The position numbers and the translations under genes are program-made. Positions 1 through 64,000 of a stretch of DNA of 64,000 nucleotides are shown here, piece after piece (the stretch's first letter is position 1; every line of letters starts with the position of its first letter). The DNA is taken from assembly GCF_014196845.1 (NCBI RefSeq), contig NZ_JACIEM010000002.1:434001-498000 (forward strand), in the 5' to 3' direction. The notes under the pieces are model-generated. The model worked only from the letters and a program-made list of their open reading frames with translations. It searched no databases and was not told the origin of the DNA. This DNA is from Aurantimonas endophytica (GTDB lineage: Bacteria > Pseudomonadota > Alphaproteobacteria > Rhizobiales > Rhizobiaceae).

Positions 1-4
1 CAAC

Positions 5-976
5 ATGAAGACGACGACTTGGCTCGGCGCGAGCCTCATCGTGCTCGCGGCAGGCAGTGCCAGCGCGCAGGATTATCCGACGCAACCGATCACGATGGTC
101 GTGCCGTTCGCAGCCGGTGGCCCGACGGATACCGTCGCGCGGCTGATCGCCGAACCAATGTCCCGTGAGCTCGGACAGCAGATCGTGGTCCAGAACGTCG
201 CCGGCGCCGGCGGCACGCTCGCCGGGACGCAGGTGGCGAATGCCGAACCGGACGGCTACAAGATCCTGATCCACCATATCGGCATGTCGACGGCCCCGAC
301 GCTCTACCGCAATCTACCTTACGATCCGACGACGGATTTCCTGCCGATCGGCCTGGTCACCGACGTGCCGATGACCGTCATCGGCCGCAAGGATCTGGCG
401 CCGACGACGATGGCGGAGCTGATCCCCGTCATCAAGGAGCAGGGCGACCAGCTCACCTACGCCAATGCGGGAATCGGGGCTGCCTCGCATCTGTGCGGCC
501 TGTTGCTGATGACGGCGCTCGACACGCAGATGACGACCGTGCCGTACCAGGGTACGGGCCCCGCGATGACCGATCTCATCGGCGGTCAGGTCGACCTGAT
601 GTGCGACCAGACCACCAACACGACCGGCCAGATCAAGGGCGGTGAAGTGAAGGCCTACGCGGTGACGACGAAGGAGCGCCTCGACGCGCTGCCGGACGTG
701 CCGACCACCGCGGAATCGGGCCTTCCGGATTTCGAGGTCAGTGTCTGGCACGGTCTCTACGCGCCGGAAGGCACGTCGACGGAGATCGTCGAGCAGGTCT
801 CGGCGGCCCTGCAGAAGGCCCTGGCGGACGAAACCGTCATTGCCCGGTTCGGCGATCTGGGAACGGCGCCCTCCTCACAGGAAGAGGCAACGCCCGCCGC
901 GCATGCGGAACGCCTGACGTCGCAGATCGAGCTGTGGCGCCCGATCATCGAACAGGCCGGCGTCTACGCCGATTGA
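5..976 (+). CDS. tctC: TctC/Bug-family periplasmic solute-binding protein
   Basis: This is the periplasmic binding subunit of a tripartite tricarboxylate transporter. The 323-residue length is normal for the family. Residues 1-21 form a Sec signal peptide ending in ASA before Gln22. Residues 32-42 (VVPFAAGGPTD) match the carboxylate-contacting loop of Bug proteins. It heads a same-strand tctC-tctB-tctA set, 80 bases before tctB, so it presumably delivers ligand to the TctAB permease. The ligand cannot be read from the sequence; family members bind citrate, other organic acids or amino acids. Only four bases precede the start codon, so the promoter lies outside the window. Confidence 0.9.
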   Translation: MKTTTWLGASLIVLAAGSASAQDYPTQPITMVVPFAAGGPTDTVARLIAEPMSRELGQQIVVQNVAGAGGTLAGTQVANAEPDGYKILIHHIGMSTAPTLYRNLPYDPTTDFLPIGLVTDVPMTVIGRKDLAPTTMAELIPVIKEQGDQLTYANAGIGAASHLCGLLLMTALDTQMTTVPYQGTGPAMTDLIGGQVDLMCDQTTNTTGQIKGGEVKAYAVTTKERLDALPDVPTTAESGLPDFEVSVWHGLYAPEGTSTEIVEQVSAALQKALADETVIARFGDLGTAPSSQEEATPAAHAERLTSQIELWRPIIEQAGVYAD

Positions 977-1056
977 TCGGCCGCAGCAATCATGTCGGTG
1001 GAGCGTGGCGCAGCGCTGCCGCTCCACCGTGAACCGTCCGCTGCTCGGAACGTAGA

Positions 1057-1518
1057 GTGACCCTTCACAAATCTGCGCGCGATCTTCTGGCAGGCGGCAT
1101 CTTCGTCGCCTTCGGCCTGGCCTTCGGCTATGCGAGCTACGGCTATGATCTCGGGACCCCGCTGCGCATGGGGCCGGGCTTCTTCCCGCTGGCGCTGGCG
1201 GGATTCCTCGTCCTGCTCGGGCTGGTGATCGCCCTGGCCGGCGTCCGCAATACAGAAGACGCGCCGCTCGGCGCCTTCCCGGTGCGCGGCTTCGTGCTGA
1301 TCATCGGCGCGTTGATGGTCTTCGCGCTGACGATCAAGGGGCTCGGCCTCGCGCCGGCGCTCTTCCTGACCGTGCTTCTGGCGGCCTTCGCCAGCCGGCG
1401 GACCAAGCCGCTGGCCGGACTGGTCATGGCGGTCGCGCTGCCGGCCTTCTGCATCGCGGTGTTCATCTACGCGCTGCGCGTACCCGTTCCCTTGTTCGGC
1501 CCCTGGTGGCCGATGTGA
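1057..1518 (+). CDS. tctB: Tripartite tricarboxylate transporter small membrane subunit TctB
   Basis: This is the small, poorly conserved membrane subunit of a TTT-type secondary transporter. The 153-residue protein has about four hydrophobic segments (roughly residues 10-30, 40-62, 75-95 and 98-145), as expected for TctB. The start is a GTG; no in-frame ATG lies nearby upstream, and the first hydrophobic helix begins about ten residues in. It sits between tctC and tctA, with only 13 bases to the tctA ATG, so the two membrane subunits are almost certainly co-translated. The call rests on size, hydrophobicity and position more than on a strong motif. Confidence 0.85.
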   Translation: MTLHKSARDLLAGGIFVAFGLAFGYASYGYDLGTPLRMGPGFFPLALAGFLVLLGLVIALAGVRNTEDAPLGAFPVRGFVLIIGALMVFALTIKGLGLAPALFLTVLLAAFASRRTKPLAGLVMAVALPAFCIAVFIYALRVPVPLFGPWWPM

Positions 1519-1531
1519 CCCGGATCGCGTG

Positions 1532-3037
1532 ATGGATCTTCTCGTCAACCTCGCGCTTGGCTTCGACACCGCGCTCACCCCGGTGAACATCTTCTACTGC
1601 TTCCTCGGCGTGCTGCTGGGCACGCTCGTCGGCGTCCTGCCCGGCATCGGCCCGACGGCGACCATCGCCATGCTCTTGCCGATCACGCTCAGCCTGTCGC
1701 CGGTGACCTCGCTGATCATGCTCGCCGGCATCTATTACGGCGCGCAATATGGCGGCTCGACCACCGCGATCCTGATCAACCTGCCGGGTGAATCCTCCTC
1801 CGCCGTCACCGCCATCGACGGCTACCAGATGGCGCGCAAGGGCAGGGCCGGGCCGGCGCTGGCCACGGCGGCGCTGGGCTCGTTCTTCGCCGGTACGGTC
1901 GCGACGCTGATCCTCGCGGTGGCGGCGCCACCGCTCGCCCGCATCGCCCTGCAGTTCGGCGCGCCAGAATATTTCTCGCTGATCGTGCTCGGACTTCTCG
2001 CCTCGATCGCGCTGGCGCACGGCTCCGTCGTCAAGGCATTGGCGATGATCGTGCTCGGCCTGCTGCTCGGCATGGTCGGGCAGGACATCTATACCGGCCA
2101 GCCGCGCTTCACCTTCGGCTATTTCGAGCTGTTCTCGGGGATCAATTTCGTCTCCGTCGCAGTCGGCATGTTCGGCATCGCGGAGATTCTCCGCAATCTC
2201 GAGAACGAGCAGACCCGCTCTGCTCTGAAGCAGGCGATCGGGCGGCTGTGGCTGACGCGCGACGACTTCCGCCGCGCCACCGGCCCGGTGCTCCGCGGCA
2301 CGGCGCTCGGCTCGATCCTTGGCGTGCTGCCCGGCGGCGGCCACGTCCTTTCGTCCTTCGCGTCCTATTCGATGGAAAAGCGGATGTCGAAGACCCCGGA
2401 GGAATTCGGGCAGGGCGCGATCGAGGGTGTCGCCGGGCCGGAATCGGCCAACAACGCCGCGGCGCAGACCTCCTTCATCCCGCTGCTGACGCTCGGCATC
2501 CCGGCCCATCCGGTGATGGCGCTAATGATCGGCGCCTTCATCATCCAGGGCATCACGCCGGGACCGAACGTCATCAACGACGAGCCGGCGCTGTTCTGGG
2601 GCATCATCGCCTCGATGTGGATCGGCAATCTGATGCTGGTGCTGCTCAACCTGCCGCTCATCGGCCTGTGGGTGAAGCTCCTGAGCGTGCCCTACAACGT
2701 CCTGTTCCCGGCCATCGTCGCGTTCGCGGTGTTCGGAACCTACACGATCAACCTCAACGTCTTCGACATCTACGCCATCGTCTTCTTCGGCATCCTCGGC
2801 TATCTGCTGATCAAGCTCGGCTGTGAACCGGCGCCCCTGCTGCTCGGCTTCGTGCTTGGACCGCTGCTCGAGGAGCATTTCCGCCGTGCCATGATCATCG
2901 CCCGCGGCGACCCGATGATCTTCATCGAACGTCCGATCAGCGCCGGCCTGCTCGCCGTGGCGGTGCTGGCCGTGGTGATCGCGCTGCTGCCGTCGATCCG
3001 CCGCAAGCGCGACGAGGTCTTCGTCGAGGAGGACTGA
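1532..3037 (+). CDS. tctA: Tripartite tricarboxylate transporter large membrane subunit TctA
   Basis: This is the large permease subunit of the TTT transporter, an integral membrane protein of about 501 residues and 11-12 helices. Visible family signatures are GVLPGIGPTATIAMLLP near the N-terminus, YGAQYGGSTTAILINLPGE at about residues 70-88, and a second GxLPGGGH repeat near residue 270, reflecting the two-fold repeat of TctA. The ATG at 1532 directly follows an in-frame GTG at 1529; I chose the ATG, a one-codon difference. It is the last gene of the set. The next gene starts about 90 bases on and is unrelated. Confidence 0.93.
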   Translation: MDLLVNLALGFDTALTPVNIFYCFLGVLLGTLVGVLPGIGPTATIAMLLPITLSLSPVTSLIMLAGIYYGAQYGGSTTAILINLPGESSSAVTAIDGYQMARKGRAGPALATAALGSFFAGTVATLILAVAAPPLARIALQFGAPEYFSLIVLGLLASIALAHGSVVKALAMIVLGLLLGMVGQDIYTGQPRFTFGYFELFSGINFVSVAVGMFGIAEILRNLENEQTRSALKQAIGRLWLTRDDFRRATGPVLRGTALGSILGVLPGGGHVLSSFASYSMEKRMSKTPEEFGQGAIEGVAGPESANNAAAQTSFIPLLTLGIPAHPVMALMIGAFIIQGITPGPNVINDEPALFWGIIASMWIGNLMLVLLNLPLIGLWVKLLSVPYNVLFPAIVAFAVFGTYTINLNVFDIYAIVFFGILGYLLIKLGCEPAPLLLGFVLGPLLEEHFRRAMIIARGDPMIFIERPISAGLLAVAVLAVVIALLPSIRRKRDEVFVEED

Positions 3038-3099
3038 GACCGCCTTCAATCAGGCCGGATGGCTGCGCGTTTTGCCGCAGCCGCCCGTTCGCTCTGGCG

Positions 3100-3114
3100 G
3101 AACATTTCAGGAAC
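3100..3114 (+). promoter_or_regulatory. LexA (SOS) box upstream of the radical SAM/UdgX locus
   Basis: The sequence reads GAAC, seven bases, GAAC, which is the complement of the alphaproteobacterial LexA direct repeat GTTC-N7-GTTC. It lies 14 bases before the ATG at 3129. A TATGTT at 3117-3122 could be the -10 element, giving a near-leaderless transcript with LexA covering the promoter. The match to the motif is exact; repression by LexA is inferred. Confidence 0.7.
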
Positions 3115-3128
3115 GGTATGTTGGCCTG

Positions 3129-4373
3129 ATGGCCAAGACCACCCTCATCGACAAGCTCGCGATCCTCTCCGACGCCGCCAAATACGACGCCTCCTGCGCC
3201 TCCAGCGGCTCGACTCGCCGGGATTCGGCCAAGTCGAAGGGCATCGGCTCGACCGAAGGCTCCGGCATCTGCCATGCCTACGCGCCGGACGGGCGGTGCA
3301 TATCGCTGCTCAAGATCCTGATGACCAATTTCTGCGTCTATGACTGCGCCTATTGCGTCAACCGGTCGTCGTCCAACGTCCCGCGCGCCCGCTTCACGGT
3401 GGAGGAGGTCGTGCAGCTGACGATGTCATTCTACCGGCGCAACTACATCGAGGGACTGTTCCTCTCCTCCGGCATCATCCGCAGCTCCGACTACACGATG
3501 GAGGAGATGGTGCGGATCGCCCGCAAGCTGCGGCTGGAGGAGAACTTCGCCGGCTACATCCATCTGAAGACGATCCCCGATGCATCGCCGGCGCTGATCG
3601 AAGAGGCAGGGCTTTTCGCCGACCGCCTGTCGATCAACATTGAGCTGCCGACCGATGCGACGCTGGAGGCCTTCGCGCCGGAGAAGAAGCCGCGCGACAT
3701 CCGCCGCGCCATGGGGCATCTGCGCGCCAAGATCGAGGAGCACAAGGGTGAGAAGCGGGATCGTGCCAAGCCCGCGCGCTTCTCGCCGGGCGGCCAGTCG
3801 ACGCAGATGATCGTCGGCGCCGACGGCTCGGACGACGACCACGTCCTCGCCCGCTCGGAAAACCTCTACGGCAACTACCGGCTGAAGCGGGTCTATTATT
3901 CCGCCTTCTCGCCGATCCCGGACGCGTCGAGCCGGCTGCCGCTCGGCAAGCCGCCGCTGATGCGCGAGCACCGGCTCTACCAGGCCGACTGGCTGATGCG
4001 CTTCTACGGCTTCGACCGCGGCGAGATCGTTGCCGGCGGCGAGGCGGGCATGCTCGACCTTGCCATCGACCCGAAGCTCGCCTGGGCGCTGAAGCACCGT
4101 GAGCGCTTCCCGGTCGACGTCAACCGCGCCGACAAGGAGACGCTGCTGCGCGTGCCCGGCCTCGGCACGCGCGCCGTCGACCGCATCCTCTCGACGCGCC
4201 GGCACCGGACGCTGCGGATCGACGACGTGGCACGGCTCTGCCAGTCGGTCGCCAAGGTCCGCCCCTTCATCGAGGCGCTGGACTGGACGCCGGGCGCTGC
4301 GACGGACAGCGCGGGCCTGCGGGAGCGGTTCCTGCCGAAGGTGCGGTCACCGGCGCAGATGGAGTTGTTTTGA
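3129..4373 (+). CDS. Putative DNA modification/repair radical SAM protein (UdgX-linked family)
   Basis: This is a 414-residue radical SAM enzyme of the family habitually encoded next to a DUF4130/UdgX protein. Cys69, Cys73 and Cys76 in CVYDCAYC form the CX3CX2C motif that binds the 4Fe-4S cluster and SAM. A helix-hairpin-helix region lies at about residues 330-355 (RVPGLGTRAVDRIL), a DNA-binding element seen in repair proteins. I start at ATG 3129 rather than the in-frame ATG at 3072, because the later start keeps the LexA box outside the gene and begins with the family-like MAKTTLIDKL. The partner gene follows after a 336-base gap holding a palindromic repeat. The chemical reaction is not established for the family. 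Confidence 0.88.
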   Translation: MAKTTLIDKLAILSDAAKYDASCASSGSTRRDSAKSKGIGSTEGSGICHAYAPDGRCISLLKILMTNFCVYDCAYCVNRSSSNVPRARFTVEEVVQLTMSFYRRNYIEGLFLSSGIIRSSDYTMEEMVRIARKLRLEENFAGYIHLKTIPDASPALIEEAGLFADRLSINIELPTDATLEAFAPEKKPRDIRRAMGHLRAKIEEHKGEKRDRAKPARFSPGGQSTQMIVGADGSDDDHVLARSENLYGNYRLKRVYYSAFSPIPDASSRLPLGKPPLMREHRLYQADWLMRFYGFDRGEIVAGGEAGMLDLAIDPKLAWALKHRERFPVDVNRADKETLLRVPGLGTRAVDRILSTRRHRTLRIDDVARLCQSVAKVRPFIEALDWTPGAATDSAGLRERFLPKVRSPAQMELF

Positions 4374-4709
4374 GGGGGCGATGCGCCCGCATGTCAACTC
4401 GCATCCGACGGCTGGAGCATTGTGCCACGGTGCCCAACAAGGTCGTCATCGTCGGGCCCCATCCCGAGGATCCATGCTTCCGCGCGGTAATGGCCTGTCC
4501 GTATGAGGAACGTTCGAAGGGACGCCTCAGCCGGTCGGGCAGGTCGTGAGCAGCGTGCGGGAATGGGACTGGATCCTCGGGACGGGGCCCGAGGATGACG
4601 CCGACGGAGATGTCGCAGCTAGCCGGTAAGTTCAGCGACGTTCTGACGAGAACGGGAACAAGTCCGTTCCGCGCCAAGTTGAGATTTCCACCCAACTCAT
4701 CGGTCGTCC
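4374..4709. other. 336-base intergenic stretch with a palindromic repeat
   Basis: No credible gene is visible between the radical SAM gene and udgX. The stretch holds the REP-like inverted repeat described at 4445-4599. Just before udgX there is a cluster of GTTC/GAAC tetramers at 4630-4669 that resembles an imperfect SOS control region. Short open frames here show no family features. Confidence 0.6.
4445..4599. repeat. REP-like palindromic element, copy 1
   Basis: Two 30-base arms in inverted orientation, at 4445-4474 and 4570-4599, are separated by about 95 bases. The right arm (TGGATCCTCGGGACGGGGCC then CGAGGATGAC) is identical to the right arm of the copy at 28923-29046. The left arm has diverged slightly: GTCATCGTC replaces GTCATCCTC, and CCCCATCCC replaces CCCCGTCCC. 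It fits the class of intergenic mosaic palindromes common in rhizobial genomes. Confidence 0.75.
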
Positions 4710-6182
4710 ATGTTCACCGCCCCGCTCTCCTTCCCCGCCGACTTCGACGGCTGGCGTATCGCTTCCCGCACAGCGCTATCCCTCGGTGTTCCGCCCGAAG
4801 AAATGAGCTTCACCGTCGGCGAGGAAGCCCCCGGCCTTTTCGCCGAACCGCTCCCGCTGCCGCCCGCCAGCGCTTCCCAACCGACCGTGCCGAAAGCGTT
4901 TCCGGAGCTGGCAGCCAAACTCGTCTGCCACGCCGATGCCGACCGCTTCGTCTTCGCCTACCGGCTGCTCTGGCGGCTGCAGACGGAGAAGCAGCTGCTG
5001 GAGATCGCGTCCGATCCCGACGTCATCCGGGCGCGGGAAATGGAAAAGGCGGTGCGCCGCGACAGCCACAAGATGAAGGCCTTCGTGCGCTTTCGCGAGA
5101 TCGAGGATCCCGAGCTCGGCCGGCACTACGTCGCCTGGTTCGAGCCGTTCCACCACATCGTCGAGCTGACCGCGCCGTTCTTCGCGCGGCGCTTCGCCGG
5201 CATGGTCTGGACGATCCTGACTCCGGAGCGCTCGGTGCACTGGGACGGCTCGGACCTGTCCTATTTGCCGGGCGCGACGAAGGACATGCGGCCCAAGGAC
5301 GACGACATGGAGGCGCTCTGGCTCACCTATTACGCCTCGATCTTCAACCCGGCGCGGCTGAAGGTGAAGGCGATGCAGGCCGAGATGCCGAAGAAATACT
5401 GGGCGAACATGCCCGAGACCGCGCTGATCCGGCCGCTGATCGAGGGCGCCGAGGCCGCGTCGCGGCGGATGATCGAAACCGCGCCGACCCTGCCGGGTTT
5501 ACGACATGAACGCCAGATGGAGCGGGAGCGGATGGCAAGACCGGTTCCGGCGGAAGCATCGGCAGAACGCATCCGGCACGCCGATCTCGATGCCGCGCGA
5601 GACCAGGCGAAGCACTGCAAGGCCTGTCATCTCTGGGAGCCGGCGACGCAGACCGTGTTCGGCCGCGGCCCGGCTGACGCGCCGGTGATGTTTATCGGTG
5701 AACAGCCGGGCGATCAGGAGGATCTTGCCGGCGAGCCGTTTATCGGCCCGGCCGGCAAGGTATTCGACCAGGCGCTGGCGGCGGCCGGGATCGACCGGAC
5801 CCGGGCCTACGTCACCAATGCGGTCAAGCATTTCAAGTTCGTGCCGCGCGGCAAACGGCGCATCCATGCCAAGCCCAATGCCGGCGAGGTCCAGGCCTGC
5901 CGCTGGTGGCTCGACACCGAGCGGGAACTGATCCGCCCGAAACTGGTGGTCGCCTTGGGCGCGACGGCCGCGGCCGCGGTGCTCGGCCGGACCGTGACGA
6001 TCCGCGATACGCGCTCGAAGCTGATCGACCTCGATGCGGCGACGAAGCTGCTCGTCACCGTCCACCCGTCCTACATCCTGCGCCTGCCGGATGCGGCGGC
6101 GCAGGCCCAAGAGAGCGCGGCATTTACCGCCGACATGGCGCTGGTGCGCGCGACTGTGCCGGAACTGGCGCTGGCGGCCTGA
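4710..6182 (+). CDS. udgX: DUF4130-UdgX fusion: uracil-DNA-binding protein
   Basis: This 490-residue protein fuses an N-terminal DUF4130 domain (about residues 1-260) to a C-terminal family-4-like uracil-DNA glycosylase domain (about 290-480). The UDG domain shows GEQPGDQED at 330-338 and HPSYILR starting at His452. The insertion KRRIH at 382-386 is the hallmark of UdgX, whose loop histidine (here His386) forms a covalent bond with the deoxyribose after uracil excision. Established UdgX proteins therefore stay covalently bound to uracil-containing DNA instead of turning over. It pairs with the radical SAM gene upstream. Its stop abuts the DUF2474 stop on the other strand with no gap. Confidence 0.93.
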   Translation: MFTAPLSFPADFDGWRIASRTALSLGVPPEEMSFTVGEEAPGLFAEPLPLPPASASQPTVPKAFPELAAKLVCHADADRFVFAYRLLWRLQTEKQLLEIASDPDVIRAREMEKAVRRDSHKMKAFVRFREIEDPELGRHYVAWFEPFHHIVELTAPFFARRFAGMVWTILTPERSVHWDGSDLSYLPGATKDMRPKDDDMEALWLTYYASIFNPARLKVKAMQAEMPKKYWANMPETALIRPLIEGAEAASRRMIETAPTLPGLRHERQMERERMARPVPAEASAERIRHADLDAARDQAKHCKACHLWEPATQTVFGRGPADAPVMFIGEQPGDQEDLAGEPFIGPAGKVFDQALAAAGIDRTRAYVTNAVKHFKFVPRGKRRIHAKPNAGEVQACRWWLDTERELIRPKLVVALGATAAAAVLGRTVTIRDTRSKLIDLDAATKLLVTVHPSYILRLPDAAAQAQESAAFTADMALVRATVPELALAA

Positions 6183-6323
6183 TCAGCCGATCAGCACGCT
6201 GCGGATGATCAGGCCGAGAAGGCTGACCACGGCGATGCCGCCGAGCCAGAGCAGCACAAACCAGCCGATCCGCTTCCACAGGCTGTCCGGCGCCTCGCGG
6301 GGCTCGCCTTGCGGCCGGGTCAA
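6183..6323 (-). CDS. DUF2474 small subunit of the CydAB-type oxidase
   Basis: A 46-residue single-helix membrane protein follows cydB. Translation gives a charged start, then DSLWKRIGWFVLLWLGGIAV and a second hydrophobic stretch, ending RSVLIG. This matches the DUF2474 proteins that accompany cyanide-insensitive oxidase operons and resemble the CydX small subunit of bd oxidases. The start is a TTG at 6321-6323 whose first two bases overlap the TGA of cydB (TTGA), implying translational coupling. Stabilising the oxidase is inferred from CydX; the sequence alone shows only the helix and its position. Confidence 0.8.
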   Translation of the reverse strand: MTRPQGEPREAPDSLWKRIGWFVLLWLGGIAVVSLLGLIIRSVLIG

Positions 6324-7321
6324 TGGTGGTAGCCTTCGCCCTCGACGACCTTGCCGCGGAACACCCAGTAGGCGTAGCCGGTATAGATCAGGATCATCGG
6401 GATCAGCACCGAGGCGCCGACCAGCAGGAAGATCAGCGAGGCGTCAGGCGCGGCGGCGTCCCAGATGGTGATGTCCGGCGGGATGATGTTGGGATAGAAA
6501 TTGATGCCAAGGCCGGCGAAGGCGAGGACGAAGATCGTCAGCGCCGACAGGAACGGCCGCACGTGCTTGCCGCGTGCCAGCGAACTGAACAGGCTGAAGG
6601 CCGCGAAGGCGAGCATGATCGGCACTGGCGCGACGTAGAAGATCAGCGGGAAGGTGAACCAGCGCACGTAGAACTCGGCGTCGAGGAACGGCATCCACAG
6701 GCTGACGAGACCGATCAGCACCAGCGTGCCGATGCCGGTGATCCAGGCGAAGCGATTGGCGATGTCGTGCAGTTCCCCTTCGGTCTTCATCACCAGCCAG
6801 GTGGCACCGAGCAGCGCGTAGCCGACGACGACCGCGACGCCGGTCATCAGCGAGAACGGCGTCAGCCAGTCGAACCAGCCGCCGGCATAGGCCCGGCCAT
6901 CGACGTCGATGCCCTGGACCAGCGTGCCGAGCGCGATGCCCTGGCTCAGCGCCGCCACGACCGAGCCGATGAAGAACGAGACGTCCCACATCCAGCGGCC
7001 TCGCACCGTCCGGAAGCGGAACTCGAAGGCCACGCCGCGGAAGATCAGCGCCAGCAGCATGGCGATGATCGGCGCATAGATCGCCGGCATGATGATCGCG
7101 TAGGCCAGCGGGAACACCGCGAACAGCCCGCCGCCGCCGAGGATCAGCCAGGTCTCGTTGCCGTCCCAGATAGGCGCCACCGTGTTCATCGCCGTGTCGC
7201 GGTTCTCGTGGCGCCCGAGCAGCGGGAACAGGATGCCGGTACCGAGGTCGAACCCGTCGAGGATGACATAGGCGATGACGGCGAAGGCGATGATGAACGC
7301 CCAGAGTACGGCGAGGTCCAT
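6320..7321 (-). CDS. cydB: Cytochrome bd-type quinol oxidase subunit II
   Basis: Subunit II of a bd-family quinol oxidase, 333 residues with about eight to nine membrane helices. Family features include YVILDGFDLGTGILFP near the N-terminus, PIWDGNETWLILGGGGLFA at about residues 50-68 and FRGVAFEFRFR near residue 92. It forms the inner-membrane oxidase with CydA and lies 11 bases downstream of it. Being shorter than classical E. coli CydB and followed by DUF2474, it is closer to the cyanide-insensitive (Cio) subgroup. The complex reduces O2 with ubiquinol and gives high-oxygen-affinity or sulfide- and cyanide-tolerant respiration. Confidence 0.95.
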   Translation of the reverse strand: MDLAVLWAFIIAFAVIAYVILDGFDLGTGILFPLLGRHENRDTAMNTVAPIWDGNETWLILGGGGLFAVFPLAYAIIMPAIYAPIIAMLLALIFRGVAFEFRFRTVRGRWMWDVSFFIGSVVAALSQGIALGTLVQGIDVDGRAYAGGWFDWLTPFSLMTGVAVVVGYALLGATWLVMKTEGELHDIANRFAWITGIGTLVLIGLVSLWMPFLDAEFYVRWFTFPLIFYVAPVPIMLAFAAFSLFSSLARGKHVRPFLSALTIFVLAFAGLGINFYPNIIPPDITIWDAAAPDASLIFLLVGASVLIPMILIYTGYAYWVFRGKVVEGEGYHH

Positions 7322-7332
7322 GGTCGTCTCCC

Positions 7333-8757
7333 TCAGCTCTCAGCCGGTTCGGGCGTGTTGCGCCCCTCGAGCGAGGGCGCCGGCGTGATGCCGGCTGCCC
7401 GTGTCGGCTGGTGCGGCGGGCTATCCTCCTCGAACGGAGTCGGCGTCTTGCCCATCAGGCGCAGGATGTAGAACGTCCCGGCGCCGAACAGCAGGAAGTA
7501 GACGATGACGAAGGCGACGAGCGACGTCCCGACCGCTTCCGCCGCGATGGGCGAATGGCTCTCGGACGTGCGCAGCAGGCCGTACACGGTGAAGGGCTGG
7601 CGCCCGACCTCGGTGGTGATCCAGCCGGCGATGACCGCGACGAACCCCATCGGCCCCATTGCGAGCATCGCCCGCTGCAGCCAGGTGCTCGAAAAGAGCG
7701 AGCCGCGATAGCGCTTGAACAGCGACCAGAGCCCGATGCCGAGCATGGCGAAGCCGATCGCCACCATGACCCGGAAGCTCCAGAACACGATCGTGGCGTT
7801 CGGCCATTCGTCGCGCGGGAAGGCGTCGAGCCCCTGCACCACGCCATCGAGCGAATGGGTCAGGATGAGCGAGCCGAGATAGGGCACGTCGACGGCATAG
7901 TCCGTCCGTCCCGTCTCCATGTTGGGGATGCCGAACAGCGTCAGCGGCATCGAGCCGTCGCTGTTGGTCTCGAAATGCCCCTCGATGGCGGCGATCTTGG
8001 CGGGCTGGTGCTCCAGCGTGTTCACGCCATGGAAATCGCCGGCGACGATCTGCATCGGCGCGACGATGGTCGCCATCCACAAGGCCATCGAGAACATCAG
8101 CCTGGCATGGGCGTTGGCCCGGTCGCGCAGCAGGTGGAATGCCGCGACCGCACCGACGACGAAGGCCGTCGTGAGATAGGCCGCCAGCACCATGTGGACG
8201 AGCCGGTAAGGGAAGGACGGGTTGAAGACGATCGCCCACCAGTCCTCGGGGACGAACTGCCCGACCTCGTTGATGCCGTAACCCGCCGGCGTATGCATCC
8301 AGGAATTGACCGAAAGGATCCAGAAGGCCGAGAAGCAGGTGCCGATCGCCACGACCAGCGTGGCGGCGAAATGCAGCTTGGGGCCGACGCGCTTCTGGCC
8401 GAACAGCATGATGCCGAGGAAGCCGGCCTCGAGGAAGAAGGCGGAGAGAACCTCATAGGCCATCAACGGACCGAGGATCGGCCCGGTCTTGTCGGAGAAC
8501 ACCGACCAGTTGGTGCCGAACTGGTAGCTCATGGTGATGCCGGAGACGACGCCCATGCCGAAGCTGAGCGCGAAGATCTTCACCCAGTAGTTGAAGGTCT
8601 CCATGTAGACCGCCCGGCCGGTGGCGAGGAACAGACCCTCGAGCACCGCCAGATACGACGCCAGGCCGATCGTGAAGGCCGGAAAGATGATGTGGAAAGA
8701 GATCGTGAAGGCGAACTGGATCCGGGCGAGGAGGACGGGGTCGAAGCCTTCGAACAT
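7333..8757 (-). CDS. cydA: Cytochrome bd-type (cyanide-insensitive) quinol oxidase subunit I
   Basis: Subunit I, which carries the haems and the quinol site. From ATG 8757 it has 474 residues, starting MFEGFDPVLLARIQFAFTIS. An in-frame ATG lies at 8778, but the family begins at the MFEG position. His in FTISFHIIFPAFTIGLASYL near the N-terminus is a conserved haem ligand. The GRQPFTVYGLLRTSES segment near the C-terminus is typical of Cio-type CydA. The periplasmic Q-loop region is short, again as in Cio enzymes. cydA, cydB and DUF2474 form one minus-strand operon, divergent from the glycerate kinase gene. Confidence 0.95.
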   Translation of the reverse strand: MFEGFDPVLLARIQFAFTISFHIIFPAFTIGLASYLAVLEGLFLATGRAVYMETFNYWVKIFALSFGMGVVSGITMSYQFGTNWSVFSDKTGPILGPLMAYEVLSAFFLEAGFLGIMLFGQKRVGPKLHFAATLVVAIGTCFSAFWILSVNSWMHTPAGYGINEVGQFVPEDWWAIVFNPSFPYRLVHMVLAAYLTTAFVVGAVAAFHLLRDRANAHARLMFSMALWMATIVAPMQIVAGDFHGVNTLEHQPAKIAAIEGHFETNSDGSMPLTLFGIPNMETGRTDYAVDVPYLGSLILTHSLDGVVQGLDAFPRDEWPNATIVFWSFRVMVAIGFAMLGIGLWSLFKRYRGSLFSSTWLQRAMLAMGPMGFVAVIAGWITTEVGRQPFTVYGLLRTSESHSPIAAEAVGTSLVAFVIVYFLLFGAGTFYILRLMGKTPTPFEEDSPPHQPTRAAGITPAPSLEGRNTPEPAES

Positions 8758-8793
8758 GGCGTAGCCTACGGTTCTCATGCGGTGTGTGCACGG

Positions 8794-8799
8794 ACTATA
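8794..8799 (-). promoter_or_regulatory. Candidate -10 element for cydA
   Basis: On the minus strand the sequence reads TATAGT about 37 bases before the chosen cydA ATG. The upstream region is T-rich but has no convincing -35 hexamer at 17 bases. If it is used, transcription would begin near the alternative ATG at 8778, which favours the ATG at 8757. Confidence 0.35.
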
Positions 8800-8972
8800 G
8801 GCGTTGTGCGGCGCGAAAAATAGCACGTTGCGACCATTCGCCGGGGTGGCCTGCAAGGGCGGTGCCGGTTCTGGTGCGCGCCACGGGCGATTGTTTTGGC
8901 TGTTCCTGCTGCTGTCTTGATCGTCGGTTCCGCTGTTATAGAGGCTGAGGATGGTGCAGCGGGAGGCAGGGC

Positions 8973-10259
8973 ATGGACGAGGAGCGAAAGCGGCAGGACC
9001 TGGTGGCGATCTTCCAGGAGGCGGTCGCCGCGGCGCATCCTGCAGGGATACTGGCGCCGCATCTGCCGCCGCCCCCCATCGGTCGCATCGTGATCCTCGC
9101 CGCTGGCAAGGCCGCCGCCTCGATGGCCGCGGCAGCGGTGACCCATTACCGTGACAGCCAGAGCGTGCCCGAAGACCGGTTGGTCGGCCTTGCGGTGACG
9201 CGCGATGGCTACGCGCTGGACGCCGGTCCGATCGCGGTGGTCGAGGCTGGCCATCCGCTGCCCAACGCCAGGGGCCTCGAAGCCACCGGCCGGGTGCTGG
9301 AACTCGCCGGTTCCGCCGGCCCCGACGACCTCGTCCTCGCGCTGATCTCCGGCGGCGGCTCGGCCAACTGGCTGTTGCCGGCCGAAGGCGTCAGCCTTGC
9401 CGACAAGCAGGCGGTGACGCGGGCCTTGCTGCGCAGCGGCGCCGGCATCGGCGAGATCAACTGCGTGCGCAAGCATCTGTCGCAGGTCAAGGGCGGGCGC
9501 CTGGCCGGGGCCTGCGGCGGCGCGCCGCTGGTGACGCTGGCGATCTCGGACGTGCCGGGCGACGATCCGAGCGTCATCGCCTCCGGGCCGACCGTGCCCG
9601 ACGCGACGACGCTGGCCGACGCGCGGGCGATCGTCGAAAGACGCGGCCTCGACCTGCCGGAATCCTGCCGCGCGGCGCTGGCCTCGGACGCCAACGAGAC
9701 GCCGAAGCCAGGCGATCCGGCCTTCGCCGCGACGAATTACACCATCATCGCGACACCGGCGGCTTCGCTCGAGGCCGCGGCGAAGGCGGCTTCGGCGCTT
9801 GGCTACCGCGTCGAAAGCCTCGGCGCCGACGTCGAGGGCGAGGCGCGTGACGTGGCTGCCGAGCATGCCAGGATGGCGCTGGCGGCGAAGGCGCGCGGCG
9901 AGCGCGTCGCGATCCTGTCGGGCGGCGAACTGACGGTGACGATTCGCGGCGAAGGCGAGGGCGGTCCGAACCAGGAATATGCCCTGGCGCTGGCCATCGC
10001 CCTTTCCGGCGCGCCGGACATCGCCGCCCTGTCGGGCGACACCGACGGTACCGATGGCGGTACCGGACTGTCCAGCGACCCCGCCGGCGCCTTTGTCCTG
10101 CCGGACACGCTGGAACGGGCGAAGGCCGCCGGCATCGACCCGGCGGCGTGCCTCGCCGCCAACGATTCCACCCGATTCTTCCGCACCATCGGCGATCTCT
10201 TCGTGCCGGGGCCGACTCACACCAACGTCAACGACTGCCGGATCATCCTGGTCGACTGA
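8973..10259 (+). CDS. Glycerate 2-kinase (MOFRL family)
   Basis: This 428-residue protein phosphorylates glycerate to 2-phosphoglycerate, linking glyoxylate, tartrate or serine-cycle carbon to glycolysis. The N-terminal domain includes IVILAAGKAAASMA at about residues 40-53, LALISGGGSANWLLP near 126-140 and LALISDVPGDDPS near 189. The C-terminal MOFRL domain shows ILSGGELTVTIRG near 314 and GGPNQEYALALA near 330. The length and both domains are complete. A good purine-rich ribosome site (GGGAGGCAGGGC) precedes the ATG. It stands alone between the oxidase operon and the HerA-like ATPase, so the source pathway of glycerate is not given by the neighbours. Confidence 0.92.
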   Translation: MDEERKRQDLVAIFQEAVAAAHPAGILAPHLPPPPIGRIVILAAGKAAASMAAAAVTHYRDSQSVPEDRLVGLAVTRDGYALDAGPIAVVEAGHPLPNARGLEATGRVLELAGSAGPDDLVLALISGGGSANWLLPAEGVSLADKQAVTRALLRSGAGIGEINCVRKHLSQVKGGRLAGACGGAPLVTLAISDVPGDDPSVIASGPTVPDATTLADARAIVERRGLDLPESCRAALASDANETPKPGDPAFAATNYTIIATPAASLEAAAKAASALGYRVESLGADVEGEARDVAAEHARMALAAKARGERVAILSGGELTVTIRGEGEGGPNQEYALALAIALSGAPDIAALSGDTDGTDGGTGLSSDPAGAFVLPDTLERAKAAGIDPAACLAANDSTRFFRTIGDLFVPGPTHTNVNDCRIILVD

Positions 10260-10386
10260 CGGCGTTCCTGTGGACAGAGGCCGGTCTTTGCCGAAGCCCG
10301 GCCAAGCAGCGTGCTAGGGTCGCTCGCAAGACGACGGCGGCTGCGCCCCGTCCGAACCACCTGACCCTCACGCGGAAAGACTGTCC

Positions 10387-11922
10387 ATGACGGTTGCCGT
10401 CGATCTCGGCACGACCCACACCGGCGAACCGGCGGAGCTCGATCTCGAGGAGCTGCTGTCGACGCGCCTGCTCGTCCAGGGCAATTCCGGGTCCGGCAAG
10501 TCGCATCTGCTACGCCGCCTGCTGGAGAAGAGCGCCGGATGGGTGCAACAAGCGGTCATCGATCCGGAGGGCGATTTCGTCACGCTCGCCGAGCGCTACG
10601 GCCACGTCGTCGTCGACGCCAACCGCACGCCGGCGGAACTCACCCGCATCGCCGCTCGGATCCGCGAGCACCGCGCCTCGGTGGTGCTGGATCTCGAAGG
10701 CCTCGACGCGGAAGTGCAGATGCTGTGCGCCGCCGCCTTCCTCAACGGCCTGTTCGATGCCGACCGCGCCCACTGGTTTCCGATGCTGATCGCCGTCGAC
10801 GAGGCGCATCTCTTCGCGCCGGCGATGGCGGGCGAGCATTCCGACGAATCGCGGCGCGCATCGCTGGGCGCGATGACCAATCTGATGTGCCGCGGCCGCA
10901 AACGCGGCCTTGCCGGGGTCATTGCCACACAGCGCCTCGCCAAGCTGGCCAAGAACGTCGCCGCCGAAGCCTCGAACTTCCTGATGGGGCGGACCTTCCT
11001 CGATATCGACATGGCCCGCGCCGCCGATCTCCTCGGCATGGACCGCCGCGCGGCGGAGCGCTTCCGCGATCTCGAGACCGGCAATTTCGTCGCGCTCGGA
11101 CCGGCTCTGTCGCGCCGGCCGGTGGCGATTCGCATCGGCCCGGTGGAAACGGCGGGACGCAGCGGCCGGCCGTCGCTGCTGCCGCTGCCGGAGACGCCGC
11201 GCGCGGCGATGGAGGATCTGATCTTCACCGCCGGGGCCAGCGAGGCGGCACCGGAGCGCCGGCCCGCGCCGCGTCCGCAGGCAGCGCCGGTCGCCACCCG
11301 CGAGCTGATGGAGCGGGTCGCCGCCGCGCCGGCCCTGGCGGCCGCCGTCGAGGCGGTGGACGACGATCCGCGTTCGCCGGAGGAGCGTGCGGCGGCGGTC
11401 GACCAGATCTTCGCCGAGATGCTGGAAGACCCGGACGCAGCGTTCCGCCCCGTCCCGGTGCTCTACCAGGAGTTCCTCACCCACTGCCGGCTGAAGCGGC
11501 TGCGCGGCGTCGAGACCGACATGGCCGCCTTCCGTCGCCGGCTGTCGCTGGCGCGGGCCGGCGTTTCGGCGGAGACCGAGGACGAGGCTTGGCAGGAAGT
11601 GATCGAACGCGCCGGCGACCTGCCGGAGGAGATGCAGGGCGTCTACATGATGCTCGCCCGTGCCGCCCGCGACGGCGCGCAATGCCCCTCGGATGCGGCG
11701 CTTGCCCAGGCCTATGGCAGCCATTCCCCGTCGCGCGGGCGCTTCCTGCTCGGCTTCATGGCCGAGCGCGGGCTGATCACCACCGAGGCGGACTTCCGCG
11801 GAAACCGGGTGGTCAGTATCGCGGGAACGGACTGGCGGACGTGCCTGCCGCAGGTCCGGCTGGATGCGCTGGACGAGGCGCGGGCGCGCCGGGCCGAACG
11901 GCTGGCGCGCGGAACGAGCTGA
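10387..11922 (+). CDS. HerA-like P-loop ATPase (DUF87-type)
   Basis: A 511-residue ATP-binding protein of the HerA/FtsK superfamily. Walker A is GNSGSGKS at residues 32-39 and Walker B is LIAVDEAHLF around 135-144. RGRKRGLAGVIATQRLAKLA near 170-189 fits the sensor/arginine region of HerA-like ATPases. The C-terminal half is Ala- and Arg-rich and unlike characterised domains; a helical region around 395-480 might be winged-helix. No NurA-like nuclease lies beside it, so a role in end resection cannot be claimed. Its stop is six bases from the convergent DUF2585 stop. Confidence 0.8.
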   Translation: MTVAVDLGTTHTGEPAELDLEELLSTRLLVQGNSGSGKSHLLRRLLEKSAGWVQQAVIDPEGDFVTLAERYGHVVVDANRTPAELTRIAARIREHRASVVLDLEGLDAEVQMLCAAAFLNGLFDADRAHWFPMLIAVDEAHLFAPAMAGEHSDESRRASLGAMTNLMCRGRKRGLAGVIATQRLAKLAKNVAAEASNFLMGRTFLDIDMARAADLLGMDRRAAERFRDLETGNFVALGPALSRRPVAIRIGPVETAGRSGRPSLLPLPETPRAAMEDLIFTAGASEAAPERRPAPRPQAAPVATRELMERVAAAPALAAAVEAVDDDPRSPEERAAAVDQIFAEMLEDPDAAFRPVPVLYQEFLTHCRLKRLRGVETDMAAFRRRLSLARAGVSAETEDEAWQEVIERAGDLPEEMQGVYMMLARAARDGAQCPSDAALAQAYGSHSPSRGRFLLGFMAERGLITTEADFRGNRVVSIAGTDWRTCLPQVRLDALDEARARRAERLARGTS

Positions 11923-11928
11923 CCAGGA

Positions 11929-12507
11929 TCAGATATCGACGCCGAACAGCCGCAGCGTGCCGATGACGAAGCCGTCCTTTATGGCGAAGGCGATCGTCGC
12001 CTCGAGCGCGAGAGCGATGAGCACCGTCATCCATGCCGGGAGCTTTGCCGCGGCGAGGAAGCCGAGCGCGACGAACAGCGTGTCGCCGATCGCGTTGAGG
12101 ATGGAATCTCCGAAATAGGGCACCGCGTTCGTGGCGTTGCTGAACAGCTCGATCAGCACCGGCGTGTTCTCCATCGCCTCCCAGGCCGCGCTCGAAGCCA
12201 CCGCCACGACCAGCTTGGCGCCGGTCGCCCAATGCGGCTTCATGGCGTGGACGAAGCCGAAAAGGGCCATTCCGAAGATGACGTGGAGGGCCGAATACCA
12301 GTCGGAGAACTGCTGGCTATTCTCTTCTGCCGTCAGCGCACCCTGCCACAATTCGACGGTGCCGCAGGGACAGACCCAGGGCCGCCCCATCGCCCGCAGC
12401 CAACCCACCATGAACAACAGCAGCACCGCGATCACCGCAGCGCGCCCGAGCAGCGTCGCCACCCGCTCGGGCGCGAGGGAAGCCGATTGCGAGTTCGCGT
12501 CGCTCAT
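11929..12507 (-). CDS. DUF2585 family membrane protein
   Basis: A 192-residue inner-membrane protein, starting MSDANSQSASLAPERVATLL at ATG 12507. The open frame extends another 100 codons upstream, but that part is low-complexity and lies in the crtX promoter region. Four to five hydrophobic segments are visible, and GRPWVCPCGTVELWQG near residue 42 carries the conserved Cys pair. WYSALHVIFGMALFG and EAMENTPVLIELF are further family landmarks. DUF2585 (UPF0314) proteins are widespread in Rhizobiales and have no known function. The gene converges on the HerA-like ATPase and diverges from crtX, 239 bases away. Confidence 0.85.
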   Translation of the reverse strand: MSDANSQSASLAPERVATLLGRAAVIAVLLLFMVGWLRAMGRPWVCPCGTVELWQGALTAEENSQQFSDWYSALHVIFGMALFGFVHAMKPHWATGAKLVVAVASSAAWEAMENTPVLIELFSNATNAVPYFGDSILNAIGDTLFVALGFLAAAKLPAWMTVLIALALEATIAFAIKDGFVIGTLRLFGVDI

Positions 12508-12746
12508 GCGGCGCGGCTCGCGCCACGCGGCCCGAGGACTGGCTGGCGTCTGATGGCCCGGCGTGAGATCAAGGTGCGGCTTTCGAGGCAGGCGTGGCGA
12601 GAGAACGGCAGTGCTGGTTTCGCAATCGTCTCGGGCGCATATGGCGCAAATCGTCGAGCTCGCCAACCGGAAACGGCCGGGGCCGAAAAGCACGCAGGGC
12701 GCAACACTTCCATGACATCGCGTCACGGACGATCGGCGGGTAATCG

Positions 12747-14012
12747 ATGTCACATGTCGTGCTGATCTGCCCCCCGTTTCATAGCCATCTCCGGGTCTTC
12801 GAGGCATTGGGCGGCGAGCTGCTGCGTCGTGGCCATCGCGTGACGTTTCTGCTCAACGCCGGGGCCTCGCCGTCGGCGGGGCCGGCGGGCCTTATGCGCA
12901 GGGAGACGAGCCCCCGCACAGGCCGCGATCTCGATGCCCTGCTGGCCCGCGCCGCCCGGCCGACAGGGCCGCTGGGCATCCTGCGGACCGTCGCCGACGC
13001 CGCCGAACTCACCGACGAACTCTGCCGCGACGGACCGGCGATCCTCAGGGAGATCGGCGCCGATGCGATCGTCGGCGACGCGATGGAGCCGGCAGCCGGC
13101 CTCCTCGCCGCGCATCTCGGACTGCCGCATGTCTCGGTGTCTGCCGCCTTGCCGGTGCATGACGACCCGGCCGTGCCGCTTCCCTTTCTTTCCTGGCCGT
13201 ACGATCCGAGCGAGAAGGGTCTGAAGCGAAACCGCGGCGGCCAGCGTGTCGCGCGCCTCCTGCTCACGCGCCAGCGGCGGACCATCGCGCGCTGGGCGGA
13301 GGCGTTCGGGCTGCGGCCGCATGATGGGCTTGCCGACTGTCTCTCGATGACGGCGCAGATCTCGCAGCTGGTTCCAAGCTTCGATTTTCCCCGCCAGCCC
13401 GCGTCCCATCGCCACATGGTGGGCCCGCTTCGCACGGCCCGGCCCGTGGAAATCGCCAATGACGATGCCGGGGGAAGCCGGCCGCTGGTCTTTGCCTCTC
13501 TCGGAACGTTGCAGGGCCACAGGGCTTCGATCTTTCGTGCCGTGGCGCAGGCATGTCGCGAGCTCGGCGTTCGCTGCGTAATTGCGCATTGCGGCGGCCT
13601 GAGCCCTAGCGAGGCCGGCCGCATCGAGGCCGATCTGGTCACCGACTTCGTGCCGCAGGAGAAGATCCTCCGCAGCGCCTCGGTTTGCGTTACCCATGCC
13701 GGAATGAACACGGTGCTGGATTCCCTGGCGGCGGGCGTGCCGATGCTGGCGGTTCCGATCGCCTTCGATCAGCCCGGGATCGCCGCCCGGATCGTCCATC
13801 ACGGCGTCGGGGAGCGGCTGTCCCGCGTCCTCGTGTCGCCGGGCCGGGTGAAGGCATCTCTTGCTCGGCTGCTCGCAGAGGCTAGTTTCAGGAACAAGGC
13901 GAGCGCCATCGGGCGCGACATCGCGGCATCCGGCGGAGTAGCTCTCGCAGCGGACATCGTGGAGGAGGCGATTCTCGGCAAGCTGTCGCGAATCGGAACA
14001 GGGCGGAACTGA
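12747..14012 (+). CDS. crtX: Zeaxanthin glucosyltransferase CrtX
   Basis: A 421-residue GT-B glycosyltransferase, family 1, predicted to transfer glucose from UDP-glucose to the hydroxyl groups of zeaxanthin. The N-terminus (HVVLICPPFHSHLRVFEALG) fits the acceptor-side fold. THAGMNTVLDSLAAGVPML at about 314-332 is the nucleotide-sugar signature region. It is first in crtX-crtY-crtI-crtB, and its TGA overlaps the crtY ATG (TGATG), so the cluster is translationally coupled. The product assignment leans on this context: with CrtZ encoded nearby, zeaxanthin is the likely acceptor. No clear promoter stands out in the 239 bases upstream. Confidence 0.88.
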   Translation: MSHVVLICPPFHSHLRVFEALGGELLRRGHRVTFLLNAGASPSAGPAGLMRRETSPRTGRDLDALLARAARPTGPLGILRTVADAAELTDELCRDGPAILREIGADAIVGDAMEPAAGLLAAHLGLPHVSVSAALPVHDDPAVPLPFLSWPYDPSEKGLKRNRGGQRVARLLLTRQRRTIARWAEAFGLRPHDGLADCLSMTAQISQLVPSFDFPRQPASHRHMVGPLRTARPVEIANDDAGGSRPLVFASLGTLQGHRASIFRAVAQACRELGVRCVIAHCGGLSPSEAGRIEADLVTDFVPQEKILRSASVCVTHAGMNTVLDSLAAGVPMLAVPIAFDQPGIAARIVHHGVGERLSRVLVSPGRVKASLARLLAEASFRNKASAIGRDIAASGGVALAADIVEEAILGKLSRIGTGRN

Positions 14013-15187
14013 TGAACGGCGGCGCGGACAGAACGATCGACGTCGCCTTTGTCGGCGGCGGGCTGGCGAATGGTCTCGCCGCCTACCGGCTGGCGACGAC
14101 GCGCCCGGATCTGACGATCCGTCTCTTCGAGGCAGGCGCGGCGGTTGGCGGCAACCACACCTGGTCCTATCACGAGGGCGACCTCGGCCCCGGCGGGCAT
14201 GACTGGCTCGCGCCCTTTGTCACTTATCGCTGGAACGCCTACGAAGTGCGGTTCCCGGAACGAAGCCGCCGGGTCGGCACAGGGTATCGCAGCGTCGCGT
14301 CGGAGCGCTTCCGAGAGGTTCTGGAGGCGACGCTGGGCGACGCGATCGAGACGGGCGCGCCGGTCCGCGACGTGAAGCCCGACCGGGTCGTGCTCGACGG
14401 CCGCGTCGTAAAGGCCCGCTGCGTGATCGACGGGCGCGGCCACTCCCCGAGCCCGCATCTGCGGCTCGGCTTCCAGAAATTCCTCGGCCAGGAGATCGAG
14501 CTGACAACGCCGCACGGCCTGCCGCAGCCGATCATCATGGACGCAACCGTCGCCCAGGCCGATGGCTATCGCTTCGTCTACGTCCTGCCGCTGACGCCGA
14601 CCCGGCTGCTCGTCGAGGACACCTACTACGCCGACGGCCCGGATCTCGACGAGGACCGGCTGCGCGGATCGATCGATACGTATCTGAAGGCCCATGGCTG
14701 GGTCGCCCGCACGGTGCTCCGCGAGGAGCGGGGTGTCCTGCCGATCGCCATCGACGGCGATATCGAGGCGTTCTGGGAGGACAAGAACGGCGTTGCGGCC
14801 AGTGGCCTCGCCGCCGGCCTGTTCCATCCGACGACCGGCTATTCGCTGCCCGACGCGGTGCGGCTCGCCGACCTGCTGGCCGGCCTGCCGGAGCTTTCCA
14901 GCGCGGCAGTCTTCGCTGCGACACGCCAGCATGCCGTCGATACGTGGCATTCGCGCGGCTTCTTCCGCATGCTCAACCGGCTGCTGTTCTTCGCCGGGGT
15001 TTCCTCAAAACGGTACAAGATCCTGCAGCATTTCTATCGCCTGCCCGACCCGCTCGTTTCCCGCTTCTACGCGGCGCAGTTGCGGACCTTCGACAAGGTC
15101 AAGATCCTGACCGGCCGCCCGCCCGTGCCCTTCGGCAATGCGCTGAAGGTTCTGGCGCGCCATCGCCTGACCGGGGAGCTGGCATGA
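14012..15187 (+). CDS. crtY: Lycopene beta-cyclase CrtY
   Basis: A 391-residue flavoprotein that cyclises both ends of lycopene to give beta-carotene. The N-terminal dinucleotide-binding motif is DVAFVGGGLANGLAAYRLA at about residues 10-28. GGNHTWSYHEGDLG near 46 and the FYRLPDPLVSRFYAAQLRTF region near the C-terminus are typical of bacterial CrtY. Start and stop both overlap their neighbours (ATG inside the crtX stop region; ATGA with crtI). The length agrees with the family, and no lycopene-cyclase alternative is seen in the window. Confidence 0.95.
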   Translation: MNGGADRTIDVAFVGGGLANGLAAYRLATTRPDLTIRLFEAGAAVGGNHTWSYHEGDLGPGGHDWLAPFVTYRWNAYEVRFPERSRRVGTGYRSVASERFREVLEATLGDAIETGAPVRDVKPDRVVLDGRVVKARCVIDGRGHSPSPHLRLGFQKFLGQEIELTTPHGLPQPIIMDATVAQADGYRFVYVLPLTPTRLLVEDTYYADGPDLDEDRLRGSIDTYLKAHGWVARTVLREERGVLPIAIDGDIEAFWEDKNGVAASGLAAGLFHPTTGYSLPDAVRLADLLAGLPELSSAAVFAATRQHAVDTWHSRGFFRMLNRLLFFAGVSSKRYKILQHFYRLPDPLVSRFYAAQLRTFDKVKILTGRPPVPFGNALKVLARHRLTGELA

Positions 15188-16698
15188 CCGGCTTCGCGAA
15201 CGGCGCTGGCGGCGCCCGGCCGAGCGCCATCGTCGTCGGCTCGGGCTTTGGCGGGCTGGCGCTCGCGATCCGCCTGCAGTCGGCGGGCTTCAGCACCACG
15301 CTGATCGAGAAACGCGACAAGCCCGGTGGGCGGGCCTATGTCTACGAGGATCAGGGCTTTACCTTCGACGCGGGCCCGACGGTGATCACCGATCCGGCCT
15401 CGCTGGAAGAACTCTTCGCGGCCTCGGGCCGACGCATGGCCGACTATGTCGAGCTGCTGCCGGTCTCGCCCTTCTACCAGCTGCGCTGGGAGGACGGCGT
15501 CAGCTTCGACTACGTCAACGACCAGGACTCGCTCGACCGGCAGATCGCCGCCCTCAACCCGGCCGACGTCGCCGGCTACCGCCGCTTCCTCGCCTATTCG
15601 AAGGAAGTCTACCATGAGGGCTACGAGAAGCTCGGCACGGTGCCGTTCCTCTCCTTCCGCGATATGGTTCGCGCCGGGCCGCAGCTCGCGCGGCTGCAGG
15701 CCTGGCGGAGCGTCTATGCCAAGGTTGCCGAATTCATCGAGGAGGAGCATCTCAGGCAGGCCTTCTCGTTCCACTCGCTGCTGGTCGGCGGCAATCCGTT
15801 CGCAACGTCCTCGATCTACGCGCTCATCCATGCGCTGGAGCGCCAGGGCGGCGTCTGGTTCCCGCGCGGAGGCACCGGCGCGCTGGTGCGCGGCCTCGTC
15901 AGGCTGTTCGAGGAGATCGGCGGCCGGATCGAACTGTTGGCGGAAGTCGCCAAGATCGAGGTCGAGGGCGGCCGCGCGAAGGCCGTGCTGCTCAAGGACG
16001 GCAGGCGCTTTGCCGCCGACGTCGTCGCCTCCAATGCCGACGTCGTCCACACCTACGACACGCTGCTGGCCGGGAATGCGCGCGGCAAGGCGGAAGCCAA
16101 GCGGCTCAAGGGCCGGCGCTTCTCGATGTCGCTCTTCGTCATCTATTTCGGCCTGAAGACCCATCGGCCGGACATCCAGCACCACACGGTCTGCTTCGGC
16201 GCGCGCTACCGCGACCTGATCTCCGAGATCTTCAAGGGGCCGAAGCTCGCCGACGATTTCTCGCTCTACATGCACAATCCCTGCGTCACCGATCCGTCGC
16301 TCGCACCGGAGGGCGCCGGCAGCTTCTACGTGCTGTCGCCGGTGCCGCATCTCGGCAATGCCGACATCGACTGGGACGTCGAGGGGCCACGCTACCGCGA
16401 CCGCATCCTCGACTATCTCGAGGAGCGCTACATTCCGAACCTCAAGGCAGACCTCGTGACGAGCCGCATCTTCACCCCGTTCGACTTCCGCGACGAACTC
16501 AACGCGCATGTCGGCTCGGCCTTCTCGCTCGACCCGGTGCTCACCCAGAGCGCCTGGTTCCGGCCGCACAACCGCGACCGCGACATCGCCAATCTGTATC
16601 TGGTGGGGGCGGGGACCCATCCGGGCGCCGGCGTGCCGGGGGTCATCGGCTCGGCCAAGGCGACGGCCGGCCTGATGATCGCCGATGCCGGGCTCTGA
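15184..16698 (+). CDS. crtI: Phytoene desaturase CrtI
   Basis: A 504-residue FAD-dependent desaturase that converts phytoene to lycopene. The FAD-binding motif IVVGSGFGGLALAIRL lies at about residues 17-32, followed by KRDKPGGRAYVYEDQGFTFD. The C-terminal flavin signature is LYLVGAGTHPGAGVPGVIGS near 475-494. The open frame runs further upstream, but ATG 15184 overlaps the crtY stop as ATGA and gives the family N-terminus. As the four-step bacterial desaturase, its product lycopene is the substrate of CrtY. Confidence 0.97.
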   Translation: MTGFANGAGGARPSAIVVGSGFGGLALAIRLQSAGFSTTLIEKRDKPGGRAYVYEDQGFTFDAGPTVITDPASLEELFAASGRRMADYVELLPVSPFYQLRWEDGVSFDYVNDQDSLDRQIAALNPADVAGYRRFLAYSKEVYHEGYEKLGTVPFLSFRDMVRAGPQLARLQAWRSVYAKVAEFIEEEHLRQAFSFHSLLVGGNPFATSSIYALIHALERQGGVWFPRGGTGALVRGLVRLFEEIGGRIELLAEVAKIEVEGGRAKAVLLKDGRRFAADVVASNADVVHTYDTLLAGNARGKAEAKRLKGRRFSMSLFVIYFGLKTHRPDIQHHTVCFGARYRDLISEIFKGPKLADDFSLYMHNPCVTDPSLAPEGAGSFYVLSPVPHLGNADIDWDVEGPRYRDRILDYLEERYIPNLKADLVTSRIFTPFDFRDELNAHVGSAFSLDPVLTQSAWFRPHNRDRDIANLYLVGAGTHPGAGVPGVIGSAKATAGLMIADAGL

Positions 16699-16705
16699 GG
16701 CAGCG

Positions 16706-17689
16706 ATGTCGGTTTTCACGCCCCTGTCCCTACCGCTCGATCCGGCCGCACGTGCGGACCTCGCCGCCATGGCGGAGGACGCCATCGCCAGAGGGTCGAA
16801 GAGCTTTGCCGCCGCCGCCAAGCTCTTCGACCCGGAGACACGGCGCAGCGCGATGATGCTCTATGCCTGGTGCCGGCATTGCGACGACGCGATCGATGGA
16901 CAGGTGTTGGGCTTCGCGCGACGGCCCGATCTCGAGGCCTCGCGGCCGGACGAGCGCATGGCGAAGCTGGAGAGCGAGACGCTTGCGGCGCTGGCGGGTC
17001 GGCCGACCAGCGATCCCTGCTTCAAGGCGATCGGCGACGTCGCGGCACGGCACCGGCTGCCGCCGGAACTGCTGGTTCAGCACCTTGCCGGCTACCGGAT
17101 GGACGTCGAGGGTCGGCGCTACGAGACGATCGCCGACACGCTCGACTATTGCTACCACGTCGCCGGCGTGGTCGGCGTCATGATGTCGATGGTCATGGGC
17201 GTGCGGGAGGAGGCGACGCTCGACCGGGCCTCCGATCTCGGCATCGCCTTCCAGCTGACCAACATCGCGCGCGACATCGTCGAGGACGCGCGCGCCGGCC
17301 GGATCTATTTGCCGGAGGAGTGGCTGGCGGAAGCCGATCTTCGCCCCGGCGATGTCGTCGATCCGCGCCAGCGCCCGGTCGTGGCGCTGCTGGCGAACCG
17401 GCTGGTCGATCTAGCAGAGCCGTATTACGCCTCGGCGTTCCATGGCCTGAAGGACTTGCCGCCCCGCTCTGCATGGGCGGTCGCCACGGCCCACGGCGTC
17501 TACCGGGAAATCGGCTTGCAGGTGAAGGCGCTGGGCGCTTCGGCCTGGGACCAGCGCGTTTCCACCGGCCGTCGCCAGAAGCTTCGCCATGTCACGCTCG
17601 GCGCCGCAAGGGCAGCGATGTCGCGCCGCGCCAAGCCGCAGCCGCGCTCGGCGGCTCTCTGGACCAGGCCGCGGCTCGGCGACGCTTAA
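16706..17689 (+). CDS. crtB: Phytoene synthase CrtB
   Basis: A 327-residue squalene/phytoene synthase that condenses two geranylgeranyl diphosphates into phytoene. The two Asp-rich motifs are visible: WCRHCDDAIDGQ at about 53-64 and LTNIARDIVEDARAGRIYLP at about 185-204. I use ATG 16706, seven bases after the crtI stop and preceded by GAGGCAG; another in-frame ATG at 16685 would overlap crtI. It is the last gene of the crtXYIB operon and converges with crtZ across 48 bases with no obvious terminator. Confidence 0.95.
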   Translation: MSVFTPLSLPLDPAARADLAAMAEDAIARGSKSFAAAAKLFDPETRRSAMMLYAWCRHCDDAIDGQVLGFARRPDLEASRPDERMAKLESETLAALAGRPTSDPCFKAIGDVAARHRLPPELLVQHLAGYRMDVEGRRYETIADTLDYCYHVAGVVGVMMSMVMGVREEATLDRASDLGIAFQLTNIARDIVEDARAGRIYLPEEWLAEADLRPGDVVDPRQRPVVALLANRLVDLAEPYYASAFHGLKDLPPRSAWAVATAHGVYREIGLQVKALGASAWDQRVSTGRRQKLRHVTLGAARAAMSRRAKPQPRSAALWTRPRLGDA

Positions 17690-17737
17690 TTCAGGGCAGG
17701 GACTGAAAGGCTCATTGGCCGTCCATTCGCAGCGGAA

Positions 17738-18274
17738 TCAGTGTCTTGTGGCGCTGGCGTCGGTTCCGCTCTCGCCACGCCGCTCCGCCGCGACCGTGCC
17801 TTCGGTGCGCAGCTGCCGGGTCAGCTTGTCGATCGGCGGGGCGTAGAGGAAGCCGAAGGAGACGCCGCCATCCTTGCCCTTGACCGCGTGGTGCAGACGG
17901 TGCGCCTGCACCAGGCGCTTTGCGTAGCCCTTATGCGGGATGTGCCGGAACGGCCAGCGCTGGTGCACCAGCCCGTCATGGACGATGAAGTAGAACGCGC
18001 CGTAGAGCGTGATGCCCGTCGCCACCGCGCCGACCAGCGGGTAGCCGTAGTTGGCGATGACGAAGAGCAGGATCGCGAAGGCGGCGAAGACCACCGCGTA
18101 GAGATCGTTCTTCTCGAACCAGCCTTCGCGTTCCTCGTGATGCGACTGGTGCCAGCCCCAGCCCCAGCTGTGCATGATGTATTTGTGCGCAGCCCAGGCG
18201 AAGACTTCCATTCCGAGGAAGACCGCGAAGGCGATGGCCACCAGTACCGGCCAGTCCGTCATGTTCATGCCCAT
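17738..18274 (-). CDS. crtZ: Beta-carotene hydroxylase CrtZ
   Basis: A 178-residue di-iron membrane hydroxylase that adds 3- and 3'-hydroxyls to beta-carotene, giving zeaxanthin. The His clusters that bind iron are clear: HKYIMH (about 30-35), HQSHHEEREGW (about 42-52), FIVHDGLVHQRWPF (about 93-106) and HRLHHAVKGKDGG (about 122-134). I start at ATG 18274 (MGMNMTDW); two in-frame ATGs follow within five codons. It lies five bases downstream of crtE on the minus strand. A much longer open frame in the same phase is a shadow running through crtE. Confidence 0.93.
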   Translation of the reverse strand: MGMNMTDWPVLVAIAFAVFLGMEVFAWAAHKYIMHSWGWGWHQSHHEEREGWFEKNDLYAVVFAAFAILLFVIANYGYPLVGAVATGITLYGAFYFIVHDGLVHQRWPFRHIPHKGYAKRLVQAHRLHHAVKGKDGGVSFGFLYAPPIDKLTRQLRTEGTVAAERRGESGTDASATRH

Positions 18275-18279
18275 CCTGC

Positions 18280-19227
18280 CTATCTGGCTCCGGCTTCCTG
18301 CTCGCGCAAGCCGGTCTCGCTGCCGGCCGCCTCGGCCATGCGGGCGCGCAGCGTCGTATCGAAGATCGCGCCGACCAGTATATGCAGCCGGCCGGCGGGG
18401 CCGAACACGTCGTTCAGCCGCGCATGCGCAGTCTCCACATGCCGGTCGATCCGATGCACGACGGATGGCCGCCCGAGCATCGAAACGATGGTCGACTTGC
18501 CGATATCCTTGCCGATGTCCTTGCCGATGGTAATCGCGCTGGAGCCGCCATCCAGCAGGTCGTCGAGCAGCTGGAAGGCGTGACCCAGTTCGGCCGCGAA
18601 CTCCCGCAGCCGCGACCGCGTGGTGGCGTCTGCCCCGGCGACGACAGCGCCGATCTCCACCGCGGCGGAGAACAGCGAACCGGTCTTCAGGCCGTTCGCG
18701 ACGGCGATGTCGGCGACCGGGCGTGCGGCGCGCCCGCCGCGCAGATCCTCGAACTGGCCGCCGACCAGGCCGCTCACCCCGACGGCGCGGGTCAGCAGGC
18801 GGATACACTCGGTCCGTGCCGCTGGCGGCAGTGTCTCGATCGTCGTCAGCATCTCGAAGGCGCCGGCCAGCACGCCGATAGAGGCCAGCACGGCGACGTC
18901 CTCGCCATAGGTGATGTGCACGGCCGGCTGGCCGCGCCGCATCGTCGCATCGTCCATCGACGGCAGGTCGTCGAGGATCAGCGAGGCGGCATGCACCATC
19001 TCTACCGCACAACCGGCGTCGATCGCGGGGGCGAGGTCGCCGCCAAGATCCTCGGCGGCAATCGCGGTCATCAGCGGCCGCAGCCGCTTGCCGGGCGCCA
19101 GAACGCTTGCCGCGATGGCGGCGTCCAGCTGTGTCTGGCCCGGGATGGCACGCGGGATCAGGTCGGCCAGCCGCTGGTCGATCTTGCGGACATAGACGGC
19201 AACGCCGCTCTTGAGGTCCACTGTCAT
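18280..19227 (-). CDS. crtE: Geranylgeranyl diphosphate synthase CrtE
   Basis: A 315-residue trans-prenyltransferase that builds the C20 substrate for CrtB. The first Asp-rich motif, LILDDLPSMDDATMRRGQPA, has the DDxxxxD spacing typical of bacterial GGPP synthases. The second is FQLLDDLLDGG. Just after it, GKDIGKDIGKSTIV is encoded by a near-perfect tandem repeat of 12 bases (18497-18530). It begins a crtE-crtZ minus-strand pair and diverges from the IPP isomerase gene across 140 bases. A second prenyl synthase at 51131-52147 is the quinone side-chain enzyme, so this one is assigned to carotenoids by context. Confidence 0.92.
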   Translation of the reverse strand: MTVDLKSGVAVYVRKIDQRLADLIPRAIPGQTQLDAAIAASVLAPGKRLRPLMTAIAAEDLGGDLAPAIDAGCAVEMVHAASLILDDLPSMDDATMRRGQPAVHITYGEDVAVLASIGVLAGAFEMLTTIETLPPAARTECIRLLTRAVGVSGLVGGQFEDLRGGRAARPVADIAVANGLKTGSLFSAAVEIGAVVAGADATTRSRLREFAAELGHAFQLLDDLLDGGSSAITIGKDIGKDIGKSTIVSMLGRPSVVHRIDRHVETAHARLNDVFGPAGRLHILVGAIFDTTLRARMAEAAGSETGLREQEAGAR

Positions 19228-19367
19228 GGCGAGACGACTGCCTTGGAGTCAAACAAACTTGTCACTGTCCATTCGTACACGAAATCCGATAGGGAATGCT
19301 AACACGAACCGACCGGGATGCGACCGCCAACGGCCGTTGAGATTACAACTGCGACGATAGGACTGGG

Positions 19368-20438
19368 ATGCGGGTGACGAAACGGGACGAATCGTCGTCG
19401 ACGGCCGATATCGGAGCGCGCAAGAGCGACCATCTCGACATCGTGCTCGCGCCCTCGCTCGCCTCGCAGCGCGTTGCCAGCGGTCTCGATCGCGTGGTCT
19501 TCGAGCACGTCGCACTGCCCGAGCTGTCGCTCGCCGAGATCGACCTGTCGACCCGGTTCCTCGGTCGGCGCCTGCAGGCGCCGCTCCTGATCAGTTCGAT
19601 GACCGGGGGGCCGGAACGTGCGGCCCGCATCAATGCCCACCTGGCCGAAGCCGCCGAGGAACTGGGCATCGCGCTTGCCGTCGGCTCGCAGCGCATCGCA
19701 CTGGAAGGAAGGGCGTCCGGCGGCCTCGATGGCTCGCTGCGGCGCCTCGCGCCGAGCATTCCCATCCTCGCCAATGTCGGCGGTGCCCAGCTCGTCCTCG
19801 GCTACGGCCGCAGCGAGGCCGAGCGCGCCGTCGAGATGATTGGCGCCGACGCGCTGATCATCCATCTCAATCCGCTGCAGGAAGCGCTGCAGGAAGGCGG
19901 CGACACCGACTGGCGCGGCGTGATGGCGGCGATCGAGGCGCTCGTTGCCGTCCTGTCGGTCCCTGTGGTGGTCAAGGAGGTCGGCGCAGGAATATCCGGG
20001 CCGATTGCCCGACGCCTGGCCGATGCAGGTGTTTACGCCATAGACGTCGCCGGAGCCGGCGGCACCAGCTGGGCTGCCGTCGAGGCCGAGCGCGCAGCCG
20101 AGCCCGCGCATCGCGACACCGCGCTGCTCTTTGCCGGCTGGGGCATCCCGACCGCCGACGCCATTCTCGATGTCCGCGAGGCCTGTCCGGAAACGCTCGT
20201 CATCGGCTCCGGCGGGATCGCCAGCGGGCTCGATGTCGCCAGGGCGATTCGCCTCGGCGCCGATCTTGCGGGGCAGGCGGCGGCGAGCCTCGCCAGCGCC
20301 GACCATTCGGCGGAGGCCACGTCGCTGCATTTCCGGACGGTGATCGCCCAGCTGCGGGTGGCCTGCTTCTGCACCGGCTCGGCGAACTTGGCGGCCCTGC
20401 GCCAGGCGCGCCTGGTCGCGCCAGCGACTACGGCCTGA
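19368..20438 (+). CDS. fni: Type 2 (FMN-dependent) isopentenyl-diphosphate isomerase
   Basis: A 356-residue TIM-barrel flavoenzyme that interconverts IPP and DMAPP, supplying both to CrtE. RKSDHLDIVL at about 18-27 matches the conserved N-terminal substrate loop. APLLISSMTGG near 66-76, AVGSQRIAL near 104-112 and IGSGGIASGLDVARAIRLGA near 281-300 are typical of Fni. It is unrelated to the Nudix type 1 enzyme. The gene is divergent from crtE, consistent with shared control, and its last 11 bases overlap the end of cbbR on the opposite strand. Confidence 0.94.
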   Translation: MRVTKRDESSSTADIGARKSDHLDIVLAPSLASQRVASGLDRVVFEHVALPELSLAEIDLSTRFLGRRLQAPLLISSMTGGPERAARINAHLAEAAEELGIALAVGSQRIALEGRASGGLDGSLRRLAPSIPILANVGGAQLVLGYGRSEAERAVEMIGADALIIHLNPLQEALQEGGDTDWRGVMAAIEALVAVLSVPVVVKEVGAGISGPIARRLADAGVYAIDVAGAGGTSWAAVEAERAAEPAHRDTALLFAGWGIPTADAILDVREACPETLVIGSGGIASGLDVARAIRLGADLAGQAAASLASADHSAEATSLHFRTVIAQLRVACFCTGSANLAALRQARLVAPATTA

Positions 20439-21414
20439 GCAGGCGTTCTTCGGCCGGGAGCTGCTCCGGGGCTCCGCCATGCGAATCGGCCGGGTAGAGC
20501 CGGTCGATCAGCGGCAGATGCCGCGCACCGCGCTGCACCAGAAAATCCATGAAGGCGATTTCGGCCGGTGCCGTCATCCGCTCGCGGCGGCTGACCCCGT
20601 ACCATTTGCGCCGGATCGGCATGTCGGCGACGTCGAGGATCACCAGTCGCCCCATCTCGACCTCGAAGGCGATCGTGTGAGCGGAGATGAAGGCGATGCC
20701 GAGGCCTGCCATCACGGCCTGCTTGATCGTCTCGTTGGAGCCCATTTCGGCCGAGGCGGCTTCCAGGCCGCCCGGATATTCGGCAAAGAAGATCTCGAGC
20801 GAGGAGCGCGTGCCGGATCCCGGCTCGCGGATGATGATCGTCTCTTCGAGCAGCCGTTCCCGGCTGATGTCCCGCATGGTCGCCAGCGGGTGGTCCGGCG
20901 GCGCGATCATCACCAGCGGGTGGTCGCCGAAGAAGGTGGCCGTCACCGGAAACTCGACCGGCGGGCGTCCCATCAGCGCGATGTCCGAATGGTATTCCTT
21001 CAAATCGGCAATGATCGCCAGCCGGTTGCCGACCGTCAGCTTGATCTCGATGTCGGGGAAGGACTGGCGGAATGCCGCGATCAGCCGCGGCGCGAAATAC
21101 TTGGCCGTCGATACGGCGCCCAGCCGGATGGTTCCGGAGCGCACGCCCTTGATAGCCCCGACCTCGTCGCCCAGGGCCCGCAGGCTCGTCTCGACAGCGT
21201 TCGCCGCGTTGAGTACGGCAGAACCGGCCGCCGTCAGGCGCATGCCGTCATTGGTCCGGGTGAAGAGTGGCAGACCGACATCGTCCTCGAGCTGCTTTAT
21301 CTGTAGTGTCACGGCGGGCGCGGTGAGGCCGAGCTGGCGGGCGGCGGCGGCAATCGTCCGGTGTCGGACGATGGCTTGGACGGAGCGCAGCTGGCGAAGT
21401 GTGAGGTTTCGCAT
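20428..21414 (-). CDS. cbbR: LysR-type regulator CbbR of the Calvin cycle operon
   Basis: A 328-residue LysR-type transcription factor. The N-terminal winged helix-turn-helix contains RTIAAAARQLGLTAPAVTLQ at about 18-37. The effector domain follows from about residue 90. Position and divergence from cbbF identify it as CbbR, which activates cbb transcription and senses metabolites such as RuBP, PEP or NADPH in other bacteria. I use ATG 21414; a GTG two codons upstream is also possible. A matching operator is visible in the intergenic region. The gene overlaps fni tail to tail. Confidence 0.93.
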   Translation of the reverse strand: MRNLTLRQLRSVQAIVRHRTIAAAARQLGLTAPAVTLQIKQLEDDVGLPLFTRTNDGMRLTAAGSAVLNAANAVETSLRALGDEVGAIKGVRSGTIRLGAVSTAKYFAPRLIAAFRQSFPDIEIKLTVGNRLAIIADLKEYHSDIALMGRPPVEFPVTATFFGDHPLVMIAPPDHPLATMRDISRERLLEETIIIREPGSGTRSSLEIFFAEYPGGLEAASAEMGSNETIKQAVMAGLGIAFISAHTIAFEVEMGRLVILDVADMPIRRKWYGVSRRERMTAPAEIAFMDFLVQRGARHLPLIDRLYPADSHGGAPEQLPAEERLLRP

Positions 21415-21423
21415 GCCCACCCG

Positions 21424-21449
21424 TTAGACAAATTTACCGATGCGGTAAA
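21424..21449. promoter_or_regulatory. CbbR operator in the cbbR-cbbF intergenic region
   Basis: TTA at 21424-21426 and TTA at 21434-21436 are seven bases apart, matching the TNA-N7-TNA CbbR consensus. An overlapping perfect inverted repeat follows: TTTACC at 21433-21438 and GGTAAA at 21444-21449. AT-rich sequence at 21450-21468 could hold the cbbF core promoter. Binding is inferred from motif and position. Confidence 0.65.
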
Positions 21450-21538
21450 GATATTAAATTTTACTTATGGCTCAGTGCTGTCCAGAGTCCACGTGGATGA
21501 ACGGGGACGGAGAGCCTCGACATCCCAGGAGGAAACCC

Positions 21539-22582
21539 ATGACATCGTCTCTCGACGCCTATCTCGGATCGCAATGCGATGCCGACCCGACGCGACGGCA
21601 GGTCGCAGAGACGATCCGGCAATTGTGCGCCGCTTCCGTCAAGGTCCGCAACACGATTACCAACGGCTCCGCCAGCGAGCATCTCGGCGCGTCCCGCGAC
21701 GCGATGAATGCCGGCGGTGACGTTCAGAAGGAGCTCGACGTCGTTGCCGACCGGCTGTTCCTGGACGCGGCAAAAGCCGCCGGGATCGCCTATTTCGGCT
21801 CGGAAGAGCAGGACGAGGCGATCGTCATCGACAAGCAGGGCGCGCTTGCCCTCGCCATCGACCCGCTCGACGGCTCGTCCAATATCGAAACGAATGTTTC
21901 GATCGGAACCATCTTCTCGATCCTGCCGGTCACCGACGCGCATCGCGCCGACCCCAAGTCGGCGTTTCTCCAGCCGGGCTCGCGCCAGCTCGCGGCCGGC
22001 TTCTTCATCTATGGGCCGCAGCTGCTGCTGGTCCTGTCGGTGGGCAACGGCACGCACGTCTTCATCTTCTCGTCGAGCTTCGGCGGCTTCGTCGAGCTCA
22101 TCGCCTCGGTCACGATCCCCGAGCGCGCCAGCGAGTTCGCCATCAACGCTTCCAACTACCGGCACTGGGAGCCGCAGATCCGCTCCTATATCGACGACTG
22201 CCTGGCCGGTGCCGAAGGGCCGCGCGAGCGCGACTTCAACATGCGCTGGATCGGCTCGATGGTCGCCGACTGCTATCGCATCCTGGTGCGCGGCGGCGTC
22301 TTCCTCTACCCGGGCGACGCGCGCAAGGGCTATGCAAAGGGCCGCCTCCGCCATGTCTACGAGGCGAGCCCGGTGGCCTTCTGCGTCGAGCATGCCGGCG
22401 GCGCCGCCACCGATGGCCTGCATCGCATTCTCGATATCGTCCCGGACAGCCTGCATGCGCGCACGCCGCTGGTGTTCGGCGGCAAGCGCGAGGTCGCCCG
22501 GGTCGCCCGCTACATGGCCGATCCCGCCGAACTCAGCGAGCGCTCGCCGCTCTTCGGCAAGAGAAGCCTGTTCAGGGCCTGA
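21539..22582 (+). CDS. cbbF: Class I fructose-1,6-bisphosphatase CbbF
   Basis: A 347-residue sugar bisphosphatase that hydrolyses fructose-1,6- (and probably sedoheptulose-1,7-) bisphosphate in the Calvin cycle. Metal and substrate motifs include YFGSEEQDEA at about 82-91 and AIDPLDGSSNIETNVSIGTI at about 103-122. ATG 21539 follows a strong AGGAGG ribosome site; an in-frame ATG at 21467 sits in the operator region and gives an N-terminus unlike the family. It is the first gene of the cbb operon, followed by a 10-bp hairpin and then cbbP. Confidence 0.95.
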   Translation: MTSSLDAYLGSQCDADPTRRQVAETIRQLCAASVKVRNTITNGSASEHLGASRDAMNAGGDVQKELDVVADRLFLDAAKAAGIAYFGSEEQDEAIVIDKQGALALAIDPLDGSSNIETNVSIGTIFSILPVTDAHRADPKSAFLQPGSRQLAAGFFIYGPQLLLVLSVGNGTHVFIFSSSFGGFVELIASVTIPERASEFAINASNYRHWEPQIRSYIDDCLAGAEGPRERDFNMRWIGSMVADCYRILVRGGVFLYPGDARKGYAKGRLRHVYEASPVAFCVEHAGGAATDGLHRILDIVPDSLHARTPLVFGGKREVARVARYMADPAELSERSPLFGKRSLFRA

Positions 22583-22595
22583 GACGAACAACATA

Positions 22596-22621
22596 CGCCG
22601 GAGCGAAGGGGCGCTCCGGCG
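22596..22621. other. Intra-operon hairpin between cbbF and cbbP
   Basis: CGCCGGAGCG at 22596-22605 pairs perfectly with CGCTCCGGCG at 22612-22621 around a six-base AAGGGG loop. No T-run follows, so it is not a standard terminator. It may stabilise the processed 3' end of cbbF mRNA. Its right arm lies just before the GGGGAGGA ribosome site of cbbP. Confidence 0.6.
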
Positions 22622-22638
22622 CGGGGAGGAACGAAAGA

Positions 22639-23514
22639 ATGTCGGCACGCCATCCGATCATCGCCATCACCGGGTCTTCGGGCGCCGGCACGACGTCCGT
22701 GAAGAACATCTTCGACCAGATCTTCCGGCGTGAGCAGGTGCGGGCGGTGTTCATCGAGGGCGACGCCTTCCACCGCTTCGACCGCCAGGCGATGAAGCAG
22801 CGGATGGCCGACGAGGAAGCGGGCGGCAACCGCAACTTCTCCCACTTCTCCCCCGAGGCCAACATACTGGAGCGGCTGCAGGAGGTCTTCGAGGAGTATG
22901 GGCGCCGCGGCCGGGGCCAGACCCGCCACTACGTGCATGACGACGCCGAGTCCAAGCTCTACGGCACGCCGCCCGGAACATTCTCCGAATGGGCCGCCTT
23001 CGAGGACGACAGCGACCTCCTGTTCTACGAGGGGCTGCATGGCTGCGTGAAGACCGATACGGTCGATCTTGCACCGATGGCCGACCTCAAGATCGGCGTC
23101 GTGCCGGTCATCAACCTCGAATGGATCCAGAAGATCCATCGCGACAAGGCAACCCGCGGCTACTCGACCGAAGCCGTCATGGACACCATCCTGCGGCGCA
23201 TGCCGGACTACGTGAAATATATCTGCCCGCAATTTGCGCGCACCAACATCAACTTCCAGCGCGTGCCGATCGTTGATACGTCGGATCCGTTCATCGCGCG
23301 CTGGATCCCCACCGCGGACGAATCGATGATCGTCATCCGCTTCGCCAATCCCCGGGGGATCGACTTCCCCTATCTGCTGTCGATGATCAACGGCAGCTTC
23401 ATGTCTCGCGCCAACTCCATCGTGGCACCGGGCAACAAGCTCGACATTGCCATGCAGCTGATATTGACCCCGTTGATACTGCAGCTGATGGAAAAGAAGC
23501 GCCGCGCTTCGTAG
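22639..23514 (+). CDS. cbbP: Phosphoribulokinase CbbP
   Basis: A 291-residue proteobacterial-type phosphoribulokinase, which makes ribulose-1,5-bisphosphate for RubisCO. The P-loop GSSGAGTTSVKN is at about residues 14-25. The acceptor-site segment EGDAFHRFDR is near 41-50, and DLLFYEGLHG near 126-135 corresponds to the Walker B region. The C-terminal part (QLILTPLILQLMEKK) is typical of the octameric bacterial enzyme. With RubisCO, it is the diagnostic gene of the Calvin cycle. Confidence 0.97.
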   Translation: MSARHPIIAITGSSGAGTTSVKNIFDQIFRREQVRAVFIEGDAFHRFDRQAMKQRMADEEAGGNRNFSHFSPEANILERLQEVFEEYGRRGRGQTRHYVHDDAESKLYGTPPGTFSEWAAFEDDSDLLFYEGLHGCVKTDTVDLAPMADLKIGVVPVINLEWIQKIHRDKATRGYSTEAVMDTILRRMPDYVKYICPQFARTNINFQRVPIVDTSDPFIARWIPTADESMIVIRFANPRGIDFPYLLSMINGSFMSRANSIVAPGNKLDIAMQLILTPLILQLMEKKRRAS

Positions 23515-23541
23515 CGCGATCAATTCGGAAGGAAGATTTTC

Positions 23542-25548
23542 ATGTCCCAGACCGCCGCCAAGCCCGCGCCCGAGACGACCGACCTCAAGCCCAGCGACAT
23601 GGCGAACGCCATCCGCGCGCTTTCGATGGACGCCGTCCAGAAGGCCAATTCCGGCCACCCCGGCATGCCGATGGGCATGGCCGACGTCGCGACGGTGCTG
23701 TTCAAGTCGTTCCTGCGGGTCGATCCCTCGCAGCCCGAATGGCCCAACCGCGACCGCTTCATCCTGTCGAACGGCCACGGCTCGATGCTGCAATATTCCA
23801 TCATGCATCTCCTCGGCTTCCCGGAGATGACGATCGAGGAGATCGAGAATTTCCGCCAGTTCGGCAGCCGCACCGCTGGCCATCCCGAATACGGCCACGC
23901 CGCCGGCATCGAGGCGACCACCGGCCCGCTCGGCCAGGGCATGACCATGGCGGTCGGCATGGCGCTCGCCGAGCGGATGCTGAACCAGCGCTTCGGTGAC
24001 GATCTCGTCGACCACTACACGTATGCGATCGTCGGCGACGGCTGCCTGATGGAGGGTATCAGCCACGAAGCGATCGACCTCGCCGGGCATCTGAAGCTGA
24101 ACAAGCTCATCCTGCTCTGGGACGACAACAACATCACCATCGACGGCGATACCAAGCTGTCGACCTCCACCGACCAGAAGCAGCGCTTCCTTGCCCATGG
24201 CTGGAACGTCTACGAGGTTGATGGCCATGATCCGGAAGCGATCGAGACGGTGATTGCCGCCGCCCGCAAGAGCGACAAGCCGGCCTTCGTTGCCTGCAAG
24301 ACCATCATCGGCTATGGCGCGCCGAACCTGCAGGGCACCGACAAGGTGCACGGCAACGCGCTCGGCGCCGACGAGGTCGCGGCTGCCCGCAAGCACATGG
24401 TCTGGACGTCCGAGCCCTTCGTCATCCCCGAGCCGATCACCAAGGCCTGGCATGCCGTGGCGGCCGAAGGCCGCAAGGTCCGCGAAGCCTGGGAGAAGGC
24501 CCGCGACGCCTCGCCGAAGAAGGCCGCGTTCGAGAAGCAGTACGCGACGGCCCTGCCGGAGAACCTCGCCAGCCTGATGGCCGAGGCCCGCGCCAAGGTC
24601 GTCGCGGACCAGCCATCGGTCGCCACCCGCAAGGCGTCGGAGATGGCGCTCGAAGTGATCAACGGCGCCACCGAGGTGACGATCGGCGGCTCGGCCGACC
24701 TGACGCCCTCGAACAACACCAAGACCAAGGGCCTGAAGGACATCACGCCCGACGACTATTCCGGCCGCTACATCCATTACGGCATCCGCGAGCACGGCAT
24801 GGCGGCGGTGATGAACGGCATGGCGCTGCATGGCGGGTTCATCCCCTACGGCGGCACCTTCATGTGCTTCACCGACTATGCCCGCGGCGCGATCCGCCTG
24901 TCGGCGCTGATGGAGACCCGTGTCGTCTACGTCATGACCCACGACTCGATCGGCCTCGGCGAGGATGGTCCGACCCACCAGCCGGTCGAGCACCTGGCGA
25001 TGCTGCGGGCGACGCCGAACTTGCTGCTGTTCCGGCCGGCCGATGCGGTCGAGACCAACGAGGCCTGGGAGATCGCGCTGACCGAAAAGAAGCATCCCTC
25101 GGTGCTGGCGCTGTCGCGCCAGAACGTGCCGACGGTGCGTACCGGCGACACGACCGAGAACCGGTCCCGCAAGGGGGCCTATGTCCTCAAGGAGGCCGAC
25201 GGAACACGCGACGTGACGATCCTGTCGACGGGAACCGAAGTCTCGATCGCCATGGACGCCGCCCGCAAGCTCGAAGCCGAGGGCAAGAAGGTCGCCGTCG
25301 TCTCGATGCCCTGCTGGGAGCTCTTCGAGGCGCAGGACGCGGCCTATCGGCAGAGCGTGCTCGGGACCGCGCCGCGGATCGCCATCGAGGCGGCGGTGCG
25401 GCTCGGCTGGGACCGCTGGATCGGCGATAACGGCCGCTTCATCGGCATGACCGGCTTCGGCGCCTCGGCGCCCGCGCCGGAGCTCTACAAACATTTCGGC
25501 ATCACTGCCGACGCCGTCGTCGCGGCGGCGCACGAACTCGCCGGCTAG
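23542..25548 (+). CDS. cbbT: Transketolase CbbT
   Basis: A 668-residue thiamine-diphosphate enzyme that moves two-carbon ketol units between sugar phosphates in RuBP regeneration. The ThDP/Mg motif is [14 protein letters not shown] at about 156-169. [20 protein letters not shown] at about 35-54 is the conserved N-terminal block. [19 protein letters not shown] near 470-488 belongs to the pyrimidine domain. The three-domain length is complete. It lies 27 bases after cbbP in the operon; whether a second transketolase exists elsewhere cannot be known from this window. Confidence 0.96.
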
Positions 25549-25578
25549 GCGCGACACCGTACAGGGAGGACTGCTCAC

Positions 25579-26658
25579 ATGGCCAAGATCACGCTGCGAC
25601 AATTGCTCGACCATGCCGCCGAACACGACTACGGCGTGCCGGCGTTCAACATCAACAACATGGAGCAGGGCCTCGCGATCATGGAGGCGGCCGCTTCGTG
25701 CGACGCCCCCGTCATCATGCAGGCTTCACGCGGCGCGCGGTCCTACGCCAAGGACATCATGCTGGAAAAGATGATGGACGCGCTGGTGGAGATGTTTCCG
25801 GCGATCCCGGTCTGCATCCACCAGGACCACGGCAATGACGAGCAGACCTGCCTGACGGCGATCCGCCATGGCTTCACCTCGGTGATGATGGACGGATCGC
25901 TGGAGGCCGACATGAAGACGCCAGCCTCCTATGAATACAACGTCGCCATCACCGAGCGCGTCACTCGCATGGCGCACTGGGTCGGCGCCTCGGTCGAGGG
26001 CGAACTCGGCGTCCTCGGCTCGCTGGAAAGCGGCGAGGGCGAGAAGGAGGACGGCCACGGCTTCGAGGGCAAGCTGTCGGAAGACCAGCTGCTCACCGAT
26101 CCCGAACAGGCCGTCGACTTCGTTCGGCGCACCAAGGTGGACGCGCTGGCGATCGCCATGGGCACCTCGCACGGCGCCTACAAGTTCACCCGCAAGCCCG
26201 ATGGCGACATCCTCGCGATGCACGTCATCGAGGCGATCCACCAGAAACTGCCGAACACCCATCTCGTCATGCACGGATCGTCGTCGGTGCCCGAGGACCT
26301 CCAGGCGATCATCAACCGCTATGGCGGGAAGATGCGCGAGACCTACGGCGTGCCGGTGGACGAGATCGTCCGCGGCATCAGGCACGGGGTCCGCAAGGTC
26401 AATATCGACACCGACTGCCGGATGGCGATGACCGGCCAGTTCCGCAGGGTGGCGATGGAGAAGCCGGAAGAGTTCGATCCGCGCAAGTTCATGGTCCCGG
26501 CGATGGAGGCGCTGCGCAAGCTCTGCCTCGATCGCTACGAGCGCTTCGGCTGCGCCGGCAAGGCCTCGAGGATCAAGGTCCTGCCACTCGACGAGATGGC
26601 GATCCGCTACGGCAGCGGCGAGCTCGATCCGATCGCGCCGATGCAGGCCGCCGCATAG
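25579..26658 (+). CDS. cbbA: Class II fructose/sedoheptulose-bisphosphate aldolase CbbA
   Basis: A 359-residue zinc-dependent aldolase of the Calvin subtype. It joins dihydroxyacetone phosphate to glyceraldehyde-3-phosphate or erythrose-4-phosphate. [14 protein letters not shown]-like sequence ([14 protein letters not shown], about 78-91) holds the catalytic Asp and a zinc His. [20 protein letters not shown] near 141-160 and MHGSSSVPE near 231-239 are typical of the subgroup. It is followed by 164 non-coding bases before cbbL, which include a GC-rich inverted repeat right after the stop. Confidence 0.96.
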
Positions 26659-26765
26659 CAGAAGGCGGTCCGCCGGAAGGGCCGCCGCACACGACAGGTA
26701 CCGAAGTGACAGCAGACACACGGCGCGGGGGCACCCTCCGCGGCGAAGGGACAGTCTTGTCCTGA

Positions 26766-28280
<1,515 letters not shown>

Positions 28281-28295
28281 GCCGCGTCGGCGAAG

Positions 28296-28328
28296 CCGGG
28301 GCGGGACGCCCTCCCAGTCCTGCCCCGG
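28296..28328. repeat. GC-rich hairpin after cbbL
   Basis: CCGGGGCGGG at 28296-28305 pairs with CCTGCCCCGG at 28319-28328 with one mismatch. It begins 16 bases after the cbbL stop. No T-run follows, so it more likely protects the cbbL transcript or is a repeat remnant than ends transcription. Confidence 0.45.
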
Positions 28329-28398
28329 CGGACATTCAGAGGCGCAGCGACGCAGGCGGCTTCAGGCCCTCGCCCGGCCTCCGCTTCGCTCGGCCACC

Positions 28399-28416
28399 CT
28401 CCCCCGCAAGCGGGAG
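28399..28416. repeat. Short rhizobial palindrome between cbbL and cbbS
   Basis: CTCCCCCGC, AAG and CGGGAG form a short stem inside a stretch containing CTCGCCCGGCCTCCGCTTCG. Such stretches are frequent fragments of intergenic mosaic repeats in rhizobia. Together with the hairpin at 28296 it fills much of the 191-base cbbL-cbbS spacer, which is long for this gene pair. Confidence 0.45.
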
Positions 28417-28471
28417 AGGAAATCTTCGACGTCAGCTAGCCGCGACGAAACAACGATTACAGGAGAGCATC

Positions 28472-28894
28472 ATGCGTATCACCCAGGGCGCCTTCTCGTT
28501 CCTGCCCGACCTCACCGACGAGCAGATCACCGCGCAGGTCCAGTACTGCCTCGACAATGGCTGGGCGGTGAACCTCGAATACACCGACGACCCGCACCCG
28601 CGGAACACCTACTGGGACATGTGGGGCCACCCGATGTTCGACATCGCCGACGCGGCCGGCGTGATGATGGAACTCGCCAATTGCCGCAAGGCGCACGGCG
28701 ATCTCTACATCCGCATGTCGGCCTTCGACTCCACCCATGGCTGGGAGTCGGTGAAGCTGTCCTTCATCGTCAACCGGCCGGCCAACGAGCCGGGCTTCCG
28801 CCTCCGACGCCAGGAAGCCGGCGGTCGCAACATCCGCTACACCACCGAGCCCTACGCCACCGACAAGCCGGAAGGCGACCGTTACGCGGAGTGA
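28472..28894 (+). CDS. cbbS: RubisCO small subunit, form IC
   Basis: A 140-residue small subunit that caps the L8 core. It starts [20 protein letters not shown], and residues 31-37 (WAVNLEY) and [16 protein letters not shown] near 44-59 match red-type small subunits. The longer C-terminus ([19 protein letters not shown]) is the beta-hairpin extension of form IC/ID that replaces the loop of green enzymes. An AGGAGAG ribosome site precedes ATG 28472. The open frame in this phase extends far upstream across cbbL, but that part is a shadow. Confidence 0.97.
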
Positions 28895-28922
28895 GCGCGG
28901 TCGGCTTGTCTCCAACGTCGCC

Positions 28923-29046
28923 GTCATCCTCGGGCCCCGTCCCGAGGATCCAGAGCGGCGGCTCGGCTCGGGTCTTTGGGCCCGGGCCCGGCGGGGCCCC
29001 AGTCGGCGCGGAAGACTGGATCCTCGGGACGGGGCCCGAGGATGAC
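28923..29046. repeat. REP-like palindromic element, copy 2
   Basis: The 30-base arm at 28923-28952 is the exact reverse complement of the arm at 29017-29046, separated by 64 bases. The right arm is identical to that of copy 1 (4570-4599). The element sits between cbbS and cbbX. The transcript could fold into a long stem that separates expression of RubisCO from its activase. Confidence 0.85.
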
Positions 29047-29115
29047 GACGCGCCAGGAGGGTACCGCGCTTCGTAGCGGCGCACCCAGACGGCGAAATCA
29101 ACGGGAGGTCATCCA

Positions 29116-30168
29116 ATGAGCTATCTCGATCAGGTGGAGCGGGGAGGTAAGCCGGCGAAAGACGCCGAGGCGCCGGTGGCCCGCGATCCGGCAGCGAGCG
29201 GGGCGGCACAGGGAGGCGGTGAAGCCACCGGTGCCGAAACGCCCGAAGCCCCCACCACGGTCGACCTGCAGCAGGAATACCGCGACGCCGGGGTCCAGGA
29301 TGTGCTGGAGGAACTCGACCGCGAACTCGTCGGCCTTGCGCCGGTGAAGAAGCGCATCCGCGAGACCGCGGCGCTGCTCCTCGTCGAGCGGGCGCGCAAG
29401 CGGCTTGGTCTCGCTCACGACACGCCGACGCTGCACATGAGCTTCACCGGCAATCCCGGCACCGGCAAGACGACGGTGGCGCTGAAGATGGCCAGCCTGC
29501 TGCATCGCCTCGGCTATATCCGCAAGGGCCACCTCGTCTCGGTCACCCGCGACGACCTCGTCGGCCAGTATATCGGCCACACCGCCCCCAAGACCAAGGA
29601 CATCCTCAAGAAGGCGATGGGCGGCGTGTTGTTCATCGACGAGGCCTATTACCTCTACCGGCCGGAGAACGAGCGTGACTACGGGCAGGAGGCGATCGAG
29701 ATCCTCTTGCAGGTGATGGAGAACCAGCGCGACGATCTCGTGGTAATCCTCGCCGGCTATGCCGACCGCATGGACAAGTTCTTCGAGTCCAATCCGGGCT
29801 TTCGCTCGCGCATCGCCCACCACATTGATTTCCCCGACTACAGCGACGACGAGCTGCTCCGCATCGCGGTCGGCATGCTCGACCGGCAGAACTACCGGTT
29901 GAGCCCTGACGCCAAGGAGATGCTCGCGAGCTATATCGAGCACCGCCGCGGGCAGTCGCATTTCGCCAATGCCCGTTCGATCCGCAACGCCCTCGACCGG
30001 GCGCGCCTCAGGCAGGCGAACCGGCTGTTCGAACAGGCGGACGGGCCGCTCGATGCGGCGGCGCTGTCGCTGATCGCCGCCGAGGACATTGCGGCCAGCC
30101 GCGTCTTCCAGCAGAAGGCGGGCAGCGACCAGCCGGCCGCCGGCGACCACCGCGAGGAGACACCATGA
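29116..30168 (+). CDS. cbbX: Red-type RubisCO activase CbbX
   Basis: A 350-residue AAA+ ATPase that removes inhibitory sugar phosphates from red-type RubisCO by pulling on the large-subunit C-terminus. Walker A is [20 protein letters not shown] at about 113-132 and Walker B is [15 protein letters not shown] near 171-185. [14 protein letters not shown] near 235-248 contains the sensor/arginine-finger region. The roughly 50-residue N-terminal tail ([14 protein letters not shown]) is low-complexity and longer than usual; an internal start cannot be excluded. Its TGA overlaps the cbbE ATG as ATGA. Confidence 0.95.
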
Positions 30169-30851
30169 CGAGGCCCCTGATCATTGCGCCGTCGATCCTG
30201 TCCGCCGACTTCTCGCGCCTCGGCGAGGAAGTCGCGGCGGTCGACGCGGCCGGTGCCGACTGGATCCATCTCGACGTCATGGACGGCCATTACGTGCCGA
30301 ACATCACCTTCGGCCCGCCGGTGATCAAGGCGATCCGCAAGTCCTCGGCCAAGGTGTTCGACTGCCATCTGATGATCGAGCCGTGCGATCCTTTCCTCGA
30401 AGCCTTCGCGGAGGCCGGCTGCGATATCATCACGGTGCATGCCGAGGCGACGAAGCATCTCGACCGCTCGCTCCAGGCGATCCGCGCGCTCGGCAAGAAG
30501 GCCGGCGTGTCGCTCAACCCGGCAACGCCGGAAAGCGTCATCGAGTACGTGCTCGACCGGCTCGATCTCGTGCTGCTGATGACGGTCAATCCGGGCTTCG
30601 GCGGCCAGGCCTTCATTCCCTCGGTCGTCGAGAAGGTCCGCCGGGTCAAGGCGATGATCGGCGACCGCGACATCCACATCGAGATCGACGGCGGCGTGAC
30701 GCCGGAGACGGCACCGCTGGTCGTCGAAGCGGGCGCCGACGTGCTCGTCGCCGGCTCCGCCGTCTTCAAGGGCGGCACGCCGGAGCACTACGCATCGAAC
30801 ATGCGCGCCATCCGTGAGGTCGGAACGGAAACGGTATCACGGGTTGCATGA
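30165..30851 (+). CDS. cbbE: Ribulose-phosphate 3-epimerase CbbE
   Basis: A 228-residue TIM-barrel epimerase that interconverts xylulose-5-phosphate and ribulose-5-phosphate, feeding CbbP. Metal and catalytic motifs are visible: [17 protein letters not shown] near 6-22, [17 protein letters not shown] near 35-51, HLMIEPCDP near 68-76 and [10 protein letters not shown] near 177-186. It overlaps cbbX by four bases and is the last recognisable cbb gene. cbbY, cbbZ, cbbG and cbbK are not in this window. Confidence 0.95.
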
Positions 30852-30962
30852 TCGGCTGAGCCATCGGTTGCAAATCCTTGCCGAATTGTGTCGGCCATGT
30901 GGGAACCAAGGAATACAATCCTCGTTAACCTCCTATCGACACCAGTTTGACGGAGGTACGAC

Positions 30963-31265
30963 TTGGTTCAGAACCTGAAGCCGCGCGCACGCATGCTGGG
31001 AGTAACGAACACCATCGCCGAAGTCAGCGAGATTCTCAGTGTCGACATCGTCAAGGGCGAGCTGGTCGTCAGCGACAGCGACGGCGAGCGTCGGACCATT
31101 ACCGTCCGGGACAGCTTCTTCATGCGGTCCATCCCGCAGCCCGGCAACTTCCTGGTCCGCTATGCCGACGGCCACATCTCGCATTGCAGCCGTCGCCGCG
31201 CCGTGATCGCCAACGCCAATATCACCGTGCCGTCGACCCCGGTCCCGACCGCCGCCACCGCCTGA
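30963..31265 (+). CDS. Small conserved-looking protein of unknown function
   Basis: A 100-residue soluble protein that I do not recognise. It probably starts at TTG 30963, because a strong GGAGG lies six bases upstream; an ATG at 30993 has no comparable site. The core (VDIVKGELVVSDSDGERRTI then FFMRSIPQPGNFLVRYADGH) alternates charged and beta-prone segments, suggesting a small beta-rich fold. The last 20 residues are Pro/Thr/Ala-rich. Codon use matches its neighbours. Only 111 bases separate it from cbbE, and a hairpin follows at 31265-31287. Confidence 0.65.
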   Translation: MVQNLKPRARMLGVTNTIAEVSEILSVDIVKGELVVSDSDGERRTITVRDSFFMRSIPQPGNFLVRYADGHISHCSRRRAVIANANITVPSTPVPTAATA

Positions 31266-31287
31266 GCCTCGCCGATAACCCGAGGCT
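31265..31287 (+). terminator. Possible weak terminator hairpin
   Basis: AGCCTCG at 31265-31271 pairs with CGAGGCT at 31281-31287 around a nine-base loop, overlapping the stop of the 100-residue gene. Only two T residues follow, so efficient intrinsic termination is doubtful. Confidence 0.3.
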
Positions 31288-31406
31288 TGGCGCTCGCCGG
31301 ACCTTGCCCCGGCCACCAGCCGCCTCCCGTAGCGATCGCGGCGCTTGATGCGCTGCGCCGAGCGTCCTAGACCTTCGAGGATAGGCGGACGCTTGGGAGG
31401 GCGCGC

Positions 31407-32549
31407 GTGGACTTCTCGCTCACCGACGAACAGCAGCAGATCTTCACGATGGCGCGGGATTTCGCTGTCGAGAAGATGGCGCCGAATGCGGCCCGCTGGG
31501 AGGAAGAGAAAGCCCTACCACGCGACGTGCTGGCCGAACTCGCCGATCTGGGCATGGCTGCGATCTGTGTCCGCGACGACTACGGTTCAGGCCTGTCCCG
31601 CCTCGACGCGGCGCTGATCTTCGAGGCCCTGTCCTACGGCGATCCCTCCGTTTCGGCCTTCCTGTCGATCCACAACATGGTCGCCTGGCTGGTGGACAGC
31701 TACGGCACCGAGGAGCAGCGCGCGAGCTGGCTCCCGAAGCTCGTCTCGATGCAGGCCGTCGGCAGCTACTGCCTCACCGAGCCGGGGTCCGGCTCGGATG
31801 CCGCCGCACTTCGCACCACCGCCAAGGCCGACAGCGACGACTACGTGCTCGACGGCACCAAGAGCTTCATCTCCGGCGCCGGCTTTTCCGACCTCTACGT
31901 GGTGATTGCCCGCACCGGAGGGACAGGGCCGAAGGGCATCTCCGCGATCCTCGTCGAGAACGGCACGCCGGGCATGAGTTTCGGCGCGCCGGAAAAGAAG
32001 ATGGGCTGGATCGCCCAGCCCACCGCCGAAGTGCGGTTCGAGGCTTGCCGGGTGCCGCGCTGCAGTCTTCTTGGCGAGGAGGGTAGGGGCTTCACCTACG
32101 CGATGGCCGGGCTCGACGGCGGTCGGCTGAACATCGCCGCCTGTGCGCTCGGGGCGGCGCAGGCCTGCCTCGACAAGTCGGTCGCCTACATGAAGGACCG
32201 CACCGCCTTCGGCAAAAGCCTCACCGAATTCCAGGCGCTGCAGTTCCGGCTCGCCGACATGGAGACCGAGCTGCAGGCAGCGCGCATCTTCCTGCGACAG
32301 GCGGCCTGGAAGCTCGACACCAGGGCGCCGGACGCCACCAAGCACTGCGCCATGGCCAAGCGCTTCGTCACCGATGCGAGCTTCGAGGTCGCCAACATGG
32401 CCCTGCAGCTGCATGGCGGCTACGGCTACCTCGCCGACTACGGCATCGAGAAGATCGTCCGCGACCTGCGGGTGCACCAGATCCTCGAAGGCACCAACGA
32501 GATCATGCGGGTGATCACGGCGCGCGCGCTGCTGGCGGAGCATTCATGA
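31407..32549 (+). CDS. Acyl-CoA dehydrogenase, probably isobutyryl-CoA dehydrogenase
   Basis: A 380-residue FAD enzyme of the acyl-CoA dehydrogenase family, starting at GTG 31407 behind a GGGAGG site. YCLTEPGSGSDAAALRTTA at about 119-137 is the flavin/substrate signature, and HQILEGTNEIMRVI near the C-terminus is the second. Family membership is certain; the isobutyryl-CoA substrate is inferred from the following 3-hydroxyisobutyryl-CoA hydrolase and 3-hydroxyisobutyrate dehydrogenase genes, which are consecutive steps of valine breakdown. The three genes overlap by ATGA junctions. An enoyl-CoA hydratase for the middle step is not in this set. Confidence 0.88.
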   Translation: MDFSLTDEQQQIFTMARDFAVEKMAPNAARWEEEKALPRDVLAELADLGMAAICVRDDYGSGLSRLDAALIFEALSYGDPSVSAFLSIHNMVAWLVDSYGTEEQRASWLPKLVSMQAVGSYCLTEPGSGSDAAALRTTAKADSDDYVLDGTKSFISGAGFSDLYVVIARTGGTGPKGISAILVENGTPGMSFGAPEKKMGWIAQPTAEVRFEACRVPRCSLLGEEGRGFTYAMAGLDGGRLNIAACALGAAQACLDKSVAYMKDRTAFGKSLTEFQALQFRLADMETELQAARIFLRQAAWKLDTRAPDATKHCAMAKRFVTDASFEVANMALQLHGGYGYLADYGIEKIVRDLRVHQILEGTNEIMRVITARALLAEHS

Positions 32550-33616
32550 GCGCTGCAACGGGCGAGGTGCTGATCCGGATCGAGGGCCGGGCCGGGCGCA
32601 TTACGCTCAACCGGCCGCAGGCGCTCAACGCCCTGACCCATGGCATGGTGGTGGCGATCGAGGCCGCCTTGCGTGCCTGGGCAAGCGATGGTCGTGTCGC
32701 ACTCGTGGTCATCGATGCGGCTGGCGACCGCGCCTTCTGCGCCGGCGGCGACGTCGCCGGACTCTACAGGCGCGGGCTGGCCGGCGATCTCGATGCGGGC
32801 CGGCGCTTCTGGGCCGAGGAATATCGTCTCAACCGGCTGATCCACCATTACCCCAAGCCCTTCGTCGCGCTGATGGACGGCATCGTCATGGGCGGAGGCG
32901 TCGGAATGTCCGCCCACGGCAGCCACCGGATCGTCACCGAGCGCTCGATGGTCGCGATGCCCGAATGCGCCGTCGGCCTTGTGCCGGACGTGGGGGTCTC
33001 GCTGATCCTCGCCGCGGCGCCGGGGCATCTCGGGGAATATCTTGGCCTCACCGGTTTTCGCATGGGCGCCGCGGACGCGATCCTCGCGGGCTTCGCCGAT
33101 CTCGCCGTGGCCTCGGACCGGCTGCCGGAACTCGTGGCGCGCCTCGTCGAGATCGGCGATCCGGGCGTGACCGAGATCTACGCGGTGACTCCTGCCGACG
33201 CTGGCGTGCTCGCTAGACGACGCGCGGCCATCGACCGCTTCTTCGCTGCGACCGACGCGGCGACGATCGTCGCGGGGCTCGCGGCCGACGGCAGCGACTT
33301 CGCCTCCGAGACGCTGGCCGCGATCCGCAAGGGCTCGCCGCTCTCCGTAGCGGCAACGCTGGCGATCATCCGGGCGGTGCGGCAGGACCCGACCATCGAG
33401 AACGCGCTCCGCCACGAATACCGTTTCACCTTCCGCAGCCAGGAATATGGCGACCTGCAGGAGGGCATCCGCGCCGCGGTGATCGACAAGGACCGGGCCC
33501 CGCAATGGCCGGTTGCACGCATCGAGGACCTGCCGGCGGACAGTCTCGCGGCGATGCTGGCGCCGCTCGGCGTTGCGGAACTCACATTCGAAGACAACGG
33601 GGAGGAACAGCCATGA
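32546..33616 (+). CDS. 3-hydroxyisobutyryl-CoA hydrolase
   Basis: A 356-residue crotonase-fold protein that releases 3-hydroxyisobutyrate from its CoA ester in valine catabolism. FCAGGDVAGLYRRG at about 62-75 and DGIVMGGGVGMSAHGSHRIV near 111-130 form the oxyanion hole and active site. PECAVGLVPDVGVSLILAAA near 139-158 contains the HIBCH-type acidic residues, and the added C-terminal helical region distinguishes it from simple enoyl-CoA hydratases. It overlaps both neighbours by four bases. Confidence 0.88.
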   Translation: MSAATGEVLIRIEGRAGRITLNRPQALNALTHGMVVAIEAALRAWASDGRVALVVIDAAGDRAFCAGGDVAGLYRRGLAGDLDAGRRFWAEEYRLNRLIHHYPKPFVALMDGIVMGGGVGMSAHGSHRIVTERSMVAMPECAVGLVPDVGVSLILAAAPGHLGEYLGLTGFRMGAADAILAGFADLAVASDRLPELVARLVEIGDPGVTEIYAVTPADAGVLARRRAAIDRFFAATDAATIVAGLAADGSDFASETLAAIRKGSPLSVAATLAIIRAVRQDPTIENALRHEYRFTFRSQEYGDLQEGIRAAVIDKDRAPQWPVARIEDLPADSLAAMLAPLGVAELTFEDNGEEQP

Positions 33617-34473
33617 GGATCGGTTTCGTCGGTCTCGGCAACATGGGCGCACCGATGGCCGCCAATCTGGCGAAGGCAGGGCACGCGGTCACGGGCTACG
33701 ATCCGGCCGGGGTGACGGTGGAGGGCGTCTCAGTCGCCGAGACGATGGAAGGCGCGGTGCGGGGCCAGGCGGCGGTGATCACCATGTTGCCGAACGGCGA
33801 AATCGTGCGGGCCGTTCATTCCGACATCGCAAGGCTGGCGGAGCCGGGGACGCTGCTGGTCGACTGCTCCACCGTCGATGTCGACAGCGCCCGCGCTGTC
33901 CACGGCATTGCGCATGACATCGGGCTCCTCTCGCTCGATGCCCCGGTTTCCGGCGGCACCGGCGGCGCGGCGGCCGGCACGCTGACCTTCATGGTCGGCG
34001 GCAGCGAGGAAGCCTTCGCAAAGGCAAAGCCGCTCTTCGAGATCATGGGCCAGAAGGCGGTTCTCTGCGGCGAAGCGGGCGCCGGCCAGGCCGCGAAGAT
34101 CTGCAACAACATGATCCTCGGCATCTCGATGATCGGCGTCTGCGAGGCCTTCCATCTCGCTGACAGGCTGGGCCTCGACCGGCAGGCAATGTTCGACGTC
34201 GCCTCCACCTCGTCCGGCTCGTGCTGGTCGCTCAACACCTATTGCCCGGCGCCCGGTGTCGGACCGAAGAGCCCGGCCGACAACGGCTACAGGCCGGGCT
34301 TTGCCGCCGAATTGATGCTGAAGGATCTGAATTTGTCGCAGGAGGCCGCCGAGGTCGCGGGCGCTGAGACCGAACTCGGCCGCCACGCCCGCGACATCTA
34401 CGCCCGTTTCGTCGAGGCGGGCGGAAAGGGGCGGGACTTTTCCGCCATTCTGGAGAAGCTGTCGGCGCGGTAG
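33613..34473 (+). CDS. mmsB: 3-hydroxyisobutyrate dehydrogenase
   Basis: A 286-residue NAD-dependent beta-hydroxyacid dehydrogenase that oxidises 3-hydroxyisobutyrate to methylmalonate semialdehyde. The Rossmann motif GFVGLGNMGAPMAANLAKAG is at about 4-23. DAPVSGGTGGAAAGTLTFMV near 112-131 is the substrate-binding signature, and Lys in GAGQAAKICNNM near 160-171 is the catalytic residue. ATG 33613 overlaps the previous stop. mmsA, the next enzyme, is not beside it. The gene ends nine bases from the convergent copper ATPase. Confidence 0.92.
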   Translation: MRIGFVGLGNMGAPMAANLAKAGHAVTGYDPAGVTVEGVSVAETMEGAVRGQAAVITMLPNGEIVRAVHSDIARLAEPGTLLVDCSTVDVDSARAVHGIAHDIGLLSLDAPVSGGTGGAAAGTLTFMVGGSEEAFAKAKPLFEIMGQKAVLCGEAGAGQAAKICNNMILGISMIGVCEAFHLADRLGLDRQAMFDVASTSSGSCWSLNTYCPAPGVGPKSPADNGYRPGFAAELMLKDLNLSQEAAEVAGAETELGRHARDIYARFVEAGGKGRDFSAILEKLSAR

Positions 34474-34482
34474 CTCAGCTGC

Positions 34483-36990
34483 TTAAAGCTTCACCGTCCG
34501 CAGCCGCAGCGCATTGCCGATCACCGAGATGGAGGACAGGCTCATCGCGGCCGCTGCCAGCATGGGCGACAGCAGCAGGCCGAACACCGGATAGAGGATG
34601 CCCGCGGCGATCGGCACGCCGGCCGTGTTGTAGACGAAGGCGAAGAACAGGTTCTGCCGTATGTTGCGGATCGTCGCCTGCGCCAGCCGGCGGGCGCGGA
34701 CGATACCGTTCAGGTCACCCTTCACCAGCGTGATCCCGGCACTCTCCACCGCCACGTCGGCGCCGGTGCCCATCGCGATGCCGACATCGGCGGCAGCCAG
34801 CGCCGGGGCATCGTTGACACCGTCGCCGGCCACCGCGACCTTGGCGCCGGACGCGCGCAGCTCTTCCACCAGCGCTTGCTTCGCCTCCGGCGACAGCCCT
34901 GCCCGTACCTCGTCGATGCCGAGCGTCCGGGCGACCGCCTGCGCAGTTCGCTCGTTGTCGCCGGTGGCCATGACGATGCGCATGCCGCTCTCGTGCAGCG
35001 CCCGGATCGCCGCCTCGGTAGTCGGCTTGATCGTGTCGGACACGGCCAGAAGGCCCGCCGCACGGCCGTCGATGGCGACGAACATCACCGTCTTGCCGTC
35101 GGTCTCCATCTCGCGGGCAGCGCCATCGAGCGTCGAGCCATCGATGCCTTCCGCTTCCAGCATGGCGCGGTTGCCGAGCACCACCGGGGCACCGCCGACG
35201 GTGCCCCGGACGCCCTTGCCGGTGACTGCCTCGAAATCCGCTGCGTCGTGCAGCGTCGCGCCTCGTTCGCGGGCGCCCGCCACGATCGCCTCGGCCAGCG
35301 GATGCTCCGAGCCACGTTCGAGGCTGGCGGCTGCCGACAGGAATGCCGGCTCGTCGCCGTCGGTGGCCACCACGTCGGTAAGGCGCGGCCGGCCTTCCGT
35401 CAGCGTTCCGGTCTTGTCGATCACCAGCGTGTCGATTCCGGCGAAGCGCTCCAGCGCCTCGGCGTCCTTGATCAGCACGCCCGCCGATGCGCCGCGCCCG
35501 GTCGCCGTCATGATCGACATCGGCGTCGCAAGGCCCAGCGCGCAGGGGCAGGCGATGATCAGCACCGAGACGGCGGCGATCAGCGCATGGACCATGGCGG
35601 GTGGCGGCCCGACCAGCACCCACATGGCGAAGGCGATGATCGCGACGAGGACGACCGCCGGGACGAAATAGCCGGCGACGCGATCGGCGAGGCCCTGGAT
35701 CGGCGCGCGCGAGCGCTGCGCCGTCGCCACCATCGCGACGATGCGCGACAGGGTGGTCTCCGCGCCGACGGCCTCCGCCGTCATCACGAAGGAGCCGGTG
35801 CGGTTGAGCGTTCCGCCGGTGACCGTATCGCCGACACTCTTCTCGACAGGCACCGGCTCTCCGGTGATCATCGATTCGTCCACCGCCGAACGGCCTTCGG
35901 CGACCGTGCCATCAACCGGCACGGCTTCGCCCGGGCGCACTCGCAGTCGGTCGCCACTGGCGACCGTGTCGAGCGGCACGTCCTCCTCGCTGCCGTCGAC
36001 GCCTAATCGGCGCGCGGTCTTCGGCGCGAGGTCCATCAGCGCGCGGATCGCCGAGCCGGTGCGCTCGCGCGCCTTGAGCTCCAGCACCTGGCCGACGAAG
36101 ATCAGCGCGACGATCACCGCCGCCGCCTCGAAATAGACCGGCACGACGCCTTCGTGCCCCATGCCGTCCATCGCCATCCCGGTGCGGAACGAGGCGGGGA
36201 ACAGGCCCGGAAAGAACGTCGCAACGACGCTGTAGCCATAGGCCGCGCCTACGCCGAGCGAGATCAGCGTCCACATATTGGGCGAGCGGTTGACGACCGA
36301 CGCCCAGCCCCGCTTGAAGAACGGCAGCGCCGCCCACAGCACCACGGGGGTCGCCAGCAGGAACTCGGCATAGACGGCGGTCTGCTCGCCGAGCCATTCG
36401 CGGATCGGCAGCCCGACCATCGGCCCCATGGTCAGGATCAGCAGCGGGATGGCGCAGACGGCGCTCACCCAGAGCCGGCGGGTGAAGTCGACCAGCTCCG
36501 GATTGGGGCCTTCCTCGCCGGTGGGCACGCCCATCGGCTCCAGCGCCATGCCGCATTTCGGGCAGTCGCCGGGCCCGTCCTGGACGATCTCCGGATGCAT
36601 CGGGCAGGTGTATTGCGTGCCGGCGGGGGCCGGGGCGGGCGCCGGACGGTCGCCCAGATATTGCTCCGGCGCGGCCTCGAATCGCTCCTGGCAGCCTTCC
36701 GAGCAGAAATAGAAACGCTCGCCGTGGTGCTTGGCCATGTGACGGGCGCTGGCCCGGTCGACATCCATGCCGCACACCGGATCCGTCGCGGTGAGATAGT
36801 CGTCGGGCGCCGCCGCGAATTTGCCGCGGCAACTCTCGGAGCAGAAGTGGAAGACCCGGCCGTCATGATCGAGACGCGGCTTGCCGGCGGTGGGGTCCAC
36901 GGTCATCCCGCACACGGGGTCGCGAACCGGCGCGGGCTCCTGCGTACCCGCCCCACAGGCCGAGTGATCGTGCGTCTTCGCCATTGTCAT
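34483..36990 (-). CDS. Copper-type P1B ATPase with two YHS domains and a CPMHP metal-binding domain
   Basis: An 835-residue heavy-metal-exporting P-type ATPase. The N-terminus lacks the usual GMTCxxC domain and instead has two YHS-type units (PVCGM near 26-30 and near 70-74), each with a paired Cys ([16 protein letters not shown]). A heavy-metal-binding domain follows ([20 protein letters not shown] near 126-145). The core has the membrane motif [10 protein letters not shown], the phosphorylation site DKTGTLTEG, and [14 protein letters not shown] indicates Cu(I)/Ag(I) transport. ATG 36990 follows AAGGA at eight bases. A CueR-like operator lies upstream. Confidence 0.93.
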
Positions 36991-37015
36991 GTCTGCGATC
37001 CTTGCGCTCCCCCGG

Positions 37016-37046
37016 CAGATGGGGCTTCCCGTCACTGGAAGGTCAA
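37016..37046 (-). promoter_or_regulatory. CueR-like (MerR family) operator-promoter for the copper ATPase
   Basis: On the minus strand the sequence is TTGACCTTCC, then a short spacer, then GGAAGCC. ACCTTCC (37037-37043) and GGAAGCC (37023-37029) are seven bases apart, the spacing and core of CueR sites in copper-exporter promoters. TTGACC (37041-37046) is a good -35. With the 19-base spacer used by MerR regulators, the -10 would be CATCTG at 37016-37021, a weak match. The regulator gene is not in the window. Confidence 0.6.
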
Positions 37047-37151
37047 GGCCCGTAGATGCGGGGGGAGCTGCCCGGAAATTGACCGGACGCGGCTAATGCC
37101 TTCAGATGCGCCAGATCGGGCCGAGAGCCTGCGCATAGTCGGAGGAAGACG

Positions 37152-38513
37152 ATGTCCGGCGAAGACCTCAAGAATTTGCTGGCGAAAGCCTCCCCCGCAC
37201 GGTCCGGAGACTTCCTCGCCGGCATCGCCGCGGCGAGCCGGCAGGAGCGGGTCAAGGCGCAGCGGCTTCTGGCGGACACGACCCTCGGCGCGATACTGGA
37301 ATCACCGCTGATCGACCCGGAAGCCGACGACGTCTCGGCGCTGATCCTGCGCCAGCACGATTCCGAGGCGTTCCGACCGATCGCCGGCTGGTCGGTCGGC
37401 GAGATGCGCGAGTGGTTGCTGTCGGAGGCGGCGACGCCCCCCGCCATCGCCGCGCTGAAATGGGCGCTGACCCCGGAGATGGTCGCGGCGGTCGCCAAGA
37501 TCTGCCGCAATCAGGATCTCATCGCGATCGCGCGCAAGCGGCCCGTCGTCACCGCGTTCCGCACGACGGTGGGACTGCCCGGCCGCTTGTCGGTCCGCAT
37601 CCAGCCCAACCATCCGACCGACGACCCGCGCGGCGTCGCGGCCTCGATCGTCGACGGACTCGCCTTCGGCTGCGGCGACGCGGTGATCGGCATCAACCCG
37701 GCGACCGACAGCCCGTCGGCCATGCGCCGCCTGCTCGATCTGATCGAGGAACTGCGCCTGCGGCTCGGCTGCCCGGTGCAGTCCTGCGTCCTTGCCCATG
37801 TCACGACGGCGATCGACGCGATGAACCGTGCCGCGCCCGTCGACCTGGTCTTCCAGTCGGTGGCAGGCTCTCAGAAGGCCAACGCCTCCTTCGGCATCTC
37901 CATTGCGATGCTCAAGGAAGCACACGAGGCGGCCCGCGGGCTGAAGCGCGGCACGGTCGGCGACAACGTCATGTATTTCGAGACCGGGCAGGGCTCGGCG
38001 CTTTCTGCCGACGCCCATCACGGCATCGACCAGCAGACGATGGAGGCGCGGGCCTATGCGGTGGCCCGCGAGTTCGATCCGCTGCTGGTCAACACCGTCG
38101 TCGGCTTCATCGGGCCGGAATATCTCTACGACGGCAAGGAGATCATCCGCGCCGGGCTAGAGGACCATTTCTGCGGCAAGCTGCTCGGCGTGCCGATGGG
38201 CGTCGACGTCTGCTACACCAACCACGCCGAAGCCGACCAGGACGACATGGACAACCTGCTGACGCTGCTCGCCGTCGCCGGGGTCAATTTCGTCATGGGC
38301 GTGCCCGGCTCCGACGACGTCATGCTGAACTACCAGTCGACCTCCTATCACGATGCGGCCTATGTCCGCCGCGCCCTCGGCCTGCGCCCGTCGCCGGAAT
38401 TCGAGGCGTGGCTTGCGGATGCCGGGATCTTCGACCAAAACGGTTTCCTCAAGCCCTCCGACGGATCGCTGATGCTGGCCGCCAGGGCGCACCTGCTGGA
38501 GGCCGCCGAGTGA
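37152..38513 (+). CDS. eutB: Ethanolamine ammonia-lyase large subunit
   Basis: A 453-residue TIM-barrel subunit of the coenzyme B12-dependent lyase that splits ethanolamine into acetaldehyde and ammonia. Motifs include RIQPNHPTDDPRGVAASIVD at about 148-167, FQSVAGSQKANASFGIS near 234-250, MYFETGQGSALSADAHHGID near 274-293 and FVMGVPGSDDVMLNYQSTSY near 378-397. A GGAGGAAG ribosome site precedes the ATG. Its TGA overlaps the GTG start of eutC. No microcompartment genes are present, so this is the short, non-organelle version of ethanolamine use. Confidence 0.96.
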   Translation: MSGEDLKNLLAKASPARSGDFLAGIAAASRQERVKAQRLLADTTLGAILESPLIDPEADDVSALILRQHDSEAFRPIAGWSVGEMREWLLSEAATPPAIAALKWALTPEMVAAVAKICRNQDLIAIARKRPVVTAFRTTVGLPGRLSVRIQPNHPTDDPRGVAASIVDGLAFGCGDAVIGINPATDSPSAMRRLLDLIEELRLRLGCPVQSCVLAHVTTAIDAMNRAAPVDLVFQSVAGSQKANASFGISIAMLKEAHEAARGLKRGTVGDNVMYFETGQGSALSADAHHGIDQQTMEARAYAVAREFDPLLVNTVVGFIGPEYLYDGKEIIRAGLEDHFCGKLLGVPMGVDVCYTNHAEADQDDMDNLLTLLAVAGVNFVMGVPGSDDVMLNYQSTSYHDAAYVRRALGLRPSPEFEAWLADAGIFDQNGFLKPSDGSLMLAARAHLLEAAE

Positions 38514-39304
38514 GCGACGAACTCGAGCCTGGGCAGGGCGCGCCTCATCCGCTGGCACGGCTGCGGCGTCACACCGACGCCCGCATCGCCCTCGGCCGCT
38601 TTGGCGCCGGGCTGCCGACCGCGGCGCATCTGGATTTCGCCGAGGCCCACGCTGCGGCCCGCGACGCGGTCCATGCCGAATTCGACGTCGCGGGCGTCGA
38701 GGCGGCGCTGGCCGCGTCCGGGCATCCCACGCTCCGCGTCGCCAGCCAGGCGCCGGACCGGACGACCTATCTGCGACGCCCGGATCTAGGGCGGCTGATG
38801 GCGCCGGAACCCGCTGCCCTGCTTCGCCAGGCGCCCGGCCCGCACGATCTGGTGCTCATCGTCGCCGACGGCCTGTCGGCCTTCGCCGCCAACAGCTACG
38901 GCGCCACTGTCGCCGCCGGCATCCTCGATCGACTACCGGACGACTGGGCCGTCGCGCCGGTCGTTATCGCCAGCCATGCGCGCGTCGCTTTGTCCGACCC
39001 CATCGGCGAAGCGCTCGGCGCTCGGATCGCGCTGATGCTGGTCGGCGAGCGGCCGGGCCTGTCGGCGGCCGATAGTCTTGGCGCCTACCTGACCTTCGGT
39101 CCGCGGCCCGGGCGCAGCGACGCCGATCGCAACTGCGTCTCCAACATCCGCGATCGCGGCTTCACCCCGGCGGCGGCGGTGGAGAAACTCGTCGATCTGC
39201 TCCGGCGGTCGCACGCACTCGGGCTCTCTGGCGTCGGCCTGAAGGACGACGGCGACGACCGGCTCACCGACGCCGCGAAAACGGCAAATCTCCTCCCCGG
39301 ATGA
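38510..39304 (+). CDS. eutC: Ethanolamine ammonia-lyase small subunit
   Basis: A 264-residue light chain that completes the adenosylcobalamin-binding site of EutB. The start is GTG 38510 in the overlap GTGA with eutB, giving SDELEPGQGAPHPLARLRRH. Conserved stretches are TDARIALGRFGAGLPTAAHL near 22-41, LVLIVADGLSAFAANSYG near 114-131 and SDADRNCVSNIRDRGF near 201-216. The length is normal. The open frame in this phase begins far upstream inside eutB, but that part is a shadow. The permease gene follows after about 100 bases. Confidence 0.94.
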   Translation: MSDELEPGQGAPHPLARLRRHTDARIALGRFGAGLPTAAHLDFAEAHAAARDAVHAEFDVAGVEAALAASGHPTLRVASQAPDRTTYLRRPDLGRLMAPEPAALLRQAPGPHDLVLIVADGLSAFAANSYGATVAAGILDRLPDDWAVAPVVIASHARVALSDPIGEALGARIALMLVGERPGLSAADSLGAYLTFGPRPGRSDADRNCVSNIRDRGFTPAAAVEKLVDLLRRSHALGLSGVGLKDDGDDRLTDAAKTANLLPG

Positions 39305-39406
39305 AGAAGTGCACAGCCATTGTGCGAATGGCGAACTGCCCAGATTGACGCCATAACGATTCGGTGATCGTATCGCTGCGGGAGGCTTCATCGGGGATCT
39401 GCTGCC

Positions 39407-40921
39407 ATGCTGTCCGAACGCAAAGCCATTTCGTACCAGACCGCTGATGCGGCCTATTTCGACAAGCGAAGCCTCAAGTAATACGCCGGGGTCTGGTCGC
39501 TGTGGGCGCTCGGTGTCGGCGCGGTGATCTCCGGCCACTATTCCGGCTGGAATCTCGGCCTCGCCTCCGGCGGCTGGGGCGGCATGTTCATCGCCACCAT
39601 CCTCATCGCCATCATGTATCTGGGGCTGACCTTCTCCATCGCCGAGATGTCGCCCGCCCTGCCGCACACCGGCGCCGCCTATTCCTTCGCCCGCACCGCG
39701 ATGGGCCGCTGGGGCGGCTTCATCACCGGTCTCTGCGAGAACGTCGAATACGTGCTGACGCCGGCGGTGATCGTGTTCTTCATCGGCTCGTATCTCACCG
39801 GCATCTTCGAGACGCCAGCCGCCTTCCAGCCGGTCTGGTGGATCGTCGGCTACGTGCTATTCGTCGGCCTCAACGTCGTCGGCGTCGAATTGTCCTTCAA
39901 GGTGACCGTCGTCGTTACGCTGATGGCGCTCGCCGTGCTCGTGATCTTCTGGATTTCGGCGATTCCGAATATCGACTTCGCAGCCAACGCCCTCGACATC
40001 GCACCCGGCGGCGGCCTGCTGGAGGGCGGCAACGGACCCTTCCTACCATTCGGCCTGACCGGCGCCCTGACCGCGCTGCCCTTTGCGGTCTGGCTGTTCC
40101 TCGCCATCGAGCAACTGCCGCTCGCGGCCGAGGAATCGGTCGACCCGAAGCGGGACATGCCGAAGGGGATCCTTCTCGGCATGCTGACGCTGATCGTCTC
40201 CGCCTTCATGATCCTCTTCCTCAACCCCTCTCTGCCCGGCGTCGGCTCCTACGAATTGGGCTCCTCGGGCGAACCATTGCTCGCCGGCTTCAGCGCGATC
40301 TACGGCAGCGGCATCGCCAAGCTGCTCGCGTTCGTCGCGATCATCGGGCTGATCGCCTCCTTCCACACGATCATCTTCGCGCAAGGCCGGCAGATCTACT
40401 CGCTGTCGCGGGCGGGCTACTTTCCGCGGGCGCTGTCCTTGACCCACGACCAACGCAAGACGCCGTATCTCGCCATGGTGGTCGGGGCCTCGGTCGGCCT
40501 CTCCATCATGCTGGTGCTGTTCGTCGGTCTCGGCGCCGACGCCGGCTCGGCGATCATCGGCGGGACGCTGCTCAACATGGCGGTGTTCGGCGCCATGTGC
40601 TCCTACATCGCCCAGGCGATCTCCTTCATCCTCCTGCGCCGCAACCACGCCGACATCGGCCGACCATATCGCAGCCCCTTCGGCATACCGGGGGCGGTCG
40701 CGACGATCGTCATCGCGATGGTCACGCTGGCCTTCCAGCTTTCCGACCCGACCTATCGCGCCGGCGTCATCGGCGTGGCGATCTGGTTCGCTGTCGGCAT
40801 CGCCTATTTCGCGCTGGTCGGCCGGCACCGCCTGATCCTTTCGCCGGAAGAGGAGTTCGCCATCGAACAGGCCGAGCGCCTGAAGGGCGGGGCTGCGCCC
40901 GTCGGGGGCGTCGCCATCTGA
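39407..40921 (+). pseudogene. eat: Ethanolamine permease (APC family) with an in-frame TAA at codon 25
   Basis: From ATG 39407 the frame reads a normal Eat N-terminus (YFDKRSLK), then TAA at 39479-39481, then continues in the same frame as YAGVWSLWALGVGAVISGHY and a complete 12-helix APC transporter to 40921. The interrupted protein would have 504 codons. The longest intact piece starts at GTG 39524 (465 residues) and would lose half of the first membrane helix. Its place after eutBC identifies the substrate. The remainder shows no other damage, so this is a very recent nonsense mutation, a sequencing error, or a gene using a non-standard start. Confidence 0.8.
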
Positions 40922-41044
40922 GGGAGGCTTCACGAAGGGCGGCGACCAGCGCGCCGCCTTTCCCTCCCGCCGCATCTCACTATCTTGCCCTGCCGCGCGT
41001 GCGGCGCTGACCCCGCGTGCTTCAACGACGCGAGGATTGCCGCC

Positions 41045-42025
41045 ATGAAGACGATCAAGCTCGGCCGAACCGGCCTCGACGTGACGCCCATCTGCCTCGG
41101 CTGTATGAGCTACGGCGTGCCGGAAGCCGGCACGCATCCCTGGTCGATGCCGGAGGAGGAGAGCCGGCCCTTCATCCGGCGGGCGATCGAGCTCGGCATC
41201 AATTTCTTCGATACCGCCAACGCCTATTCGGCTGGCACCAGCGAGGAGATCGTCGGCAGGGCGCTGAAGGATTTCGGCCGGCGCGACGAACTGGTCATCG
41301 CCACCAAGGTGTTCAACCGCATGCATGACGGGCCGAACGGGGCAGGCCTGTCGCGCAAGGCGATCATGAGCGAGATCAACAACAGCCTGAAGCGGCTCGG
41401 CACCGACTATGTCGACCTCTACCAGATCCACCGCTGGGACTACGGCACGCCGATCGAGGAGACGCTCGAGGCGCTGCACGACGTGGTGAAGGCGGGCAAG
41501 GCCCGCTATATCGGCGCGTCCTCGATGTATGCCTGGCAGTTCGCCAAGGCCCTGCACCTGTCCGACAGGCACGGCTGGGCCCGCTTCGTGACCATGCAGA
41601 ACCACCTCAACCTGCTCTATCGCGAGGAAGAGCGCGAGATGCTGCCGCTCTGCCGTGACGAGGGGATTGCGGTGATCCCGTGGTCGCCGCTGGCGCGCGG
41701 TCGGCTGACCCGGCCGTGGGGCGAGGCGACCAACCGCACGGAGACCGACGAGGTCGGCAAGGCGCTCTACAAGGCGCATGAAGAGGCCGACAAGGGCGTG
41801 ATCGAGGCAGTCGGCGAGATCGCCGCTTCGCGCGGGGTGCCGCGCGCCCAGGTGGCGCTCGCCTGGGTGCGGCAGAAGCCCGGCGTCACCGCGCCCATCG
41901 TCGGCGCAACCAGGATGCAGCATCTCGACGATGCCGTGGCCGCACTCGGGGTCGAGCTGACCGGGGAGGAAATCGCAGCGCTGGAAGCGCCCTATCTCCC
42001 GCGCCCGGTAGCCGGTTTTCGCTGA
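41045..42025 (+). CDS. Aldo/keto reductase
   Basis: A 326-residue NADPH-dependent oxidoreductase of the aldo/keto reductase fold. The catalytic tetrad is visible: Asp and Tyr in FFDTANAYSAGTSEEIVG (near 54-71), Lys in VIATKVF (near 85) and His in YQIHRWDYG (near 128). It resembles the YajO/YghZ-like group. The start at ATG 41045 gives MKTIKLGRTGLDVTPICLGC, typical for the family, although the open frame runs 20 codons further up. The physiological substrate is unknown. It is a single gene between eat and the ATP synthase genes. Confidence 0.9.
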   Translation: MKTIKLGRTGLDVTPICLGCMSYGVPEAGTHPWSMPEEESRPFIRRAIELGINFFDTANAYSAGTSEEIVGRALKDFGRRDELVIATKVFNRMHDGPNGAGLSRKAIMSEINNSLKRLGTDYVDLYQIHRWDYGTPIEETLEALHDVVKAGKARYIGASSMYAWQFAKALHLSDRHGWARFVTMQNHLNLLYREEEREMLPLCRDEGIAVIPWSPLARGRLTRPWGEATNRTETDEVGKALYKAHEEADKGVIEAVGEIAASRGVPRAQVALAWVRQKPGVTAPIVGATRMQHLDDAVAALGVELTGEEIAALEAPYLPRPVAGFR

Positions 42026-42142
42026 GCTCGCCCCGGTATCGGGCCGGCCGCAATGAAGCGTGCGTGATTGACGGCAAACCAGCATGGTGCCTAGCGTCGC
42101 TCCGGCTCACCCGCCATGGGTGAAGAGGCGAGGCGAGTGACG

Positions 42143-42523
42143 ATGGCCGACAATCCCAACGACCCCGATCCGACGCTTCTGCCGGTGGACGATGCGGCGC
42201 TGGCCGCCCGTCGGGAGGCGCTGGCGAGGCGAATCGCCGAGCAGCGCAAGCGGCTTCCGGAGAACCGCGAGGCGCCTGATCGGTCCCAGGGAATGCAGGG
42301 CATCGCGCAGGGATTGAAGATAGCCAGCGAATTTGTCGCGGGCATCCTGGTCGGCACGGCGATCGGCTATCTGATCGACACGCTGGCCGGCACCTCGCCG
42401 TTCGGGCTCATCATCTTCCTGATGATCGGCTTCGCCGCAGGCGTCCTCAACGTCATCCGCGGGGCCTCCGCCAAAGGTCCGGCAGGAGGAATGCCGGGAG
42501 ACGGGACCGGCAAGCCGGATTGA
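42143..42523 (+). CDS. atpI: ATP synthase accessory protein AtpI
   Basis: A 126-residue membrane protein that assists assembly of the F0 c-ring and heads F0 operons. The N-terminal 55 residues are charged and helical, followed by two hydrophobic helices around [20 protein letters not shown] and [21 protein letters not shown] chose ATG 42143 (MADNPND); an in-frame ATG at 42116 adds nine residues and is equally possible. It precedes atpB by 106 bases. Confidence 0.88.
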
Positions 42524-42629
42524 GCGCCTGCAGCAAAGTCTGCCGCGGGGTGTTGCGAAGCGGAGTTCGGGACGCTATTGGGCATGGCGGCCCTCGCCGG
42601 GTAGCGAATGTGACGAAGGACCACTGAGT

Positions 42630-43388
42630 TTGGCGACCAACCCGACCGATCCGATCCACCAGTTCGTGATTTCCAGCATCGTTCCGATCGAGATCGGCGG
42701 GCTCGATTTCTCGTTCACCAATTCCGCCCTGTTCATGGTGGTCACGGTCGCGCTGACGACGGCGCTGCTCTATTACTCGACCCGCGGCCGCGGCCTGGTG
42801 CCGAACCGCATGCAGTCGGTCACCGAGCTCTCCTATGAATTCATAGCGAACATGCTGCGCGATGCCGCCGGCTCCGGGGGGATGCGCTTCTTTCCCTTCG
42901 TGTTCTCGCTGTTCATGTTCATCCTGGTCGCCAACCTGCTCGGGATGGTGCCGTACTTCTTCACCGTGACCAGCCACCTGATCGTCACCTTCGCGCTTTC
43001 CCTCCTGGTGATCGGCGTCGTGGTGGTCTACGGGCTCAAGAAGAACGGCCTCGGCTTCTTCAAGCTGTTCGTGCCTTCCGGCGTACCGGCGATCCTCGTC
43101 CCGCTGGTGGTGATCATCGAGCTGGTGTCGTTCCTGTCCCGGCCGGTTTCGCTCTCGGTTCGTCTCTTCGCCAACATGCTGGCGGGCCACATCACGCTGA
43201 AAGTGTTCTCCGGCTTCATCGTGTCGATGACGGCCATGGGCGCCCTCGGCATCGGCGGTGCCATCCTGCCGCTCTTCATGACCGTCGCTCTGACGGCTCT
43301 CGAATTCCTGGTCGCCGCGTTGCAAGCCTACGTCTTCGCGGTCCTGACCTGCATGTATCTCAACGACGCGATCCATCCAGGCCACTAA
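42630..43388 (+). CDS. atpB: ATP synthase F0 subunit a
   Basis: A 252-residue proton-channel subunit. The essential Arg lies in [20 protein letters not shown] near 172-191, and the C-terminal helix ends [18 protein letters not shown]. The start is TTG 42630 with GAAGGA about ten bases upstream; no suitable ATG exists before the conserved [17 protein letters not shown]. It functions with the c-ring (atpE) to convert proton flow to rotation. The F1 genes are not adjacent, as usual for alphaproteobacteria, where F0 and F1 form separate operons. Confidence 0.96.
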
Positions 43389-43464
43389 GACGTCTCCAGG
43401 ATAACCCAGGGGCGGCCGTCCAGCCGCCACATCAGCCGCAATCGAAATTTCAAAGGAGTTTGAC

Positions 43465-43692
43465 ATGGACGCGGAAGCAGCAAGATACATCGGTGCCGGC
43501 CTCGCATGCTTCGGCATGGCTGGAACCGCCCTCGGTCTCGGCAACATGTTCGCCGCCTACCTCTCGGGCGCACTGCGCAACCCGTCGGCCGCGGACGGCC
43601 AGTTCGGCCGCCTGATCTTCGGCTTCGCCGTCACGGAAGCGCTCGGCATCTTCTCGCTGCTGATCGCGCTTCTGCTGCTCTTCGCCGTCTGA
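43465..43692 (+). CDS. atpE: ATP synthase F0 subunit c
   Basis: A 75-residue hairpin proteolipid that forms the rotating ring. Helix 1 includes IGAGLACFGMAGTALGLGNM, the polar loop is LRNPSAADGQFGR, and helix 2 carries the proton-binding Glu in FAVTEALGIFSLLIALLLL. AGGAG precedes the ATG. An Ala in place of the Gly-rich loop ends is within normal variation. Confidence 0.97.
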   Translation: MDAEAARYIGAGLACFGMAGTALGLGNMFAAYLSGALRNPSAADGQFGRLIFGFAVTEALGIFSLLIALLLLFAV

Positions 43693-43762
43693 TCCAAGCA
43701 GCCACTGAAGACGAACCGGCCGGCGGCAGTTCCTGTCGCCGGTCCGTTTGCCGGAGCCCTCG

Positions 43763-44368
43763 ATGTTCGTAAGCCAAGCCTTCGCGCAGACCGAATCGCC
43801 GGATGCCGTCGTCGTTCCGCCCGTAGATCCGGCGGCGCCGGTCACTGGCGAGGTCGTGCATGTCGAGGAAGGTCACGAGGGCGGCTTCCCGCCGTTCGAG
43901 ACCGAATATTTCCCCTCGCAGCTGCTCTGGCTGGCGATCACTTTCGGCATTTTCTATCTCGTCCTGAAGAAGGTGATCCTGCCGCGGATCGCCGGAATCC
44001 TCGAAAACCGCCGCGATCGCATCGCCCTCGACCTCGAGGCTGCCGATCGCATGCGCGCCGACGCCGACGAGGCGCAGGCCGCCTACGAGCAGGAACTGAC
44101 CGAAGCCCGCGACCGGGCTCACAAGATTGCGCTCGAAGCCAAGGAATCGGCCCGCGCCGATGCCGAGAGCGAGCGCAAGCGCATCGACGGCGAACTGGAC
44201 GGCAAGCTCGGCGCCGCACAGGTCCGGATCGACGACATCAAGCGCGAGGCGCTGAAGGATGTTGGGGCCATCGCGGAGGACGCGACCGACGCGATCCTGC
44301 GTGAAGTCGCGCGCATCGATGCCCCGCGCGCGGAAATCGCTGGCGCGGTCAACGCGGTTCGGAGCTGA
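43763..44368 (+). CDS. atpF': ATP synthase F0 subunit b'
   Basis: A 201-residue peripheral-stalk subunit, the b' form found together with b in alphaproteobacteria. A 45-residue acidic N-terminus precedes one membrane helix (YFPSQLLWLAITFGIFYLVL), then a long charged coiled coil to the end. I chose ATG 43763 (MFVSQAFAQ); a TTG five codons upstream is possible. It is followed seven bases later by atpF, making the b/b' pair. Confidence 0.93.
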   Translation: MFVSQAFAQTESPDAVVVPPVDPAAPVTGEVVHVEEGHEGGFPPFETEYFPSQLLWLAITFGIFYLVLKKVILPRIAGILENRRDRIALDLEAADRMRADADEAQAAYEQELTEARDRAHKIALEAKESARADAESERKRIDGELDGKLGAAQVRIDDIKREALKDVGAIAEDATDAILREVARIDAPRAEIAGAVNAVRS

Positions 44369-44375
44369 CACGGCC

Positions 44376-44855
44376 ATGATGGACAATTCATTCTGGGCCT
44401 TTGTCGGCCTCATCCTGTTCTTCGTCATCATCTGGTACGTCCGCGCGCCGCAGAAGGTCGGTAAGACCCTCGACGACCGCGCGGTGCGAATCCGCCAGGA
44501 GATCGAGGAAGCGCGCGAGCTGAAGGAAGAGGCCAAGCAGCAGCTGGCCGAATACCAGCGTCGCCGGCGCGAGGCCGAGGTCGAGGCACAGGACATTCTC
44601 GCCGCGGCCAAGCGCGAGGCAGCCCTGATGCTCGAGGATGCGCAGCGGCGCAACGAGGAATACATCACCCGGCGCACCGCCATGGCGGAGGCGAAGATCG
44701 CTCAGGCCGAGACCGATGCCATCGCCGAAGTCCGCGCCTCTGCGGTCGATCTCGCCGTCGAGGCTGCGGCGAAGATCCTCGCGGATCGCCAGGCGGCCGA
44801 GGGTGGCCGGTTCATCAACGAATCGATCGCCGCGGTCCGCAAGAACCTCAACTAA
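44376..44855 (+). CDS. atpF: ATP synthase F0 subunit b
   Basis: A 159-residue stator subunit. An N-terminal membrane helix (FWAFVGLILFFVIIWYV) is followed by a continuous charged coiled coil that links F0 to F1 with b'. The start is ATG 44376 or the adjacent ATG 44379. The open frame extends upstream within atpF', but that part is not protein-like. It is the last gene of the F0 operon, and an intrinsic terminator follows 45 bases later. Confidence 0.93.
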   Translation: MMDNSFWAFVGLILFFVIIWYVRAPQKVGKTLDDRAVRIRQEIEEARELKEEAKQQLAEYQRRRREAEVEAQDILAAAKREAALMLEDAQRRNEEYITRRTAMAEAKIAQAETDAIAEVRASAVDLAVEAAAKILADRQAAEGGRFINESIAAVRKNLN

Positions 44856-44899
44856 GGCGTCGGGCAGCGGTCGCTGCGTTCCGTTCCACCGCTGATTGA

Positions 44900-44923
44900 G
44901 GGCCGCCCAGAGGCGGCCCTTTT
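44900..44923 (+). terminator. Intrinsic terminator of the atp F0 operon
   Basis: GGGCCGCC at 44900-44907 and GGCGGCCC at 44912-44919 form a perfect 8-bp stem with a four-base loop. TTTT follows directly, then GC and another TTT. It is placed 45 bases after the atpF stop. Confidence 0.8.
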
Positions 44924-45007
44924 GCTTTGGGGGGCAGGTAAAGCAGGCGGTGGGCTATTGTGGCTGGCTTTTGCGAGCCGCCGCCTCGCCGGGACGTCTC
45001 GGCCGTT

Positions 45008-45685
45008 CTACTCGGCCGCGTCGAGCAGGTCCGGCCGAAGCGGCCTGAAGCTCATGCGATGCAGCGGCGTCGGCCCGAGCCGGGCGATGGCCGAGAGGTG
45101 CTCCGCCGTCGCGTAGCCGACATGGCGGGAGAAGCCGTACCCGGCATAGGTCGGGCAGGCGCGGTGCATCATCCGGTCGCGCGTGACCTTGGCGACGATC
45201 GACGCGGCTGCGATCGACAGGCTCAGCGCGTCCCCGCCGATGACCGCAGTCCCGGGGCAGCGCAGGCGCGGCGGAACGTCCCGCCCGTCGATCAAAACGT
45301 GGCATGGCGGGTCGCCGAGCGCGTGCAGCGCTCGCCGCATTGCCAGAAGTGTCGCGCCGCGAATGTTCAGGACATCGATCTCGCGGGCGCTGGCCGACGC
45401 GATGCCCACCCAGGCGCTCGCGACGATCTCGCCGAACAGCCGCTCGCGCTCGGCCCGCTCGAGCTTCTTGGAATCATCGAGGCCCTGCGGCAGCCGCGAG
45501 GGATCGAGGATGACCGCTGCCGCCACCACGGGGCCGGCGAGCGGGCCGCGACCGGCCTCGTCGATGCCGGCGACGCAGCGGGCACCGGAGCCCAGCAGCC
45601 GGTCCTCGCGCGTGAAGTCGGGCCCGACCGCCCTGGCGGCCTGTCCCTTGGAAGGAGCGGGAGAATCGGATGAACGGCGAGCCAT
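45008..45685 (-). CDS. rnhB: Ribonuclease HII
   Basis: A 225-residue RNase H-fold nuclease that removes ribonucleotides and RNA primers from [23 protein letters not shown] near 39-58 carries the catalytic Asp-Glu pair, DDSKKL near 70-75 is the conserved loop, and [13 protein letters not shown] near 128 and [19 protein letters not shown] near 151 hold the other motifs. I chose ATG 45685 ([12 protein letters not shown]), the start used by rhizobial homologues; ATGs at 45706 and 45721 are possible, the former with a GGAGA-like site. It lies downstream of the radical SAM gene on the same strand. Confidence 0.93.
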
Positions 45686-45811
45686 GTTGCGGCAAGACTC
45701 GCGCATTCTCCGATTCTCCACAAGCCTCGCCGACCACGGGGTGAGGGATCGACGAGCCCTGGCCGGACCAGGGGTGGCGGTCCGGCCGAGACGTGGGGGC
45801 GAAGGCCCGGC

Positions 45812-46969
45812 CTAAAGCAGCGCCAGCTGCACGCCGGTTCCCCGCGGCGGCGTGAACAGATCGCAGCGCAGCTTGGTGCGCTCCTCGTTGAGGCCGAGGC
45901 GTCGCGCCGTCATCTCGAAGCGCCGCCGGATCTGGAAGGCGTAGGGTCCGGTGCCGCGCATCCGCTTGCCCCACTCGGCGTCGTAGTCCTTGCCGTCGCG
46001 CATCGAGCGCAGCAGCGACAGCACGTGCCGGTAGCGGTTGGGGTAGTGGCGCAGGAGCCATTCCTTGAACAGCGGCGACACTTCCAGCGGCAGGCGCAGC
46101 AGCACGTAGCCGATTTCCCGCGCGCCGGCCGACTGGGCCGAATCGAGAACCCTCTCGATCTCCGAATCAGTCAGCCCGGGAATGATCGGCGCCATCATCA
46201 CCATGGCCGGAATGCCGGCCTCGGTGAGCGCCTTGACCGCCTCAAGGCGCTTGCCGGGCGTGGCAGCGCGCGGCTCCATCGTGCGCGCGAGGCTGCGGTC
46301 GAGCGTCGTCACCGACAGTGCCACCTTGGCGAGCCCCTTGGCCGCCATGCGCGACAGGATGTCGATGTCGCGCGTCACCAGCGCCGACTTCGTGACGATG
46401 CCGACGGGATGGTTCGCCGCCTCCAGCACCTCCAGGACCTCGCGCATGATCCGCCAGGTCTTCTCCACCGGCTGATACGGGTCGGTATTGGTGCCGATGG
46501 CGATCGAGCGGACCTCGTAGCCGGGCTTGGAGAGCTCGCGCTCCAGGAGCTCCGCCGCGTTCGGCTTGGCGAACAGCTTCGATTCGAAGTCGAGCCCGGG
46601 CGACATGCCCATATAGGCATGGGTCGGCCGGGCGAAGCAGTAGACGCAGCCATGCTCGCAGCCCCGGTAGGGGTTGATAGAGCGGTCGAACGAGATGTCC
46701 GGCGAGCTGTTGCGGGTGATGATCGTCTTCGGCGATTCGACCTGCACTTCGGTCTTGAACGGCGGCAGTTCCTCGAGACTCTTCCAGCCGTCGTCGAATG
46801 CAACGCGCGCGAACGGCTCGTAGCGCCCGCTCGGATTGATCCCGGCGCCACGGCCGCGCCGCCGCATCCGGTCGACCCTGAGGCCCGACCCGTCGATCAA
46901 CTGGTTGGCGATCTCGACGCCGTTCGCCGAAGCGAACGCCGCGCGGTCCGCGTGGCTGACGTCCTGCAT
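45812..46969 (-). CDS. PA0069-family radical SAM protein (SplB-like)
   Basis: A 385-residue radical SAM protein resembling spore photoproduct lyase. The cluster motif is YRGCEHGCVYCFARP, with the CX3CX2C Cys residues near position 85-92. The family N-terminus (RMRRRGRGAGINPSGRYEPF) and SIAIGTNTDPYQPVEK are clear. ATG 46969 has AAGGA eight bases upstream; the open frame continues 43 codons further, across the LexA box. The reaction is unknown. An SOS-type operator precedes it, which favours a DNA-damage role. rnhB follows on the same strand after 126 bases. Confidence 0.9.
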   Translation of the reverse strand: MQDVSHADRAAFASANGVEIANQLIDGSGLRVDRMRRRGRGAGINPSGRYEPFARVAFDDGWKSLEELPPFKTEVQVESPKTIITRNSSPDISFDRSINPYRGCEHGCVYCFARPTHAYMGMSPGLDFESKLFAKPNAAELLERELSKPGYEVRSIAIGTNTDPYQPVEKTWRIMREVLEVLEAANHPVGIVTKSALVTRDIDILSRMAAKGLAKVALSVTTLDRSLARTMEPRAATPGKRLEAVKALTEAGIPAMVMMAPIIPGLTDSEIERVLDSAQSAGAREIGYVLLRLPLEVSPLFKEWLLRHYPNRYRHVLSLLRSMRDGKDYDAEWGKRMRGTGPYAFQIRRRFEMTARRLGLNEERTKLRCDLFTPPRGTGVQLALL

Positions 46970-47030
46970 GGCCTGATCCTTCCGGTCCGAACCTCGGTGG
47001 ACTGTGAACAAATACCTAATACCCAAGGGA

Positions 47031-47045
47031 GAACAATACAAGAAC
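47031..47045. promoter_or_regulatory. LexA (SOS) box between the PA0069-type gene and a glycosyltransferase-like gene
   Basis: GAAC at 47031-47034 and GAAC at 47042-47045 are seven bases apart, an exact complement of GTTC-N7-GTTC. On the minus strand it reads TTGTTCTTGTATTGTTCTCC, where TTGTTC or TTGTAT could be a -35 and TATTAG or TAGGTA a -10 for the radical SAM gene. It is the second exact LexA-type box in the window. Confidence 0.7.
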
Positions 47046-47090
47046 AAAATGGTTGCTGGCCAGGAATGCGGCGCTCGGCTATCGAGGGCG

Positions 47091-47627
47091 ATGCTCACTG
47101 TGCTGATGGAATGCGGGGCGGACGATCAGGGCGTGGCGGCGACGCTGGCGACGCTGGTTCCCGGCGCCGTCGAGGGCGTTGTCCGCGAGGTAGTGCTGGT
47201 CGACCGGGAGATGTCGCCGGATAGCCGCAAGGTCGCCGACCACGCCGGCTGCCGCATCGTCGCGGCCGGGGATCTGCGTCAGGCGGTGGCGGCGGCGCGG
47301 GGCGAGTGGCTGCTACTGCTGGAGCCAGGTGCGCGGCTGCAGCCCGGCTGGATCGAGGCGGTGATCGAGCACGCTGACGCGGTCGCCCGCGGCAATGCCC
47401 GCAACCCGGCGGCGCGCTTCTCGCGGTCGCGGGCGGATCGCCCGAGCCTCTTCGGTCGGCTGCGCCAGTCGCGCAGTGCCCTCGTCGAAGGTTTTTTGAT
47501 GCCGAAGCAGCAGGCCGTTGGACGCGCCCAAGCGGCTTCCAGCCTGGAAGCCATGGCCAAGGGCGTCGCGGTCGTCACGCTGCCGGCAGACATCCGCCCC
47601 GCCCCGCGTCAGCGCCGACGGAGCTGA
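47091..47627 (+). CDS. Small glycosyltransferase-2-like protein
   Basis: A 178-residue protein with the first half of a GT2-like Rossmann fold: MLTVLMECGADDQGVAATLA, VVREVVLVDREMSPDSRKVA and GEWLLLLEPGARLQPGWIEA. The last corresponds to the DxD-region strand, but the DxD itself is not clear. Full GT2 enzymes are longer, so it may be a short, possibly non-catalytic family. ATG 47091 gives a typical start; in-frame ATGs at 47004 and 47049 also exist. It is divergent from the PA0069-type gene, sharing the LexA box region. Function unknown. Confidence 0.65.
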   Translation: MLTVLMECGADDQGVAATLATLVPGAVEGVVREVVLVDREMSPDSRKVADHAGCRIVAAGDLRQAVAAARGEWLLLLEPGARLQPGWIEAVIEHADAVARGNARNPAARFSRSRADRPSLFGRLRQSRSALVEGFLMPKQQAVGRAQAASSLEAMAKGVAVVTLPADIRPAPRQRRRS

Positions 47628-47639
47628 CCTCCCATCAAA

Positions 47640-48185
47640 TCAGGTCGAACGGCCGCCCCGCCGAAGGTGCTCGTCGAGCCGCGGCATGATCTCGACGAAG
47701 TTGCAGGGCTTGTGCCGGTAGTCGAGCTGCGGCTCGAGGATGTGGTCCCACCCGTCGCGGCAGGCGCCGGGCGAACCCGGCAGGGCGAAGACGAAGGTCG
47801 CGTTGATCACGCCGCCGGTCGCCCGCGACTGGATCGTCGAGACGCCGATCTTGTCGTAGGAGATCCGGTGGAAGACCGTCGAGAAGCCCTCCATGCGCTT
47901 TTCGAACAGCGGCTCGAGCGCTTCCGGCGTCACGTCGCGGCCGGTGAAGCCCGTCCCGCCGGTGGTGATCACCACGTCCACATCGGTGCGGCTGCACCAA
48001 TCCTGCACGACAGCCTGGATCGCGTCGACGTCGTCGGTGACGATCTGCCGGTCGGCGAGGCGGTGGCCATTGGCGGTGAGGCGCTCGACCAGCACCGCGC
48101 CCGAGCGGTCTTCTTCCAGGCTCCGGGTGTCGGAGACGGTCAGGATGGCGATCGCCAGGGGAATGAAGGCGCGTTCGTCGCTCAT
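47640..48185 (-). CDS. moaB: Molybdenum cofactor biosynthesis protein MoaB/MogA
   Basis: A 181-residue protein of the molybdopterin adenylyltransferase family. IAILTVSDTRSLEEDRSGAV at about 13-32 and VVITTGGTGFTGRDVTPEAL at about 71-90 are the molybdopterin-binding signatures. DKIGVSTIQSRATGGVIN near 112 completes the fold. ATG 48185 overlaps the ispE stop (ATGA). It is the last gene of a minus-strand run beginning at the polyprenyl synthase. Why Moco synthesis joins isoprenoid genes is not obvious; the link may be only shared transcription. Confidence 0.93.
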   Translation of the reverse strand: MSDERAFIPLAIAILTVSDTRSLEEDRSGAVLVERLTANGHRLADRQIVTDDVDAIQAVVQDWCSRTDVDVVITTGGTGFTGRDVTPEALEPLFEKRMEGFSTVFHRISYDKIGVSTIQSRATGGVINATFVFALPGSPGACRDGWDHILEPQLDYRHKPCNFVEIMPRLDEHLRRGGRST

Positions 48186-49084
48186 GCGGCAGTCAGCTCC
48201 GTGTCGGCAGGGTCCGAGACCCACCATGAGGGATAGGCTGCCTTGAGGCCACGCCCGGCCCGACGCAGCGATGAACGATCGGCGAACAGGCCGAACACCG
48301 TCGCGCCGGACCCTGACATACGGGCGAACAGGGCGCCCGTGGCGCGCAGTTCGGCCGTCACCCGGTCGATCCCCGGGGCGATCGTGATGGCGGGCGCGGC
48401 GAGGTCGTTGCGGGTCTCGCCAAGCCATTCCGCCAGCCCTACGGCATTCCGGAACCCTTCCGGCGGCAAAGGCGGCAGCTTCGGATTGTTCCGGCTGGCC
48501 AGGGCCCGGAATACCGCCGGCGTCGCCACCGCCACGCCGGGATTGACCAGGAGGATCGGCAGGTCCGGCAACGGCGCCAGCGCCTCGACATGCTCGCCAA
48601 TGCCCGAGACGAGGGCAGGGCGGCCCGCCAGGCACATCGGCACGTCCGCACCGAGTGTTACTGCCTCTGCCGCGATCACGGCGCGTGCGGCCGGGCAGGC
48701 GTCCACAATGATACGAAGCAGTGCCGCCGCGTCCGCCGAGCCGCCGCCAATTCCCGCCGCCACGGGCAGGCGCTTGTCGAGACGGATAGCGAGCGGCGGC
48801 AGTGTCAGGCCCAGTGCGGCAATCCGATCCCGGGCGAAGGCGGTGGCCTGCAGGAGGATATTCCCGGCGCCGCCCGGTACAGAGGCGGCGAACCGGCCTT
48901 CGACGACTAGTGTGTCCGCGTCACCGCCCGGAGTCACCGACACCCGGTCGGCGACCCCCGCGACGAACGTCACGAGGCTCTCGATGAGATGATAGCCGTC
49001 GGGCCGCTGGCCGACGACATGCAGCGCAAGATTGACCTTGGCGGGCGCGTCGTCGGCCGCGTCGCGGATGGCAGCGGGAGTCAA
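48182..49084 (-). CDS. ispE: 4-diphosphocytidyl-2-C-methyl-D-erythritol kinase
   Basis: A 300-residue GHMP kinase of the MEP pathway that phosphorylates CDP-methylerythritol on the way to IPP and DMAPP. APAKVNLALHVVGQRPDGYH at about 14-33 has the catalytic Lys and substrate contacts. The ATP-binding loop is PVAAGIGGGSADAAALLR near 108-125. It overlaps moaB by four bases and lies 15 bases downstream of the TPR gene. It supplies precursors for both the carotenoid genes and the polyprenyl synthase of this window. Confidence 0.95.
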   Translation of the reverse strand: MTPAAIRDAADDAPAKVNLALHVVGQRPDGYHLIESLVTFVAGVADRVSVTPGGDADTLVVEGRFAASVPGGAGNILLQATAFARDRIAALGLTLPPLAIRLDKRLPVAAGIGGGSADAAALLRIIVDACPAARAVIAAEAVTLGADVPMCLAGRPALVSGIGEHVEALAPLPDLPILLVNPGVAVATPAVFRALASRNNPKLPPLPPEGFRNAVGLAEWLGETRNDLAAPAITIAPGIDRVTAELRATGALFARMSGSGATVFGLFADRSSLRRAGRGLKAAYPSWWVSDPADTELTAA

Positions 49085-49099
49085 GGCTCGCGCCGGAAG

Positions 49100-50947
49100 T
49101 CAGTCGGCCTCGGTGCCTGACTCCGGCGGCGTCGCGTTGGCGCGTGGGCCGCTGGGCGCCGACGCATCCTCCGCCGGCTCGGCCTGGCCGTCCGCCGAGC
49201 CGCCCTCGTCTGTCTCGGGCTGCAGGCCCTTTTCCAGCTTCACCTTGATGGCCTCGACCACGTTCGGCTCCGGTGCCGGTTCGCCGTTCAGTGCCCGCTC
49301 CCACTGGAACTCGGCCTCGCGCTTGCGCCCGACATGCCAGTAGGCGTCACCGAGATGGTCGTTGATCGTCGGATCCATCGGCGTGATCAGGACGGCGCGT
49401 TCCAGCTCGTCGACCGCTTCCTCGTACCGTCCGAGCCGGTAATAGGCCCAGCCGAGCGAGTCGATGATGTACCCGTCGTTCGGGCGCAGCGTCACCGCCT
49501 TCTTGATCATGTCCAGCCCCTCTTCGAGGTTCCGGTTCATGTCGACCCAGGAATAGCCGAGATAGTTCAGCACCGCCGGCTGGTTCGGCGAAAGCTCCAG
49601 GGACTTGCGGAAATCCGGTTCGGCCTTGTCCCACTGCTTCAGCCGCTCATGGGCGATGCCGCGCTGGTAATAGAGGTTCCAGCCGGCCGAATCCTCCGCT
49701 TCCGCCAGCCGCACCGCCTGGTCCAGCGCTTCGGCGGCGCCGGCATAGTCCTTGTCGGCGGCCAGCACGTCGGCGAGCGCCGTGTGCGCCTGGACGTCAT
49801 CGGGATAATCCCGCACCGCGCGACGCAGATGCTCCTTGGCCTCGTCCTTGCGTTCGGCATACCAGAGGTCGAGTCCGATCTGCAGATCGGCGGTGCGCCG
49901 ATAGGCCGAGCTCTCCGGGATTTCGCGATAATAGGAGATGGCGAGGTCGAGCCGCTCGGAGCGCTCGGCGATGCCCGCCAGAGCGGTGAGGAGCGCCGGG
50001 CTGCGGGGCTCGATCGCCCGTGCGAGCTGGAAATACAGCAGCGCCACCTGCTGGCCGTCGCCGCGATTGATCGCCTGGCCGAGGATGTACAGCGTCTCCG
50101 CCGCGCCGTCCTGGACGTCGGCGACCGCCGGCTCGATCATCTCGCCCTTCTCGATGCGCTGGCGCAGATGCAGCAGCGGATCGTAGCTGCCGACGAGTTC
50201 CAGTCCCTTGTCGACGGCTGCCAGCGCCGCATCGCTGTTGTTCGCGCGCATCTCCAGTCGGGCAAGCGCTTCGGCGGCCGCGAGATAGGCGTCGGGGGAG
50301 GTGCGGGCGAGTTCCTGATCGTCGACCACCTGGCCATAGGACCGCCGAGCGACGTCGACCCGCCCCGCCACCTCGGCGAGCAGCCCCTTCTCGTAGGCAT
50401 TGAAGATCGCATACCACGGTGCGGAATCGAGCCCGTCGATGCGCGAGAGGGCGGAATCGACACGGCCGGCGCCAAGTTCCGCCCAGGCGGTCAGATGACC
50501 CAGCAGCAGTGCGTCGAGATCGCTCGGATTGACGATGTCGAGTTCGGCGATCGCCTTGTCGTAGTCACCCTTGCGGAGCGCATCGACGCCCAGCGTGATG
50601 CGGGCGACCTTGCTGGCTTCGGGGGTATCCCGGAGCTTCGCGGCGAGATCGATCCCCTCCTCGAACCGGCCATTGGCGAAGAACGCGAACATCGCGTCCT
50701 GCTGCAGCAGGTCGGAATCGGGGTCGATTGCCAGCGCCTGGCGGTAGAAATCGCTTGCCGCCTCGAGATCGCCCTCGAGTTGCGCCGCCTTGGCGGCCAG
50801 ATAGGCGCCGGAAAGCGACTGCGCCTGGATGCCGATCGTCGCAGTGGCTGGCGGCTCGCTGGTGGACCCGGCGGCGAGGGCGCTGAGCGGGCTGCCTGCC
50901 AGGAGCAGGGCCGTCGTCAACAGAGAGAGAAGGCGCGTTGTCTGCAC
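49100..50947 (-). CDS. Exported tetratricopeptide-repeat protein
   Basis: A 615-residue protein with a signal peptide (LLSLLTTALLLAGSPLSALA, cleavage near residue 26) and tandem TPR helices across most of its length. Clear repeats include AYLAAKAAQLEGDLEAASDF and, near the C-terminus, LGYSWVDMNRNLEEGLDMIK followed by LGWAYYRLGRYEEAVDELER. The last 60 residues are acidic, Gly/Pro-rich and probably disordered. TPR arrays bind partner proteins; the sequence does not tell which. In alphaproteobacteria such genes sit next to ispE and a polyprenyl synthase, as here. No start ambiguity is evident. Confidence 0.85.
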   Translation of the reverse strand: MQTTRLLSLLTTALLLAGSPLSALAAGSTSEPPATATIGIQAQSLSGAYLAAKAAQLEGDLEAASDFYRQALAIDPDSDLLQQDAMFAFFANGRFEEGIDLAAKLRDTPEASKVARITLGVDALRKGDYDKAIAELDIVNPSDLDALLLGHLTAWAELGAGRVDSALSRIDGLDSAPWYAIFNAYEKGLLAEVAGRVDVARRSYGQVVDDQELARTSPDAYLAAAEALARLEMRANNSDAALAAVDKGLELVGSYDPLLHLRQRIEKGEMIEPAVADVQDGAAETLYILGQAINRGDGQQVALLYFQLARAIEPRSPALLTALAGIAERSERLDLAISYYREIPESSAYRRTADLQIGLDLWYAERKDEAKEHLRRAVRDYPDDVQAHTALADVLAADKDYAGAAEALDQAVRLAEAEDSAGWNLYYQRGIAHERLKQWDKAEPDFRKSLELSPNQPAVLNYLGYSWVDMNRNLEEGLDMIKKAVTLRPNDGYIIDSLGWAYYRLGRYEEAVDELERAVLITPMDPTINDHLGDAYWHVGRKREAEFQWERALNGEPAPEPNVVEAIKVKLEKGLQPETDEGGSADGQAEPAEDASAPSGPRANATPPESGTEAD

Positions 50948-51130
50948 GTGAGATCCTCTTCCGGGCGGGCTTCGGCCGCGGGCCGCGCTCGACCCTCCGC
51001 CAAGTCGTTCCGGCTGGCCGGACGATTCGCCGAGGTGAGGTCAAGCCGCCCCATAATGCAAGGGCATCGCCTTGTTGCGCCGAGAGATTGTCGGGAATGC
51101 GACTGGCGTCGCACCCCGCGCGCTACACGA

Positions 51131-52147
51131 TCAGTTGACCCGATCGATGCAGAACTCAACGACGCTCAGCAGCGCGTCGCGGCTCGGCGTCCGTGGCAGG
51201 TTGGAGGCGGCCGCATAGGCAGCCTCGCCGTGGCTGCGGGCCCGGGTGATGGTGGCATCGAGGGCGCCGTGCCGGTGCATCAGCGACTTGGCGCGTGCCA
51301 GCGCTTCGTCGCCGTTGCGCCCGTGCTCCATCGCCTCGCGCCAGAACGCCTTCTCTTCCTCATTCCCGGCCTGGTAGGCGAGGATGACCGGCAGCGTGAT
51401 CTTGCCCTCGCGGAAATCGTCGCCGGTATTCTTGCCGAGGTCGGCGGAAGAGCCGCCATAATCAAGCACGTCGTCGACCAGCTGGAAAGCGAGGCCCAGG
51501 CTGCGGCCGTAATTGCGCATCGCCAGTCGCTCGGCCTCGCCGGCGCCGGCGATCACCGGGCCAACCTCGGCTGCGGCAGCGAATAGGGCCGCCGTCTTGG
51601 CATCGACCACCGCCATGTAGTCGGCCTCGCTGGTGGTCATTCGCTTGGCGGCCGATAGCTGCCAGACTTCGCCTTCGGCGATCACCGCCGAGGCGCTCGA
51701 AAGAATGTGGAGGGCTGCCAGCGAGCCGACTTCGACCATCATCTTGAACGCCTGGCCGAGCAGGAAATCGCCGACCAGCACGCTCGCCTGGTTGCCCCAG
51801 ATGGTCCGGGCGGTCTTCTTGCCGCGCCTGAGATCGCTTTCGTCGACGACGTCGTCGTGAAGCAGCGTCGCCGTGTGCATGAACTCGACGCTGGCGGCCA
51901 GCTTCACATGGGCATCGCCCGTGTAGCCATGGGCCAGGGCAGAGGCGATGGTCAGCATCGGCCGCAGGCGTTTGCCGCCCGACGAAATCAGGTGCTCCGC
52001 GATTTCGGGAATCAGCTCGACGTTCGATCCGGCCATTGCCAGGATCAACTCGTTGACGCGCGCCATGTCGGGGCCGCTCACGGCAAGCAGCGGTTCGATC
52101 GAGGCGCGGGTATCGATCCGCCCGACGGGGATGGCCAAGCTCACCAT
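51131..52147 (-). CDS. ispB: Long-chain polyprenyl diphosphate synthase (quinone side chain)
   Basis: A 338-residue trans-prenyltransferase expected to make the octa- or decaprenyl tail of ubiquinone. LLHDDVVDESDLRRGKKTAR near 95-114 contains the first DDxxD, and FQLVDDVLDYGGSSADLGKN near 223-242 the second. SSGGKRLRPML near 56-66 is the conserved IPP-binding segment. The short residues before the first Asp motif, typical of long-chain enzymes, distinguish it from CrtE. ATG 52147 gives MVSLAIPVGRID; the frame upstream is shadow. Alphaproteobacteria usually make Q10, so a decaprenyl product is likely but inferred. It starts the ispB-TPR-ispE-moaB run. Confidence 0.92.
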   Translation of the reverse strand: MVSLAIPVGRIDTRASIEPLLAVSGPDMARVNELILAMAGSNVELIPEIAEHLISSGGKRLRPMLTIASALAHGYTGDAHVKLAASVEFMHTATLLHDDVVDESDLRRGKKTARTIWGNQASVLVGDFLLGQAFKMMVEVGSLAALHILSSASAVIAEGEVWQLSAAKRMTTSEADYMAVVDAKTAALFAAAAEVGPVIAGAGEAERLAMRNYGRSLGLAFQLVDDVLDYGGSSADLGKNTGDDFREGKITLPVILAYQAGNEEEKAFWREAMEHGRNGDEALARAKSLMHRHGALDATITRARSHGEAAYAAASNLPRTPSRDALLSVVEFCIDRVN

Positions 52148-52376
52148 GTTACTCCGATGGTTTCCTCGACGGCCGCAGCTCACACTGCCACGTCGCGAGG
52201 CTAAGATGGCGTAATTATCGCCGATAGAAAGGCCGCCGGCTTGCACCGCCCGAGGGCGAACTGCGCGGCGCGACTTGCCATCCGGGCATGAGTGCCTCCA
52301 CCTAGGGCGCCACAAGCGACTGTCCGGCCCGTCGCCCGACGGCTCTCCGGCTCCTCGCCTCGAAATGGTGCCCAAC

Positions 52377-52595
52377 ATGCAGGAACTGATGCGCTCCAAT
52401 GACGCGGTTCTCCTATCCTTCGTCGACGCTTTGCTCAAGGACGCGCAGATCCCGCATTTCGTCGCGGACGTCCATATGAGCATTCTCGATGGCTCGATCG
52501 GGGTCTTGCCGCGGCGCGTTCTGGTCGATCCGGACCGGCTGGACCAGGCGCGCCGCCTGCTGCGCGACGCCGAGCTCGGCCATGAACTCTCCTGA
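52377..52595 (+). CDS. DUF2007 family protein (putative signal-transducing/metal-related)
   Basis: A 72-residue protein with the DUF2007 pattern: MQELMRSNDAVLLSFVDALL, IPHFVADVHMSILDGSIGVL and a C-terminal RRLLRDAEL. The start at ATG 52377 matches family proteins, and longer readings upstream are not conserved-looking. It overlaps the methyltransferase gene by 14 bases, a pairing frequent in rhizobia. It has a small alpha/beta fold and no known enzymatic residues. It is divergent from the polyprenyl synthase gene. Confidence 0.85.
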   Translation: MQELMRSNDAVLLSFVDALLKDAQIPHFVADVHMSILDGSIGVLPRRVLVDPDRLDQARRLLRDAELGHELS

Positions 52596-53394
52596 CGCTC
52601 CGTCTGTCACCGCTGCGGCAGGCGCACTCGAAACCCGGTGCGACGCCTTTTATGGCGGCCGCTTCGCCCTGCTGCAGCCAGTCGGCAGCGGCTACCGATC
52701 CGGGCTCGACGCGTTGCTGCTGGCCGCGACCGTGCCGGCGGGAACGGAAGGGCCGCTCGCCGACATCGGCGCCGGCGCCGGCGCGGTCGGGATGGCCGCC
52801 GCCTGCCGCTGTGATGGCGTGACCGTCACCTTGGTCGAGAAGAACCCGATCATGGCGGCGCTGGCGCGCGACAGCGTGGCGTTGCCGGCAAATGCGCATC
52901 TTGCGCCGCGTCTGACGGTCATCGAGGCCGACATCCTGGCCACTCGCCCGGCGCGCGAGGCGGCGGGGCTGGCGGACGGTGCCTTCGAGGTCGTGCTGAC
53001 CAACCCGCCCTTCTACCCCGACGGCCACCGCCGTTCGCCCGACCCGATGCGGGCCGACGCGTTGAGCGAGGACGGCGAGGCGTTTCTGCCAAGGTGGGTC
53101 AAAGGCTGCGCGGCGCTGCTGGCAGGCGGCGGGCGGTTCGCGACGGTATTGCCGGCTGCCGCGCTGCCGGCCGTGCTCGGCGCCTGCGAAGGCCGGCTCG
53201 GAGCCATCCACGTCCTGCCCATCCATGCCCGCCAGGAGGCCCCGGCGGTGCGGCTCTTGGTCTCCGGCCGCAAGGGATCGCGCGCGCCGTTCGCCTTGCT
53301 GCCAGGGCGGTTCCTGCACGAGCCGGACGGGCAACTGAGCGCCTTCGGCCACGCCGTCGGCGCCGGCCAGGTGCATCTTTTCGTCGGTTTCTGA
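52582..53394 (+). CDS. TrmN6-like SAM-dependent methyltransferase
   Basis: A 270-residue class I methyltransferase. The SAM-binding motif is LADIGAGAGAVGMAAACR near 58-75, and the NPPFY catalytic motif (VLTNPPFYPDG) near 138-148 marks adenine-N6 or related amino-methyl transfer. It resembles E. coli TrmN6 (YfiC), which modifies tRNA-Val A37, but the target here is inferred. ATG 52582 lies inside the DUF2007 gene. The S49 peptidase gene follows after 105 bases. Confidence 0.85.
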   Translation: MNSPDAPSVTAAAGALETRCDAFYGGRFALLQPVGSGYRSGLDALLLAATVPAGTEGPLADIGAGAGAVGMAAACRCDGVTVTLVEKNPIMAALARDSVALPANAHLAPRLTVIEADILATRPAREAAGLADGAFEVVLTNPPFYPDGHRRSPDPMRADALSEDGEAFLPRWVKGCAALLAGGGRFATVLPAAALPAVLGACEGRLGAIHVLPIHARQEAPAVRLLVSGRKGSRAPFALLPGRFLHEPDGQLSAFGHAVGAGQVHLFVGF

Positions 53395-53499
53395 AGCTCA
53401 GCCACGCGGTTTCGCGAACGTCGCGCCGGTCTCGTCCGTTGCGCCGCGGCCGTTCGCGCTTACATCCGAAACCTGATCATCCAGCAGCAAAGGCTTCCC

Positions 53500-54372
53500 G
53501 TGGCCAATTTCCTGACGCGATACCTGCCCCGCCGCTTCCGTTCCGACGCCATCACCATTCCCGTGGTGCGCCTGTCCGGCGCGATCATGGCCAGCGGCAG
53601 CCTGCTGCGGCCGGCGCTGTCGCTCGCCACCGCCGCGCCGCTGCTGGAAAAGGCATTCGCGCACAAGCGCGCCCCGGCCGTCGCCATCGTCGTCAACTCG
53701 CCCGGCGGCTCCCCGGTTCAGTCGCGGCTGATCTACCAGCGCATTCGCGACCTCGCCCGCGAGAAGGACAAGCGCGTCCTGGTTTTCGTCGAGGACGTCG
53801 CGGCCTCCGGCGGCTACATGATCGCCTGTGCCGGCGACGAGATCATCGCCGATCCGTCGTCGATCGTCGGATCGATCGGCGTCGTCTCGGGCTCGTTCGG
53901 CTTCGTCGAGGCGTTGCGCAAGCTCGGCATCGAGCGCCGCGTCCATACGGCCGGCACCAACAAGGCGACGCTCGACCCGTTCCAGCCGGAGCGGCCCGAG
54001 GACATCGAGCATCTGAAGGCCCTGCAGCGCGAAGTCCACGAGACCTTCATCGAGCTGGTCAGGGAAAGTCGCGGCACGCGGCTGGTCGAAGGCGACGACC
54101 TGTTCTCCGGCCTGTTCTGGTCCGGCAAGCGCGGGATGGAGCTTGGCCTGGTCGACCGGCTCGGTGATCTCCGGGGCGTCCTGCGCGAGCGCTACGGCAA
54201 GACCGCCAAGCCTGTCCTCATCCAGGGCAGCCGCAGTCTCTTCGGACGCAAGACGTCCGGTATTCGCGCAGAAACGCAAGGCGGCGGCATGGCGGCGATC
54301 GGTGCCGGCATCACCAGCGAGTTCATTGGCAGCGCAGAAGAGCGTATGCTCTGGGCGCGCTTCGGCCTCTGA
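53500..54372 (+). CDS. S49-family signal peptide peptidase (SppA/SohB-like)
   Basis: A 290-residue serine protease with the Ser-Lys dyad arrangement. VNSPGGSPVQSRLIYQRI near 66-83 is the oxyanion region, VEDVAASGGYMIACAGDEII near 97-116 carries the nucleophilic Ser, and GTNKATLDPF near 150 the general-base Lys. The start is GTG 53500. Residues 19-40 are weakly hydrophobic, so it may be only peripherally attached to the membrane. It is short compared with 600-residue SppA and corresponds to the half-length bacterial form that oligomerises. The ribosome site is weak (AAAGGC). Confidence 0.88.
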   Translation: MANFLTRYLPRRFRSDAITIPVVRLSGAIMASGSLLRPALSLATAAPLLEKAFAHKRAPAVAIVVNSPGGSPVQSRLIYQRIRDLAREKDKRVLVFVEDVAASGGYMIACAGDEIIADPSSIVGSIGVVSGSFGFVEALRKLGIERRVHTAGTNKATLDPFQPERPEDIEHLKALQREVHETFIELVRESRGTRLVEGDDLFSGLFWSGKRGMELGLVDRLGDLRGVLRERYGKTAKPVLIQGSRSLFGRKTSGIRAETQGGGMAAIGAGITSEFIGSAEERMLWARFGL

Positions 54373-54449
54373 AGCCGGAACCTCAAGGGCGCGCGTCCGA
54401 ACCTTGCCGAGGCGCGCGCCGCCACGCATATTCGTGGTACACTCGAACG

Positions 54450-54644
54450 ATGGTCGAACTCATGCCGCAGTTTCTTCTTCTCGGCCTTGTCGGCGCGGCC
54501 GCCTGGTACGGCTACAAGCAGATGACCCGGGATGCGCAGCGTCTGGCCGAGCGCAGCAAGCGCTCGGAAGACGAGATGCGCACGGGTGCGCAGGGCACGC
54601 TCGTGCGCGGCGAGGACGGTGTCTACCGGATCAAGAAGGACTGA
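54450..54644 (+). CDS. Small single-helix membrane protein
   Basis: A 64-residue protein with one N-terminal helix (FLLLGLVGAAAWYGYKQM) and a basic, charged tail ending GTLVRGEDGVYRIKKD. I recognise no named domain; similar short proteins follow S49 peptidase genes in some rhizobia, so a role at the membrane near that peptidase is possible. The gene lies 77 bases after the peptidase on the same strand. Codon use is normal, and the tail composition argues that it is real. Confidence 0.6.
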   Translation: MVELMPQFLLLGLVGAAAWYGYKQMTRDAQRLAERSKRSEDEMRTGAQGTLVRGEDGVYRIKKD

Positions 54645-54811
54645 GGCCTGGGCAACGCCGGGCTTCGCCGATCTCCCATCTGCCTGTTGAACGGCCGCTG
54701 CGGCGTTTTGCGCGTAGCCGACTGGCAAGTCTCCGAGGGCACGACGGAACGATGGGTGCCTCCGACCGGTTGGGTCAGGACATCCCAATCTCGGCCACCC
54801 GGAGACTCCCC

Positions 54812-55981
54812 ATGAAAGCCATCACCTGGCACGGCAAGCACGACATGCGTTGCGATACCGTCCCCGACCCGGTCATCGAGGACGGGCGTGACGCCATCAT
54901 CAAGGTTTCCGCCTGCGCCATCTGTGGCTCGGACCTGCACTTCTACGATGGCTTCATGCCCGGCATGAAATCAGGCGATATCGTCGGCCATGAATTCATG
55001 GGCGAGGTCATGGAGGTCGGTCGCGACAACAAGAAGCTGAAGATCGGCGACCGGGTCGTCGTGCCCTTCACCATCGTCTGCGGCGACTGCGAGCAGTGCA
55101 AGCGGAGCAACTTCTCCGTTTGCGAGCGGTCGAACCGCAACGCCGAGATGGCCGCCAAGATGTTCGGCCACTCGGGTGCCGGCCTCTATGGCTACACCCA
55201 TCTGACCGGCGGCTATTCAGGCGGCCAGGCGGAATATGTCCGGGTCCCCTACGCCGATGTCGGCCCCGTCATCATCCCGAACGGCATGAGCGACGAGGAA
55301 GTGCTGTTCCTCGGTGACATCCTCCCGACCGGGTGGCAGGCCGCGGCGAACTGCGACATCGAGCCCACCGACACCGTCGCCATCTGGGGCGCCGGCCCGG
55401 TGGGGCTTTTCGCCATGCAGAGCGCCATGATCATGGGCGCCAAGCAGGTCGTGGTGATCGACGAAGTGCCGGAGCGGCTCGCCATGGCTGCGGCCAAGGG
55501 CGCGATCACCATCAATTTCCAGGAGGAAAGTGTCGTCGAGCGCCTGAACGAGCTGACCGGCGGCAAGGGCCCGGAGAAGTGCATCGACTCCGTCGGCATG
55601 GAAGCCCATTCCGGCTACGAGGCGGAGCATCTCTATGACCGCGTCAAGCAGGCGGTGATGGCCGAGACCGACCGGCCGCACGTGCTGCGCGAGATGATCT
55701 ATGTCTGCCGTCCTGCCGGCATCATCTCCGTTCCCGGCGTCTATGGCGGGATAGTCGACAAGATCCCGTTCGGCGCCGCGATGAACAAGGGGCTGACCTT
55801 CCGCATGGGCCAGACCCACGTCAACAAATGGGCCGACGACCTTTTGATCCGGATCCAGGAGGGCCAGTTCGACATGACCTCGATGATCACCCATCGCGGC
55901 ACGCTCGAGGATGCGCCGGCCCTCTACAAGACGTTCCGCGACAAGGCCGACGGCTGCGTCAAGGTCGTCCTGAAGCCCTGA
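54812..55981 (+). CDS. Zinc-dependent alcohol dehydrogenase (formaldehyde dehydrogenase-like)
   Basis: A 389-residue medium-chain dehydrogenase. The catalytic zinc ligands are in CAICGSDLHFYDG near 35-47 and GHEFMGEVMEVG near 60-71. The structural zinc Cys group is CGDCEQCKRSNFSVCE near 90-105. The cofactor motif is AIWGAGPVGLFAMQSAMI near 190-207. The segment around HSGAGLYGYTHLTGGYSGGQ is typical of the glutathione-independent formaldehyde dehydrogenase-like group. ATG 54812 follows GGAG at seven bases. The substrate is unknown; no C1 pathway genes are adjacent. The open frame extends far upstream as shadow. Confidence 0.9.
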   Translation: MKAITWHGKHDMRCDTVPDPVIEDGRDAIIKVSACAICGSDLHFYDGFMPGMKSGDIVGHEFMGEVMEVGRDNKKLKIGDRVVVPFTIVCGDCEQCKRSNFSVCERSNRNAEMAAKMFGHSGAGLYGYTHLTGGYSGGQAEYVRVPYADVGPVIIPNGMSDEEVLFLGDILPTGWQAAANCDIEPTDTVAIWGAGPVGLFAMQSAMIMGAKQVVVIDEVPERLAMAAAKGAITINFQEESVVERLNELTGGKGPEKCIDSVGMEAHSGYEAEHLYDRVKQAVMAETDRPHVLREMIYVCRPAGIISVPGVYGGIVDKIPFGAAMNKGLTFRMGQTHVNKWADDLLIRIQEGQFDMTSMITHRGTLEDAPALYKTFRDKADGCVKVVLKP

Positions 55982-56119
55982 TCGTTCCGGTGCCGGGCGG
56001 CGCGTTGTCGCCCGGCACCGCCTCGGTGGGCTGCGCCGCTTGACCGGCCGGCTCCGGACATGGCACCTCCGCCAGCTATTGGCGGCCGCGCGCCCCGCTC
56101 TCCGGAAAGCCCGTTACCC

Positions 56120-57070
56120 ATGTCAGACACTCCCCCGCACATGGACCCGCGCCGCTCCTTCCAGGCGCTGATCCTGACCCTGCACCGCTACTGGGCCGAC
56201 TATGGCTGCGTGGTGCTGCAGCCCTACGACATGGAAGTCGGCGCCGGCACGTTCCATCCCGCTACGACGCTGCGCGCGCTGGGGCCAAAGCCCTGGAACG
56301 CCGCCTATGTCCAGCCGTCGCGGCGGCCGAAGGACGGACGCTATGGCGAGAACCCCAACCGCCTGCAGCATTATTACCAGTACCAGGTGATCTTGAAGCC
56401 GAACCCGTCGAACCTGCAGGAGCTCTATCTCGGCTCGCTGGAAGCGATCGGCATCGACCTCCTGCTGCACGACATCCGCTTCGTGGAAGACGACTGGGAG
56501 AGCCCGACGCTGGGCGCCTGGGGCCTCGGCTGGGAGTGCTGGTGCGACGGCATGGAAGTTTCGCAGTTTACCTACTTCCAGCAGGTCTGCGGCATCGAAT
56601 GCGCGCCGGTGGCGGGCGAGTTGACCTACGGGCTCGAGCGCCTGGCGATGTATGTCCAGAACGTCGACAACGTCTACGACCTCAACTTCAACGGCCGTGA
56701 CGGCGACGAGAAGGTCACGTATGGCGACGTCTTCCTGCAGGCCGAGCAGGAATATTCCCGCTTTAATTTCGAGGTCGCCGACACCGCGACGCTGCTGCGC
56801 CATTTCGAGGACGCCGAGAAGGAGTGCCAGGCGGTGCTGGCCTTCGGCACGCCGACGGGCGCGGGCGACCTGCACCGCTGCGTCTTCCCCGCCTACGACC
56901 AGTGCATCAAGGCGAGCCACGTCTTCAACCTGCTCGACGCGCGCGGCGTCATCTCGGTGACCGAGCGCCAGAGCTACATCCTGCGGGTGCGCAACCTCGC
57001 CAAGGCCTGCGGCGAGGCGTTCCTGTTGACCGAGGCGGGCGGGGCCAGGGCGATTTCCGCCGCCGCCTGA
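56120..57070 (+). CDS. glyQ: Glycine-tRNA ligase alpha subunit
   Basis: A 316-residue class II aminoacyl-tRNA synthetase subunit that activates glycine in the alpha2beta2 enzyme. Conserved blocks are [20 protein letters not shown] near 21-40, [20 protein letters not shown] near 62-81, [20 protein letters not shown] near 135-154 and [14 protein letters not shown] near 167-180. ATG 56120 ([10 protein letters not shown]) fits; ATG 56141 is an alternative. The partner glyS is 2.2 kb downstream, with three small genes inserted between. Confidence 0.96.
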
Positions 57071-57182
57071 GCTATCTGGCGCCGCTGCCGTACCAATTTC
57101 GGCCATCCCCTTTATATCGCCGGTAAGGGACAGATCAGGCGCGCCGTCACGAGGTGGCGCGCCGCGGTGAAGGAACGACCGG

Positions 57183-58067
57183 ATGCAGTGGCGCGGGCGC
57201 AGGCAATCCAGCAATATCGAGGACAGGCGCGGCTCCGGCGGCGGCATGCGCGGCGGTGGCGGCATGCGCCTGCCGATCAGGGCTGGCGGCGGCGGCTCGA
57301 TCCTGATCATCATCGTGGCGCTGGTCCTGTGGATCGGTTTCGGCATCAACCCGCTGACGCTGCTCGGCATGGATTCCGGCGGCACCGGAACGCAGACGAC
57401 GCAGAGCGGGCCGGGCGTCGCCGGCACGTCCGACACGACGGATGATTTCGTCGCCACGGTCCTGGCCGATACCGAGGATGTCTGGGGTCGCCGCTTCCAG
57501 GCGGCCGGCGAGACCTATCCGGCGCCGACGCTGGTTCTGTTCAATGGCCAGGTGAATTCGGCCTGCGGCTTTGCCGGTGCGGCCACCGGGCCGTTCTACT
57601 GCCCGTCCGACCAGCGGCTCTATATCGACCTCACCTTCTTCGACCAGCTGCGCAACCAGCTGAACGCGCCGGGCGATTTCGCCCAAGCTTATGTCGTCGC
57701 GCATGAGGTCGGCCACCACATCCAGAACGTCACCGGCATCCTGCCGGAGTTCAACCAGGCCCGGCAGTCGATGAGCGAGGCGGACGCCAACGCCATGTCG
57801 GTGCGGGTCGAGCTGCAGGCGGATTGCTATGCCGGGATCTGGGCGCACGACACCGACCGGGCCGGCTATATCGAGGATGGCGACATCGACGAGGCGATGA
57901 ACGCCGCCGAGCAGATCGGCGACGACACGCTGCAGAAGCGCAGCCAGGGGACGGTCGTGCCGGACAGCTTCACCCACGGCACGTCCGAGCAGCGCCAGAC
58001 CTGGTTCCGCCGCGGCTACGAGAGCGGCGACATGGCGTCCTGCGACGCGATCAACGCCGACATCTGA
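57183..58067 (+). CDS. ypfJ: YpfJ-family neutral zinc metallopeptidase
   Basis: A 294-residue membrane-anchored protein. Residues 1-35 are Gly/Arg-rich and cytoplasmic, then one helix (ILIIIVALVLWIGFGINPLT) exports the rest. The zinc-protease motif is VAHEVGHHIQN near 176-186 (HExxH), with a downstream ELQADCYAGIWAH segment near 215 that provides the third ligand. CGFAGAATGPFYCPSDQRLY near 127 is a family landmark. It is known as a conserved predicted metallopeptidase; the target is not established. It lies 112 bases after glyQ. Confidence 0.92.
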   Translation: MQWRGRRQSSNIEDRRGSGGGMRGGGGMRLPIRAGGGGSILIIIVALVLWIGFGINPLTLLGMDSGGTGTQTTQSGPGVAGTSDTTDDFVATVLADTEDVWGRRFQAAGETYPAPTLVLFNGQVNSACGFAGAATGPFYCPSDQRLYIDLTFFDQLRNQLNAPGDFAQAYVVAHEVGHHIQNVTGILPEFNQARQSMSEADANAMSVRVELQADCYAGIWAHDTDRAGYIEDGDIDEAMNAAEQIGDDTLQKRSQGTVVPDSFTHGTSEQRQTWFRRGYESGDMASCDAINADI

Positions 58068-58091
58068 CGCGCATCGGGGCGGGTCGCAGCC

Positions 58092-58535
58092 ATGGCGATG
58101 ACCCGCCTCGAGGCGAAGGCGATTCGCGCTCGGCGCGCTATCGCCGCGCAGACCACCGCGCTGGAGGAGCACCTCTGGCGCGGCATCCGCGCCATCCCGG
58201 GCGAGGGCGGCCATTTCCACCGCCAGGTCGTGATCGGACCGTATCTCGCGGACTTCGTCTCGCACCGCCTTCGCCTCGTCATCGAGGTCGACGGCGCCCA
58301 GCATGCGCGTCCCGAACAGCAGGTGAAGGACGCGGGGCGCGACCGCTGGCTCGCCGATCGCGGCTATGACGTCCTGCGCTTCGCCAACAGCGCGGTCCGC
58401 GCCGATGCCGCCGCGGTGCTCGAAATCATCCGGGCGGCCGTCGATGCGCGGCGGCATCTGCCGCCGGGCGCCGAACCCGCAAGGCGGGAGATCGCCGGCA
58501 AAAGGCGCCCGCGCCCGAAACCAGGAACGTCCTGA
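58092..58535 (+). CDS. DUF559 endonuclease-like protein
   Basis: A 147-residue protein with the DUF559 (Vsr/restriction-endonuclease-like) fold. EEHLWRGIRAI near 25-35, FHRQVVIGPYLADFVSHRLR near 42-61 and LVIEVDGAQH near 62-71 carry the D...ExD pattern of the nuclease core, and LADRGYDVLRFANSAV follows. Whether it is catalytic is not known for most members. The last 30 residues are basic. It is 24 bases after ypfJ. Such genes are scattered singly in alphaproteobacterial genomes. Confidence 0.85.
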   Translation: MAMTRLEAKAIRARRAIAAQTTALEEHLWRGIRAIPGEGGHFHRQVVIGPYLADFVSHRLRLVIEVDGAQHARPEQQVKDAGRDRWLADRGYDVLRFANSAVRADAAAVLEIIRAAVDARRHLPPGAEPARREIAGKRRPRPKPGTS

Positions 58536-58662
58536 AGCGTATCGTTTTGCGTAAGGGCGCCGTCAACGAAGCTGCCGCGACGGCCGATCCGACGGCGGTT
58601 GATCGGCGGCCGGAACTGGGCTTCGATCGCATCATAGGGACAAAGCTGCCAGGGAGGGAGGC

Positions 58663-59181
58663 GTGCCGGCCATCGGTCGCTCGGTGATGATTGTCGGCAG
58701 CCCCGGCGCCGGCAAGTCGACGCTGGCGCGCCGGATCGGCGCCGCGCACGGGCTGCGCGTCGTCCACATGGACCAGCTCTACTGGACGGCAGGCTGGCGC
58801 AGGCGGGAGACGCGGCGCCAGATCGCGCTGGTCGAGGACGCCGTCGCCGAGCCGGGCTGGGTCTTCGACGGCAACAATACCGCGACCATGCATATCAGGA
58901 CCGAAAAGGCCGACACGCTGATCTGGCTGGATCTACCGCGCTGGCTGTGCGTCTTTCGCATCCTCCGCCGGATCGCTGGAGGCCATGGGAAGGTGCGACC
59001 CGACATGGCGGCGGGCTGCCCCGAGCGCTTCGATACCGACTTCCTGAAATGGGCCTGGACGTTTCCGCAACATTCCGGCCCGGGACTGGCGCGCCTCTAC
59101 GCGGCGTTCCCGCGGCAGAAGTTCCGACTGACGTCGCCGCGGGAGGTCGCCGCGTTTCTGGCGGAGCTGGAGCGACGATGA
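58663..59181 (+). CDS. Small P-loop kinase-like protein (FlaR/adenylate-kinase-like)
   Basis: A 172-residue protein with Walker A IVGSPGAGKSTLARRIG near 9-25 and the substrate-side HMDQLYWTAGWRRRETRR near 35-52. This matches the group often named DNA topology modulation protein FlaR, an adenylate-kinase-like family with no secure substrate. WVFDGNN near 66 and IWLDLPRWLCVFRILRR near 85 are typical. The start is GTG 58663, preceded by AGGGAGG at four bases. It is followed by glyS after about 70 bases. Confidence 0.8.
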   Translation: MPAIGRSVMIVGSPGAGKSTLARRIGAAHGLRVVHMDQLYWTAGWRRRETRRQIALVEDAVAEPGWVFDGNNTATMHIRTEKADTLIWLDLPRWLCVFRILRRIAGGHGKVRPDMAAGCPERFDTDFLKWAWTFPQHSGPGLARLYAAFPRQKFRLTSPREVAAFLAELERR

Positions 59182-59254
59182 CCCGGTGACGGCTTGCAAT
59201 CGCCGTTGAGCCATGGTGCAAGGCCCCGACATTTCCTGCGATTGCGAAACGCCT

Positions 59255-61585
59255 ATGCCCGACCTCCTGCTCGAACTCCGCTCCGAGGAGATCCCGGCCC
59301 GCATGCAGCGAAAGGCGGCGGGCGACCTGAAGGCGCTCGTCACGAACGCGCTGGTCGAGGCGGGGCTGACCTACGAGGGCGCCCGCGAGTACTGGACGCC
59401 GCGGCGCCTGACGCTGGACGTCCGCAGTGTCGACGCCCGTTCGAAGGACGTCGTCGAGGAGCGCAAGGGCCCGCGCACCGATGCCCCGGAAAAGGCCATC
59501 GAGGGCTTCCTGCGGGGCGCCGGCCTTGCCTCGATCGACGAGGCAGTGGTCCGCACCGATCCGAAGAGGGGCGATTTCTACGTCGCAGCGATCGCCAGGC
59601 CCGGCCGACCGGCCGAGGAAATCCTCGCCGACATCCTGCCCGGGATCATCCGCAACTTCCCCTGGCCGAAATCCATGCGCTGGGGCCCCGCCTCGCGCGA
59701 GCCGGGCTCGCTGCGCTGGGTGCGCCCGCTGCAGTCGATCCTCTGCACCTTCGGTCCGGAGACCGAGGAGCCGGTCGTCGTCGATATCGAGGTGCAGGGC
59801 ATCCGCGCCGGCAACGTCACCAGCGGCCATCGTTTCCATGCGCCGGCGGAGTTCCGGGTTCGCCGCTTCGCCGACTACGCCGACAGCCTGGAGAAGGCCT
59901 CCGTGGTGCTCGACGCCGAGCGCCGCAAGGACATGATCCGCCACGACGCGGAGAACCTCGCCTTCGCTCTCGGTCTCGAAGTCGTGCCCGACGAGGCGCT
60001 GCTCGAGGAGGTCGCGGGCCTCGTTGAATGGCCGGTCACGCTGATGGGCGAATTCGACGAGGCGTTCTTGGCGATCCCGCCGGAGGTCATCCAGCAGACC
60101 ATCAAGACCAACCAGAAGTGCTTCGTCACCAGACGGACCGGGGCAGGGACGCTGTCGAGCCGCTTCGTTCTCGTGGCCAACATCGCCGCCACCGACGGCG
60201 GAGCGGAGATCGCCCGCGGCAACGGCAAGGTCGTGCGGGCGCGCCTCTCCGACGCGCTGTATTTCTGGAAGACCGACCAGGCCGATCTGCCGGACCTGGA
60301 CGCGCTGCGTCCCGCGGCGGAGAAATTCGGGCTGGACCTCACCCGGCCGCTCGACCAGCGCATGGCCAAGCTCGACGCGCTGGGCGTCACCTTCCATGCC
60401 AAGCTCGGCACGCAGGGCGAGCGCGTCGCCCGCATCGCAGCGCTGGCCGAGACGATTGCCGCGACCGTCTATCCCGAGGGCCCGACGCTGGCCGGCGAGA
60501 GTGTCTCCGGCGCGGAACTCAAGTCACTCGTGCGCCGCGCCGCACTGCTCGCCAAGGCCGACCTCACCACCGAGGCGGTCGGCGAGTTCCCGGAGCTGCA
60601 GGGCCTGATGGGCCGCTATTACGCCGGCCTGCAGGGCGAGCATCCCTCCGTCCAGGCGGCGATCGAGGACCACTACAAGCCGCTCGGGCCGACCGACACC
60701 GTGCCGACCGACCCGGTGGCGATTTCAGTCGCGCTGGCCGACAAGCTCGACATGCTCGTCGGCTTCTGGGCGATCGACGAGAAGCCCACCGGCTCGAAGG
60801 ACCCGTACGCGCTGCGCCGCGCGGCGCTGGGCGTGATCCGGCTGGTGCTGGATAATCGGCTGGTGCTGCCGCTGGGTGCGCTGATGCCTGCCGGCGACCT
60901 CCTGTCCTTCTTCCACGACCGCCTGAAGGGCCAGCTCCGCGAATCCGGTGCTCGCCACGACCTCGTCGACGCCGTTCTCTCCAGCGCGCAGGACAATGCC
61001 GCTCCGATCTCACCCCTTGTGGGGGAGATGCCCGGCAGGGCAGAGGGGGGTCCTGTCCCGCAGGCCGTCCAGCCTTATGACGTCACCCGAGGACAGACGG
61101 CCGCACCCCCCTCTGGGCTGCCGCCCATCTCCCCCACAAGGGGGGAGATCAGCCAGTCTCCGAACGACGACCTCCTCGACATCACCCGTCGGGTGACGGC
61201 GCTCGGCGCCTTCCTTGATAGCGACGACGGGGCGAACCTCCTCGCCGGCACCCGCCGCGCCGCGAACATCCTCGCCGCCGAAGAGAAGAAGGGCACTTCC
61301 ATCGCCGACTCCGTCTCGCTCGATCTCCTGACCGAGCACGAGGAAAAGGTCCTGGCCGGCGCCATCGATCGCGCCGAGATCGAGCTCGACGAGGCGCTCG
61401 CGATCGGCAATTACGCGCACGCCATGGCGGCACTCGCCCGCTTGCGCATTCCCGTCGACGCCTTCTTCGACAAGGTGCTGGTCAACGCCGAAGACGCGGC
61501 CGTGCGGGCCAACCGCCTGGCACTGCTGACCCGCATCCGCGCCGCCACCCGCCGCATGGCGGATTTTTCGCGCATCGCGGGGTGA
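59255..61585 (+). CDS. glyS: Glycine-tRNA ligase beta subunit with a palindromic-repeat insertion
   Basis: A 776-residue tRNA-binding subunit of the alpha2beta2 glycyl-tRNA synthetase. [20 protein letters not shown] is the conserved start, [11 protein letters not shown] near 161 and [20 protein letters not shown] near 253 are core blocks, and [20 protein letters not shown] near 720 is in the C-terminal anticodon-binding region. Residues about 585-632 are absent from normal GlyS: the peptide [15 protein letters not shown] through ISPTRGEIS is encoded by a palindromic repeat inserted in frame. The insertion sits in a linker before [16 protein letters not shown], so function is probably retained. 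Confidence 0.96.
61007..61149. repeat. In-frame palindromic element inside glyS
   Basis: Two 45-base arms, 61007-61051 and 61105-61149, are inverted repeats matching at 38 of 45 positions. The main difference is a swapped inner stem, GCCCGGCAGGGC against GGGCGGCAGCCC. Each arm also contains its own hairpin, ATCTCNCCCC paired with GGGGGAGAT. The element carries no stop in the glyS frame and adds about 48 residues. Confidence 0.85.
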
Positions 61586-62132
61586 GCGGGGCGTAGGGTG
61601 GAAGCGCGGACGTCTTCATCACCACCGCGCGTCATCCCCAGGCTTGCCCCCGGCGACCTATTCCTCTGCTCAGAAACTGCCGGCGCGGGGCAGAAAGAGC
61701 GGTGCTGCCCGTCCCGAGGATCCAGTGGCGTCCACGGCGGTGCGTGGCTCTCGAAGAACCGGCCGTCATCGGTGGGGCTAGCCAATTGGCATAGGCCTTG
61801 GGCACTCCTGCCACGACCCCGTGCGGGCGGTCACCCTCCATTCCCGACGACCGCTCCCGATGCCGAAAAGCCACTCATCGCCGCCGCATTAACCTTATCT
61901 TCACCAAAGCTGTGCGAAATCGCCCGATTGTGTCAAATTCTACGCAATCCGAATGCCCTGCCGAAATATTTGGCAGCGACTGTAACATTTTGTGATTGAA
62001 GCGCCCGGAACCTGCCTGATTTCGGTGTGAAACGTAAGGGCATAGCCGCTTGGGGCAGTTGGAGCTTCGGCTCTGGGGACCGCCGCCCGGCATGCATGAT
62101 GACTGCGAGCGACTTCGAGGGGAAACCACCGA
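61586..62132. other. 547-base intergenic stretch before the GH25 gene
   Basis: No credible gene is visible. The stretch holds remnants of the REP-like element (GTCATCCCCAGG at 61631 and GCCCGTCCCGAGGATCCA at 61707-61724). It also has an AT-richer zone at 61885-62000 likely to contain the promoter of the GH25 gene, with a CtrA-like TTAA-N7-TTCA at 61889-61903 and an imperfect palindrome TGCCGAAATATTTGGCA at 61959-61975. Confidence 0.6.
61631..61724. repeat. Degenerate REP-like element remnant
   Basis: GTCATCCCCAGGCTTGCCCC at 61631 resembles the left arm of the 30-base element. GCCCGTCCCGAGGATCCA at 61707-61724 equals the end of that same arm, so both pieces lie in one orientation. No complete inverted pair remains. 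It is a third, decayed occurrence of the family seen at 4445 and 28923. Confidence 0.5.
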
Positions 62133-63647
62133 ATGACGACACTGAGCGCCGCTCTGGCGGCCGCCCTGAATCTCGCCTGTGCCATCGCTGCCGGCACGGT
62201 CCTTCTGGCGACACCGGCCGCGGCCGCGTGGAACGCTCCCTGGAAGTCCGAGGACAAGGCCCTCGTCATCGACGCCTACGAATTCAATCCGATCAACTGG
62301 CAGGAAATGACCGCCGACAAGCGGATCGCCGGCTTCATCAACAAGGCTTCCGACGGCCTGCCGCCCGAGTGGAACTGCGGCAAGGTCGACAACGACGCCT
62401 ACAAGCTCTGCAAGAACCGGTGGTGGAAATATTCCGTCACCAAGGAACTCTACATGACCCGCCGCGAGATCGCGAAGATGCGGGGCCTGCTCTGGGGCGC
62501 CTATCATCTGGCCCGCCCCGGCAATCCGCGCGCGCAGGCGGACCATTTCATCGATTTCGCCGAGCCGGCCGAGGATGACCTGATCGCCCTCGATATCGAG
62601 GACATTTCCGACGAGTGGATGAGCCTCTCGGACGCCGAGATTTTCGCCGACCAGGTCAAGATCCGCACCGGCCGCTACCCGGTCCTCTACACCAACGGCA
62701 ACACCGCCGAGCACATTTCCAAGAACAAGGCCGAATACCCGCTGCTGTCGCGCCTGCCGCTCTGGTACGCCCGCTACCGCGAGGACATCACCGGCAAGTT
62801 CCCCGAGGAGACGTGGCCGAGCTACGCGCTGTGGCAGTTCTCCTCGATGCACAACTGCAATACCCGCAGCTGTCCTTACCGGGTGCAGGGCGCCAAGACC
62901 GACATCGACGTCAACGTCGCCTCGATGGACGTTCCTTCCCTGCGCAAGGCCTGGCCGTTCGACGAGCTGATCGAGACCCAGCCCGCTGACGAAGATCCGG
63001 CGATGCTGATCGCCTCGGTCGACGAGAAGACCAAGGCGGAAGTTGCCCGCGTTACCGAGCCGAAGGGGCCGCATTTGCCGGAGCCGGCGCGTCGGGTGCC
63101 CGAGGCGCCCCTGCCCGGCACGCTCGCGGCCGCCTATGCCCCAGCCGCGCACCATGTCGGCCTCGACCCGCTGAAGATGCTGGCGGATGTCGCCCGCCAG
63201 GAACAGCAGGGCGGCGCCGCCGGGGCCGTTTCCGTTGCTGCCAGCGCCCCGCAGGCCGTTGAAGGCACCGCCACGCTTTCGCAGGAAACCGCCCGCAAGC
63301 TGCAGGCGCATATCGGCACGCTGCGCTCGGCGATCGCCGTTGCCGCGGAAGAGGTCGACCGGCTGTTCATCGGCCGCGCCGATGCCGCCACCATGCCGGA
63401 TGGCGCCGTGCCGGACGAGGAAGCAGCGCTCAGCTCCGATGCGAAGCGCTCGCGCTTCGTCGAAGTGGTCAAGGCCGCCACGGCTGCCCGACAGGCCGGC
63501 GCTCTGCCCATGCCTGCCCGCGTCCTTTCGCAGTTCGGGGGCGACACGTCGTCTCGCGGCCCACGCGTCGTCACCGGTTCGGGCCGCTACGCCGAGCTGG
63601 CGCTGCCTGACCAGCGCATCCTCGGCGCCTTCGCAGCCACCCGCTAG
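62133..63647 (+). CDS. Secreted glycoside hydrolase family 25 (muramidase-like) protein
   Basis: A 504-residue exported protein. Residues 1-32 form a signal peptide (LACAIAAGTVLLATPAAAA). The GH25 domain spans about 45-275: VIDAYEFNPINW has the first catalytic-site Asp, LIALDIEDISDEWM near 150 holds the DxE pair, and YALWQFSS near 230 is the conserved end strand. The substrate would be peptidoglycan. The C-terminal 230 residues are Ala/Pro/Glu-rich, with a helical stretch near 380-410, and match no domain I recognise. A CtrA-like site lies 230 bases upstream. The gene stands alone. Confidence 0.87.
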   Translation: MTTLSAALAAALNLACAIAAGTVLLATPAAAAWNAPWKSEDKALVIDAYEFNPINWQEMTADKRIAGFINKASDGLPPEWNCGKVDNDAYKLCKNRWWKYSVTKELYMTRREIAKMRGLLWGAYHLARPGNPRAQADHFIDFAEPAEDDLIALDIEDISDEWMSLSDAEIFADQVKIRTGRYPVLYTNGNTAEHISKNKAEYPLLSRLPLWYARYREDITGKFPEETWPSYALWQFSSMHNCNTRSCPYRVQGAKTDIDVNVASMDVPSLRKAWPFDELIETQPADEDPAMLIASVDEKTKAEVARVTEPKGPHLPEPARRVPEAPLPGTLAAAYAPAAHHVGLDPLKMLADVARQEQQGGAAGAVSVAASAPQAVEGTATLSQETARKLQAHIGTLRSAIAVAAEEVDRLFIGRADAATMPDGAVPDEEAALSSDAKRSRFVEVVKAATAARQAGALPMPARVLSQFGGDTSSRGPRVVTGSGRYAELALPDQRILGAFAATR

Positions 63648-63715
63648 AACGACAGGGAAGGCGGCAGAGCCGCTTTCCGCTTTCCTTCCGCCGCGGCTTC
63701 TGCAATCTCCCTCGC

Positions 63716-64000
63716 GTGCAGACCGATCTCATCCCCGTCACGGCGGCCGACGCCGAGCCACGCGCCTTGGCCCTGCTGGAGGCCGGCGAAGCCATCGCGC
63801 TGCCGACCGAGACGGTTTACGGGCTGGCCGCCGACGCTACCAACGGGACGGCCGTCGCGGCGATCTTCGAGGCCAAGGGGCGGCCACGCTTCAATCCGCT
63901 GATCTGCCATGTCCCGGGTCTCGCAATGGCGCGACGCCTCGCCGAGGTCGGGCCCGTCGCCGAACGGCTGGCCGAAGCCTTCTGGCCCGGCCCTCTGACG
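63716..64000 (+). CDS. Threonylcarbamoyl-AMP synthase, N-terminal part (cut by the window end)
   Basis: Translation from GTG 63716 gives 95 residues without a stop: QTDLIPVTAADAEPRALALL, then ALPTETVYGLAADATNGTAV and IFEAKGRPRFNPLICHV, ending FWPGPLT. These are the nucleotide- and threonine-binding blocks of the Sua5/YciO/YrdC (TsaC) family, which makes threonylcarbamoyl-AMP for tRNA t6A37. The protein continues past position 64000, so whether it carries the C-terminal Sua5 domain cannot be seen. The GTG has a weak ribosome site (CTCCCTCGC), so the start is uncertain. Confidence 0.9.
   Translation, partial: MQTDLIPVTAADAEPRALALLEAGEAIALPTETVYGLAADATNGTAVAAIFEAKGRPRFNPLICHVPGLAMARRLAEVGPVAERLAEAFWPGPLT

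Follow-up and report, generated by a model that had tools for sequence, protein, structure and literature searches.

A putative LexA-controlled radical SAM/DUF4130 repair module with a predicted clamp-binding tail and an optional UdgX domain in Aurantimonas endophytica

Results

Gene content of the locus

The window, a stretch of 64,000 nucleotides of Aurantimonas endophytica (NCBI RefSeq assembly GCF_014196845.1, contig NZ_JACIEM010000002.1, positions 434,001 to 498,000 of the forward strand), carries a radical SAM gene preceded by a predicted LexA box and followed by a gene encoding a DUF4130-UdgX fusion (Table 1). The products are members, above the curated cut-offs, of TIGR03916, TIGR03915 and TIGR03914 (putative DNA modification/repair radical SAM protein, DUF4130 and UdgX, respectively). 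The radical SAM protein scored 570 bits against TIGR03916 (cut-off 343.5). The CX3CX2C motif ascribed to it in a preliminary description of this DNA was borne out as C69, C73 and C76, and was present in 164/164 members of the family. C23, C48, H49 and C57 were further invariant residues, and R341, P343, G344 and G346 were also kept in all 164 members. The helix-hairpin-helix match (PF12836) reached 21.1 bits, which is under the Pfam gathering cut-off of 27. Of 398 genomes sampled from the phylum of the window, 84 contained the TIGR03916 family. The genome of Caulobacter vibrioides, used as a control, matched the models for the radical SAM protein, DUF4130, UdgX and PA0069.

The second gene encodes a protein of 490 residues. 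The GEQPG motif, the KRRIH loop and HPSYILR (HPS motif B) were all present in its UdgX part, and together with the two profile matches they substantiated the proposed fusion with a KRRIH loop. The comparison with M. smegmatis UdgX (PDB 6AIL) gave 171.8 bits and 46% identity in the structural match, with GEQPG and KRRIH common to both proteins; the M. smegmatis chain has 229 residues, whereas the window UdgX forms the C-terminal half of the fusion. The pairing of the two genes is real; DUF4130 was co-directional with the radical SAM gene in 163/164 loci. The operon, described earlier as visible, was supported in the relatives, where the median distance between the genes was -1 (an overlap) and the largest 2975 bases. 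In the window, the genes are separated by a repeat-bearing gap of 336 bases instead of an overlap, and for this reason an operon can only be inferred there. No LexA box was found in this gap (4374-4709), no structured RNA was detected at the gathering threshold in 2900-6300, and there was no third conserved gene, the commonest neighbour occurring in 10/134 loci.

Table 1. Features of the analysed window
Feature	Position	Strand	Basis
LexA (SOS) box GAACATTTCAGGAAC	3100..3114	+	sequence; kept in alphaproteobacterial relatives
Probable -10 element TATGTT	3117..3122	+	base counts by position in relatives; inferred
Radical SAM protein TIGR03916 (rSAM_link_UDG), 414 aa	3129..4373	+	profile match, motif residues
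Predicted C-terminal clamp-binding motif QMELF (residues 410-414)	4356..4370	+	sequence comparison
Intergenic gap holding two copies of a dispersed genomic repeat in inverted orientation (arms 4444-4474, 4570-4600)	4374..4709	.	sequence
DUF4130 (TIGR03915, residues 8-237) fused to UdgX (TIGR03914, residues 239-479)	4710..6182	+	profile matches
Second radical SAM gene, PA0069 family (NF033668), ends QLALL	45812..46969	-	574 bits, cut-off 360
LexA box GTTCTTGTATTGTTC, 61 bases 5' of the second radical SAM gene	47031..47045	-	sequence, relatives

Predicted LexA control of the gene pair

The exact GAAC-N7-GAAC sequence reported in front of the radical SAM gene was confirmed, with a gap of 14 bases between the end of the box (3114) and the ATG (3129). 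The window contains four such boxes versus 1.42 expected, and four or more were obtained in 7/100 shuffles. The box is therefore weak as single-sequence evidence; it is strong once the relatives are added, because it is conserved in them. In the first sample, which comprised the best 80 of 593 confirmed stretches, GAAC-N7-GAAC was found in 78/80 alphaproteobacterial relatives, and the loci L067 and L098 carried the box with one mismatch. In the second alphaproteobacterial sample, which includes the window's own genome, the box occurred at spacing 7 in 55/55 (background expectation 0.14). Some species may be represented both among the 80 loci and among the 84 phylum members, and genera such as g114 give several rows.

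Upstream of the 29 relatives from other classes, no alpha-type box was found. CTG-N10-CAG was present in 24 of them (1.46 expected), and 19 of these 24 had CTGT-N8-ACAG (0.08 expected). Judged from these sites, the alpha box is swapped for the local LexA box type in other classes. The scan of homologous upstream regions that the preliminary description had proposed thus revealed a conserved box in Alphaproteobacteria and a class-typical one elsewhere. A recognisable operator was missing in 5/29 loci. Three of these belong to one family, f46, whose genomes have lexA above the cut-off; the single f46 lexA upstream region that was read contained a different palindrome, which was absent 5' of the radical SAM gene of that genome. 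For the remaining two loci, the genome had no lexA above the cut-off. In the window's own genome, 138 boxes were counted versus 63 for the reversed pattern, and lexA, uvrA and a parC-type gene were among the neighbours of the 30 box sites inspected in addition to those of the window.

The possible -10 element noted earlier at 3117 is probably TATGTT, located at -12 to -7 relative to the ATG; the preference of the relatives for T/A at -12/-11 fits this assignment. Such a position suggests a leaderless mRNA. Taken together, the conserved sites point to LexA control of the radical SAM/DUF4130 pair.

DUF4130 is the constant partner of the radical SAM protein

All of the sampled genomes that had the radical SAM gene also had DUF4130 (84/84), and 84/87 sampled genomes with DUF4130 had the radical SAM gene. 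UdgX scored above the cut-off in 63/84 radical SAM genomes and was missing from 21, and 15 genomes had UdgX without the radical SAM gene. These 21 genomes consisted of 20 DUF4130-only genomes and G387, which encodes a fusion protein that no longer has GEQPG and the loop His in its UdgX half. In the 20 DUF4130-only genomes, UdgX never passed the cut-off: nine had no UdgX match at all and eleven had matches at 23-154 bits (cut-off 189.95), of which the three best, the only ones read, were GEAPG-type glycosylases without the KRRxH loop. The LexA box of the respective class was kept in 18 of these 20 genomes, in five only as the looser CTG-N10-CAG.

The locus-based count gave a similar picture, with the UDG domain absent in 27/151 loci in which the DUF4130 gene was complete and the architecture unambiguous. 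Outside the 151 were eleven loci with DUF4130 cut by the stretch end, L038 (no DUF4130 found) and L133 (split reading). Among the fused proteins, the loop His was kept in 123/124 and GEQPG in 122. By the distribution of these domains, the invariant partner of the radical SAM protein is DUF4130, UdgX is optional and uracil capture is not the core. Profile and fold searches found no relative of DUF4130 of known function or fold; the best 50 fold matches per library were mostly glycosylases and glycosylase-bearing polymerases, none of them assignable to DUF4130.

A predicted clamp-binding motif at the C-terminus of the radical SAM protein

The TIGR03916 protein ends in a predicted beta-clamp-binding motif, which is new here. 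The window tail reads QMELF, and the commonest form among the relatives is QLSLF. A strict clamp pattern, defined as Q[LM]xL[FLW] and sought in the last 16 residues, was present in 139/164 tails (75/80, 43/55 and 21/29 in the three sets of relatives), versus 0.2-0.3 per set in shuffled tails. The strict pattern was absent from the remaining 65,423 residues of these proteins and was seen in 0/649 neighbouring ORFs. A relaxed pattern matched 157/164 tails, compared with 2.6-4.3 per set in shuffled tails and 26/649 neighbouring ORFs; chance matches with the relaxed pattern are not negligible. Q410 was kept in 163/164 members, and the linker before it varies. The tail had pLDDT values below 50 in the predicted model, which fits a flexible end. 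A similar tail was seen in 10/10 further members, from Pseudomonadota, Bacteroidota, Clostridia, Gemmatimonadota and viral or phage-labelled contigs. The published clamp consensus, as given in the available part of PMC3716654, is QL[S/D]LF, and the window QMELF deviates from it in its strict form; the tail could bind another partner than the clamp. The literature search yielded, among the titles listed, none on a link between radical SAM proteins and the clamp. The clamp-type tail does not appear in the preliminary description.

A second radical SAM gene with a LexA box and a similar tail

The window contains another radical SAM gene, of the PA0069 family, which also has a predicted LexA box and a tail of the clamp type. 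Among the best 30 of 68 genomes above the cut-off, the window's own included, the box was present in 26/30 and the strict clamp tail in 19/30. There is no meaningful sequence similarity between the PA0069 and TIGR03916 proteins, and the PA0069 protein lacks a DUF4130 match.

Discussion

We hold, with some reserve, that this locus probably encodes a radical SAM/DUF4130 repair module that is induced by the SOS response, tethered to the clamp and optionally extended by a UdgX domain. LexA bound to GAAC-N7-GAAC would cover or flank the -10 element of a promoter that is probably leaderless, and DNA damage would release both genes through LexA cleavage. The radical SAM protein and DUF4130 would form the core of the module. 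The C-terminal QMELF/QLSLF tail of the former probably attaches it to the replication clamp (DnaN); the protein would act on a DNA lesion by SAM-derived radical chemistry, and DUF4130, as the obligate partner, may bind or present the lesion. M. smegmatis UdgX traps uracil-derived sites covalently, and by analogy the UdgX add-on may do the same where it is present. The module is probably an emergency DNA-repair tool at replication forks.

The preliminary description had favoured a different function: UdgX would become covalently attached to uracil, or to the abasic site derived from it, and the resulting protein-DNA adduct would then be resolved or processed by the radical SAM enzyme. The genuine UdgX domain, which carries the GEQPG, KRRIH and HPS motifs, its presence above the cut-off in 63/84 radical SAM genomes and the near-invariance of the loop His and GEQPG in the fused proteins all speak for such a role. 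As a general function it was not supported, since UdgX above the cut-off is missing from 21/84 genomes and DUF4130 is there in 84/84; the 27/151 loci without a UDG domain, the 20 DUF4130-only genomes without UdgX above the cut-off, 18 of them with a LexA box, and the 15 genomes with UdgX but no radical SAM gene also count against it, and we consider it unlikely. Direct reversal by a photolyase-like enzyme that resembles spore photoproduct lyase appears similarly improbable. It would agree with a CX3CX2C radical SAM protein annotated for DNA repair, and the available part of PMC3765255 suggests it by terming DUF4130-associated radical SAM proteins SplB-like. The window protein, however, gave no match to a spore-lyase family, a profile of 61 members matched no PDB chain at E 0.01, and no spore lyase was among the best 50 of 84 fold matches (E 0.001 or better). 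The SplB-like lyase was rejected as lacking a family, profile or listed fold match.

Two further readings concern the box and the setting of the module. The box might belong to an EcfG (general stress) promoter or be a chance match rather than a LexA operator: GGAAC-N15-TGTT can be read at 3099-3122, which we take to be close to the EcfG consensus. The base that precedes GAAC varies (A 55, G 38, T 12, C 9), however, and an EcfG-like pair occurs in just 8/132 upstream regions; on these two grounds the EcfG promoter was rejected. Moreover, the orientation of the box flips in some relatives with both half-sites kept, and the site corresponds to the kind of LexA box typical of the class to which the host belongs, which makes this explanation extremely improbable. 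An anti-phage or mobile-element module instead of a repair module is brought to mind by members on plasmids (158 records) and in phage-labelled records (10), and two loci on viral contigs, one of which was read, carry a module member. Nevertheless, no neighbour was common to more than 10/134 loci, and the Acinetobacter 'phage' stretch carries chromosomal genes such as glyS and glyQ. A defence system was rejected for want of a PADLOC match, and we judge this possibility very slight.

Part of the repair module proposed here has a precedent. The available part of PMC8565304 predicts a LexA-controlled two-gene COG1573-COG4277 UDG operon in Bacteroidetes and, by citation, in Verrucomicrobia and Alphaproteobacteria, so that SOS control of this pair has already been described in print; there the operon is called putative base excision repair, and that part of the text mentions neither DUF4130 nor a clamp motif. 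In relation to the TIGR03916, TIGR03915 and TIGR03914 annotation, the present comparison adds the predicted clamp tail, DUF4130 as the apparently obligate partner and UdgX as an optional one. We assume COG4277 to be equivalent to the TIGR03916 radical SAM family. Among the papers searched, none contained both 'UdgX' and 'radical SAM'. SOS control, DUF4130 and the clamp tail indicate the probable timing, site and partner of the radical SAM protein's action, and the question of the reaction of this family is now reducible to short genetic and binding tests.

The occurrence in one window of two unrelated radical SAM genes, both LexA-boxed and clamp-tailed, raises the possibility of a wider bacterial class of clamp-tethered radical SAM enzymes under SOS induction. 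We propose tentatively, as an idea that could well prove wrong, that at least two unrelated families independently gained a LexA operator and a C-terminal tail for beta-clamp binding and would deliver radical chemistry to damaged DNA at stalled forks. The clamp tail common to these two SOS enzymes points to a general route by which radical DNA repair may operate at forks. A radical SAM gene in a LexA regulon, of the TIGR03916 family, the PA0069 family or another one, also features in the available part of PMC9380542. A motif of the same type as the tail of the window protein is present in UmuC, the SOS polymerase (QLNLF; PMC3716654, seen in part); in that DNA polymerase the motif is internal, whereas in the radical enzyme of the window it is C-terminal.

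Conservation of the LexA box and promoter layout

The preliminary description had proposed SOS control of the TIGR03916-family radical SAM gene from a GAAC-N7-GAAC box, and this element recurred in front of the gene in nearly all alphaproteobacterial relatives examined. In the region from 250 bases upstream to 30 bases downstream of the start codon, the box was present in 78 of 80 relatives, and the remaining two carried it with one mismatch. A second sample comprised 398 genomes of the phylum, 84 of which exceeded the TIGR03916 cut-off, and all 84 loci were examined. In this sample all 55 alphaproteobacterial loci, one of them from A. endophytica itself, had the box at spacing 7, with other spacings in 0-2 loci each and CTGT-N8-ACAG in none of the 55. 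The alpha box was absent from the 29 loci of other classes. CTGT-N8-ACAG is the LexA box in many Gamma- and Betaproteobacteria; it was identified in 19 of these 29 loci (0.08 expected from the same loci), and CTG-N10-CAG in 24 (1.46 expected). As these motifs occur in place of the alpha box, the predicted operator changes with host class while the control is retained.

Five of the 29 loci lacked a recognisable operator: L114, L144 and three loci of one family outside Alphaproteobacteria (f46). No lexA exceeded the cut-off in the L114 and L144 genomes; the f46 genomes had one above it. For L215, from the only f46 genome with a cleanly read lexA start, a different palindrome was found upstream of lexA and was not present before the radical SAM gene. 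Judged from these loci, the putative LexA link is lost, or of another form, in some lineages. GAAC-N4-GTTC is the Gram-positive LexA box, and near matches to it (one mismatch, by eye) were seen upstream in a gut phage-labelled contig (L207) and in Acetoanaerobium (L204).

The window held four boxes versus 1.42 expected, so that a single box is unremarkable alone. The whole genome contained 138 boxes versus 63 for the pattern read backwards. Among the genes adjoining boxes (30 own-genome sites fetched) were lexA, uvrA and a parC-type topoisomerase IV gene, and GAAC-N7-GAAC is therefore very probably the LexA operator of Aurantimonas endophytica. Three further sites in this genome (G000 C3:638592, C3:674508 and C4:5063) were similar to the window's box (GAACATNTCCGGAAC). 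The radical SAM gene was read from ATG 3129. The longest ORF may instead start at TTG 3072, which would place the box within the gene; this start is disfavoured, since the TIGR03916 model begins at residue 7 from ATG 3129 and relatives have the box ahead of the homologous position. The nearest named relative, Aurantimonas aggregata, had a 99% identical radical SAM protein.

Among 134 alphaproteobacterial rows, 84 had the start of the box within the interval -20 to -13, and 55 had it exactly at -17. In the group of 84, the spacer was commonly ATATAGT or ATATCAT, holding a -10-like element, and TAnnnT started at -12 in 35 of the 84. In the 28 rows with a more distant box, as is the case in the window, T occurred at -12 in 15 and A at -11 in 24. 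These base counts suggest that LexA covers or flanks the -10 of a leaderless promoter.

Features in the window
Feature	Position	Strand	Basis or remark
Tripartite tricarboxylate transporter genes tctC, tctB, tctA and cytochrome bd oxidase subunit genes	5-3037 and 6320-8856		flanking genes
LexA box GAACATTTCAGGAAC	3100-3114	+	sequence
Three extra invariant Cys and His ahead of the radical SAM motif	3195-3299 (residues 23-57)		largely where model confidence is low
Inverted pair of a 31-base dispersed repeat	4444-4600		29 genome matches to the stretch, itself included
Second radical SAM gene, PA0069 family, ending QLALL	45812-46969	-	family match
LexA box	47031-47045	-	61 bases ahead of the PA0069-family gene

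A clamp-like tail in two radical SAM families

In 139 of the 164 pooled radical SAM proteins, the strict pattern Q[LM]xL[FLW] lay among the final 16 residues. The C-terminal sequences included QLSLF (52), QLSLL (19), QLELF (12), QMALW, QMELF and similar forms. The clamp-binding consensus is published as QL[S/D]LF (PMC3716654). Shuffled tails yielded 0.2-0.3 strict matches per set, and none occurred elsewhere in the same proteins or in 649 neighbouring ORFs. A relaxed pattern fitted 157 of 164, the other seven ending in QLGFGF; it is less telling, with 2.6-4.3 matches per set in shuffled tails and 26 in the 649 ORFs. Tails in further members read QLSLF (Subdoligranulum), QLSIF (Acetoanaerobium), QLSLW (Gemmatirosa), QLSLGF (a contig labelled Acinetobacter phage), QLSFF (a gut phage-labelled contig) and QLLLDF (Bacteroides). 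The Gemmatirosa member lacked the three extra cysteines and may be a paralogue.

The PA0069-family protein of the window had no meaningful similarity to the TIGR03916 protein. Its family exceeded the cut-off in 68 alphaproteobacterial genomes; among the best 30 of the 68, own genome included, 26 loci had the box, 19 the strict tail and 28 the relaxed tail. COG1533 may include PA0069. For SplB-type radical SAM genes (COG1533), SOS control has been described in PMC8565304, which also reports a LexA-controlled COG1573-COG4277 operon. The TIGR03916, DUF4130 and UdgX families already have names, and a 2013 paper (PMC3765255) linked DUF4130 with radical SAM and UDG proteins. No earlier account of a clamp tail on SOS radical enzymes was found in the literature searched. 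As far as that literature reaches, the near-universal operator changing with class and the optional UdgX are new, as is the putative clamp tail, shared by two SOS radical enzymes that are unrelated to each other.

Gene pair, UdgX and protein features

In 163 of 164 loci DUF4130 came next in the same orientation; the gap had a median of -1 and reached at most 2975. The window's gap of 336 bases held the inverted pair, whose repeat recurs elsewhere in the genome, and no second LexA box. The DUF4130 gene carried a fused UDG domain in 124 loci, and 27 loci in which the gene was complete had no such domain. UdgX did not exceed the cut-off in any of the 20 phylum-sample genomes with UDG-less DUF4130, with positive controls in the window's own genome, G207 and G249. 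Their three best sub-threshold matches were glycosylases with GEAPG and without the KRRxH loop. The class-specific exact box was present in 13 of the 20, only CTG-N10-CAG in five and neither in two. G387 also fell below the UdgX cut-off; the UdgX half of this fusion no longer has GEQPG or the loop His.

Across the 398 genomes, radical SAM and DUF4130 co-occurred in 84, DUF4130 stood alone in three and radical SAM in none. UdgX accompanied the pair in 63 of these 84, and 15 other genomes had UdgX but no radical SAM gene. Because no radical SAM gene stood alone in this sample and UdgX is optional, the core of the module is radical SAM plus DUF4130. The three genomes with DUF4130 and no above-cut-off radical SAM gene (G200, G217 and G287) belonged to one genus. 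The transporter and oxidase genes are ordinary neighbours.

Residues C23, C48, C57, C69, C73, C76 and H49 of the radical SAM protein were invariant in 164 of 164. C23, C48 and H49 lay within a conserved stretch at pLDDT below 50 (residues 23-50), with C57 just beyond; these extra residues could possibly form a second cluster or serve as a hydrogen donor. The fold matches listed were general radical SAM barrels. Against M. smegmatis UdgX, the window's UdgX half scored 171.8 bits. Of 124 fused proteins, 99 carried the loop motif G[KR]R[RK]xH, and 24 of the other 25 retained the His in varied context, L153 (the G387 locus) having lost it. For DUF4130 no recognised relative was found; H120, R127, R161, W204, Y207, R216, W231 and E236 were invariant in 64 of 64. 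One 240-kb phage-labelled record (L206, Acinetobacter phage MD-2021a) carried the pair near glyS and glyQ; it appears chromosomal and is perhaps mislabelled.
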